Of a stretch of DNA of 46,301 nucleotides, positions 1-46,301 are shown in pieces. Source of the stretch: a virus; IMG/VR virus record IMGVR_UViG_3300027608_000054, positions 1 to 46,301 of that record. The stretch is one strand, 5' to 3'. The notes below the pieces were generated by a model, which was not told the origin of the DNA, searched no databases, and was given only the letters and a program-made list of their open reading frames with translations. Position 1 is the stretch's first letter. Each line of letters begins with the position of its first letter. The position numbers and the translations under genes were made by a program.

Positions 1-1258
1 ACGATAAGTAGTCTCCAATATATGTGTAACATTCCCCTGAAACAGTCCTTAATATACCCCCAACAGTAACGTTTGATGGTGGGTATGAGTATTGTATTAT
101 CATTGATGTATTTGTACAAGAAGTAAACACGAATACCGTATTTGTTGGATACGTTTGTGTTGGTACCGGAGTTGCGGTAGGTGTCGGTGTAGGTGTCGGT
201 GTAGGTGTTGCGGTTGGTGTAGGTGTCGGAGCAACACAAGAGCTACATCCACTTGTGATTATACTGATCACTCCTTGTAAATAATCGGCCGGACTACCAA
301 AAGTGTTTTCAGTATATGTTAAACATTTATATTGGTCATTAATTAATGCTAAGATAGTTGTTCCTGTGGTGATTGGTGATCCTGTATATAAAATAGGTCC
401 CGAAACAAAATATATATCACTACTATTACAATCCACTAATTTGTTCACATTAACACAAACAAAATTACCACTATCAATAACAAACGTCACACCAGAAGTA
501 ATGTTGTATGGGTATACCACAGGAGTCGGTGTAGGTGTAGGTGTCGGTGTAGGAGTTGGTGTTACCGCAGAAAACGATATATCAACTGTAAACCCAGAAC
601 AAATATTAGGGGTTGCGGTCGGTGTAGGGGTTGGGGTGGGTGTCGGTGTAGGTGTTGGAGTTGCGGTCGGTGTAGGGAACGCACATTCCAATACAATATC
701 AAAATCTAATATAGAACACGGATCATATGGTGTTGGTGTTGGGAAACACGTACCACTATATGATACGGTTTCATCAATATCAGGACAAATTACGGTTGTA
801 GGTTCTGCACCATAAAAAATACACGAGGAACTAAACCCTGAAGATAAACACCATTTTGATGAATCAAAAAATAAATAACCCGGTGTAGTCCCTCCTGTCC
901 AAAAAGGGAAACCATTATAGTTACCGGAAACTTGGTAGGTACCAGAAATCCCCGAATATTCGTCAATCGGTATACTAATGCAAGATATGTTATAACAACA
1001 ATCACCCGTAGCACATAAAGTATCCGAACAGTCCGTCTGTAAGGTATATACTCCGGTTAATTGTGTAAATGTGGTTGAACTAAAACCGGATGTAAAAGCA
1101 GATACGATTGTGTAACACCCTTCAGGAACAATAGGGTCTCCTGAAAAATGATATGTAAGACCTGTAGTTGCGGTACCACCGGTAGCAATCCAAGCCGCCT
1201 CATCAGTAACATATTGATAACCATCATAACAACACCCCTCAAATTTTAAATCTGCCAT
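1..1258 (-). CDS. Cys-rich tail adhesin with Pro-Thr linkers (3' end cut by the window edge)
   Basis: The reading frame opens with ATG at 1258 and stays open to position 2, giving 419 codons, so the C-terminus lies outside the window. The N-terminal 170 residues are rich in Cys, Gly, Ser, Thr and aromatic residues (for example GCCYDGYQY, GDCCYNISC and SSKWCLSSG). Four Pro-Thr stretches follow, near residues 172-178, 196-216, 233-246 and 342-364, separating small Cys-containing domains. This linker/domain layout resembles the 918-aa SprB-repeat protein at 6735-9491. It is the last gene visible after two glycosyltransferase-like genes and has its own 56-nt leader. I infer a tail fibre or virion-surface adhesin. 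No catalytic motif or signal peptide is visible, and the exact role is unknown. Confidence 0.75.
   Translation of the reverse strand, partial: MADLKFEGCCYDGYQYVTDEAAWIATGGTATTGLTYHFSGDPIVPEGCYTIVSAFTSGFSSTTFTQLTGVYTLQTDCSDTLCATGDCCYNISCISIPIDEYSGISGTYQVSGNYNGFPFWTGGTTPGYLFFDSSKWCLSSGFSSSCIFYGAEPTTVICPDIDETVSYSGTCFPTPTPYDPCSILDFDIVLECAFPTPTATPTPTPTPTPTPTPTATPNICSGFTVDISFSAVTPTPTPTPTPTPTPVVYPYNITSGVTFVIDSGNFVCVNVNKLVDCNSSDIYFVSGPILYTGSPITTGTTILALINDQYKCLTYTENTFGSPADYLQGVISIITSGCSSCVAPTPTPTATPTPTPTPTPTATPVPTQTYPTNTVFVFTSCTNTSMIIQYSYPPSNVTVGGILRTVSGECYTYIGDYLS
163..232 (-). repeat. Pro-Thr codon repeat tract 3 in the left-edge adhesin gene
   Basis: Third and longest PT tract of the gene, including two TATP variants; it precedes the domain cut by the window edge. 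Confidence 0.9.
522..563 (-). repeat. Pro-Thr codon repeat tract 2 in the left-edge adhesin gene
   Basis: Same hexamer type as the tract at 612-676; encodes about 14 alternating Pro/Thr residues between two Cys-containing domains. Confidence 0.9.
612..676 (-). repeat. Pro-Thr codon repeat tract 1 in the left-edge adhesin gene
   Basis: Tandem GGTGTN hexamers on the plus strand encode a PTPTATP-like linker on the minus strand. Confidence 0.9.
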
Positions 1259-1259
1259 T

Positions 1260-1273
1260 AAAGTTTAAACTTT
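1260..1273. promoter_or_regulatory. Perfect 14-bp palindrome next to a start codon
   Basis: AAAGTTTAAACTTT is its own reverse complement and ends one base before the ATG at 1258. It could be an operator or an RNA hairpin covering the start, but A/T-only palindromes are frequent in such DNA. Confidence 0.3.
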
Positions 1274-1314
1274 ATAATATAAATAATCAAAAGTTTATTT
1301 TATTGTAGGTTAAC

Positions 1315-2106
1315 TTAACCAAATATGTCAAAATATTGTCTCCAATCCGATTTAACTATGTTATATTCGTCTTTGTTATCTAAATAACAAAAATCTAAAT
1401 ACTTTTCTTCGCTACCGACATACCCATTTTTTAGGTGTTCGGAAACTAACGTATTAAAATTTTCTATTAATTTATTGATTTTTTTATTGTTTGGGACAAA
1501 GAAACAACCTCCGTGAATGTACCTAAACTGTGAAAATAGGTGAAATGGTCTATCATTTATTGAGAATTCTTCGTGGTGACTAAAAAATGTTATTTGTTTA
1601 TCATACCCATCATTAATCTTATTTAAGTCGGGAAACCCTTTCTTAATTAATGGCTCTCCGTCTCTTAAAACACCGGCATCACACCAAATAAACATATCAG
1701 AATTAAAATGGTCCTCACTTATTGATCGTTTAATAAAGTACAATTTGTTAAAAATAATAATGTTATAAAGGGGTTCTGTCATTTCAGGAACATTAAAATG
1801 TTTTTTCTTTTTAAAGTCCTCATCCTCCATTAACGTTTTTACCTCATCGTAAAACATTTGATACGAATTTAAATTATCTAAAGTGTCAATAATAACTATG
1901 GTTTTTTCTAAGTTCGGGTCAATTTGTTTTCTTTGGTCTATTACAAAATCTTTAAATTTTTCTTCAGTGTATATAACCATATTTGTGTCAAAATATAGTA
2001 AATTCCTCATCCACATCATATATGTATGGTAAGACAATCCATAGTTATCCCATTTATCTCTACCTATATCAAAAAGTGCGGTTACAATTGTTGGGTTTGT
2101 TATCAT
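1315..2106 (-). CDS. HtrL/YibB-like putative glycosyltransferase
   Basis: The 263-aa product resembles the HtrL_YibB family. It opens with TIVTALFDIGRDKW, has a NMVIYTEE segment near residue 42 and has the family-like FIWCDAGV at about 139-146, where Asp143 is a plausible metal or sugar-nucleotide ligand. I chose the ATG at 2106 because it forms an ATGA overlap with the stop of the preceding gene; the frame is open further upstream but only inside that gene. HtrL/YibB-type proteins are generally found in surface-glycan loci and are thought to be glycosyltransferases; the substrate is not established. Coupling to the GT60-like gene just upstream suggests the two act on the same glycan or protein. 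There is no signal peptide or membrane segment, so it is probably cytoplasmic. Confidence 0.72.
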   Translation of the reverse strand: MITNPTIVTALFDIGRDKWDNYGLSYHTYMMWMRNLLYFDTNMVIYTEEKFKDFVIDQRKQIDPNLEKTIVIIDTLDNLNSYQMFYDEVKTLMEDEDFKKKKHFNVPEMTEPLYNIIIFNKLYFIKRSISEDHFNSDMFIWCDAGVLRDGEPLIKKGFPDLNKINDGYDKQITFFSHHEEFSINDRPFHLFSQFRYIHGGCFFVPNNKKINKLIENFNTLVSEHLKNGYVGSEEKYLDFCYLDNKDEYNIVKSDWRQYFDIFG

Positions 2107-3341
2107 ATCGTTCCCGTTATTTTTTCTAACCATTCTTTTGTTTTTGAGTGGGGCCAAACCGTCCATCCTTTTGGTTTTGAATAGGTTAAAAATTCTCTTT
2201 TTATTGTTATTTCATCTTTAGACAGTAAAAATGGTATCTCGTTTTCTGTTGCGTCTTTTCGGTATAATTCTTGATTATTTTCATCGTGAAAGATTACCGC
2301 CCAAAAATCGTAATCATTTTCAGTAAAGTTATTTTTATTCAATTTTATTTCATAACTAAAGGTGGTTGAGAAACTGTTTTCCCACTCATTATCATCAATT
2401 ATTTCAGGATTAGGTGGGTATTGTTTTTTTAATGTATATTCTTGTACTGACCTTTTTTCAAAATATAATCCAGAATACTTTTCATAATCCCTTAACGTTC
2501 TTTCTTTTCCTAAACCGTATTTACCTTCGTGACCTTCTTGTTTTTCTCCATCCATACCAAACAGTTTCCTATTTAATAAATGTGAGTTTTCATTTTTAAT
2601 ATACCATTCCTTATCGTCATCCCATTGTTTGGTTCTTCCTTCTCTTGTATATTCATGCCATATTACCACTTTGTGGGGATGAAATAGATCGTATCCGTGA
2701 GTAAACGATCTCACTGTTACTGAAATCTCTTCTCCGTGAAAATAAAATTCAGGATTGTGTTGTACTTCTTTTGAGAACTGACCTAACGTAAAACAAAAAT
2801 GTGCCGAGTAAAATCTAGCAGGTACAGGTATTGTTATGTCTTGCCAATTTGGTATTGTTTCAGGTAAAAAGAAAACTGCACCTTCGGGTATAAACTTATC
2901 AAACACCATTCTCCAAGGTACGTTAACCCGACCTTCAGGGTATGTTTTTGGGTCATAAGAAGAGACATAACCAGTTAATAATGGTTTTGGTACGCCAACC
3001 TCTTGTAGTTGTTTAATCATCCCAATTAAGGTCTCATCCCATTCTTTTTCAAATCTCATATGTGAGTCTATTTGGAGGGTATAGTCTTCTTCGTTATATA
3101 GTTGTTGTACTTGGTTTCTTGCCCAACAAACACCTAAAGCTTCTTGATATGGAATGTTTAAAATTCTAAACCTATCGTCCATTTCATATTCGGTCAGGTC
3201 GTCAAATTTATCTTCGGGGTGGTATTGTCTGCAAATACCAAAAACTAAATTTTCCGGATGTTTTGCATTTTCTATACAGGATTTGATGGTAGGTATTAAT
3301 TCGGGATCTCTGTATGATGCTATTTGCACAAATATTTTCAT
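2103..3341 (-). CDS. GT60-like (Skp1-type) polypeptide GlcNAc-transferase homologue
   Basis: The 412-aa product matches the GlcNAc-transferase family typified by Skp1 hydroxyproline GlcNAc-transferase (CAZy GT60). The N-terminus IFVQIASYRDPEL and the following FGICRQY segment are family-like. IDSHMRF at 91-97 supplies a DxH metal-binding motif (Asp92, His94). FHGEEISVTVRSF at 201-213 and the VVIWH.Y segment ending near 231 look like the acceptor and catalytic region. About 100 extra residues (310-412) form a beta-rich C-terminal region I cannot assign. Characterised GT60 members transfer GlcNAc to hydroxyproline or threonine on proteins. The gene lies between PT-rich adhesin genes and is translationally coupled to a second glycosyltransferase-like gene. 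Modification of virion proteins is my inference; host glycan modification is the alternative. Confidence 0.8.
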   Translation of the reverse strand: MKIFVQIASYRDPELIPTIKSCIENAKHPENLVFGICRQYHPEDKFDDLTEYEMDDRFRILNIPYQEALGVCWARNQVQQLYNEEDYTLQIDSHMRFEKEWDETLIGMIKQLQEVGVPKPLLTGYVSSYDPKTYPEGRVNVPWRMVFDKFIPEGAVFFLPETIPNWQDITIPVPARFYSAHFCFTLGQFSKEVQHNPEFYFHGEEISVTVRSFTHGYDLFHPHKVVIWHEYTREGRTKQWDDDKEWYIKNENSHLLNRKLFGMDGEKQEGHEGKYGLGKERTLRDYEKYSGLYFEKRSVQEYTLKKQYPPNPEIIDDNEWENSFSTTFSYEIKLNKNNFTENDYDFWAVIFHDENNQELYRKDATENEIPFLLSKDEITIKREFLTYSKPKGWTVWPHSKTKEWLEKITGTI

Positions 3342-3366
3342 ATAGAAATGTTATGAAAATATATTA

Positions 3367-3588
3367 TTAAATGAAGTCTATTGTAGTTCTTGTTCTATTT
3401 CCTCCACTAAATAATAGTATTTCATTTTCATTCAAAGGGTAGTAATACGTTATTTTTAATTCATCAATCTTATCGAAACATTCATCTTGTGTGTTTGCAT
3501 TAAAAATCTGATGTGGCGTTGCGGTTATTCCATTTGTTTCTAACAAATCAATAACCTCTGTATTTGTGTATATTAATCTCCAAATCAT
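3367..3588 (-). CDS. Small unknown protein, 73 aa
   Basis: I do not recognise this protein. The ATG at 3588 shares its A with the TAA stop of the LRR gene (TAATG), the coupling used repeatedly in this genome. A longer frame beginning with TTG at 3609 lies inside the LRR gene and has no ribosome-binding site, so I reject it. The product begins MIWRLIYTN and contains one Cys, with a mixed helix/strand look and the end FSGGNRTRTTIDFI. It sits between the receptor-binding-type LRR gene and the glycosyltransferases. It could be a small chaperone or decoration protein for the LRR fibre, but nothing in the sequence shows this. Confidence 0.6.
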   Translation of the reverse strand: MIWRLIYTNTEVIDLLETNGITATPHQIFNANTQDECFDKIDELKITYYYPLNENEILLFSGGNRTRTTIDFI

Positions 3589-5309
3589 TATGTGTGTGTT
3601 ATTGTCCAATTATAAGGAGAACCCGTTAAAAATGATATTGCGGATAATCCATTGTAACCGCCACTACTACTATCGGGCGCTCCGTTTGTTCCACTTATAT
3701 TTAAATTTATATTTGACCATCCCGTCTGGTTATATGTTGCATTTCCACTAAAGTCAACTAATATGTGATTTACGTCGGTAGTTGACATATTGTTACTTTG
3801 TAAATCTATCCCCGCACGTCCTTCTGTAGTTCCAGATACTAAAGTAGCACCTGATAAAGTAGTAAAGTCTATGTAATCTAAATTACAACTGTATAGACTA
3901 AATGCCCTATTACCTTGACCATTATTTTCGTTTTTAAAATATTGTGTAGATGTTGGTAACAATATATTTGTTAAACTACTGTTTCCATCAAGTCTTAAAT
4001 ATGATGTTGATCCGGTTGTTGCTGATCCTAATTTTGTTAGATTTCTTAAATCTAAGGTTCCTGTTAAGTCACAGTCGTTTGAACGATATAATGTAAAATT
4101 ATTTAACGAAACTGAGTGGGTTATTCCTGTTAAAAAAGGATTACTATTAACCCTAAAATCACCTCCCAAACCAGATAAAGGTGTCAAATCTAAATTTCCT
4201 GTTAGATTACAAGAATTTGCTTGATAGTTCGTAAAAGTACGAGTTGATACTGAATGTGTTACACTAGTTAAACCACTATTACTAAAAACCCTAAAGTCAC
4301 CACCTAATCCAGATAGTGGCGTTAAATCTAAATTACCAGTTAAGTTACAATTGTTTGCGTAATATAATGTAAAATTATTCGGAGAAGGTGAATGTGTGAT
4401 ACCCGTTAAATTTATGTTGGATTGAACTAGAAACTGACCACCAAGTCCAGATAAAGGCGTTAAATCTAAATTACCAGTTAAGTTACAATTGTTTGCGTAA
4501 TATAATGTAAAATTATTCGGAGAAGGTGAATGTGTGATACCCGTTAGATAGGGGTTTAACTGAACTCTAAAATCACTACCCAAACCAGACAATGGGGTTA
4601 AATCTAAATTTCCGGTTAGGTTACAAACAAACGCAAGATAATTTGTTATACTATTTGATGATGGTGAATGTGTTATTCCTGTTAAATTGGGGTTTGAATA
4701 AACTTGAAAACTGCCCGATAATCCTGTGGATGGTAAGTTTAAATTTCCTATTAGACCACAAGAATGTGCTGTATACCCATTAATAATTCTTGATGTTACG
4801 TTATGTGTTATACTAGTCAATAATGGATTACTATTTACTGTAAATGAATTAATATCACCACTAATCGGTGTCATATCTAGGTTACCAATAAGCCCACAAT
4901 TAGGTACCTGATAATTACTAAACGTAGTTGTGACATTTGGGTTTGTAACACCAGTTAGTCTTGGGTTCGTATTTAAAAAAATTGACGAATTATTAGTAAA
5001 ACTTTTAAGAGGTCTTAAATCCATATGACCAAATAGATTGTCGTCTTGCAAGTTAAAATTATTCGTGTTTGTAAAACTATTACCTTTCATTTGAATTGTT
5101 CTAATTCCTGTGTCTGAAGTAAACCCTGTATATGTTATTGAATTTCCTGCTGTTTGTGTTGTTTCAGAACCATTATCTAATTTCCAAGAAACACGTCTTG
5201 ACCCACTACTAAACGTAACTGCAGGGTCAAAAGATGCCGTTGATCCGCTCTTTTGAAAAGTTAGTATTTGTCCCCTATCATTCCTTGATGTAAATTGTTG
5301 TCTACTCAT
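3588..5309 (-). CDS. Leucine-rich-repeat tail protein, probable receptor-binding fibre
   Basis: This 573-aa protein has an N-terminal beta-rich segment (about 1-90) containing VSWKLDNGSETTQT and TIQMKGNSF. An array of degenerate leucine-rich repeats follows, to about residue 450. The unit is about 46 aa and made of two half-units, one LTGITHSPS.NNFTLYYANNCN-like and one LTGNLDLTPLSGLGG-like. Two adjacent units are identical over 88 bp at DNA level. The C-terminal 120 residues are a separate Gly/Ser/Asn-rich domain. LRR arrays of this kind occur in surface proteins of Bacteroidota and bind proteins or glycans. Position after other fibre-like genes and before the glycosyltransferases supports a tail-tip or fibre role. 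No signal peptide is present, consistent with a virion protein rather than an exported one. Confidence 0.75.
   Translation of the reverse strand: MSRQQFTSRNDRGQILTFQKSGSTASFDPAVTFSSGSRRVSWKLDNGSETTQTAGNSITYTGFTSDTGIRTIQMKGNSFTNTNNFNLQDDNLFGHMDLRPLKSFTNNSSIFLNTNPRLTGVTNPNVTTTFSNYQVPNCGLIGNLDMTPISGDINSFTVNSNPLLTSITHNVTSRIINGYTAHSCGLIGNLNLPSTGLSGSFQVYSNPNLTGITHSPSSNSITNYLAFVCNLTGNLDLTPLSGLGSDFRVQLNPYLTGITHSPSPNNFTLYYANNCNLTGNLDLTPLSGLGGQFLVQSNINLTGITHSPSPNNFTLYYANNCNLTGNLDLTPLSGLGGDFRVFSNSGLTSVTHSVSTRTFTNYQANSCNLTGNLDLTPLSGLGGDFRVNSNPFLTGITHSVSLNNFTLYRSNDCDLTGTLDLRNLTKLGSATTGSTSYLRLDGNSSLTNILLPTSTQYFKNENNGQGNRAFSLYSCNLDYIDFTTLSGATLVSGTTEGRAGIDLQSNNMSTTDVNHILVDFSGNATYNQTGWSNINLNISGTNGAPDSSSGGYNGLSAISFLTGSPYNWTITHT
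4321..4546 (-). repeat. 88-bp perfect direct repeat, 138-bp period, inside the LRR gene
   Basis: Positions 4321-4408 and 4459-4546 are identical. The offset is 138 bp, exactly 46 codons, so loss or gain of a unit keeps the frame. Flanking units are diverged copies. Confidence 0.9.
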
Positions 5310-5319
5310 ATATTAATTT

Positions 5320-6117
5320 TTAGGTATAATCATTTCCAACAGTCCAATACATTACTGTACCATTATATGTGAATGTTAATATATCCGTAGCGCTTGCGTT
5401 GGATGTCAATATCACTACACCTCCACCTCCGTTCGCCACTCTATGTGTCGTACTGAGTCCGTTTACCGTTCCTAATGTTAATGTTCTACTTCCAACACCA
5501 TCTTGTTTTATTATGATTGTACCATAATCACCATTTGTAACACCCGTAAGGTTTAATGTAGTCGTGGCGGTTAATGTTGCTTCATAATTAGTACTTTGAC
5601 CTGAAACATCCCACGTTATTGTTGATCCACTACCTGAATTATAGTAAGGGTCGATTGATGACCCACCAGTAACTCCCGTTACCGCAATTGTGAAGTTTCC
5701 ATTATTTCCTGTAATACTAATATTCGATCCTGCAGTTAATCCACTCACTGGTAAATTTAGATATGTTGTTGCTGATATTGTTGTTGCAGTTAATCCTTGT
5801 GTAAATACAGTGTTTCCCGTTACCGTCCCCCCACTTAACGCTAAATAATAACTACCGTCGGTTAAACCCGTTACCGTAAATGTTCCTCCCGTACTGTTAG
5901 TGAAAATTGCGTTACCATTACTGTAAGTTCCACCTGTAACGAACGTGTCAGTATTACCACTAAATATCGAACTTAATTGTTGTAACTCAGCCTTATATGA
6001 TGATCCGTAAATACTTTGTGACGTATCTGCAGTTGTTACGATATGTATAAGAGTCGTCGGCGTTATTGCCGATGATTGGGCTAAAGACCTGTCCGTTAAT
6101 AATTGATATGTTGGCAT
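5320..6117 (-). CDS. Putative tail fibre/structural protein, Gly-Thr-rich
   Basis: The 265-aa product is rich in Gly, Thr, Ser and Asn. A short N-terminal helical head (about 1-55, including AELQQLSSIF) precedes repeated GTFTVTGLTDGSYYL- and SATTYLNLPVSGL-like strands. The C-terminal 100 residues (NLTGVTNGDYGTIIIKQDG through YWTVGNDYT) look like a compact beta-sandwich tip. This composition is typical of phage fibre or tail-tip proteins, and the neighbours are fibre-like genes on both sides. I cannot name the family. A 21-nt gap separates it from the preceding 95-aa gene, and 10 nt separate its stop from the LRR gene. Confidence 0.6.
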   Translation of the reverse strand: MPTYQLLTDRSLAQSSAITPTTLIHIVTTADTSQSIYGSSYKAELQQLSSIFSGNTDTFVTGGTYSNGNAIFTNSTGGTFTVTGLTDGSYYLALSGGTVTGNTVFTQGLTATTISATTYLNLPVSGLTAGSNISITGNNGNFTIAVTGVTGGSSIDPYYNSGSGSTITWDVSGQSTNYEATLTATTTLNLTGVTNGDYGTIIIKQDGVGSRTLTLGTVNGLSTTHRVANGGGGVVILTSNASATDILTFTYNGTVMYWTVGNDYT

Positions 6118-6138
6118 AGTTTATTTAATAAATATTAT

Positions 6139-6426
6139 TTATTGGAAAATATAACCGAACCCGTCCATAAAATTAAAGTATATATCATTTTGGAACGCCT
6201 TTTGACCTGCGCAATCAATAACTGTTGAATAGATGCAACCATTTGTATCTACAATTCTTAAATAAAGGTAATTTTCGTTTGGAAAATAACTTTCCGTATT
6301 AATAACAACGGTTGCAGGTATAGACGTTAGTCCTGATATATAGAAACAAGCCACGTTTGTTGGGTCACATAAAAAAACATCATACGGCTCAAATCCACCA
6401 GTATCTCCTGTTATTTGTATTATCAT
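6139..6426 (-). CDS. Cys-rich 95-aa protein, paralogue A
   Basis: This is a small beta-rich protein with four Cys (20, 27, 64, 72) arranged C-x6-C and C-x7-C. Its pattern ITGDTGGFEPYDVFLCD ... VDTNGCIY ... IDC parallels that of the next gene upstream (6444-6731), so the two are tandem duplicates. The VDTNGC segment resembles the end of an SprB repeat, so it may be a free-standing relative of those domains. Probable virion-surface or fibre-associated component; function unknown. Confidence 0.65.
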   Translation of the reverse strand: MIIQITGDTGGFEPYDVFLCDPTNVACFYISGLTSIPATVVINTESYFPNENYLYLRIVDTNGCIYSTVIDCAGQKAFQNDIYFNFMDGFGYIFQ

Positions 6427-6443
6427 AATAATAAATACCTTTG

Positions 6444-6731
6444 TTATTCAAAAACCAAAGTATCCCCACCTTCCGTAGTTAAGAAATCACCTAATTCTGT
6501 TAATATTATGTACGTTTCAACATCACAAGATATTAATTTAAAAAAGATACAACCCGTATTATCGACCGATTTTACCATAATGGTTGTTGCGGTTTGTAAC
6601 AGTGTAGGCAACACATACACACCAGGACTATAACCTAAAAATGCGCAGTTATTACCGTATTCATCACAAGCATACAGACTAACAGGTGCTGTCCCTCCTG
6701 ATAAATTGGTTATGTCTATTGAGTATGGCAT
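6444..6731 (-). CDS. Cys-rich 95-aa protein, paralogue B
   Basis: Same length and layout as the gene at 6139-6426. ITNLSGGTAPVSLYACD aligns with ITGDTGGFEPYDVFLCD, and VDNTGCIFFKLISCD aligns with VDTNGCIYSTVIDC. Cys 22, 29, 61 and 69 keep the C-x6-C / C-x7-C spacing. The C-terminal tails after the last Cys differ. It starts 3 nt after the stop of the SprB-repeat gene and is clearly in the same operon. Function unknown; a small structural or adhesin accessory is the best guess. Confidence 0.65.
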   Translation of the reverse strand: MPYSIDITNLSGGTAPVSLYACDEYGNNCAFLGYSPGVYVLPTLLQTATTIMVKSVDNTGCIFFKLISCDVETYIILTELGDFLTTEGGDTLVFE

Positions 6732-6734
6732 TTT

Positions 6735-9491
6735 TTAACAAGTTTGTAAAAATATGATAGATCCACCAGTTTGTACGGTTACTTTTTGCCTGAAACTTAT
6801 AAAGTTAGAAGACTTAATCGCTTTTTGACATAATATTCCACCACCCCCTCCACAGGACGTTGATGGTGAGACTGTCGTAGTTAAAGAAGGGTTAGTGTAA
6901 AGTACGGTCCCCAAACTTAGTGTTGGTGTTGATGTATAAAGGATTAACGAACCGATTGGATCAGAGCACGTTTGTGGTGCACTGAGAACGTAATAATTAT
7001 TATTCGATAACCAAGTATAGTAAACAGGGGTAGGCGTCGGGGTAGGCGTCGGGGTTGGACTAGGTGTTGGTGTCGCGGTTGGTGTTGGTGTTGGTCCAGG
7101 AGTTGCGGTTGGTGTCGGGCTAGGTGTTGGTGTTGGTGTCGCGGTTGGTGTCGGGCTAGGTGTTGGTGTTGGTAAAATGTTTTGACAAGAAATATTGTAA
7201 TCAATATTTAAAGATAAACTAAAATTGGCGTTTCCTAACGGATCGACCCCTCCCACACAATTTGATTGTATTTGTAGGGTATTATTTAATAAATTCACAC
7301 TATACTCCCCGACTTGTGGGATTGAAGAAAGTATATTTTCTATTGCTTGTTGCCATCCACCATCGTTTTCAACTAAAACCGTTTGAGTAAAGGCACTTCC
7401 ATTCAAATTAATTTCACATTCTAATATGTAATAATTAATAAAACAATTTGTATATCCAGAGGTTAAATCCAAAAACCCTTCTGAAACCATTTCAGAAATA
7501 CCTCTTTTTGTTCCCGAAGTTGTTGTAAAACTATTTGAACAGATATTATATCTAGTAACCCCAGTTACGGTTGTAAAAGTACAATCGATTTGGAACGATT
7601 GGTAATTTGTACATCCCGAAGCATCAACAACGGTAACAGTATATGAACCACCTGACAATCCTGAAACTGTGCTACCTGTTTGAGATAATGGGACATTATT
7701 TGACCAATTATATGTAAATGGTGGTGTTCCATCAAATATACTAACACTCGCAGAACCATCATTACCAAAAATACAATTATTAGTAAATACGGCACTGTCT
7801 AACTGTGCGGTGGTAGTTATGTTAAAAGTTTCAGAAACAACACAATCATTTTCATCTCTAACATCTAACGTATATTGACCTGCAGTTAAGTTAGTAAACG
7901 TCACTGAACTTAATGCGGTATTAATAATCGGTGGTTTCCCTGTTAAAAAATAATCTAATTGTCCTCCAACAGGCCAATTAGTATATCCCGTACCAACGTT
8001 AACCGTAAAACTACCATTACTTAATCCACAAGTTGCTCCTGTAGTTATAACATCAACAGTAAATTTCTCAACGGAATTAACAGATAATGTTTGACTATAA
8101 CCACAACCAGCACTTTCACCCGATATTGTTAAAAGGTAAGTGTCGTTTGGTAAATTAGGGAACGTAACGTTTTGACTTTGGGTATAAAAAGTATAATTCT
8201 GATTTGTTGTTAAACCTGATAAATCATATAAATAAAACCCAACAAGTCCGCTGATGTATGTTGTTATTGATCCGCTATTTTGGTTACAAACTGAGTTTGT
8301 TATTGTATTACCAATAACATTAAACCCTGATATTGTATTTAAGGCCGTTGTAACATAATAAGGACAATAGTTTGCATCTCTAACTAAAATGGTATATGAT
8401 GCCGAAGGTAAGGAATTTAGTGTGAATGTGTTCGATAAGGTGTATCCGACCTCACCTGTATTTGCCGAATAAAAATAAGGTAACGTACCTCCTGACATTG
8501 TTATTGATAATGCCCCGTCAGACGCAAAACAAGTTGGTGCCGTAGGTACAATTGATAATACCCCTATTGGCTCCGCAATTCCTACAGTTGTTGATTGGGT
8601 AACCGAACACCCATAAAAATCGGTCACCACCACTGAATAATTTCCAGCAGTTAATCCGGTTGCTAATTGTGTTGTTTGTCCGTCTGACCATAAATAGGTG
8701 TACGGTCCTGTTCCTGTTATCCCCGTTACTGCGATTTTACCTGTATTAATTACACAAGTACCCGCATTAACAACCCATAACCCATAACTAATGTTTGTGC
8801 TTCCAGTTATTAAAGTGTTCTCCGTTTTAGCGGTTCCCAATCCATAATCATACACAACTGTATGATATGTTGATGCTGGTAACCCCGCAATTTGATAAGG
8901 GAATTGGAGTACTGAATCTGTCCTAACATAATCAGAGACACCACTATATATAACAACATTATATGGTGAGTTTACTGATGTTGCACTAACATAAAACGTC
9001 CCATTGTCTTGACCACAACTAGTCCCTTCGGTCCCATAAATATTAGCAGTAAAACAGTTAGAAACTAAAACATTTATAAAGATTTCGTTGTTAAACTCCC
9101 CTAACGTATCGTTCAATCTAAATACGTAGGTCCCACCTGTAAGGCCAGTAAACGTTATTTCTGAGGAGTTAGTTTGGGCACTCAGTCCACTACCTGCCGG
9201 AGTAATAGGGTCGATCGTGTATGGTGAAACTCCTCCCGTTGGTGTGAATATTATAGTCCCTGTGGGGTTACCACAGACACCTGTAACTGAAAAGGTATAA
9301 CCTAAAGGTCCTGTACTACAATCTTGAGTACAGGTACTTAACGCATCTAATATTAACCCAATTGCTGATCCAGAATATGCCGTATCAATACAAACGGAGT
9401 CTAAATTATTGGCGAACCCTGTTTGGATTACACCACAACAATCAGTATAATTATAATAACCACCACTAGTAAACCCTGTAATACAAGCCAT
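6735..9491 (-). CDS. SprB-repeat adhesin with long Pro-Thr linker
   Basis: The 918-aa product has about seven SprB-type repeats between residues 74 and 640, starting near 74, 157, 245, 320, 401, 487 and 573. A typical unit runs C...(D/N)G.I.V...GG..PY.Y.W....GL..G.Y.V.V.D..GC. A Cys-containing module follows (about 660-770), then a Pro-Thr/Ser/Ala linker (774-823) and a Cys- and Gly-rich tip to 918. SprB repeats are best known from Flavobacterium gliding-motility adhesins. The ATG at 9491 overlaps the upstream TAA (TAATG); a TTG at 9500 in the same frame is inside the previous gene and rejected. No signal peptide or type IX secretion C-terminal domain is seen, so I read it as a virion fibre rather than an exported host protein. 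Confidence 0.85.
7024..7171 (-). repeat. Pro-Thr codon repeat tract in the SprB-repeat adhesin gene
   Basis: Low-complexity DNA built from GGTGTC/GGTGTT-type hexamers (plus strand) encodes [13 protein letters not shown]-type residues. It also creates false Gly-Val frames on the opposite strand. Confidence 0.9.
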
Positions 9492-12400
9492 TAACCACAA
9501 TTAATTTGTAAATCTAAACCAATATATAGATTTAGTTGTTTATTTGTAAAGTTGTCATAACAACTAGAATTACTAATCGTTAAAACCCCACCAGAAAAAT
9601 AATAGTTTAATCCGTATTGATATAAATACTGTAATTTACTATCAATCGCATTTATCACATCATAATACGATAAAGGTAATCCGGTGGTTAAATCTATTGC
9701 ACTTTGTCCATATCCAACATAAAAAGGGTCAGATATTAAAGTGTCCTCAATATTTGTTACTGTATCTGTCAGTGTTAAATCAACATACCACGTCGACACC
9801 ATTGTTGTCGAGTCACAGTCAATACTTGTAAACCCACTACTCGTATATAGCTCATTTATTTTTGTATTTAAAACCGCGACCGGATCAAATGTTGGTAGAC
9901 TACATTGCGTTGTTTGATCAATACAATCGTATGTGTATGGTGATCCGTCATAAATACACGGTAGACAATCAGTATTTTTAAGATCACCTAATATAAAGGT
10001 ACAACCCCTCTGTCTTCTCCATACAAATTTTTGTCGATTAAAAATCGAATTATCCATTTTTTGTCCCGTATTCCAAATTGTGGTTGCTGGAACAAATTGT
10101 TCAACAAGTCTAACCCAATAATCACCCAACCCTAAAGTGAAGTCGATCATCTTCTGATATGTAAATTTATTATTAGGTATATTTAAAACTTGATCGGTCT
10201 GTAAATATTTCCAAAATATAGATTGTAATGCCGGATACCCACCAGTCTTACCGTCTGATATTGTTTGTCTATTTCTAACATTTATTAAATTATTATAGAA
10301 AGTTTGAGCGAACTCAAAAAATGTTTTTTGATTTGGTTTTGGGTCAACAACCGTCCAATCGTTCAATCCTGGTGTTGGGTACGGCGCAGTTAAACCTGAA
10401 TTAGGTATAGGGTATCCGTATTTTACTGACATTTCCCATATGTCATACGTTATTCCTTGTCCCATATTAAGATACAATTCCATATTCTTAACATTAACAA
10501 CCTGACCACTATCTTCAATCAAATAGTTAGTTGGTGAGTTTTCATCCGTACTTTTTCTTAACCCAACCGATCCTAAATCCCAAGATTTTTTATTATCAAT
10601 GGTTTTAGTGAGTCCATAACCCAAATCCATAGATGGGAATTTATCAAATCTATCAATATAATCTTGTCCGTATGTGAATGGTTTAAGTTTCGTAATTATG
10701 ATAGATGGTGATACCGAAAAATTAGAAAGATTAAAATCAATCTCTTCGGTTGATCTATGGTCTGGTGTTGTTTCAAACCATCCCGCACCTTTTTGGAAAA
10801 AGAAAGAATCGTTATTTACTGGCGGTTCGGGATATCCCGTATCAATATTTATTGGGTAATACTCTAAACCAACTAACGTTCTATTAATGACACCTGATTT
10901 TGTAAAACCAGTATATTGAGTACCCAATATTGAAAATATATTTGTACTATCTAAAGCGGGCGTTTCAACGTATGTTGTTCCTCCAGATAATTTTGCATAT
11001 TTTTCATAAAAATCATCTACCGATATTTTTTGGTCCGCTAAATAGATGTATTCGTTAAACTCAATTAATGCGTCAGGAGCTCCAATCATTCTCATAATAT
11101 ACTCAATGGAAGATCTGGTACCTTTTGATCTAAATAAGAATCCAGAATTTAATATTAGATTTCTGTAATATTGATAGTTTAACTCCGCAGGTGTCTGTTC
11201 TTTAGATTGTCCAGGATAAATAACGTCGTTGGTCGTTGTAAAGATAGACCCTAATAACGAATCGTTAGTTATCGGTGAAATATTAGGGTCTATCCCTAAT
11301 GTTGCAGCCAAATTACCTAATAGTTGTGAGGGTATGTCGTTCTTTACAATATAGTTAACTGATGTAATGTTTGCCAAAGCGTCAATGAACTTTTTAGTCT
11401 CATCAAAACTTCTACCATAAATTTGTAATGTTTTTTCAATTTTTTGGTCTATAGTATCAAACTCTTTTAGTGATCCAGAAGTTAAAAACCGACTTATTAG
11501 GTTTGTTTTATACTCATCCAATCTTTCAGTAATATACTGTAGGTTGGTCAAATAATTATCAAAAGTATTCGTTCTAATGTCTAAATTCCAAATACCGTCA
11601 GTATTCCAAGTTAAACTTTTATTAAATAAAATATAATTACCATTACTGTCATAATCCGGATAACTAAACGTTGCGGTATATTTTGGATATGCCTTCCTAT
11701 TTAAAATATAATCCTCAACCTCATCAAAGGCATCCTGAAATATTTGTTCAGTGACTAAATTATTTGGTTTTATAATTAAGGTGTCAGTAGTGGTTGTTGA
11801 GGTAAACGGTTTACCTTTAACGGTTATCGTTAATGTTCCTCCGGTTACCGATTGTGTTGGTTCTAAATCGACAACATTAAATTCGGTATTTAAATTATTA
11901 ACATATAACGAAAATCCCTCAAAATTATTTGTTATATCCCTATATTTTGAAACAGTTATTGGTCTATTAGCTACATTAATCCTTGCGTTTACGGAAAAAT
12001 CAATGTCAAATGGATTTTTGAAAAATCTTGAATCAGTATCAAACGTAGTTTCATTGTTAATGGTATCGTAAGAAACATTATATGCCGTATTACCTGTTTG
12101 TAAAATATAATTACGGTAGTACACCTCAATACCCGCAGGAAAATAATTAATCACTCTATTAACCGAAGCGGATATTCTTTTACTTAATGATCCATATAAT
12201 GAAAAACTTGTTATTTGTGCTAAATCAAAATTAGGGTAAACTCTAAAGTTTTTTTCAATAATTTGTTTAGTTTCAGCAATACTTTCAATATTTAAATTTT
12301 CCATATTAAATGGATCCGAAAAAACACCAGTATTAAAAGTTCTACTTACCTTTTCGTAAACAGAAGACGTGAATTCAAAATTACCAAGCGTCAACCCCCC

Positions 12401-12493
12401 TCCTGAGACTAATTGTAAACCAACTAAATCATCAGAAAAAGTACCCGACCCTACAGGTGGCGGTGATGGACATATAAATTTAGTTCTTGCCAT
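9491..12493 (-). CDS. Large baseplate/tail structural protein, 1000 aa
   Basis: I cannot assign a family with confidence. Residues 1-330 look beta-rich and 330-480 more helical. The segment [20 protein letters not shown] (about 454-475) recalls the short GT..ai..l helical motif of P2 gpI-type baseplate proteins. The length is close to T4 gp7 (about 1030 aa) and the gene lies in the same baseplate block, but I see no decisive gp7 motif. The C-terminal 120 residues are Cys-rich and end [12 protein letters not shown]. They resemble a module inside the adjacent SprB-repeat protein, suggesting shared attachment architecture. TAATG overlaps couple it to the genes on both sides. Probably the baseplate component that carries the adhesins. 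Confidence 0.7.
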
Positions 12494-13401
12494 TAACTAA
12501 TAATGTTTGTGAAGTTTTTACTGAAATCAATATTAAGTCCCCTATCTTGTCTAACTTCATATAACAATTCATTAAAGTTATCTCTAACCTCAAACAAGTT
12601 ATATTGTTTATATATGTTACCAACACTATCATATAATGTGTATATACCGTCTTCAATACTTTTTGTTTGATTACCATAAAGAGCAATAGCTAAAGTATCT
12701 ATATCGTGTTCAGCAATTTGGATATCCATCGTGAATGGATTAAAAAAAGTATTACTTACAATAATTCTTTGGTTTGGTTGTCCAATAAATGGTGTGGCGC
12801 TTGGTTTGTTTGTTGGTGAGGATGATGGTGATAACGTACAAAAAAGTAAATCACTACCACTATCCAAATATCGATATCTAATAGATTTTTGTGAGGTATT
12901 TGTTTGGTCAGTTACTATCGGCTCACAATAGAAAGAAGATGTGACAATCCTATAAAAATTAGGTATTTTTGTTCCATCAATATTTAAATATTCGATTCTA
13001 AACCCAACAAGACCCTGATTTGTAAATTTGTTTCTAAACTGTGTGGGTACGTCATTTAAGTTAATAATAATCCCTTTAACGTTAGGTAACGCAGATAAAA
13101 CACCACAATCGGTTATTGTTGTTCTAATCTCTGCAGGTTTAATATATAATGTGTATATACCCACCCGATTAAATTCGTTCGCGGGTAATCTAAGATTATA
13201 AAGTCCCCCTAAAATTTCTTTACCGGAGACCCCACCAGTATCTCCATTGTGATAATAAGGTGTTAAAATATTCGCACTGTTTAATTTTTTTAACACAAAA
13301 TTATTGGTCACGTCCCTTGATGGTGTGTAATTCAGAATAATATCCACGTCTTGTGGGGATACATCTGCAGGTCTAACCGTTCCGTATGCTCCTAATGCCA
13401 T
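12493..13401 (-). CDS. Putative baseplate/tail structural protein, 302 aa
   Basis: No family is recognised. The N-terminus (MALGAYGTVRPADVSPQDVDI) looks like a structural-protein head; the middle is beta-rich with a SPSSSPTNKPSATP linker near residue 200. A C-terminal mixed domain contains DIDTLAIALYGNQTKSIEDGIYTLYDSVG. Its stop shares a base with the start of the 1000-aa gene (TAATG), which argues for matched expression and the same structure. Five Cys-free stretches alternate with a few isolated Cys. It has its own short leader of 31 nt carrying the A/T motif discussed in the findings. Confidence 0.6.
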   Translation of the reverse strand: MALGAYGTVRPADVSPQDVDIILNYTPSRDVTNNFVLKKLNSANILTPYYHNGDTGGVSGKEILGGLYNLRLPANEFNRVGIYTLYIKPAEIRTTITDCGVLSALPNVKGIIINLNDVPTQFRNKFTNQGLVGFRIEYLNIDGTKIPNFYRIVTSSFYCEPIVTDQTNTSQKSIRYRYLDSGSDLLFCTLSPSSSPTNKPSATPFIGQPNQRIIVSNTFFNPFTMDIQIAEHDIDTLAIALYGNQTKSIEDGIYTLYDSVGNIYKQYNLFEVRDNFNELLYEVRQDRGLNIDFSKNFTNIIS

Positions 13402-13432
13402 TTTTTATTTATAAATAGAGTTTATATTGTTT

Positions 13433-14515
13433 TTATGTGTTATTGATTTTAAAATATCCATAACCATATCTTACCAAATCACCGATATTGTCAACCTCGC
13501 CGAGTCTTTGTAAATTTTCAGTCCCACTATATTTTCCCCTTTCAACGAAAACATCGGATTGTATTTCTGGATCCATAACAAAATCTAATAATATTTCATC
13601 TTTTGTAATGGCTGAAACCACGATGTCGTTTGCCGTTATACCAGATGAATTAACTATAAATAAAGTGTTACCATTATTAAAATCATAATAATCAATGGAG
13701 TTAATGGTGTATGCGGTATATGTTGGTGTAATTTCTTGTATATACCCAAAAACCCCACTAAATGGTTGTAATATATAACCTGTAGTGTATGGGTTTGGTC
13801 CCCATCTTTTTAATAAAGTGAGTCTTGAGTTGGTATATCCAGATACGATAAATGGTACTTGGGTATATGAACTTGATATTTGTGCTGGTATGTTATTTTC
13901 ACTATCTCCCGTAAAAATAAAGTTATAATTGATTGGTGTCCCTGACCAATTACCTCCTTGTTGGGTAAACGTAATATTACCTAACTGATTATCTATTGTT
14001 ACTCCCGTAAATGGTAACGTTACCGTCTTTTCTACTTGGGTTATACCCCAAGGGTTATATTGTGTCATTTTAACAGTATAACTCTGTGGTGTCGACGCAT
14101 AAGTATGGTCTAAAACACTTTCATTAACACTCAATACAGACCCAACCAATCCGTCACCCCAATCAACTTTATATGTTGCAAGATCTAAAAAATTATTGTA
14201 TGAGTAACCTGCACTGTTATACAATCTAATAGTATATGGTGTTATTGGTGTTCCTGATATTACAAAGTTAGTTATAACGTCTTGTTGGTTAATTAAACCA
14301 TCAAAGTCACTGTAATACCCAATATCATTATATGATTGTGTAAATAAAATAGGAATTGTTAATCCGGTTAATAACGAATCTCCGTTCATTCCTCCACTCA
14401 AAACTTGTGTAAGTCCTGAATACACACCGAAGGTGTTACCATCATATGTGATATTAAATATATCTCTATTTAATACCTCAGGCGAAATGATTATATTTGA
14501 TCTTTCAGAATCCAT
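13433..14515 (-). CDS. Putative baseplate/tail protein with a PKD-like domain
   Basis: This 360-aa beta-rich protein contains a PKD-like Ig-fold at about residues 110-170. It is recognised from YKVDWGDG, then LDHTYASTPQSYTVKMTQ and NPWG. PKD domains occur in surface proteins and in phage tail proteins, usually for carbohydrate or protein contacts. The rest is Gly/Thr/Asn-rich and unassigned. The ATG at 14515 overlaps the stop of the upstream gene as TAATG. It belongs to the run of six structural genes following gp6, so a role in the baseplate periphery is the simplest reading. Confidence 0.6.
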   Translation of the reverse strand: MDSERSNIIISPEVLNRDIFNITYDGNTFGVYSGLTQVLSGGMNGDSLLTGLTIPILFTQSYNDIGYYSDFDGLINQQDVITNFVISGTPITPYTIRLYNSAGYSYNNFLDLATYKVDWGDGLVGSVLSVNESVLDHTYASTPQSYTVKMTQYNPWGITQVEKTVTLPFTGVTIDNQLGNITFTQQGGNWSGTPINYNFIFTGDSENNIPAQISSSYTQVPFIVSGYTNSRLTLLKRWGPNPYTTGYILQPFSGVFGYIQEITPTYTAYTINSIDYYDFNNGNTLFIVNSSGITANDIVVSAITKDEILLDFVMDPEIQSDVFVERGKYSGTENLQRLGEVDNIGDLVRYGYGYFKINNT

Positions 14516-15387
14516 TATGGGTTAACATATTCGTACCATTTTATCGGGGCTACCCCGGTACCCACTCTCTGTGCGTTTTGAAAATTGCTATTATAACTAT
14601 AAACCATATAATCAAATGTATCGTAGTCCACCACATATTTGTAGTAAAAATATTGTGTTTTATCTATATTAAACATATTTTGACCAATGAATGTTGATTG
14701 TGGTTTATTCATTAATCTAGTGAATTGGCCGATTTTAGCGTTAAAGAATTTGGCGCTAACATAAAATTCAGTGACTTTTAAGTAATTTTTATCTTTTAAC
14801 CAATAAACATAAAACCCCTCCTTATCGGCACCAATAGAATCCAAAACAAATTTAGGTTTTTTAACCGTTACATTTGTTTGGTTAAGTGGTGGCCCAATGG
14901 TTCCTGGCTCTTTTAATCCTTGTTGTGTTGGTAGGATTACACTTAATAAAAGGGTTTGTGATTCGTTTTGTGGTGAATCATAAAAATCCAACTTAAAGAA
15001 GCTCCCCTTGAATGAGTTTGAGAAATAGTAAATTTCACTGTCGGTAAACGTAGCGTTTTCGTAGTCAACCCCCCAATTAGTTATGCTTGATCCCGTAACT
15101 CCCGTTAAATAATCAAAAAAATAAAATTCATAATTAATGTCGGTACCTCCCGAACTAACACTTATTTGACCAAATGGTGTTTGTATATTCGCATTAAAAT
15201 TCCATTCGGAGTGTGCGAATTTTGTAACCTCAAAATCAGCCATCGGGTTTATAACATCCGAAATTACTTCATTCTCAAAATTTGCAATTCCATCTTCTCT
15301 ACCTGTCATATCAAAATTAATCTCAATGGGTATATTGATGTATTGATCTTGCGTCGTTATGGTTTTTCTAAAATAGTTATTATTCAC
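14515..15387 (-). CDS. Putative baseplate/tail structural protein, 290 aa (GTG start)
   Basis: I do not recognise the family. The protein is rich in Phe, Tyr and Asn and appears to be mostly beta. It starts with GTG at 15387, giving an 8-nt overlap with the end of the 584-aa gene; the first downstream ATG is at residue 27, which would remove the YINIPIEINFDM strand. The C-terminal half includes FYVYWLKDKNYLKVTEFYVSAKFFN. Tight coupling on both ends places it within the baseplate operon. Confidence 0.6.
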   Translation of the reverse strand: MNNNYFRKTITTQDQYINIPIEINFDMTGREDGIANFENEVISDVINPMADFEVTKFAHSEWNFNANIQTPFGQISVSSGGTDINYEFYFFDYLTGVTGSSITNWGVDYENATFTDSEIYYFSNSFKGSFFKLDFYDSPQNESQTLLLSVILPTQQGLKEPGTIGPPLNQTNVTVKKPKFVLDSIGADKEGFYVYWLKDKNYLKVTEFYVSAKFFNAKIGQFTRLMNKPQSTFIGQNMFNIDKTQYFYYKYVVDYDTFDYMVYSYNSNFQNAQRVGTGVAPIKWYEYVNP

Positions 15388-17134
15388 AAGGATCGGTGGT
15401 TGGTATGTTTATCTCATTTACAATCAATGATGTGTTTCTTTTGGTTGGGTAATGAATAAAGGTAATATCTTTAAATGGGTAATGAGCACCATTTATAAAT
15501 GGTATATTTAATCCTAACCCTTCGCTATCGATGAAACCATATTGATACAAATCTCTCCAATAAAATTTAGTGTCGTTGTTTGAGTAATAGGAATAAAATG
15601 GAACAACATCTATGTCTTCAAGGTTCGCACTTTCAATATAATCACTAAAAACTCTAATAGGTATTGAATAATGTGGTTTATACATATACCCAGGCGGATA
15701 AAGAACGGTATTATTATAATTGAATATACCGATAGCAAAACCCTGAAGTCCGTTCGGTATTGGTAGTGTCACATTAAATACGTCAGGGTTGTATGAGTAT
15801 TTATGATATAACGGAGATAAAACATATTCTAATTGATCAATATCGTTGTATTCACAAAAATCACCTTTAATAACATCGTTCACATTCAAAAAATTATTAT
15901 AATAGAAAGTGTACCCGTTTTGTTGGTATGAACTAACTGAAATATTATCTTTATTATCGGTTGATGTGTGATTCCACCATGGATCAACCGAGTTTTCCAA
16001 AAAGTTAAACTCCCATCCAATGTCTAACGCCCTTTGTAATGATTGTGGTGGTTTGTTAAACCAACCCATATATCCACGATTAACTATTGTAATAAAAAGT
16101 TCACTAACAGGTTTACCGTTATTGTCTATTAAACTAAAAGTATCGATATCTTTGTTTACTGTAAACCCATAACTTTGTGACCCATCTTTAACTGATATAC
16201 GTTGTTGTTGGTTTGGTGTTAAGGCTGAATATTCTAATTGTCTTTTAATTGGGAACGCGTTATTTTCAAACCCCATCTTAGTTAAAAACGTCTCGTCGTT
16301 ATTTGTTAAAATTTTGTGTAACCTAACATAATACCTTGACGTGGTTTCTCCCGTATTATCTATATTAATAATTCTTTTAAGGTTCCCAAAACGACCTGTA
16401 ACCACTTCGGATGGTGTGAATTTTAAATTATATATGGCAAAGACCCTCAAGTCTGACCTATACGTATCGTCACCCAAACTATATACTTGGAACGTATCTT
16501 TACCATCTATGGTGATATTCAATTTTACATATTGTCCGACCGTTAAATTATGATCGGTACCACAATAAAAATAAACTAAATCTTTACCGTTAAAGGTGTC
16601 TGTTTTAATTACGAAGGGTATTCCGTCTGAAACATTAAAGTTCGCATTCGTAACATTAAATTTTTCATCAACGTAAGTCATTGTTTGTGCCGTTGTGCTA
16701 CTATAAGTATATGAAACATATGTCGCCCAATTATAAGTCGTGGCACTTTTAGCGACAAACGGTACGTGTCCCGGTATCGATTTGTCTCTAATTAAAGAAA
16801 ACTCATCATATTGTGGGTACCCTTTCCATACACCAGTATTAATGGATGTTACTGAGTCAAGATAATAAAGGTTATTTTTAAATGGCGTATAATTCGTTTT
16901 ACCTGAAACCACATTATCAAAAATATTAACAATTTTACCATTTAACCTAAATGTACTTGAGTTTTGTCTTTCACTATCAAATATATCCTGTAAATCTATT
17001 AAGGTCGCTCTATCTCCTTGTACTATCTCTCTTCTTTCGCCAATTAACGGCAATTGAATTTCTACCGGTTGATTTGAGGACCCAGCATAACGCTTATCAC
17101 CTAAAACTATTCGTATTTCGTCTTGTTTTCTCAT
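15380..17134 (-). CDS. Putative baseplate/tail structural protein, 584 aa
   Basis: No confident family. It begins MRKQDEIRIVLGDKRYAG, followed by a short VEIQLPLIGERREIV segment and then long beta-rich stretches heavy in Tyr, Phe and Asn. Only two Cys are in the body and one at the C-terminus. Its size and place (next but one after gp6) might suggest an analogue of T4 gp8/gp10-type wedge or pin proteins, but I see no motif proving this. One nucleotide separates its start from the stop of the 1750-aa gene. Confidence 0.6.
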   Translation of the reverse strand: MRKQDEIRIVLGDKRYAGSSNQPVEIQLPLIGERREIVQGDRATLIDLQDIFDSERQNSSTFRLNGKIVNIFDNVVSGKTNYTPFKNNLYYLDSVTSINTGVWKGYPQYDEFSLIRDKSIPGHVPFVAKSATTYNWATYVSYTYSSTTAQTMTYVDEKFNVTNANFNVSDGIPFVIKTDTFNGKDLVYFYCGTDHNLTVGQYVKLNITIDGKDTFQVYSLGDDTYRSDLRVFAIYNLKFTPSEVVTGRFGNLKRIINIDNTGETTSRYYVRLHKILTNNDETFLTKMGFENNAFPIKRQLEYSALTPNQQQRISVKDGSQSYGFTVNKDIDTFSLIDNNGKPVSELFITIVNRGYMGWFNKPPQSLQRALDIGWEFNFLENSVDPWWNHTSTDNKDNISVSSYQQNGYTFYYNNFLNVNDVIKGDFCEYNDIDQLEYVLSPLYHKYSYNPDVFNVTLPIPNGLQGFAIGIFNYNNTVLYPPGYMYKPHYSIPIRVFSDYIESANLEDIDVVPFYSYYSNNDTKFYWRDLYQYGFIDSEGLGLNIPFINGAHYPFKDITFIHYPTKRNTSLIVNEINIPTTDPCE

Positions 17135-17135
17135 A

Positions 17136-20100
17136 TTATTCGGTACCTATAATATACTTAGTTATAAATCTATTTAATGAGGTTTTACCTTTACCTAAAC
17201 CGAAATAAAAATGATAAGGAGCGCCAACAACAAAGTTTGCTTTATTTTGGTTAGATGGGTTTCCCCAAGACGAATCTCTTTGACCTGTAATATCATAGTT
17301 CATTATATATCCCGTACTCGGTCCGTTAGTCGCTTGGAAATAGTCAGCCCCATTAAACGACATTTCTTGGTATGGTATAGAATACATTCTTTTAGGGTTA
17401 TCTAAAGGTGTGTCGGTTAACCAATCATTATATTGTGTACCAAAAATTGTGGATGGATTTATTGTTGGATTTCCTTGATCGTTGCTTATGAACCAATTAT
17501 ACATTGGTACTGTTTGTGTTTTTGGATATCCAATTAATTGTTGTATATTTCCAAACGTTGCGGTACCTGGTGTTAAAGCGATTCTATTTTGTGTTGTCGC
17601 AGAAAATAACACACCTAAAAACACCTCATTTGCTGATCCTAAAACAATATCGTCGTTACCATAAAACTGTTCGTTAAATGGTAGTATACCATACTCTGAG
17701 TTGATACTAAATAATTGTGCAATGTCCCCGTCAATTCTGCCGTCACTTCTTGAAAATAATTGGTTGATTGACGAATCGCCCAAATTAACGAGTTGTCCCC
17801 AAGATCCACTATTAACTAACCTAGAAACAATAAATAACAATAACAAATCACTTGTGTCGTTAAAAGATGTCGATTGTATGGTTTCCACCAAATAGTTCTC
17901 CAATTGTGGGTTTAAACATATCTCCTTAGCAAATTGATCTCTAGGTCCTAAATCCATAATAGTTGTCGGGAAGTGTAGGTTTCTTTGATTTAATCCTTTA
18001 CCAAAATAGTTTTTAGCTGGACCCCAACCACCTAAAAGGTTATCAATTCTAGGTTGTTGACCTATAAAATAACCATTCACATTGTTACCTGTTTGTGTTA
18101 AAACGTACGGTGTCGATCTATAATAAAAGGTGTTTGTTGAGTTATTTAGATATACGGGCCCTTGATTTGGTCTTTGTGGTACCAAATTAACATCTTTTGA
18201 TCCACAAAAAACATATTTACTTGGGTTATCGTTAGAATCAAATATTGTTTTCTTTTTAAATGCGAATGAATATAAAGACCCGTTAACCCAGTTATTTTGG
18301 AATACGTGACTTATGATTCCTCTACATGCACCAAACATAAATCTAAATCTTGTTTTCCACTCTAAAAAGTTTTTAAAATCTCTATCGATAGCGTTTGCTT
18401 TTAAATACGGTTTTTGTATTAACTTATAACAACCATTCGTTATCCTCGTTGGGTTTTCATTTTCAGCGCAGGGCGTCTTAACTCCAAAATTTTCGCCATA
18501 TCCACTATAACAAGGTAGTGGAACCATCCCTTCACAACTAAATGTCGATAGTACGGATGTTGACCCTGAATTAGCGTCATCCTCATAATCTTGAGCATTT
18601 CCTGTAGTATCCGGTTGTGGTCCACCTAATTGTTGCGTTTCTCCATTTTCTAAAATTCTATATATTGTAAAATTATCGTTTTGATATAAAGCGTACCTAT
18701 TATTAAAATTTTCTTGGGCAGTGTCGGAGGTTGGTAACCTATCAGACCTAATAATCATTCTTGCGTTATTTACAGTTTGATCGAACGTAATATTTACAGA
18801 TAAATTTGGATTGGTTTGTTGATATGATGGTGCAAATAATCTGGGTCTTCTATCTTTTTTAATGGGGCCTGGTACTCCAGGACAATTACCATTTAAAAAG
18901 GTGTTTACGGTTCCTTCATTACCAAGATCCAACTTTGTCCAAGTCTTATTATCTTCTATGTCCATGAACATAAAAGACCCACCCTCAACATTACCTTGGT
19001 ATGTTGATGAGTCACCTCCACCATTACCTATAAACCTAATACGATATTTATTTGTCTGACTATCGTTATTATAATCACTTAATCCCGTATTGGTCCAAGG
19101 ATTATTAGGGGTATTAGTATTGAAGTTCCTCACAAATAAAGTATTTGCACTAGCAAGGCTATATGATATAACGGGGTCGTTGTCCTCACAATTATAAACA
19201 TCACTAGAGGATACCTTATACCCACCATTTGCGATACTTTTTTTATCTAGCGATGAATAATATTTTATTGTGTTTGTAGTAAATCCTGTATATAAGTTTG
19301 GATCAGGTCTAAAATTAAAAGGTTTGTGATATAGTTTAGAATACGGGTACCCAACCTCGTGCGATTCTGGGGTTTTTTTATTAATCCACCAATCGGCAAT
19401 AGGATTTCCACTGTTTTCTTGTATCGGTATATTCAGATGATACTTACCTCTTACCACATGCGTACCTGATGGTTTACCAAATAATTTTGATATATCATAT
19501 TTAATAACCTGTTTTTCAGTGAATGGGTCAACCCCCCTAACTAAAAACATAACATTTAAATTTTTATATTCACTTCCATTAACTTGTAATGGATTAATTA
19601 GTTCTGGCACCGCAGGTTCATTACCACAACTTTTTCTATAATATATGTTTTGTCTTGCTTGTAAAAAATAAAACCTCATATAGTTTATATTGGGGGAGCT
19701 TGATGTATGTATTTCTGATTGCCCAACAGTCATACCTGTAACTACTTGGAAATATTCCATACCTCCTTTGTAATTATACGTTCTACCTGTTGTTGATCCA
19801 GTTATCGTTAAATTCGCAACACCACTAGTTGCGTCTGATTTTATATAGTTCTGCACCACAGTGGTAAAAAGTGAAGACGTGCCGGTTATTGAACTATTTC
19901 CAAATTGATTTTCAGTGACACCACTAACGTTATATCCATTAACGTTATTATCGTTTACATTATCAGGGTTATTAAAACTAATTAATGATCCGGCGGGTAA
20001 ATTATCCAAAGTGTTTTGATCGCAAAGTAATACGACCATATTATCAGTAAATGGATCTGATGGATACCCATCGTTATCGACTGTCGTAGTAATCACATTT

Positions 20101-22388
20101 GAGTATTCTGAAGGGTCAAAATATCTCTGCCTAATATTTGCTAAATTTAACCTTTGTGAATAGGTAATGTCTCGTTGTATTATAATTTGACCTGGTTTCC
20201 AAAAACATCTATTTATTGGTGTCCCTTGTGACAATCCATTTGGATATCCGGCGATGGCATATTTAATACCGTAACCATTTAATGTATATCTTTGTGATCT
20301 AGTGTTTGCTCCTCCAGCATATGGGTTCGTTCTCTGTTGACAAAAATCCCCATTATTATTACATTCATTTTCATTATCCCCCCCACAAAGTGACTCATTT
20401 GGAGTGTTACCCCAAAACGTATTAGAATTAACGTCACATAAAAATGATGAATTTTTTCTTGTATAAATCTTATTATCATTAATCGTAATAACAGATAATG
20501 TGCCCGTTGTTCCGTCACCAACAATCTGTTCCAAGTCCAATGATTGTGGTTCACACGAACAAGCCTCACAATCAGGATATGCCATTGATGGTAAACTAAG
20601 ACCTTTAAGTTCTGAAGAATCGGCAATCAACGGACTAACTTTTATTATAAAAAACGCAGTCGCTAAACCAAAAATGATAGCCGTGACCGCAGATATAATC
20701 ATTAAACCAATAGCAGGAAAGGCACCAATAGCAGCAGCAACAAAAAACACAGACAAATACCCGAATAATATTGGTAAACCAATTGCTAATGCCCATTTTG
20801 AAATCGGCCAAAATTTAGCCATAACATGCATTAAAGGTATAAAAACATATATTAATGGTGTGAATATAGTGATAGTTAAATTAAAAAGGAAAAATATTAA
20901 ATCAAAATTCCTTACACCATCATTAACCGGCATTCTATTTGTTGTTGTTGAACAATCTCGGTTTGTTATTTCTTTTATACCTAAATGTCTTGATCTATTG
21001 AATCCCCATTTCCACCTATCTATAAAATTAGAAACGGTATAAACTCTATTATAATTGAATTCAAAAAACTTATCTTCGCAATTAATTGCATCTGAAATCA
21101 TTTTTAAACCTATGGTTGTTCCTGTATTGCCATAATCTGACCAATCAAGACTAAACGCATATGATTGTTTTTGTAGTAAGTCATTTGCAGGACCATCGGC
21201 GTTTAAGTTACTGTCCCACCCATATTCTCGGATGTTCGGTACTAAGTAGTCCGCCCTTTGAGTACTGGCGGCAAACCCCTCGTTTTGGTACTGTATTTTA
21301 AATCTATATTTGGCTTTAGTTGGTACTCCAATAGTTGGGTCGTTTGAAATTACTTGTTCCCCAAATTCATTTGTGGTTATGTAATCCAAGTTCATCGGCA
21401 TCTCAATTAACCAAGTACCATCGCTATCAATTATGTTACCCCCTTCAGGTAGTTTATATTGTTCAAGTATAGGAAACCCACTGGTGTCCGTATATATTGT
21501 TTGTCTAATAGCCAATATTGTTCCCGGTGCCGTTATCAAATCACAAAGGTTACCCGTATCAAATTTTGGTTTACAGTTTGATTGTAACGCATCTTCATCT
21601 GTTGTTGAAAACATTGACCCCATAAATATTGCTTGTGGTTCTATTTGAATGCCCAAATCTCTTAAATCAAAATCAGCTCTAGTTATTCCCACACTACATA
21701 AATCTTCCTCACCCCAAAAAGAAGACACTTCGATTTCCTTTTTTTGATTAACTATCTGTGGTAACGAATCCAAATCCGTTGATGATTTAAATGAAGACCC
21801 TTCAAATTGACTTTCGGTTCCCATACCCATTCTGACCAAATCGGATGGTCTTAATGAAAAACACCCAATGTTAGATACGTCCATATCCATAACCAACGTT
21901 TGTTGACCTAAAGGTACCCCAACAATCATAAAGTCGCCACTCTCATTTGTTCTAACCGTATATTTATAATATTTTTCGTAAACTTCTAACACCTCACTTC
22001 TTGTTAATACGTCTTCTCTGTCAGGAAACGTCCCTGTTGGGTTGTGTCCTCCGTATTCTTGTACATAAGGTAATAAATTATATCGATATCCGTCTTCGTT
22101 TTTGTCTGTTAATTTTTTATATGGGTATAGTGTTGAGATGACAGAATCGGTTTCGTCTTCAGGTAATAGTGGTACAAATAAAGATATGGTAACATTAGGG
22201 ATACCATAACCCCCATTAGTGATAACTCTTCCAGCGACCACCCCATAATCCGCACAGAATCTTGTATATACTTCGGATTGTTTTAATTTTAATGATAAAA
22301 TTTCAATAAAATCAAAGTCTTGATCTATTTTAATCCTGATATCCTTGTCTATGCCGGGTGTGGTTCTTAATCTATAGTTTTTAGCCAT
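17136..22388 (-). CDS. Giant baseplate-region protein with membrane-spanning block, 1750 aa
   Basis: The N-terminus (about 49-175) looks like a carboxypeptidase-regulatory/Cna-B-type Ig domain: VVAGRVITNGGYGIPNVTISL, then YTVRTNESGDFMIVGVPLG. Residues about 495-583 are strongly hydrophobic and could form three or four membrane helices (LIFFLFNLTITIF, LIYVFIPLM, WALAIGLPILFGYLSVFF, IGLMIISAVTAIIFGLATAFFIIKV). A Cys cluster, DCEACSCEP, follows at about 605-613. The remaining 1100 residues are beta-rich, Asn/Gly/Ser-rich and include many paired Cys. It directly follows gp6, so a baseplate or tail-tip location is likely, but hydrophobic segments of this kind are unusual there. A role in host-membrane contact or penetration is inference. 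Confidence 0.75.
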   Translation of the reverse strand: MAKNYRLRTTPGIDKDIRIKIDQDFDFIEILSLKLKQSEVYTRFCADYGVVAGRVITNGGYGIPNVTISLFVPLLPEDETDSVISTLYPYKKLTDKNEDGYRYNLLPYVQEYGGHNPTGTFPDREDVLTRSEVLEVYEKYYKYTVRTNESGDFMIVGVPLGQQTLVMDMDVSNIGCFSLRPSDLVRMGMGTESQFEGSSFKSSTDLDSLPQIVNQKKEIEVSSFWGEEDLCSVGITRADFDLRDLGIQIEPQAIFMGSMFSTTDEDALQSNCKPKFDTGNLCDLITAPGTILAIRQTIYTDTSGFPILEQYKLPEGGNIIDSDGTWLIEMPMNLDYITTNEFGEQVISNDPTIGVPTKAKYRFKIQYQNEGFAASTQRADYLVPNIREYGWDSNLNADGPANDLLQKQSYAFSLDWSDYGNTGTTIGLKMISDAINCEDKFFEFNYNRVYTVSNFIDRWKWGFNRSRHLGIKEITNRDCSTTTNRMPVNDGVRNFDLIFFLFNLTITIFTPLIYVFIPLMHVMAKFWPISKWALAIGLPILFGYLSVFFVAAAIGAFPAIGLMIISAVTAIIFGLATAFFIIKVSPLIADSSELKGLSLPSMAYPDCEACSCEPQSLDLEQIVGDGTTGTLSVITINDNKIYTRKNSSFLCDVNSNTFWGNTPNESLCGGDNENECNNNGDFCQQRTNPYAGGANTRSQRYTLNGYGIKYAIAGYPNGLSQGTPINRCFWKPGQIIIQRDITYSQRLNLANIRQRYFDPSEYSNVITTTVDNDGYPSDPFTDNMVVLLCDQNTLDNLPAGSLISFNNPDNVNDNNVNGYNVSGVTENQFGNSSITGTSSLFTTVVQNYIKSDATSGVANLTITGSTTGRTYNYKGGMEYFQVVTGMTVGQSEIHTSSSPNINYMRFYFLQARQNIYYRKSCGNEPAVPELINPLQVNGSEYKNLNVMFLVRGVDPFTEKQVIKYDISKLFGKPSGTHVVRGKYHLNIPIQENSGNPIADWWINKKTPESHEVGYPYSKLYHKPFNFRPDPNLYTGFTTNTIKYYSSLDKKSIANGGYKVSSSDVYNCEDNDPVISYSLASANTLFVRNFNTNTPNNPWTNTGLSDYNNDSQTNKYRIRFIGNGGGDSSTYQGNVEGGSFMFMDIEDNKTWTKLDLGNEGTVNTFLNGNCPGVPGPIKKDRRPRLFAPSYQQTNPNLSVNITFDQTVNNARMIIRSDRLPTSDTAQENFNNRYALYQNDNFTIYRILENGETQQLGGPQPDTTGNAQDYEDDANSGSTSVLSTFSCEGMVPLPCYSGYGENFGVKTPCAENENPTRITNGCYKLIQKPYLKANAIDRDFKNFLEWKTRFRFMFGACRGIISHVFQNNWVNGSLYSFAFKKKTIFDSNDNPSKYVFCGSKDVNLVPQRPNQGPVYLNNSTNTFYYRSTPYVLTQTGNNVNGYFIGQQPRIDNLLGGWGPAKNYFGKGLNQRNLHFPTTIMDLGPRDQFAKEICLNPQLENYLVETIQSTSFNDTSDLLLLFIVSRLVNSGSWGQLVNLGDSSINQLFSRSDGRIDGDIAQLFSINSEYGILPFNEQFYGNDDIVLGSANEVFLGVLFSATTQNRIALTPGTATFGNIQQLIGYPKTQTVPMYNWFISNDQGNPTINPSTIFGTQYNDWLTDTPLDNPKRMYSIPYQEMSFNGADYFQATNGPSTGYIMNYDITGQRDSSWGNPSNQNKANFVVGAPYHFYFGLGKGKTSLNRFITKYIIGTE

Positions 22389-22459
22389 AAGTCTCTTTGT
22401 TGATAAATAGTTATGTTGGTACTTTTAAAATAGGTGTATTTTGACCAAAATAAATAATC

Positions 22460-24298
22460 TTATGAGAAGTCGACAGTACTTAAATTCTTAACCCTAACTT
22501 TAATATCCGTTCTTGGAAAACGAACTTGGTATATTTGATCCGGTTCTGCAAATACCGTATCGTCTATTGTTTCTATTTGTTTTGTTGTATTATTAACGTA
22601 TCTTTGTGACGTTTCTGATGACGAATACGACCCTCCCACCTTATTATACACTCTAATATCGGTCAAGGTATTCACACCTCCAACGTCTTGCACCATTTTT
22701 CTTAGTTCGGATATGTTTAAATTTTGACCCAATTCTCTATTTGCTGGAGACATATACGTATTAACGTTACTTATTATTTGTGTTATTACTTGGGATTGAG
22801 ATCCAGGATTATCTAACGCAACAAAAAACTCCAATTCAACATCAATTACCTTTGCCACCTCAATAGAAATGTAGTCGTTTAACATTCTATATTTAGAAAG
22901 ATATGTTGCTAAATTTGTTTTTAAATTATTAGATACCGTTTGTGTTAAAACTCCCGTTTCGTCGTATGATAAAATTTTAATAGAAATTTTATTATCGATT
23001 TCAGCAATAGATACTTTAGATGGTGCCCCAAATTGTCCTGGCATCGTATCAATTAATGATTTATAGTCGTTAATAGTTACCGCCCTTCTTTGTGATGCAA
23101 AATTAAACGTAACCATATTTCTAACCTCTTCTATTGTTGGTTGGTTTGACCCCCCTATCGCGGCAGTAATATTTTTAACACTTAGTGACTGTGTTACACT
23201 ATTATTAATCGTACTAGACGGTCCGTTAATGTAAAGATCGGCCGTTATTATTTGGGTAATAGATCCAACACCAATATTAGACACTATTCCTCCACCAACC
23301 CTGTACTGTATAAATAATGTAGTGTTTGGTTTAACGGTTAATCCAAGACCAATATTATTTTGGTAGTTTTGTAACTTTAAAGGGATACCTACCCTTGTAA
23401 ATTGTTGCAATTGTTCGTTTGGTGTTGTTGTTCCAGCACCAAATTGTATTTTTAAAAATCCTTCAGGCGTATATTCGGTAATAAATCTATTATCAGTTTT
23501 AATGTATTTACCGACTTTAACTCCTGAATCATCAACCGGTTTTGTTGGGTCTTCAATAAACACAGTATCTTCAACCAATGCGTCCACCTCGTACCACCGA
23601 CCATCAGCGTTTGTAAATTCAGCATATGTTGGTGTGTTTTGGTAAGAGGTCCCGTCTTTTTGTATTATTGATGTGACCCCTAAAACGTTTTTTTCAGGTA
23701 AAAATAAACTATAAAACGGTACGACGTTATTTGAATTAATAACTGTTTTAAATATTTTAGTTACACCATTAACAATGACTTCTCTCTTCGTTATAACATA
23801 ATTAATTATATTATTATTTTGGTCAAATGTTGGTATTTTTGTCCTATTAACAAACCCTTCGTTATTAAAATCGGAAGAGAAATCAATATCATATACATTC
23901 TCAAATATAGTTCCCGCACCCCCAAATTGTGATCCTGATCTTAGAACACCTAAATATGCGATGTTATCTGAATCTCCCGCTGGTGGCACTGTAATTGAAA
24001 TATCCGCAATTGCAACCGAAGGTCTGAATCCGGGTATTTTTAAACCATAGGTTCTCGCAATATTAAAGACCGACGATCTTTGCTGAGCATATTGTAAAAC
24101 CGTTTCCTGTATACTTCTATCTATATGAAAATGTAAATTATCCGTAACCGCAGCATTCAAATCCATCATAACCGAAAATACCGAAGCATCATTAAAGTTT
24201 TGTATTAATTCGGGATAATACTGTTGTGTGTAATTTATTAAGTCCTGTCTTATACCTTCAAAATCTCTTTCAGTATACGATATTTTTTTATTAGCCAT
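22460..24298 (-). CDS. Baseplate wedge protein, T4 gp6-like (baseplate J family)
   Basis: The 612-aa product is close to T4 gp6 in size (660 aa). The N-terminus YTERDFEGIRQDLINY followed by DNLHFHIDRSIQETVLQYAQ and VFNIARTYGLKIPGFRPS is characteristic of gp6/baseplate-J-type wedge proteins. The middle is beta-rich; the segment ITINDYKSLIDTMPGQFGAPSKV (about 410-432) matches the second conserved block of the family. gp6 forms the dimer ring that holds neighbouring wedges together in the contractile baseplate. It lies 5 nt downstream of the gp25-like gene, the same functional pairing as in other contractile systems, which supports the assignment. Confidence 0.88.
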   Translation of the reverse strand: MANKKISYTERDFEGIRQDLINYTQQYYPELIQNFNDASVFSVMMDLNAAVTDNLHFHIDRSIQETVLQYAQQRSSVFNIARTYGLKIPGFRPSVAIADISITVPPAGDSDNIAYLGVLRSGSQFGGAGTIFENVYDIDFSSDFNNEGFVNRTKIPTFDQNNNIINYVITKREVIVNGVTKIFKTVINSNNVVPFYSLFLPEKNVLGVTSIIQKDGTSYQNTPTYAEFTNADGRWYEVDALVEDTVFIEDPTKPVDDSGVKVGKYIKTDNRFITEYTPEGFLKIQFGAGTTTPNEQLQQFTRVGIPLKLQNYQNNIGLGLTVKPNTTLFIQYRVGGGIVSNIGVGSITQIITADLYINGPSSTINNSVTQSLSVKNITAAIGGSNQPTIEEVRNMVTFNFASQRRAVTINDYKSLIDTMPGQFGAPSKVSIAEIDNKISIKILSYDETGVLTQTVSNNLKTNLATYLSKYRMLNDYISIEVAKVIDVELEFFVALDNPGSQSQVITQIISNVNTYMSPANRELGQNLNISELRKMVQDVGGVNTLTDIRVYNKVGGSYSSSETSQRYVNNTTKQIETIDDTVFAEPDQIYQVRFPRTDIKVRVKNLSTVDFS

Positions 24299-24303
24299 AT
24301 CAA

Positions 24304-24765
24304 TTATATATTAATTATTACAAATTCCCTAGACCCAAACGCATTGGTGTTGTCGGTATATTCAATTTTAATTTTTGCGGTGTACTCCTCTGTGTTTGCC
24401 CCTGGCACTCGATATACCGGCACATCAAACTGTTCAGAGGGTAGTTCACCAAGAGAGGGTTCACTATCAACATAAGGTTCAATAGTGATATTTTGTATTG
24501 TTAAGTTCGGTATATATTTATCAATCGAATCTTGTATTTCTGTTTTAATACTGTCAAATGTCTCACCATCTAATGGTTCAAAAATATATTCATATAATCT
24601 AGTGCCGAAATCGGGTAAATAATATCTAGTACCTTTTCTTGTCAATAATAAGTGAACTAAATTACTTCTTATCTCCTCATCGGTCTCTTCAGATAAACCC
24701 AAAAATTTACCAGTTACACTCTGTCTAAAAGGAAATATTATACCGTATGTAATACCATCTGCCAT
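24304..24765 (-). CDS. Baseplate wedge protein, T4 gp25-like (GPW/gp25 family)
   Basis: The 153-aa product has the gp25/GPW core: EEIRSNLVHLLLTRKGTRYYLPDFGTRL at about 30-57, then EYIFEPLDGETFDSIKTEI. The family includes the sheath-nucleating wedge subunit of contractile tails and type VI secretion systems. The C-terminal third (PSLGELPSEQFDVPVYRVPG) is more variable. It is followed closely by gp6 and preceded by an intrinsic terminator at 24801-24828, so this gene probably begins a new transcription unit for the second baseplate block. The 67-nt leader is A/T-rich and has no Shine-Dalgarno motif. Confidence 0.9.
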   Translation of the reverse strand: MADGITYGIIFPFRQSVTGKFLGLSEETDEEIRSNLVHLLLTRKGTRYYLPDFGTRLYEYIFEPLDGETFDSIKTEIQDSIDKYIPNLTIQNITIEPYVDSEPSLGELPSEQFDVPVYRVPGANTEEYTAKIKIEYTDNTNAFGSREFVIINI

Positions 24766-24800
24766 ATCATATAAATATAGTGTTGGTAAATTTTATATAA

Positions 24801-24828
24801 ATAAAAAACCCACCTGTTAGGTGGGTTT
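24801..24828 (-). terminator. Intrinsic terminator after the 177-aa gene
   Basis: On the minus strand a 9-bp perfect stem AAACCCACC / GGTGGGTTT with loop TAACA is followed by a T-run. It starts 5 nt beyond the TAA at 24833. The plus strand also shows a T-rich end, so it may work both ways. Confidence 0.88.
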
Positions 24829-24832
24829 GTTT

Positions 24833-25366
24833 TTAATAAAATCCTTTATTGATGGTTTTTTTTAATATTCTTCTAATACTTTCTTCAATTTTTGTTTCCT
24901 GTCCCGAATCCACAATTGGTTTTTCAAATTTTTTAAATGATATTTTAATTTCAATGTCGTCGTACTTTCGTTTACCGATTAAATTAACCAACGGTTTTTT
25001 CTTTTCTGCGGTTAATGTTATTTTTGTTTCATTTTCAGAAATATTATCAACTTTAAGATCTTTAATTTGACCAAGACCGTCTTCTCTAATATTTTTTAAC
25101 GTAAAAGGAACTATAAATTCAATTTTAGTTGTGTCACCAATAGCCGTCTTTAAAATACTATCATCATAATTGTTATAAACATATTTTTTCCCTATACTGT
25201 CCCCATAATCACTTAAAGATCCTATTAATTTAAATTTTTGTTCTTCACCTGTGGTTGTGTTGATCGCATTTCCACTAATATCCGGTAAAATTTCTTTCAC
25301 CTCTTTTAATACCCTTTTAACGATTCTTGTTAAATCTGACTCTGTAAGTCTTATAATTTTTGTCAT
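24833..25366 (-). CDS. Unknown 177-aa phage protein with N-terminal LTESDL helix
   Basis: The N-terminus IIRLTESDLTRIVKRVLKE is a basic amphipathic helix. I have the impression similar N-terminal tags recur in phage proteins, but I cannot verify this here. The middle (about 40-150) is beta-rich and Lys/Asp/Glu-rich. The C-terminus KIEESIRRILKKTINKGF is a second basic helix. No enzyme motif, Cys or membrane segment is visible. It is followed at once by a strong intrinsic terminator, and preceded by the DUF5522-like gene and its terminator, so it may be a one-gene unit. A virion-internal or assembly-associated role is possible but not shown. Confidence 0.65.
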   Translation of the reverse strand: MTKIIRLTESDLTRIVKRVLKEVKEILPDISGNAINTTTGEEQKFKLIGSLSDYGDSIGKKYVYNNYDDSILKTAIGDTTKIEFIVPFTLKNIREDGLGQIKDLKVDNISENETKITLTAEKKKPLVNLIGKRKYDDIEIKISFKKFEKPIVDSGQETKIEESIRRILKKTINKGFY

Positions 25367-25395
25367 ATCACCAATTTAATTATAAATATATCATA

Positions 25396-25426
25396 AAATA
25401 AAAAATCCCAACTTAATGTCGGGATT
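25396..25426 (-). terminator. Intrinsic terminator overlapping the 3' end of the DUF5522-like gene
   Basis: On the minus strand AATCCC ... GGGATT form a 6-bp stem, with two further AC/GT pairs inside, followed by TTTTATTTT. The left arm is made of the gene's last codons (GAATCCCGACATTAA), so the coding region and terminator overlap. Confidence 0.75.
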
Positions 25427-25637
25427 CTTGTAAAACTTCATTTCCTTTTTCGTGTATGGGTTCGTACGGACATTTTAAACATCCATTACCACAACAACTA
25501 CCTCTACGTGTATGATATTCTTCAGTCATAACCATTCTACCTTCTTTATCGTAATAGAACTCGTTTGGTTGTAGTTTTGGTCCAAATTCTCTAACATATA
25601 ATTGTTGTACCCAATCTTTTGATGCGTTTACTGTCAT
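25413..25637 (-). CDS. DUF5522-like Cys-rich small protein
   Basis: The 74-aa product contains the hallmark YHTRRGSCCGNGCLKCPY (about 41-58) with four clustered Cys (48, 49, 53, 56), likely a metal-binding site. Before it is FYYDKEGRMVMTEE. To my knowledge this architecture belongs to DUF5522-type proteins, which are common in Bacteroidota chromosomes and of unknown function. A phage copy suggests gene capture from such a host. It lies at the end of a run of three small genes downstream of ribonucleotide reductase and ends in its own terminator. A redox or metal-related role is a guess. Confidence 0.72.
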   Translation of the reverse strand: MTVNASKDWVQQLYVREFGPKLQPNEFYYDKEGRMVMTEEYHTRRGSCCGNGCLKCPYEPIHEKGNEVLQESRH

Positions 25638-25639
25638 TT

Positions 25640-25720
25640 TTAATTGTTTTTCCTTCGATTATAAAATGCTAACAATACTTGATAAGTTAACGTAACATCA
25701 TTCCCCCATTGTACTTTCAT
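25640..25720 (-). CDS. Candidate microprotein, 26 aa
   Basis: An ATG at 25720 overlaps the TGA of the preceding 59-aa frame (ATGA), and the TAA at 25640 lies 2 nt before the ATG of the DUF5522-like gene. The peptide is MKVQWGNDVTLTYQVLLAFY followed by NRRKNN. The neat fit between two neighbours is the only support; it might instead just pass ribosomes along to the next gene. Confidence 0.4.
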   Translation of the reverse strand: MKVQWGNDVTLTYQVLLAFYNRRKNN

Positions 25721-25896
25721 AATGTTTTTAAAGTTTTTTCAATTTCGCTTATTTTATTATTTACACTAAATAATTGTTCTTCAACAAATTTTAACTCATT
25801 ACCACTTCTTTTTTTAATTTGATTTTTATAACCTTCTTTAAAAATATTTAAAGAATCTAACTCCTTTTTCAAAACATCTTTGCTATAATTTTCCAT
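25717..25896 (-). CDS. Small charged coiled-coil protein, 59 aa
   Basis: The frame starts with ATG at 25896 and ends with TGA at 25717. The product begins MENYSKDVLKKELDSLNIFK and ends SEIEKTLKTL; it is Lys/Glu-rich, almost entirely helical in appearance and has no Cys. It fills most of the gap between ribonucleotide reductase and the DUF5522-like gene, and its stop overlaps the start of the next small frame. Small coiled-coil proteins are common in phage early regions. Function unknown. Confidence 0.6.
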   Translation of the reverse strand: MENYSKDVLKKELDSLNIFKEGYKNQIKKRSGNELKFVEEQLFSVNNKISEIEKTLKTL

Positions 25897-25931
25897 AATT
25901 TTTTTATTTTATTTTTTATTTTCAACAACCA

Positions 25932-25962
25932 AATAGTGAAAAAATATAAATAACTCACTATT
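25932..25962. other. Inverted repeat downstream of ribonucleotide reductase
   Basis: AATAGTGA and TCACTATT form an 8-bp stem with a 15-nt A/T-only spacer. No T-run follows on either strand, so it is a poor terminator; a protein-binding site or mRNA end-stabilising hairpin is possible. Confidence 0.4.
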
Positions 25963-25979
25963 CGGTAATACTTTTTATT

Positions 25980-27839
25980 TTAGACTATCTCACATTGATT
26001 TCCAGAACAAGCAGCTTCTCCTCGTAGGTCAGTATTGTCTTGTAGTTCAATTACCTTTTTAAGGTCAACATTTTTTAAAGTCGTAAGTAATCTTTCATAA
26101 TCTTCTTTAGTACAATCCTCATAAGGGGCTTGCTTATAAGTATGGTTAGAATAAGGTAATACAGAAAGTCCATTGTAGAAATCTCTATTGTTCCACATCC
26201 ATTCACCTACCAAGTCCCACTCATCTTCTTTAATTGAAACCGTTGCAGATACGTTGTGGGAGTTTTGTCCGTTTCTATGTCCAGGTTTAATCCATTCTTG
26301 AGATACTTTTTTAACTCTTTCCAACATTTGAAATACAGATTCGTGTCTTATAATAGCTCCTTCGGGTGCTTTTTGTGGTATACCAATAACTGCAGTATCG
26401 TGAGGACGGAAAAACTCATCTTCAATTAACTCAGGATGATTAATCGCCAAATAAGAATAGATTGATTCGTTTTTACCTACACGGATTCTTCTTAAATAGA
26501 AGTCATTATGCCAAGCATGTATTCCTGATGATGTCCCCAATACCAATGATGAGGTACCTGATGGTTTAACAGTTGTTGTTCTTGCGGATTTATTAATCCC
26601 AATAAGTATTGCAACTCTTTCGTTTTCTTCTTTAACCGCCTTAGCCGCTCTTTTCATATCATACCCTAAAACAACTCCTGATCCAATACCTGTCATTCCA
26701 ACACCAATAAGTGCATCTTTTTCGGTTGTTCTTTTCCAAATGTCTCTTAGATAATGAAAGTCAGTATAACCCGCTTGTAGTGTTCCGATGAATGATGCCG
26801 CTCTAACTCTTTTATCAAAGTCCTCTTGTGATTCAATATCAGACGCATTTACTTCACACAAATTACAGAATTGGAACGGACGAAGTGCAATTTCACAACA
26901 AGGGTTTGTTCCCCAATCTTTATCGTTAGATAAGTATATTCCTGGTTCTCCTGCTCCCGATAACTCAATACGTTTCCACAAATCCATAAAAAATTCTTTT
27001 GTGATTTTGTGACGAAGAAGTACTGCTGAGTTATTTGCTCTACCTCTTTGTGCGTTTTGTTCCCACCAACTTCCTGATTTACAAGAAATCATTTCTTCAT
27101 CATCAGCCGAGAATAATGAGATAAGTGCCGCCCTTCTAATCCCACCTGCAAGTACCGCATCTGCAATATGACATACAATATCGTGAGTTTCAATTGGTGT
27201 TAGTTTTTCACCGTCTTTTTTGTTATCCAACACTTTTGTTATGTGATGAATACAATCTTTTAATGGTTGAGGACCTGGTGCCTTTCCTCCTGATGTTACA
27301 AGCATTGCACCCTTATGTCTAATATCTGAAAAATCAAATATAGGTGTTGATGATTTGTAACCCAAATATGATTCCATTAATACTTTAATCGCATCTGCCC
27401 ATCCTTCAATTGAGTCACCAATAAGGTAACGTCTTGTTCTATCTGGATTTGGTTTTTTAACGTCTGGTAATTTTTCAACGTGGTGTTTTTGAACTGAGTA
27501 TCCAACACCCGTTCCACCTAAAAGTAAAAACATTGTTTCAGAGAATGAGTCAACGTGATCAATTGGCATATATGCACAATTATAAACTCTGTTTGGTGAA
27601 ATCTCAATTGGTTTTCCACCAAATTGTAACGATCTCATTGATGGTAATATTTTCTTGTCGTATACCATTTTATATACCTCTTCTATCTCATCTTTGATGT
27701 GGGGGTACTTACGTTGGTGCATCTCTTTGTTACGAGTTACCAACTCTTCCCAAGTCTCTCTGCGGTTCTTTTCCGGTTGAAACTTAGCGTATTTCATAAA
27801 GACAGTAATGTCACTTAATATTTTTTGCGAAATATCCAT
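25980..27839 (-). CDS. nrdJ: Class II (B12-dependent) ribonucleotide reductase
   Basis: The 619-aa product makes deoxyribonucleotides from ribonucleotides using adenosylcobalamin. It resembles the monomeric Lactobacillus leichmannii-type ribonucleoside-triphosphate reductase. Cys88 (NCAYMPID) and Cys325 (FCNL) are the expected redox pair. N312-P-C314-C-E316 carries the thiyl-radical Cys and catalytic Glu. GGTGVGYSVQ lies near 107-116, and the C-terminal CSGNQC (611-616) is the shuttle Cys pair. No N-terminal ATP-cone is evident. No small radical subunit or activase gene is adjacent, as expected for class II. It closes the replication block that starts with the gp32-like gene. It needs cobalamin from the host or environment. 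Confidence 0.9.
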   Translation of the reverse strand: MDISQKILSDITVFMKYAKFQPEKNRRETWEELVTRNKEMHQRKYPHIKDEIEEVYKMVYDKKILPSMRSLQFGGKPIEISPNRVYNCAYMPIDHVDSFSETMFLLLGGTGVGYSVQKHHVEKLPDVKKPNPDRTRRYLIGDSIEGWADAIKVLMESYLGYKSSTPIFDFSDIRHKGAMLVTSGGKAPGPQPLKDCIHHITKVLDNKKDGEKLTPIETHDIVCHIADAVLAGGIRRAALISLFSADDEEMISCKSGSWWEQNAQRGRANNSAVLLRHKITKEFFMDLWKRIELSGAGEPGIYLSNDKDWGTNPCCEIALRPFQFCNLCEVNASDIESQEDFDKRVRAASFIGTLQAGYTDFHYLRDIWKRTTEKDALIGVGMTGIGSGVVLGYDMKRAAKAVKEENERVAILIGINKSARTTTVKPSGTSSLVLGTSSGIHAWHNDFYLRRIRVGKNESIYSYLAINHPELIEDEFFRPHDTAVIGIPQKAPEGAIIRHESVFQMLERVKKVSQEWIKPGHRNGQNSHNVSATVSIKEDEWDLVGEWMWNNRDFYNGLSVLPYSNHTYKQAPYEDCTKEDYERLLTTLKNVDLKKVIELQDNTDLRGEAACSGNQCEIV

Positions 27840-27864
27840 TTTAATTTATTTTAATAATTTTATT

Positions 27865-29238
27865 TTAAGATTCTTTTTGTTTTTTTCTTTCCAATAACTC
27901 CTTAATACGGTTACGGTTTCTTTCTTCTTTTTGTTCCTCGTGCCCAAGGAATGTTACGCTTTGTTCTGTGTCGATTTCTAACATACCGTTATCAAATTTA
28001 CAGTTTTCAAAGATAACACCATCTTTACCTATTCTTGACTTGGTAATTGCGATGGTTGCTAAATTCATCTCTTTTTGTTGTAGACTCTTAGCCACCGTAA
28101 TAATTACGTGACCAACTTGTGCCTTTTTAATTGATCCACCCATTTGATCTGTTGTCACAACCTCTGATGATATTGAGCTTCTATTTCCTTGTGTTGCTGT
28201 CCATCCAGCGATGTCTAATTCGTGACACATCGCCTCAAATCCTCTCATAACTGAACCTTCACTTTTCCATTCGTCACCCAAATTTTTGTCTGGTACGACA
28301 CAATCAATATAATCTAAAATTATCATATCAATCTTATTGCCTTCAGCAATCATTTTTCTAACTTGGTTTTTAATCTGATTCATGGTTACTGTATCGGAAG
28401 CCAACTTCTTCATAATCAACTTATTTTTTCTTGTTGATTGAATCTGTTTAACTTTTTCCATTACTTCTTCCCTTCTTTCAGTTAAGTCGTCAGGATGAAT
28501 ACCTGTCCATAATGTTATGTGTTTTCTTTGGATAATTTTAGGGTTGTCTTCAAAAAATATCTGAAGTACATTGTACCCTAAGTTAAATGCGTGGTTTGCA
28601 ATTTTGGTTGTGAATGTTGATTTACCAACTCCGGTAGGGGCTAAAATAACGCCAATTTCTCCTTTGGCTAATCCTCCTTTTAATAAATTATCTATACCGG
28701 GGACCCCAATAGGAATTGGGTGTCTGTAATCCTCATTTAATACCTCATCAAGGTTAAAAAACACATCCGCCGTTCCTTTATCTACTTCACCAACTTGTAG
28801 TGCTCCTCTCACCATTTCCTCTAACTTATCGTAACTCTCAAAATCACCTTTATCAATGATTGATTGAGTTTTAACCATAACTTTTTGGAGCTCCTGTTGT
28901 TTACAGAATTTTAAGGACTTTTCTTGAACAAATACGGATCCTTCATCAGCAACGTTCTTAACCTGTTCTATTGTATCTAAAATGCTCTTTTGAGCCATAG
29001 GTGAACTGATTTCTGATTTTGTTAGTTGTTCAAGTGTATCAAATGTCGGAGTGTGATCATATTTTGTATAATATTCTCTAATCATTTGACAAATGATTCT
29101 AAAATATTGGTTATCAAAATAGTGTGGGTCAATAACTTCAATGATGGAATTAGCGAAATCTTTGTATGTTACTATATTGTTTAAAAGTTGTATTTGAAAA
29201 GTATTTCCTAAGTATCCGAAGTTCTTTTTATCTGACAT
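27865..29238 (-). CDS. Replicative DNA helicase, T4 gp41/DnaB-like
   Basis: The 457-aa product is close in size to T4 gp41 (475 aa). An N-terminal helical domain (about 1-165) is followed by a RecA-type motor. Walker A APTGVGKST lies at about 198-206 and Walker B MIILDYID near 305. A later region has TQGNRSS, MGGSIKKAQVGHVIITVAK and ITKSRIGKDG, matching DnaB-family motifs H3/H4. The C-terminal 30 residues are Lys/Arg/Glu-rich, possibly for partner binding. It unwinds DNA at the phage replication fork, working with the ssDNA-binding protein upstream. Its leader is 39 nt. Confidence 0.9.
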   Translation of the reverse strand: MSDKKNFGYLGNTFQIQLLNNIVTYKDFANSIIEVIDPHYFDNQYFRIICQMIREYYTKYDHTPTFDTLEQLTKSEISSPMAQKSILDTIEQVKNVADEGSVFVQEKSLKFCKQQELQKVMVKTQSIIDKGDFESYDKLEEMVRGALQVGEVDKGTADVFFNLDEVLNEDYRHPIPIGVPGIDNLLKGGLAKGEIGVILAPTGVGKSTFTTKIANHAFNLGYNVLQIFFEDNPKIIQRKHITLWTGIHPDDLTERREEVMEKVKQIQSTRKNKLIMKKLASDTVTMNQIKNQVRKMIAEGNKIDMIILDYIDCVVPDKNLGDEWKSEGSVMRGFEAMCHELDIAGWTATQGNRSSISSEVVTTDQMGGSIKKAQVGHVIITVAKSLQQKEMNLATIAITKSRIGKDGVIFENCKFDNGMLEIDTEQSVTFLGHEEQKEERNRNRIKELLERKKQKES

Positions 29239-29277
29239 ATTTTATAGATTTTTGTTCTGTTGTTTTAATAAATACTA

Positions 29278-29730
29278 TTAAGCCAATGAATAATTCATCA
29301 TAGTAAAAGATAAATTTTTGTCTGATAAAATGTCAGTTAGCTCTCTTAAAACGTTTTTTATGTCTGGTCGTATATCCAGTGTATATCTTACCTTTGGTGG
29401 GTATAGTTTAGCGTCAATGATTCTATGACAAATTGTCTCATTTCCCACCTTTAAAATAATGTTAAATGTTTCGGGTCCGTCTGTGTTTGATGTTTCTAAA
29501 ATGGTTGGGTCTTCCTCAATTTGGTATCTGTTTTCCAACATATAAACCACACACTTGTTTCTTAATTTTGTTTTTAAGTGGTCAGATAAATCTTTAATAT
29601 AGTCAGTTAACTCAACGCTATTTTTAGCTTTTTCGTTAAACCCTTTTACATTAAAAAACCTTTGTACCACAAAATTATTATTAAGTGTCATTAGGAATTC
29701 AACCTTTGTTATATCATTCTGCTCTTTCAT
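29278..29730 (-). CDS. Unknown 150-aa protein in the replication block
   Basis: I cannot assign a family. The product starts MKEQNDITKVEFLMTLNNNF, with a second possible start at Met14. It then has RFFNVKGFNEKAKNSVELTD, a helical region and a beta region containing NIILKVGNETICHRIID. Two Cys and no catalytic motif are visible. It lies 4 nt downstream of the 5' nuclease gene and 39 nt upstream of the helicase start, so a role in replication (for example a helicase accessory) is reasonable by position only. It is shorter than T4 gp59 and does not look like it. Confidence 0.6.
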   Translation of the reverse strand: MKEQNDITKVEFLMTLNNNFVVQRFFNVKGFNEKAKNSVELTDYIKDLSDHLKTKLRNKCVVYMLENRYQIEEDPTILETSNTDGPETFNIILKVGNETICHRIIDAKLYPPKVRYTLDIRPDIKNVLRELTDILSDKNLSFTMMNYSLA

Positions 29731-29734
29731 AATT

Positions 29735-30742
29735 TTACTTTTTTGCTTTAAACTTTGTTTTTTCTTTTCTTGTTAATTTTAAAAATGGTTTTAAAAAATA
29801 TACCCACTGATCGTCACCTTTCGGTAGGTATTTAAATAACCCATCTTCCATCATCATCCGAATTAGATTCTTATACCCCCTTCCGTCAGGATCCAACGAC
29901 TCAGAGTAATATAGTTCAACCAATTCTTTTCCTTCTTTACTAATCAACGGTTCCGATAAATCCACGATCATTTTATTGACCTTAAAAAACTCGTCACCAA
30001 ATATACCCCCCTTTGTTTTACCCGTCAGTAAATTTTTTAGGACTGCATTTTCTTTTTGTTCTTTTAGAAGTTCTTCACCTCTTGTTAAAATATCGGTAAA
30101 AGAAACCTCTCTTTCAAGTATCTCAGGAAATAACTTCACAAAAGTTTTTTCACCTAAGTAATATATACCATCAATATTATCTGATTTATCACCAGAAACT
30201 ATCTTAAATGTTTTTACATTATAGTGAGGTATCTCAATTTCGTGTAGTTTGATGTTATCTCCATTCTTATAATACTTTTTGGTATTAGGTGAGTATATGG
30301 TCACATCTTCCGAGATAAGTTGTGTTAGGTCTCTATCACCACTAAAGATAGTCTTTTGTTCTCCTTTCGATATTTGACAATAATATGCAATTAAATCGTC
30401 CGCTTCTGAATTTTCAAACTCAATTTGTCTAACAAACATTTCCTCTAAGTATTGTTTTACTCTTAGTTTTTGTTTGTTAAATGACAACTCTAAGTTCTCA
30501 TCCGTTGGTGCCTTTCTGTTTAATTTATAGTTGGGGTAGAATAACCTCCTTTGTGATGTGCTTGTTACTCCGTCCCAAGCAACGATTACTTTATCAAAAT
30601 TTCCTTCTTCGATGAATCTGCGAGTGGTATTTAAGAAATGCCAAATACCACCCACATGCTCAACACCATTAAAATATCCTTTAACTCCGTGAAACCCAAT
30701 TTTTAATAAATTATTCCCGTCAATTAATAGGGTTTTAATCAT
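29735..30742 (-). CDS. FEN-type 5'-3' nuclease / T4 RNase H-like
   Basis: The 335-aa product carries the full acidic metal-binding set of PIN/FEN nucleases: Asp8 (LIDGNN), Asp57 (AWDG), Glu113/Asp115/Asp116 (EADD), Asp136/Asp138 (SGDRD) and Asp185/Asp188 (VSGDKSDNI). The last sits in the helix-hairpin-helix entry region. The length fits T4 RNase H (305 aa). These enzymes remove RNA primers and 5' flaps from lagging-strand fragments. It lies between UvsX-like and helicase genes, as expected for a replication operon. The C-terminal tail is very basic (TRKEKTKFKAKK), probably for DNA contact. Confidence 0.9.
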   Translation of the reverse strand: MIKTLLIDGNNLLKIGFHGVKGYFNGVEHVGGIWHFLNTTRRFIEEGNFDKVIVAWDGVTSTSQRRLFYPNYKLNRKAPTDENLELSFNKQKLRVKQYLEEMFVRQIEFENSEADDLIAYYCQISKGEQKTIFSGDRDLTQLISEDVTIYSPNTKKYYKNGDNIKLHEIEIPHYNVKTFKIVSGDKSDNIDGIYYLGEKTFVKLFPEILEREVSFTDILTRGEELLKEQKENAVLKNLLTGKTKGGIFGDEFFKVNKMIVDLSEPLISKEGKELVELYYSESLDPDGRGYKNLIRMMMEDGLFKYLPKGDDQWVYFLKPFLKLTRKEKTKFKAKK

Positions 30743-30772
30743 TTGTATTTATTTACTGATACTACTTTTTTT

Positions 30773-31765
30773 CTAATCTACCGTCTCGTCGTCATATCCT
30801 GCAGACTCATCTAAAGAATAGTTTGCGTCTCCCATTTTTGTAACCCAATAATCTGAGTATTCTTTTTTGTATTTATCCAACGCATCTTTTGTGTCGGAAA
30901 TATATCCATGAGGTACCGCAACGATCTTACCATCCTTATAACCAATACCATTAACGTGATTTTTTAAAATCGATATCTTAGTCCTAATAGCGAACGATAC
31001 TTTTCTACCGTTTTTAGTTGCGTCTATGTGACTAATTCCTGCCTTTTTCTGATTACCAAAAAGAAACACTAAACTACTCGCCAACCATATTGCCGTACCA
31101 CCTTTTGCTTGAATCTCAGGTTGTCCAAATGGGTTATCAGGAAGTAGAACCCAAGGCTGATTTAATATCACTAAAGTATTATAGTATGGGTAATCTTCTT
31201 TTTTTGATTTAGAAATACGAGAATGTATTCCCATTCCGATTTTATCAGCCAATACTTTCGCGTTATGCATTCCACCACCTTTACCATCAAATGTCATCTG
31301 ACATGGAATAGATCCGATTGAATCCCAAAGAAATAAAATATTATAAGGGATGTCTCCGTTTTCTTGTGCATCCAATATGTCGTTAATAAATTCGGTCGCT
31401 TGTTCTATCACATCAAATGAATCGTTAAATATAAACATACCGTCATATTCACCGTCTTCATTTTTTTCTGCTTGTAGTCCCAATTCGATAGCATGTTCCC
31501 AACTCCATTTTTTCTCAGTTATAATTAAAACAGGTAGGTGACCTCTTCTTTGTGCGTCCGCAGCTGCAAGTATCATTGCCGTTGTTTTTGATGTGTTAGA
31601 GTGCCCTAAAAACATATTGATTCCTCCCATCACAGGTCCAGGTAATCCACACGCTTCCATAAACGCATCTCCACAGTTATAAAAACTTTCGGGTTTATAT
31701 TTTGTTTTAGTCGAAAATTTACCTTTAATACTATCTAACGATATTACTTTCTTCTTAATTGCCAT
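30773..31765 (-). CDS. UvsX/RecA-like recombinase
   Basis: The 330-aa product is a RecA-fold strand-exchange protein of the phage UvsX type (T4 UvsX is 391 aa). The Walker A is GHSNTSKTT at 54-62, a variant lacking the usual Gly before Lys, as is also seen in UvsX proteins. Walker B is in ILFLWDSIGSIP, and GGTAIWLASSLVFLF plus the later KNHVNGIGYKDG region look like the DNA-binding loop and core end. The C-terminus is acidic. It drives recombination-dependent replication with the gp32-like protein. Its start overlaps the preceding 95-aa gene by 11 nt, which suggests coupled translation. Confidence 0.88.
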   Translation of the reverse strand: MAIKKKVISLDSIKGKFSTKTKYKPESFYNCGDAFMEACGLPGPVMGGINMFLGHSNTSKTTAMILAAADAQRRGHLPVLIITEKKWSWEHAIELGLQAEKNEDGEYDGMFIFNDSFDVIEQATEFINDILDAQENGDIPYNILFLWDSIGSIPCQMTFDGKGGGMHNAKVLADKIGMGIHSRISKSKKEDYPYYNTLVILNQPWVLLPDNPFGQPEIQAKGGTAIWLASSLVFLFGNQKKAGISHIDATKNGRKVSFAIRTKISILKNHVNGIGYKDGKIVAVPHGYISDTKDALDKYKKEYSDYWVTKMGDANYSLDESAGYDDETVD

Positions 31766-32042
31766 TTTCTTGTTCGTTTAATATTTTTAACATGTCTTCC
31801 GTCACTTCAAATCTATCGTCTCTTTTCACGTTATATTTGTAAATGGTTTCCAACATTTCAAGTTTACCCTTTGCGTTTGCCATTTTATCAACAAACCGAT
31901 CCATTTCCTCTAAATGTTGTGGATGTTCTCCAATACCAACAGGGTTGTTGAAATAAATTAGGAGAGTCGCCTCGGATTCTGCCATCTCTGACCTATATCT
32001 CAAGGTCAGAGCTTCATACATTTTTTCTGTTATTTTACTCAT
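31755..32042 (-). CDS. Small conserved-looking helical protein between gp32-like and UvsX-like genes
   Basis: The 95-aa product is mostly helical: ITEKMYEALTLRYRSEMAES, then ATLLIYFNNPVGIGEHPQHL, then helices to the end. The YFNNPVGIGEHPQ loop is distinctive and I associate it with small proteins near recombination genes in other phages, without being able to name a family. It overlaps the recombinase start by 11 nt and follows the ssDNA-binding protein by 10 nt. A role as mediator or accessory of the recombinase (a UvsY-like job) is a positional guess; T4 UvsY is 137 aa and I see no clear similarity. Confidence 0.65.
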   Translation of the reverse strand: MSKITEKMYEALTLRYRSEMAESEATLLIYFNNPVGIGEHPQHLEEMDRFVDKMANAKGKLEMLETIYKYNVKRDDRFEVTEDMLKILNEQENGN

Positions 32043-32052
32043 ATATTATAAA

Positions 32053-32907
32053 TTAGAATGGTAAGTTTTCATCAACTTCATCGTTTGCTTGTGGATCAAC
32101 AATTGGTTTTTCCGATTTTGTTTCTGTTCCGCCACCAAGAGAAATCTCAGTTTCTTCACCGTAAACATATTTTTTAAGTTCAGAACTCCACATTGGTGTT
32201 TCTCCAACAGCCACAGCTTCTAAATATTCGACAGGTTTTTTAGAGTAAGCATCATTCCAAGTAAGTTCGTCTGTCATCCACCCTTCCATAATTTCTTTAT
32301 CAGTATGTATCGGAGCAGGATCATCATACATAATAGTTTGTACTACAGTATATTCTTTACCCTGGGGTGTTTTTGCTTTGATAAGTTCGATGATTAAGTC
32401 ACGTCCTTTTTCAGAATCTGTAAGGTCACCTTTCGCTTTCCATATTGGTAAGATTTTATCCAACACACCTTCTTGTTTGTAGTTGTGTTTAAATCTCCAA
32501 AATTTAACCCCATCTTGTTCGTTGTCACGATCAATTACTTTAACAATATAAAATAAACGTGAACGGTATTGTGATGCCAAATCTTTGTCTTCTTTTTTAC
32601 CTGTCGCCATTAATTCGTTATAAACTTCTGTAAGTGGTGAACGTTCGTTGTTGTTTTTTTCAGGATCATACAATTTTACCCATTGTCCGTTAACTTGAAT
32701 TTCGTGATACCAAACTTCCACAAATGGAGATGAACCATCTTTTGTTGGTAGGATACGAACTCTTCGTTGTGCCGATTTTTCATTCTTTTGAAGAATTGCT
32801 GAAAAGTACTTTTTCAACCTGTCTTCTTGTGAAATACTTTGTTTTTGTGAACTCGGTGTTGAGTTCTTTTCGTACTGTGCGAGTACCGCGTCAATTGAAT
32901 TTGCCAT
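32053..32907 (-). CDS. Single-stranded DNA-binding protein, T4 gp32-like
   Basis: The 284-aa product matches the gp32 layout. A short basic/polar N-terminus (SIDAVLAQYEKN) is followed by an OB-type core with RRVRILPTKDGSSPFVEVWYHEI, YRSRLFYIVKVIDRDNEQ and WRFKHNYKQEGVLDKI, and then a long acidic tail. There are no Cys at all, so the zinc site of T4 gp32 is absent. The last residues DENLPF look like the tip of bacterial SSB proteins (acidic run plus Pro-Phe) rather than T4 gp32. It coats single-stranded DNA and organises the replication proteins encoded downstream. It is the first gene after the promoter at 32947-32974. Confidence 0.88.
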   Translation of the reverse strand: MANSIDAVLAQYEKNSTPSSQKQSISQEDRLKKYFSAILQKNEKSAQRRVRILPTKDGSSPFVEVWYHEIQVNGQWVKLYDPEKNNNERSPLTEVYNELMATGKKEDKDLASQYRSRLFYIVKVIDRDNEQDGVKFWRFKHNYKQEGVLDKILPIWKAKGDLTDSEKGRDLIIELIKAKTPQGKEYTVVQTIMYDDPAPIHTDKEIMEGWMTDELTWNDAYSKKPVEYLEAVAVGETPMWSSELKKYVYGEETEISLGGGTETKSEKPIVDPQANDEVDENLPF

Positions 32908-32946
32908 AGATTTGTTTTTTAATTTTTAACTCTTTTATCTATAACA

Positions 32947-32974
32947 ATTATAGGTGATTTTTATAAAATGTCAA
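32947..32974 (-). promoter_or_regulatory. Promoter of the replication block
   Basis: On the minus strand TTGACA (32974-32969) and TATAAT (32952-32947) are separated by 16 bp. The same bases read TTTG - 19 bp - TATAATTG, one mismatch from the Bacteroidota TTTG / TAnnTTTG pattern. Transcription would begin near 32940, leaving a leader of about 33 nt before the gp32-like ATG. Confidence 0.75.
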
Positions 32975-32975
32975 A

Positions 32976-33005
32976 TAAAAAAAGGGTCCGAATAAACGAA
33001 CCCTT
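32976..33005 (-). terminator. Intrinsic terminator directly before the replication promoter
   Basis: Minus-strand stem of 9 pairs (one G-U) between 33005-32997 and 32990-32982, with a 6-nt loop and then TTTTTATTT. The T-run touches the -35 element of the next promoter. Confidence 0.88.
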
Positions 33006-33008
33006 CAT

Positions 33009-33030
33009 TTCCGAAATGGTGATTTCGGAA
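33009..33030 (-). other. Second hairpin in tandem with the terminator
   Basis: TTCCGAAAT / ATTTCGGAA is a perfect 9-bp stem with a 4-nt loop, located between the stop at 33038 and the terminator. It has no T-run; it may strengthen termination or protect the mRNA end. Confidence 0.8.
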
Positions 33031-33037
33031 GTATTTT

Positions 33038-33757
33038 TTACATTCTAATATTACCGTTTTCTTCGTTATTCTCGGCATTGTAAATGTTAAACGTTTTTTT
33101 GATTTCTCCTGGTGAAAAATTTTGAACTTCATCAGATGTTAAGACATATTCGTTTTTACCCGTCTCTTCCATCTCACCTTTCTTATCATCAAAAAAATCA
33201 GTTAGTTTTTGATTATACGGATAAGAATCTAAAGACCTTAACATTAATTTTTCTTCAGGTGTTTTTTCACGGTACTTATCAAACTTATTCTCAAGACTAT
33301 CAATCTTATTTAATATCTGGTCCATATTTTCTAATTTACTTGTTAGATCATCCAATTTAGCAAAAATACCATCCATAAATTCATCTTGTTTTGCCTTGAT
33401 CTCTTGTTGTGCAGTGATTAAATCCGTAATATCAATCTCTTCTGTATCCTCGTCTCCTCCCTTATCTTCGGAATCTTTACCCCCAACTTCTTCAACATCA
33501 GGATCATTCTCTACATCAACAGGTTCCGGAATCTCATCGGCACCTCCCGATGGTGGTGCTCCTGCTGCTGGGTCTGCCGGTGGTGCTCCTGCTGCTGGGT
33601 CTGCCGGTGGTGCTCCTGCCGCTGGATCTTCAGGTGGTGCTCCTGCCGCTATATCTTCAGGTGGTGGTGGTAGTTCTCCCCCTTGTTCCTTTAAAATATA
33701 CCCATTAATTTCGTTGAATCTTTTTAATTCCTCAAGTATTCTTCTTTCTAAATTCAT
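33038..33757 (-). CDS. Acidic coiled-coil protein with Pro-Ala repeats, 239 aa
   Basis: The N-terminal helix MNLERRILEELKRFNEINGY is followed by a Pro/Ala/Gly region (about 28-70) with four copies of a 9-aa unit like APPADPAAG. A very acidic stretch (71-110) and a coiled coil (about 112-165: ITAQQEIKAKQDEFMDGIF, LDDLTSKLENMDQILNKIDS) come next. The C-terminal domain ends in NIRM. No enzyme motif is present. The layout (membrane-free, repeat spacer, coiled coil) suits a virion or scaffold protein, but this is not shown. It ends in tandem hairpins just before the replication promoter. Confidence 0.7.
   Translation of the reverse strand: MNLERRILEELKRFNEINGYILKEQGGELPPPPEDIAAGAPPEDPAAGAPPADPAAGAPPADPAAGAPPSGGADEIPEPVDVENDPDVEEVGGKDSEDKGGDEDTEEIDITDLITAQQEIKAKQDEFMDGIFAKLDDLTSKLENMDQILNKIDSLENKFDKYREKTPEEKLMLRSLDSYPYNQKLTDFFDDKKGEMEETGKNEYVLTSDEVQNFSPGEIKKTFNIYNAENNEENGNIRM
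33538..33665 (-). repeat. 27-bp tandem repeats encoding Pro-Ala-Gly units
   Basis: About four copies of a 27-bp unit (plus strand GGTGGTGCTCCTGCTGCTGG and variants) keep the frame of the 239-aa protein. GC content is clearly above the surroundings. Confidence 0.85.
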
Positions 33758-33767
33758 TTTAATTTTT

Positions 33768-33992
33768 TTAACCGTTCAATAATGTTTTAACACCTGTAGG
33801 TGTTTCAACTCTCAAAGTTCTATTAGTTTTTACCGTATTGTCGAACCTTTCAATGAGTCCGTCTTTCATTCTTACAGTATAACAATCACCTGTATCTAAA
33901 TCACAAACCTTTTTGTATCCATTCTCAGTTTGTTTTTCAGTGATACGACTATCTTTTTTAAGGTAATCGTCCAATAAATTTTTTACATTCAT
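33768..33992 (-). CDS. Small unknown protein, 74 aa
   Basis: No family recognised. It begins MNVKNLLDDYLKKDSRITEK, then has KKVCDLDTGDCYTVRMKDGLIERFD, with two Cys seven residues apart, and ends GVKTLLNG. It appears to be a helix followed by a small beta domain. It is 10 nt upstream of the 239-aa gene and 44 nt downstream of the 2128-aa hub-like gene. Coding is supported by good spacing and a sensible sequence only. Confidence 0.6.
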   Translation of the reverse strand: MNVKNLLDDYLKKDSRITEKQTENGYKKVCDLDTGDCYTVRMKDGLIERFDNTVKTNRTLRVETPTGVKTLLNG

Positions 33993-34036
33993 AATCTTAT
34001 TTTATTATATAAATATGTCGTTGTTTATAAAATTCA

Positions 34037-37000
34037 TTACGGAAAATACGATTGTGCAATTTTTACCGTCGCAACATAAGAATCGTAGGTGGCTAGAGCA
34101 ACTTCATTATTAGCGATATTACCAAGAACAAAAGCCTTAATCCCTTTAGCGTCTAAAGTAAATCCAGCACCATTATCCCAAGTCGCAATAATAAATTGAG
34201 CGATTGCATCTACTTCCGATCCACCATTTTCTGCCTTTAAAACTGTAATAATAGGTGCCATACCAACAATAAATGAAGACGCCACTTTAATTGAATCCGT
34301 TTCTCCGGTAAATGAAAACAATGGTGTTGGGAATCCATCTGATTGCACACAAATTAATTCTTTAAATTCAGGTCTAACACCTTGTATTAAATTAATGGCG
34401 TTTAATTCAAAATAATTTTTATTTAAAGGTTCTATTGTTCCATCATCATTAGACGCGTTTATACCCCTTGTTAACGCAATAGTAAATAAACTTAACTTAA
34501 TATCCCTTTCGGTTACGTTATTGTTTAATAGTATTTTTAAATCCTCATAAGTTAATGTATTTTTTTTAACATTAACATATGGTAAGCTTTTAAATGAGTT
34601 ATTTACATTTTTTTCACAAACCTCTAGGTCGCTTTGTTTTCCTGAATTTTCTTTTTTCTGACCTTCAGGGTCTAATATTGTTTCTAAATTGGTCGGAGCA
34701 CCTTCTGTGTTTTTTCTTTCTAATATCTTTGCTTTATATTTTTCTAAATAGTTAGTTTTAAGATACGTTGCTAAACTATCTGGTTGTGGTAATGCGTACT
34801 TTGGCATTCTAGACCCCTTAAATTGAGTTTCAAACCCTTGTGTATTGACTGTGTGTGTGACATTATAGATATAATATGGTCCGTAAAATAACGGTACGTG
34901 TCTTAAATTAAAATACATCATAGGTTGTATCATAACATTACCCAAGGAAGTTATGGTACAATTATATGATAATGATTTATAAAAAGAATAAAGGGATGTG
35001 GTTTGTTGTGATATTTTATCCCCACTAGCAACATTACCCAAATCGGTATTCACTTGAAAGGTAACTGAGGTATTTTTTTTATCATCCATACCAACATTAA
35101 ACCCTTTAAACATATTTTGGTTTCTTATTCCAAAATCCACATTAAACCCAACTACCTTATTTGTGATGGATTTATTTTGCTTGTTGTCTTGTACTCTGAG
35201 TGGGTTTGTTGCTGGGTTTCTAAAATCATAACTGTCGTCACCGTATAAAACAAAACCATTATCTCTTTGTTGTAATTTATCAGATTCTTTACCCGTATAG
35301 ATACAAAGGAATTTTGCTGTGGACGCCAAATAATCAACATTAGTCCACGTACCAAAAAGAGAGTTCGCAGGATCAATATCAGCTGCTTGTGGGTTTTTTG
35401 ATGGCTCCTGTATTCCGTAAAAATTAACATAAGACGGTAAAGAAAAAAATATCATATCACCACAAATACTCAAAATCTCCCCAACGACCGCAAGTATATC
35501 CACAGAACCGTCAGATTTAAATAAGTCCCTAACCCTCTCTAAGTCGACTTGGATTTTATCTCCAATATCGTTATTCGCCACGTCGTGAAACAAAAAATCT
35601 TCAAATAAGGTTTTTGTTGTTAAATCGCTACCAGCAACCCACTTATCATTAAAAGCTTGAAACACATTATATAATGATAGTTTTGTTACATCACCCTCAA
35701 GTGAGGATGCAGTTCCGTTAGTTTTTACTTTTATTACCGGTAAGTTCTTATTTAAATAGGTGGATATTTCAGTCACCATATTATCATCTATTAGATTTAA
35801 ATCACTAATAAATGTTCTTAATAAAATTTTAAAAATCGCAGAGTTAGATGGTATATTTTTTTTAATAGATTCTTGTTTGTATCTTGCAAATATTTTTATA
35901 ATTTGATATAGTGATTTAATATTACTTTCAGTGAATTCGACATTCATATCAATAAAGAAATCGGTAATTGTTGATCCGGTATCGGAGTAAAGTACGTCTT
36001 TTATTGTTGAGAACCCGACATATTTTTGTAACGTTTTCCATTCATTTGGGTATGCCGATGCGCTATTCATTAACCCCACGCTTTGACCAAAACCTGGTAA
36101 AGTGTTTTGTATATACGGACTAAATAGTATAGGGTTAGTCGGTGTGTACCCCGCTTCGTTTAAAAAACTATTAAATATTTTTCTATCAAAATTACCCGCA
36201 TTCCCTATTTTTAAAATAAAATCAAACGACATAAATTCTTTTACACTTAAAGTAAAATTTGATATTTGTGCGTTTGCAAGTGCATACGCATCTTGATTTT
36301 GTTGGTTTATCAAATTAACATCATTGTTCTTAACTAAAAATATATTTTTTATTTGGTCAAATAATCTTCTTTGTTTTACGTTTGTAATTTTATTTGTACT
36401 TGTGTATGATGGGCTTGTTTGTTCTTTATCTAAGATTAATATGTCCGCTTGAGTCGGTTCTCGTTTTGAAAACCCTAAAAACGCCTTTTCAAATTGGTCT
36501 AACATTTCAGGTTTAAATACTGCAAATATGTCCTCAATAGATGGTGGTAAAAACGTTTTATTACTAAAATTAACATACTGATTATATGCGGGTTTTGTTA
36601 TTTGATTATTATCAAAATACCCGTATTGTGATGCTCCCCATAAAGACCTAACCGATCCATTATAAACTGCTGAATTATCTTTTACCTCAATTGTTAACTT
36701 ATTTGTGTTATCAAAACATTCTAAGATGGTTTGATTTATATTAATTCCTCCATTAGACGGTATAAGTAAATGTGTTTTATAATTTTTATCAATTAGCGGG
36801 TCTTTATCAAAAGTTAAATATTGAAAAAATGGGGTAACTCTTATTGATCTTATTAAGTTATTGGGGTCACCCCCTAAACTCATAACGTTACTTGCTCTTG
36901 TATTTAAACCTATTTTTAATTTATTTTGAGTATATAAATCATCAAATTCAGTTTGTGTATACCCCGTAAATAAATCCTTCTTTGTAAAATACCAATAGAA

Positions 37001-40000
37001 ATCGTTTATTAATTTTGGGTAAAATCCTGTGTTAATCGAATCCATTGACCCCACATTAAGTGGGTCACTTTTAAACCCATAAAAATCTATAGTTCCTCCT
37101 GTATAGTCCCTAATCTTATAATTAGTACTTAACGACTCGTTGGTTGCATAATATTTTTTATAATTAAAATCGTTCCAAACATCGTCCAAAATATCAATAC
37201 CATCATCAATATATTTTTTATATCGGTACCATATGGAACCGTACTTTAACATTAAAGAATAGGGTATTTGGTGTATTGATGAAAAGTTTTTTAGTGTTGC
37301 GCCTAACGCATCCAAGGCTTCATCTTTGTTTATGTCATATAACGGATCCACTAAGTCTGCTAGAGGTATAGAGTTTAGGTAGATATACCCAAGAGCTGCG
37401 TATGGGTTTTCTTCATTTAATTTGTCTTTCTCAACACCTTTTAATAACGCATTTACAAAATAAGGGGTGTTTAATAACGAACATTGTTGTATTGGTGTCC
37501 CTACATTTCCTTTATATAATGAGCTATTTAATTCTATTTTATCTACAGTTATATAGTTACTACTACTTGTACCATTTTTAAAAAAGTTTTGTAAAGTTGT
37601 ACGATCATTTATTGTTGTATTATCAATCTTGTTTACTAATACGTTAGTGTTAAAGTTTTTAAACTGCTGATCCGCATAATATTTGAAACACCTGATCGTT
37701 TTATAATCATCGGTTTCGTTTATTCTAGCAATAGTTTTTTTATCATCTAAAAATATATACGTTTTACTTGTGTCATTAAATGATATGTTATCTATAAACG
37801 GGGAATAATTATTAATAAAATCACTATCGGTATATGGTAAGGTATCTAAAAATGATAACTCCGAAATATTAGAACTCCTTAAATATTCTTGGAATTTGTT
37901 TACTAATGGGATTGTATTATCCAAACTAACTGATCGAGCGTTAATCGACCTCAGATCATAAAGACCAAAATCTTTTTGTATGTCGTTTCTTATGTATTCT
38001 GTAACATAATTATCTCCGATAAAATCCAACCAATTACTACCGGTACCATTATTAGATAATATCCTTAATTCTTCCCTCAAACTCTGTATGTTAAATTTTT
38101 TAGTTTTTAACATTTGTTTTAACTCAGGACTATTGATTACCGATCCTATAATATTTTTAGCCTCTAAATCTGCTAAAAATTTACCAATTTGGTTTTGGTT
38201 AAATGTACTTTTATTTAATTTAGTGTAGTGGCTCAATGCGTATATTCTTTCATACATCTCATAAAAAAACGGAACTATTGACGCATTCTCATACGGTACG
38301 TCATCAAAAGGAAAATAAATAGTATTACACGAACCGTACTTCGCCAATTCTTTAGAGTTATTATAAACGTTCCTATTAACTACCTTTTGTTTTTTTGTTG
38401 ATGCGGTTAAATAATCCTCTAAAAATTTTACTTCAGGCCATACACTCAAATCAAACGCTTCTGTTTTATCGCTATATTTAGGATCCCCAACGTATCTAAT
38501 ATTGTATTTTTCTGTACCGTCTTTTTCGGTTTCTTGTACATAATATGTTGGCCAAGGATATACTATGTTAATATTTTTTATGTCGGTCGATGTCCCACCG
38601 ACACTGTTCTTACCTTCTATACCACCATTCTTATCTGGTGGTAATATAGTACTAACCCTTCTTGGGTTGTCTCTTTGGTTCCAAGCTTGGGTATGGGTCC
38701 TATCCATTATACGATAATAGGTATCCAAACCAGCCATTAGAATTGCCATGATATTCCTTATTGTTGGTGCATATCCTAAACCACCATTCTTATCTATTAC
38801 TTTTTTTGATAAGTCTTCCGATAATTGGGTTTCTATCTTTTCTTCTCTTTCGTCAATTTTTGCAGATAAAAGTTGTATTTTATCTAAAAATCCATTTTCC
38901 ACATATTTTACACCACCAAATTGTATCTCACCATATTTTAGTAGGATTGGGAATGTCTCAATGTCGTTACCGTTAATGTCTTTAATGGTTTCTTTTAATG
39001 TAAAATCTTTTGTTAATTGAGCGGTAAAAACATTAACTTGGTCGTCAGTTGGTATCGCATTTATTCTTGCCGCTAAAGTTTTTTTGTAGTCTTCTTTATT
39101 TAATAGATTATAATTAAATACTTCAAAAATTTCAGTATCATTTATATTTACGGGTATTTGGTTATCACCATCGGCATCCTGACCAAAAGATGCGTTTTTA
39201 CGCATATTATCAAGCGAATTATTAATTTCTTTTTTAATAGCACTAATTATATCCACCCTTTTTTGGTATGGTAATGTATTCTTAAATGGGTAATATATTT
39301 GATTGTTATAAAAAAAATAGTTAGTAGTGTCCAAATAATTTCTTAAAATTACTTTATACGACCTATCTTTTAATTCTTTTAAATCGGTCCTAAATTGGTC
39401 TATATCACTTAAAACGACAAAGTCACCTTTTTCTATGTTTTGTTGCATAGTTGTTGTAAAACTATCGGCATCCTCAATAAACTGATCTATAGTTAAATGT
39501 GGAAAATCGTCAGCAATTAAACCTTTAGACTTATATATCCCATAAACCTCATCCAATATTTGACCCCCTAAAGAGGTTTCTTTACTGCTCGTCGTTGTGG
39601 TTGTTGAGTTTGTGGATGATGGTGACTCCTCAGTTATCAGTGTTGGTGACATTTTTGGTGCCGTTCTAGCGTAATCTAAAAGACTATCACTTAAAAGTCC
39701 TGAATTTTTTCCAAGTAATTTTAAACTAACTTTAAAATTACCTGACTCTTGATCAAAAGTGGCGCTAAAACTTATTAAATTCAAACTATACCTAATGGCT
39801 TTACCATAATAACCTTTAAGTGTTAAATAAAATATTGGGTATGGTAAATTAAAAAATACAGAATATAGTGACTTTTCTCCTTGTTCAAATAAAGTTCTTC
39901 CTTGTACGTCAACTAATTCTATATCAACAGTTGGGACAAACATTCCTCCAGCCTTTCCACCTGAGATATCAACTTTAATACTAGTAATACCTAACATTTG

Positions 40001-40423
40001 GGTATCTTCGTAATTCAGTACGTCTCTAATGTACCTTGTCGTACCGTCTTTATTTTGGATTTCAGTTTCTTTAGTTTGATTGACTCCCAAACCACCACGA
40101 GAACCCGAACCTGTTAATTGATTTGACCAACTCGTATCAAAAGCACGTTTACCTTGTGGTTGTAAAAAATTAATGTCGGCAGATCCATTTAAACTAGCTA
40201 TAGTTGTATTCACTACATTACTCTCCGTACCATCAATTCCGACAGCCAATTTAGTTCTTGGTACCGACCTTGTAGATAGGTTGGCATAAAAAACCAATTC
40301 TTCGTGTTCTACAAGTCTATCTTTTACAACATTATTTACAACGACTTTATTTGGGTCTATTAATATAATGTTGTCGTAATCCGTTTCTACGTATATTGAT
40401 TTTTGATTTAAATTATCTGCCAT
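34037..40423 (-). CDS. Giant baseplate hub-like structural protein, 2128 aa
   Basis: The product is mostly Asn/Lys/Asp/Ile-rich with no coiled-coil tape-measure look. An N-terminal beta region (about 140-245) includes ITSIKVDISGG, FVPTVDIELVDVQGR and YPIFYLTLKGYYGKAIRYSL. Near 1764-1870, SVTFQVNTDLG, then MIQPMMYFNLRHVPLFYG and YYIYNVTHTVNTQGFETQFK, resemble the end of hub proteins of the gp27/gpD type. Together they suggest one hub fold split by a very large insertion. The last 170 residues are a separate domain of unknown type that could act on the cell wall, but I see no proven active site. It follows the gp53-like gene with an 11-nt overlap, consistent with baseplate assembly. Confidence 0.72.
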   Translation of the reverse strand: MADNLNQKSIYVETDYDNIILIDPNKVVVNNVVKDRLVEHEELVFYANLSTRSVPRTKLAVGIDGTESNVVNTTIASLNGSADINFLQPQGKRAFDTSWSNQLTGSGSRGGLGVNQTKETEIQNKDGTTRYIRDVLNYEDTQMLGITSIKVDISGGKAGGMFVPTVDIELVDVQGRTLFEQGEKSLYSVFFNLPYPIFYLTLKGYYGKAIRYSLNLISFSATFDQESGNFKVSLKLLGKNSGLLSDSLLDYARTAPKMSPTLITEESPSSTNSTTTTTSSKETSLGGQILDEVYGIYKSKGLIADDFPHLTIDQFIEDADSFTTTMQQNIEKGDFVVLSDIDQFRTDLKELKDRSYKVILRNYLDTTNYFFYNNQIYYPFKNTLPYQKRVDIISAIKKEINNSLDNMRKNASFGQDADGDNQIPVNINDTEIFEVFNYNLLNKEDYKKTLAARINAIPTDDQVNVFTAQLTKDFTLKETIKDINGNDIETFPILLKYGEIQFGGVKYVENGFLDKIQLLSAKIDEREEKIETQLSEDLSKKVIDKNGGLGYAPTIRNIMAILMAGLDTYYRIMDRTHTQAWNQRDNPRRVSTILPPDKNGGIEGKNSVGGTSTDIKNINIVYPWPTYYVQETEKDGTEKYNIRYVGDPKYSDKTEAFDLSVWPEVKFLEDYLTASTKKQKVVNRNVYNNSKELAKYGSCNTIYFPFDDVPYENASIVPFFYEMYERIYALSHYTKLNKSTFNQNQIGKFLADLEAKNIIGSVINSPELKQMLKTKKFNIQSLREELRILSNNGTGSNWLDFIGDNYVTEYIRNDIQKDFGLYDLRSINARSVSLDNTIPLVNKFQEYLRSSNISELSFLDTLPYTDSDFINNYSPFIDNISFNDTSKTYIFLDDKKTIARINETDDYKTIRCFKYYADQQFKNFNTNVLVNKIDNTTINDRTTLQNFFKNGTSSSNYITVDKIELNSSLYKGNVGTPIQQCSLLNTPYFVNALLKGVEKDKLNEENPYAALGYIYLNSIPLADLVDPLYDINKDEALDALGATLKNFSSIHQIPYSLMLKYGSIWYRYKKYIDDGIDILDDVWNDFNYKKYYATNESLSTNYKIRDYTGGTIDFYGFKSDPLNVGSMDSINTGFYPKLINDFYWYFTKKDLFTGYTQTEFDDLYTQNKLKIGLNTRASNVMSLGGDPNNLIRSIRVTPFFQYLTFDKDPLIDKNYKTHLLIPSNGGININQTILECFDNTNKLTIEVKDNSAVYNGSVRSLWGASQYGYFDNNQITKPAYNQYVNFSNKTFLPPSIEDIFAVFKPEMLDQFEKAFLGFSKREPTQADILILDKEQTSPSYTSTNKITNVKQRRLFDQIKNIFLVKNNDVNLINQQNQDAYALANAQISNFTLSVKEFMSFDFILKIGNAGNFDRKIFNSFLNEAGYTPTNPILFSPYIQNTLPGFGQSVGLMNSASAYPNEWKTLQKYVGFSTIKDVLYSDTGSTITDFFIDMNVEFTESNIKSLYQIIKIFARYKQESIKKNIPSNSAIFKILLRTFISDLNLIDDNMVTEISTYLNKNLPVIKVKTNGTASSLEGDVTKLSLYNVFQAFNDKWVAGSDLTTKTLFEDFLFHDVANNDIGDKIQVDLERVRDLFKSDGSVDILAVVGEILSICGDMIFFSLPSYVNFYGIQEPSKNPQAADIDPANSLFGTWTNVDYLASTAKFLCIYTGKESDKLQQRDNGFVLYGDDSYDFRNPATNPLRVQDNKQNKSITNKVVGFNVDFGIRNQNMFKGFNVGMDDKKNTSVTFQVNTDLGNVASGDKISQQTTSLYSFYKSLSYNCTITSLGNVMIQPMMYFNLRHVPLFYGPYYIYNVTHTVNTQGFETQFKGSRMPKYALPQPDSLATYLKTNYLEKYKAKILERKNTEGAPTNLETILDPEGQKKENSGKQSDLEVCEKNVNNSFKSLPYVNVKKNTLTYEDLKILLNNNVTERDIKLSLFTIALTRGINASNDDGTIEPLNKNYFELNAINLIQGVRPEFKELICVQSDGFPTPLFSFTGETDSIKVASSFIVGMAPIITVLKAENGGSEVDAIAQFIIATWDNGAGFTLDAKGIKAFVLGNIANNEVALATYDSYVATVKIAQSYFP

Positions 40424-40730
40424 AATAAAAAATATGTGTATCTATCGCATTTTTGTAGTCTTGTAATGCACTTATTAAAGGGTACGGCACAATTAATATT
40501 GTACCATCAGGAATATCACTTTCTAACCCACCATAAATGGGATTTGCAATTTGTATTAACCAACCAAAATAAGGTGAACCATACTTTTCATAACTTATTT
40601 TATCAAGTCTAGATTGTCCAGCCCTGTAAACATATTTTTGATCAGACGACCTATTACCTATACTAATAAAGGGTACTACTGTTTGGGTGCCGTTTAAAAA
40701 AAATTTACTATACCTTCTATAATAATCCAT
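40413..40730 (-). CDS. LysM-type baseplate wedge protein, T4 gp53-like
   Basis: The 105-aa product starts with a basic aromatic helix (MDYYRRYSKFFLNG). A LysM-like core follows at about 32-85: YRAGQSRLDKISYEKYGSPYFGWLIQIANPIYGG, then IPDGTILIVPY. The YG.PYFGWLI..AN pattern with a closing I.DGT.L..P is typical of T4 gp53 and related tail LysM proteins of contractile machines. T4 gp53 is about twice as long, so this is a minimal version. It lies between two giant baseplate genes and overlaps the hub-like gene by 11 nt. Confidence 0.78.
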   Translation of the reverse strand: MDYYRRYSKFFLNGTQTVVPFISIGNRSSDQKYVYRAGQSRLDKISYEKYGSPYFGWLIQIANPIYGGLESDIPDGTILIVPYPLISALQDYKNAIDTHIFYYGR

Positions 40731-40731
40731 A

Positions 40732-43700
40732 TTAATTAAGTGTTTTTTTCAAGTTAAAGTATTCCCAATCAACGTCGTTTTTACTTGATAGGTCTTTTAG
40801 ATTTTCATCATAAGGTGGGATTACTGGATTTTGTTTTTTGTAGTCCATTATCCTGTCTTTTGTTTCAAAACCAGTTGGTAGGTACCTACTAGCAGGTATA
40901 AATGTGTCTAAAAAATCGTACCTAAATTTGTTAAATAGTGAGTCCGTTTTAGTTTTAGAATTTTCAAAATCCTGATATAATCCAGTAGGTCTTTTTGTTA
41001 TTTCATTTACATTATAATCGTATACAAACCCTAAGTTACTTAATAAAACTTGTTTCCATTTGTCTCTAGCCTCTTCGGCTGGCGGTGTTGAGGATAGTGG
41101 GATAACCGACACTATACTATCAATAAACTTCACATAATCATCTAAGATTTCTTTACCGAACACCATAAAAAACACATTTCTTTGTTTCGACACACTCTTG
41201 TATCCGCCCACTTCGTCTAAATACATTTCAAAATTTAATTCATCATTGTACGTATATGATGTTCCGGTCGGCACTATTTTAAATTCATCTAATTTTTGGT
41301 TATATGTGTTTAAGTCGGTTCCGACTTTTAAGAAGTCCGTCACTAACTCATCAAAGGTATTTGTTGTTCCGGTTGTGACCCCTGATAGATCAAAGATAAC
41401 CACCCCCCCTCGATTATTTATATAACCATCAACTTTATCTGACACATAATTTAATTTATCGGTTATCTTTATTAAAGATACTTCATTTTTTATAATGTTT
41501 GCCTGTGCCGATGATAATGTTAGTTTTAACCCGCTACTCTTACCATCAATTAATTCTTTAATTCTTCTTTTTATTTTTCTTGTCTCTGAATTATCAAAAG
41601 ACGCTATCGATATCTTACTTAATAATGGTGATACTTCTTTATCCACATCGTCCTTAGCTTGGCTTATAATAGTATCTATCCTGTCTGAAAATGAAAAAGG
41701 TTTACCAAAAATATTAACTACATTTGTGCTGTCCCCACTTAACCAATTAAAACGACCTTGCGTGTATTTTTTTTCTGAATTATAAAGTATAATGCCCCCT
41801 ATTAGTGTTTCGTTTTTAATTTTTTCAAAATTATTAAAAATTGTATTAAAATATTCTTCACTAACCGTGGTAAGGGTTTTCATCACATCTTTATATTGTA
41901 TTGTTCCTGTTATTGCACTAGTTGTTGGATCAACGAAATTAGTTAATATAGTACCTATAGTGTTTCCAGCACTATTTCCTTCATTCCGTTTACCATCTAA
42001 TATACCATATTCATTTTTTATGTCTTCTAATAACTCAGAATCCAATTTTGTGTATTTATCAACCTCAGTCTCTTCCGCCCTTTCATCATACATTTCTGTA
42101 TTTGCATAATAATTAAACGATAATGCGTTTTGTAATGTCGCGACAGGACCTTTAAGTCCGTGACCACCAATAAATTTAAGACCTAATGTTACGTCCACTA
42201 TCATTGGTTGTACCCCAATTCCTTCGGGATTTAAGTCAAATCTCGCCTCGTTATAGTCAAACTTAACGGTTTCAATTATTGCCTTTGTGTTGTAAAAATC
42301 ACCAACCCTAATAATACATACCGGTGGTGTACCAAAGGCACTATTAAACACGTCATTATATTGTAGTGCGGTTTGCCCTTGATTACCCGCCGAAACGACT
42401 GTAGGTATCGTATCACCAGGTCTCACACATTGATTTAGAAATGTTAATCTAGAATTAAGCCCTTCAGGTGTCATTGAGTGAAATGTTGGGCTAAAATTTT
42501 TAATTTTACTTTTAATACCGTCATAAACCATCGGTTGTTGTTCTTGTAACATTTCAAAATAACTACATTCGCTTAAAAGTTTTCTTAATAATTTTTTAGT
42601 TAGTCCTGCGGTCTTAGCGTTAGCCCCTGTTAGTCTGCTTGATGAATTAGTGGTTACATATTGAGGTGTTGTGTTGTTTACGTTTGTAGTTTCCGCCGCA
42701 TTTAAGTTCGGTAAAGTTTCTGATGGTTTTTTATCCGATTCACTATTTGGATTTTTCTCTTCAGGAATAACCTCAGCGGCCGTTACCTCTAGTTCTGTGA
42801 TCGTCACTCTTCTACATAACATTGCCTGTATTGATGCCTTCCCATCCGTATTAGTATTATTAAACGCCCTTGAACAATCAATATTTGAATATTCATCGGT
42901 TTTTAATATTGAGCCCTTTCCTTGTGGGTCTGATGTAATTTTTAATTTACCACTTTCATAATATTTTTTTAGCGTTGCACCATCACCATCATCTTTACTT
43001 AATATCGTTTTTAATACTGAATCATATCTCCTACTTGACAATTTTTTATTATAGTCAACGGTCCCGTTTGAGTTAGCGGACGAAACAATGGTAAATGATA
43101 CGGTCGCATTTGATTTTAATGCGGTGGCAAGTTTATTTAAGAAATCATCAAAATCAGACTTTTCTTTCAGTATGTCAGTATATAAAGTTTCTAAACTAGA
43201 TTTTTTGAATATTATATATTTTGAAGCGGCGTCTACAATGGTGATTGTGGATGGTAGGTCTACTAATTTAGTTGTTGTTCCGTATTCTATATATGATCCG
43301 TCAGGAAAATTGGAGTTTGTTGTTACCGAATTTATATATGTTGTTTTATTACCAATGAAAGCACCATAAAGGGTCTCATAATCATTATCACTTTCAAGAC
43401 CTCCCCCTAATGAGGTCTCAGTCGGAATTGATTGGTCAAACAATAAAATTATTTCTTCAAATTTACCCCCCTTTACAGATCCTTTTTCTAGTTCGGTTAT
43501 GTCTGAAGTGTTACTTGTTTGGTTTTCGGATCCGGTTATATCACTAGTAGTTGTTGTTTTTTCTCCTGTTGTTTGTGATTTTGGTATTTCATTAATTACC
43601 TTTTTTAAGTCTTGTATACTATTTAATGCTTCTGTGGCTTCAAAAACGTCACTTAAACTAAATTGTCTATACTTTTTAAGTAGGGATATTGGGTCATACT

Positions 43701-46301
43701 TTAAACAACCAGCAAAAAACGAATCAATTATTTTTGTTGACTCACTATTATTTTCTTTTTCAAGTTCTTTATTAACAATCAAATTTAAAATTGATGGGTG
43801 GTCTACCACAATTTTAAAAGATAATCCTCCCGATCTTTCAGTATTTTTATACAGATAAATAGGTTCTGGTCGACCTAAAAAATTTACTTTATCCCAACTA
43901 GCATTGGAAGAATCGTCATACTTTAACTCATATGGTGGAAACCACATAATTCTACCACCATTAGGTCCCACCTCACAAGCAGGTAAATCGTCGACCCTAT
44001 ATCCAGACTTATTGGATGTTTTCCACGCCAAATTCTCAATAGAGAACATATATTTTTTTACTTTACCCTCATTAGTAATATTACTTGACCCTAAATTATC
44101 TTTACTACCCATAGGAGCAATATTGAGGTTGTAGGTTTTATCTAATACAGAGTAAGAAAAATTCCTTATGTTTCCGTCTTTTTTTTGTAATTCATTATAT
44201 GTAAGGTACGGCCTATCTTTTGTGAATAATCGACAATACTCATACCCCATAATCGCTTGTGACGGATCAACAGATGTCGGTGTTGTGTATCGGATAACTT
44301 TGGATCCCTTCGTCATTTCCATTAAACCATCTTTAAACACTTTAGATACTTGATTTATTGCGTTACCAACGTGTTCACTTCTTCTTGAGGAATTGTTAGC
44401 CGCTTGTACTAATTTTTGTGTCACGTCTAAAATAGACCCTTCAGTTAAACCAAATTCCGTAGACTTCGATTTATTGTATTGAGGCCCAAAACTTGATTGT
44501 TCAAATACGGTATCACTTTTACCGTTTATTTGTTTATTTCCCGGACCTACGAATTTTCCAGGACCATATAAGTTGTCTTTAGCTATCCAAGTAAACCCAC
44601 CTTGTGGTCCCACACCATCATAATATGGTTTAGATGATATCCCAAAAAGTTGTTCTGATAATTTTGGTCCCTCATATTCTTTTGCTATCTCACCATAACT
44701 AAAAACCGGACCTATATTTGCCTTTTTGTTTCTTCCTTTTGGTTGGTCGGTTTTAGGACTAACCGCGTCTCTTATAAAGTTTTTAGTGTTACCGACGTAG
44801 TAATTACCTTTAGGTGCTAATAGGTTTGGACTTTGTAGTGAACTTAAAAGATAGTCAGGTCTATAGTTGTTATAAAATAATTGATCGAATAATAACCCTC
44901 TAACGGCGGGTGAGGTGTTAGCAATAAATAATTCAGATCCAGAATCAATAAATGGTGATGTTATACTATTAACCAAATTATTAACGAGACCTAATGCCGC
45001 ACCCACAGGGTTATCGATCGATTGGCTTAAAAAGTTCCTGTTTGGGTAATCGAAATACTGAGTAGGTATTATTGAATATGGTGAATAAAGACCAGATAAT
45101 CTACCAACAAACCCAACCGATTTGTCATCATTATTTGGTAATGTTATTTTATAGTCTCTTTGTATTATTGGTAATTTATTTGATAATACCCCTAAGACAT
45201 CAAATGGGTTTAATTTTGGATTCACAGAAATCCCTCCACTATTTGGTGTTATAGTAGAATTAGTAAGTGTTGACTTACCTAACGTTTGTTGTAATAACTC
45301 AAAAGCCACTCTCGCCTTAAATTCTTTTTGTAGTTGTTTTGCCCCTATTTGCGCTAACGACGAATCTTGACTTAACTTACCATCACTACCATTTATGTTT
45401 TCAACATTATCCGTTGTTAATATGGAAATCGGCAAATAGTCAGAAGATATGAAAGCGAATGTTGTGTCACTTAACAAGTAAGGACTATTAAGCGTTTCGG
45501 TGGTTAGGTCATCTATAGTTAGAATCTCAAATCCACCTTCACCATTATTATATTTGTTTTTAGAATAAACCAAACTTTGGGATTCTTGTGTTGTCCTTTC
45601 AGGTATTGATGTTTCATATATAAACTCACCTTTACTTGGTTTTTGTTGTATATTATCGTTTGGCGTTACTTCTGTTGGGTTTGTTGGTTGGTAAACATTA
45701 TTTAATAAAATGGTTAAGTTTTGTTCCCCTAATATTTGTAATTCACTTTCATTTCCAGAACTTTCGTTTGGAATATACTCTCCGTAATTTGATCCTAATG
45801 AGAACTCATCGTTGATCGGCACTACATTACCATAAGATTTACTACCTTTAACGGCCGGTCCGTACTTGTTTTTAGTGTATAATATAATCTCTTGTAATTG
45901 ACCTTCAGTCTCTAATAAACTACCTTGCGCATCTATTTGGTTCTTATATTCACCGGTATTTGTCCCTAAAGTTTTTACTTCAAATAAAACAGAATCACCG
46001 TATTGCCCTGCTTGTTTTTCGGGTCCGTATTTGTTTAATACCCTTAAAAACTTTTCTAACTCATTTCCTTTAGTTTCTAAACTACTCTGAATACTATCGG
46101 CATAACCGTAGTTTCCTTCATTGGCCTTTGTTTGGAAATTTAAATTGGGTGTTATTGTGGTTTTACTTTGTTGACCTTCTGGACCATATTGGTTTTGAAC
46201 CATTAATTCTATTTCTTTATTTTTTCCAAAATTTTCAAGTGTGGAAAAAAATGTTTTAGAATACTCATAAACACCATTATTGGTTTGTGTTCCTTTATTA
46301 A
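40732..46301 (-). CDS. Giant tail/baseplate protein with OmpA-like domain (5' end outside the window)
   Basis: At least 1855 codons are visible. The frame has an ATG at 46203 but stays open upstream to 46299, and those 32 codons encode another copy of the N-terminal repeat, so the true start lies outside the window. The N-terminus has repeats of roughly 45 aa ending in N(K/Q)YGP. From the ATG, residues 750-805 contain FPPYELKYDD and LGRPEPIYLYKNTERSG, and 1285-1340 contain TPPVCIIRVGDFYNTKAII and VDVTLGLKFIGGHG. These look like two halves of a CIS-tube/gp54-type domain. Between them, about 1000-1135, is an OmpA-like domain with NKKLSSRRYDSV and CRRVTI. The remainder is helical and unassigned. 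Likely at the tube-baseplate junction; peptidoglycan binding is inferred. Confidence 0.75.
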   Translation of the reverse strand, partial: NKGTQTNNGVYEYSKTFFSTLENFGKNKEIELMVQNQYGPEGQQSKTTITPNLNFQTKANEGNYGYADSIQSSLETKGNELEKFLRVLNKYGPEKQAGQYGDSVLFEVKTLGTNTGEYKNQIDAQGSLLETEGQLQEIILYTKNKYGPAVKGSKSYGNVVPINDEFSLGSNYGEYIPNESSGNESELQILGEQNLTILLNNVYQPTNPTEVTPNDNIQQKPSKGEFIYETSIPERTTQESQSLVYSKNKYNNGEGGFEILTIDDLTTETLNSPYLLSDTTFAFISSDYLPISILTTDNVENINGSDGKLSQDSSLAQIGAKQLQKEFKARVAFELLQQTLGKSTLTNSTITPNSGGISVNPKLNPFDVLGVLSNKLPIIQRDYKITLPNNDDKSVGFVGRLSGLYSPYSIIPTQYFDYPNRNFLSQSIDNPVGAALGLVNNLVNSITSPFIDSGSELFIANTSPAVRGLLFDQLFYNNYRPDYLLSSLQSPNLLAPKGNYYVGNTKNFIRDAVSPKTDQPKGRNKKANIGPVFSYGEIAKEYEGPKLSEQLFGISSKPYYDGVGPQGGFTWIAKDNLYGPGKFVGPGNKQINGKSDTVFEQSSFGPQYNKSKSTEFGLTEGSILDVTQKLVQAANNSSRRSEHVGNAINQVSKVFKDGLMEMTKGSKVIRYTTPTSVDPSQAIMGYEYCRLFTKDRPYLTYNELQKKDGNIRNFSYSVLDKTYNLNIAPMGSKDNLGSSNITNEGKVKKYMFSIENLAWKTSNKSGYRVDDLPACEVGPNGGRIMWFPPYELKYDDSSNASWDKVNFLGRPEPIYLYKNTERSGGLSFKIVVDHPSILNLIVNKELEKENNSESTKIIDSFFAGCLKYDPISLLKKYRQFSLSDVFEATEALNSIQDLKKVINEIPKSQTTGEKTTTTSDITGSENQTSNTSDITELEKGSVKGGKFEEIILLFDQSIPTETSLGGGLESDNDYETLYGAFIGNKTTYINSVTTNSNFPDGSYIEYGTTTKLVDLPSTITIVDAASKYIIFKKSSLETLYTDILKEKSDFDDFLNKLATALKSNATVSFTIVSSANSNGTVDYNKKLSSRRYDSVLKTILSKDDGDGATLKKYYESGKLKITSDPQGKGSILKTDEYSNIDCSRAFNNTNTDGKASIQAMLCRRVTITELEVTAAEVIPEEKNPNSESDKKPSETLPNLNAAETTNVNNTTPQYVTTNSSSRLTGANAKTAGLTKKLLRKLLSECSYFEMLQEQQPMVYDGIKSKIKNFSPTFHSMTPEGLNSRLTFLNQCVRPGDTIPTVVSAGNQGQTALQYNDVFNSAFGTPPVCIIRVGDFYNTKAIIETVKFDYNEARFDLNPEGIGVQPMIVDVTLGLKFIGGHGLKGPVATLQNALSFNYYANTEMYDERAEETEVDKYTKLDSELLEDIKNEYGILDGKRNEGNSAGNTIGTILTNFVDPTTSAITGTIQYKDVMKTLTTVSEEYFNTIFNNFEKIKNETLIGGIILYNSEKKYTQGRFNWLSGDSTNVVNIFGKPFSFSDRIDTIISQAKDDVDKEVSPLLSKISIASFDNSETRKIKRRIKELIDGKSSGLKLTLSSAQANIIKNEVSLIKITDKLNYVSDKVDGYINNRGGVVIFDLSGVTTGTTNTFDELVTDFLKVGTDLNTYNQKLDEFKIVPTGTSYTYNDELNFEMYLDEVGGYKSVSKQRNVFFMVFGKEILDDYVKFIDSIVSVIPLSSTPPAEEARDKWKQVLLSNLGFVYDYNVNEITKRPTGLYQDFENSKTKTDSLFNKFRYDFLDTFIPASRYLPTGFETKDRIMDYKKQNPVIPPYDENLKDLSSKNDVDWEYFNLKKTLN

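Follow-up and report, generated by a model that had tools for sequence, protein, structure and literature searches.

The uncultured tailed phage analysed here, and many of its relatives, probably sugar-coat their own attachment proteins. The window (the whole 46.3 kb virus record, itself a fragment) carries minus-strand tail-baseplate genes (gp25-like and gp6-like) and replication genes. Towards its left edge it encodes a predicted GT60-like polypeptide GlcNAc-transferase and a HtrL/YibB-family protein, with adhesin-like proteins containing Pro-Thr (PT, or TP) linkers on both sides (Table 1). We consider it likely that this enzyme pair is a phage-encoded cassette for mucin-type O-glycosylation, with the linkers of the phage's own adhesins as the inferred substrate. 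Such self-glycosylation had been proposed in a preliminary description of this DNA; a survey of related loci, fold models, a reverse search and distances within genomes all support it.

Table 1. Features of the enzyme pair and the neighbouring adhesin-like genes in the window.
Feature	Position	Strand	Details and evidence
GT60-like polypeptide GlcNAc-transferase (predicted)	2103..3341	-	412 aa; PF11397, phrog_24687, fold model
HtrL/YibB-family protein, predicted GT-A-fold glycosyltransferase (GT8-like), proposed extender	1315..2106	-	PF09612, fold model
Left-edge adhesin-like protein, three PT linkers, cut by contig end	2..1258	-	ORF list; orthologue L002:12084-13706
PT linker of left-edge protein, 24 residues	605..676	-	linker scan
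PT linker of left-edge protein, 19 residues	515..571	-	linker scan
PT linker of left-edge protein, 28 residues	152..235	-	linker scan
SprB-repeat adhesin-like protein, C-terminal PT linker and terminal domain	6735..9491	-	PF13573 E 3e-15, 4 stretches
50-aa PT linker of SprB adhesin, residues 777-826 (longer ORF frame)	7023..7172	-	linker scan
Four co-directional genes (573, 265, 95, 95 aa) between GT60 and SprB adhesin	3588..6731	-	

The junction between the HtrL and GT60 genes reads GATATGATAAC, in which the ATG and TGA overlap as ATGA, as the preliminary description had it. The left-edge gene begins 57 bp past HtrL, and its orthologue in a related locus, L002, is 541 aa long. The placement of linker-bearing adhesins on both sides of the enzyme pair also held, with the refinement that four other genes (3.4 kb) stand between GT60 and the 921-aa SprB adhesin. 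These four probably encode virion-module proteins, and 5320-6117 gave a weak match to a tail-assembly phrog. Among phage records, the SprB adhesin had one match only, and the proteins at 9491-12493 and 3588-5309 had none. A promoter scan of the window gave a signal no higher than that of shuffled sequence.

Both enzyme assignments were borne out by profile searches. The GT60 protein matched PF11397 over the catalytic region (E = 1e-69; 235.9 bits against a curated cut-off of 21) and phrog_24687 (E = 2.7e-158). D92-S93-H94 and H229 were among the invariant residues in an alignment of 40 GT60 sequences, including those of phages XacN1 and RAS14, and we take D92-S93-H94 to be the DxH metal motif of GT27/GT60-type polypeptide HexNAc-transferases. 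Compared with its L002 orthologue, GT60 had 26 amino-acid versus 73 synonymous differences. Structure prediction had been suggested as a check on both enzymes. The AlphaFold (AF2) model of GT60 had a pLDDT of 85, with residues about 190-260 less confident, and its best PDB matches were mostly polypeptide GalNAc-transferases (GalNAc-T4, T2, T1 and T10; E = 1e-8 to 1e-7). TM values were only 0.4-0.5, and chondroitin polymerase and TarS, other GT-A enzymes, also matched. On this model, GT60 has a GT-A fold like that of the mucin-initiating polypeptide transferases.

The HtrL protein matched PF09612 (E = 4e-26; 92.6 bits against a cut-off of 24.1), the HtrL_YibB family, which is listed in Pfam as of unknown function. 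Its AF2 model was confident (pLDDT 94) and had a GT-A fold, with XXYLT1, pneumococcal GlyE and LARGE1 as the nearest PDB structures. From the model we propose that HtrL is a GT8-like GT-A glycosyltransferase that acts as an extender. A sequence search of the PDB with the GT60 and HtrL profiles gave no matches. The window has the arrangement of a mucin-type system, in that dense Thr/Ser domains, the putative acceptors, lie beside predicted initiating and extending transferases.

Does GT60 travel with such linkers elsewhere? A close GT60 relative was encoded by 287 viral contigs, of which the best 80 were retained and reduced to 44 loci at 95% identity. Rather than occurring mostly without PT linkers, the outcome that the preliminary description had set against its own proposal, GT60 had Thr-periodic linker ORFs within 10 kb in 40 of these 44 loci and within 3 kb in 37. 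All 70 linker ORFs within 5 kb were on the GT60 strand, and they fell into 12 clusters that were non-homologous once the linkers were masked. In three of the four linker-negative loci (L032, L053 and L055) the flanking DNA is short or truncated; the true exception is L057, where GT60 is present in 219 kb and TP linkers are absent. A HtrL-family gene lay within 10 kb of GT60 in 39 of the 44 loci, either in a form of about 260 aa, as in the window, or in one of about 557 aa that carries an additional domain at its C-terminus. Homologues of the SprB adhesin were present in 12-16 of the same loci. Recurrent neighbours of GT60 in this set were GT25 (14 loci), GT10 (7), GT9 (5) and methyltransferase-like genes (5), with single examples of GT34/DUF273 and FkbM domains. 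Many relatives carry a larger multi-enzyme cassette than the pair in the window.

The linkage is also tight within large genomes. In nine of ten contigs of 100-304 kb the nearest TP repeat was 0.3-1.5 kb from GT60 (9 kb in the tenth), where random placement would be expected to put about one of the ten within 2.5 kb. Searching in the reverse direction, we found GT60 in 12 of 50 linker-bearing contigs of at least 20 kb versus none of 42 reversed-pattern controls (Fisher p = 4e-4; p-values here are descriptive, and inflated because the contigs are phylogenetically related). GT60 was within 2 kb of a linker in 7 of the 12, and HtrL among the linker-bearing contigs was confined to GT60 carriers (4/12 versus 0/38). 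The sampled linkers were far from GT60 in G066, G074 and possibly G034. Among contigs with baseplate markers, linkers were present in 16/16 with GT60 versus 4/14 lacking it, a weak table as most of the latter (for example G028) end before the region.

The linkers themselves point to the residue that would be modified. Across about 6600 linker residues in GT60 loci, Thr or Ser occupies every second position. The partner is Pro in about half and otherwise Asn, Gln, Val, Ala, Glu and others, and Pro-periodic stretches with non-Thr/Ser partners are almost lacking. Since Thr/Ser is invariant and the partner varies, Thr/Ser is favoured over hydroxyproline as the acceptor, which, judged from these sequences, is likely to be Thr. 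Of the two residues that the preliminary description had offered, threonine is thus retained and hydroxyproline disfavoured. Between the window and its closest relative, L002, 19 of the 68 linker codons of the left-edge gene differ, every one synonymously, whereas the other 351 codons show 37 amino-acid and 73 synonymous changes. The linkers are therefore selected as protein and do not represent neutral DNA slippage. Thr periodicity is also found in linkers of GT60-negative phages, and is therefore consistent with glycosylation rather than proof of it. Looser partner residues in linkers of GT60-positive phages were considered as a further signal and dropped, as non-Pro partners (25% versus 20% in GT60-negative phages) did not clearly differ.

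Cultured phages carry similar loci. GT60 proteins with 42-44% identity are encoded, close to HtrL, by the Xanthomonas phage XacN1 and by two Stenotrophomonas phages, RAS14 and CM1; in XacN1 the two genes are ORF334 (GT60, 44% identical) and ORF330 (HtrL). TP-rich proteins lie within the same 31 kb as GT60 in XacN1 and RAS14. At least two glycoproteins are reported from the virions of XacN1; the accessible text leaves them unnamed, suggests phage glycosyltransferases as their source and does not tie a glycosyltransferase to TP linkers (PMC5852040). XacN1 thus resembles the window in having GT60 and HtrL in one cluster together with TP-rich proteins, and for XacN1 virion glycoproteins have been reported; its cassette differs in also having carbamoyltransferase, GT9 and GT2-like genes.

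Comparable systems are known in bacteria and eukaryotes. Serine-rich-repeat adhesins have a dense, hydroxyl-rich stalk with a dedicated glycosyltransferase cluster adjoining, as in the PsrP cluster with GlyE, the enzyme that the HtrL model resembles. Their initiator is GtfA/GtfB and not GT60, and the cargo in the window is a phage structural protein. The neighbouring genes that were annotated included neither GtfA/GtfB nor accessory Sec. In eukaryotes, the GT60 enzyme Gnt1 acts on hydroxyproline in Skp1, that of T. cruzi makes GlcNAc-alpha-Thr in mucins (PMC9472816), and GT60 initiates mucin-type glycans in Dictyostelium (PMC9472816, PMC8724618), in agreement with the substrates given in the preliminary description. 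T. cruzi TcOGNT1 and Dictyostelium pp-alphaGlcNAcT belong to the same Pfam family as the phage enzyme and have Thr-rich, mucin-like acceptors; they likewise act as initiators, followed by transferases that add Gal in T. cruzi and Fuc in Dictyostelium (PMC9472816, PMC8724618). In contrast, the phage GT60, from its predicted activity, presumably works in the bacterial cytoplasm, paired with HtrL, on phage adhesin linkers.

Could the enzymes mainly modify virion proteins other than the TP linkers, either at folded capsid or tail-tube termini or at a Skp1-like hydroxyproline? Mycobacteriophages set a precedent, as their own glycosyltransferases modify virion proteins, and glycans are reported at the C-termini of capsid and tail-tube proteins (Freeman 2023, cited in PMC12619734). 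Here GT60 instead sits beside Thr-periodic adhesin linkers, and its proximity to Thr-rich genes of many unrelated kinds makes such targets unlikely. Hydroxyproline would fit the activity of Gnt1, and in L057/G130, where TP linkers are absent, a 2OG-Fe oxygenase lies 4 kb from GT60. Judged on PF13640 (2OG-Fe oxygenase) only, a Skp1-type prolyl hydroxylase partner is absent from 13 of 16 GT60 records, including the fragment that is the window; it is distant from GT60 in two and near it in G130 only. The invariant linker residue is, moreover, Thr and not Pro.

Tail-adhesin regions often house accessory genes, and the adhesin linkage might mark such a hot spot, with the cassette acting on host surface polysaccharide or LPS in receptor masking or superinfection exclusion. 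Some members of GT25 and GT9 are LPS enzymes, and HtrL is named in the available part of work on Acinetobacter lipooligosaccharide outer-core loci (PMC4172580). We regard this as improbable, given that GT60 and ppGalNAc-T enzymes use polypeptides, that GT60 and HtrL are translationally coupled on the strand of the structural genes, and that the reverse association, from TP linkers to GT60, would be unexpected. It is highly improbable that the target is modified phage DNA, even though virus-encoded glycosyltransferases that hypermodify DNA are reported, according to the accessible text (Pyle 2024, cited in PMC12619734), and the C-terminal part of the L078 HtrL fusion matches TAGT. That match is weak and below cut-off, the enzyme genes sit in an adhesin module, and no TET/JBP match was found in 16 GT60 records, with no control giving a match either. 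We also know of no GT60 member that acts on DNA. Equally improbable is that the PT linkers are ordinary stiff spacers, linked to GT60 by inherited synteny. The 38 of 50 linker-bearing contigs that lack GT60 would fit, and show that linkers can exist without GT60 and do not alone imply it; G019 also keeps linkers of the left-edge type, with no GT60 detected on its 52.8 kb fragment. The 12 non-homologous linker families, the short distances within the large contigs, and the occurrence of GT60 with TP-rich proteins in unrelated Xanthomonadales jumbo phages all argue against synteny.

Returning to a cassette for adhesin linkers, GT60 would move HexNAc onto the Thr/Ser hydroxyls that recur at regular intervals along the TP linkers, and would do so during late expression, in the cytoplasm of the host. 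The donor would most likely be host UDP-GlcNAc and the product alpha-GlcNAc. HtrL would then attach the second sugar of the glycan, which related phages could elaborate with GT25, GT10, GT9, GT34 and methyltransferases. The adhesin domains would thereby be separated by a mucin-like stalk that is stiff and resists proteases, and that may also alter binding or shielding. A bolder version, which we hold tentatively and at slightly less than even chances, is that a widespread phage group has true mucin-like virion stalks with GT60 alpha-HexNAc on every second linker residue (up to hundreds of residues per genome), which modular, lineage-specific glycosyltransferases and carbamoyl- and methyltransferases diversify as a tunable, virus-encoded coat.

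Phage self-glycosylation is already known from mycobacteriophages. A literature search for mucin-like or glycosylated phage tail fibres found none, and a GT60 mucin-type version acting on adhesin linkers looks new. If correct, bacterial viruses would also use mucin-type protein O-glycosylation, best known in animals and protists, to modify adhesins of their own. The HtrL/YibB family would gain a function, and the Thr-periodic linkers of environmental phages would be explained. Such phages would also be a source of cytoplasmic, bacterially expressed polypeptide HexNAc-transferases.

In the window, the gene at 3588-5309 encodes a 573 aa protein built from repeated LTGNLDLTPLSGLGG-like units, for which no matches were found among phage records. 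A close relative, L407 (G019:20001-40000), had no detected GT60 or HtrL. Its SprB adhesin homologue is 775 aa long and the alignment stops about where the PT linker starts, while its left-edge homologue retains PT linkers.

Close GT60 relatives were nearly absent from GTDB genomes, with only three metagenome-assembled contigs recovered (L403-L405; two assigned to Saprospiraceae, one to Alphaproteobacteria), which are possibly misbinned phage. Other GT60 loci carried further domains (see table). The C-terminal domain of the fusion protein has a weak likeness to TET-associated glycosyltransferase (TAGT), and the GT60 cluster of Xanthomonas phage XacN1 adjoins ORF325, a very large TP-linker gene.

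Features of other GT60 loci
Feature	Coordinates	Remarks
FkbM methyltransferase, HtrL and C-terminal domain	L078:6673-9042	one fusion protein
XacN1 GT60 cluster	L282:16409-25189	also holds a gene for a NodU-like carbamoyltransferase, along with GT9 and GT2-like ones
Predicted Fe/Mn superoxide dismutase domain	L026:19693-21120	GT60-bearing phage contig
2OG-Fe(II) oxygenase	G130:C1:101311-101607	4 kb from GT60

Among the GT60 loci surveyed, the sole well-covered contig without TP linkers was L057 (G130). With an oxygenase near GT60 and TP linkers absent, it might represent a hydroxyproline-type variant.
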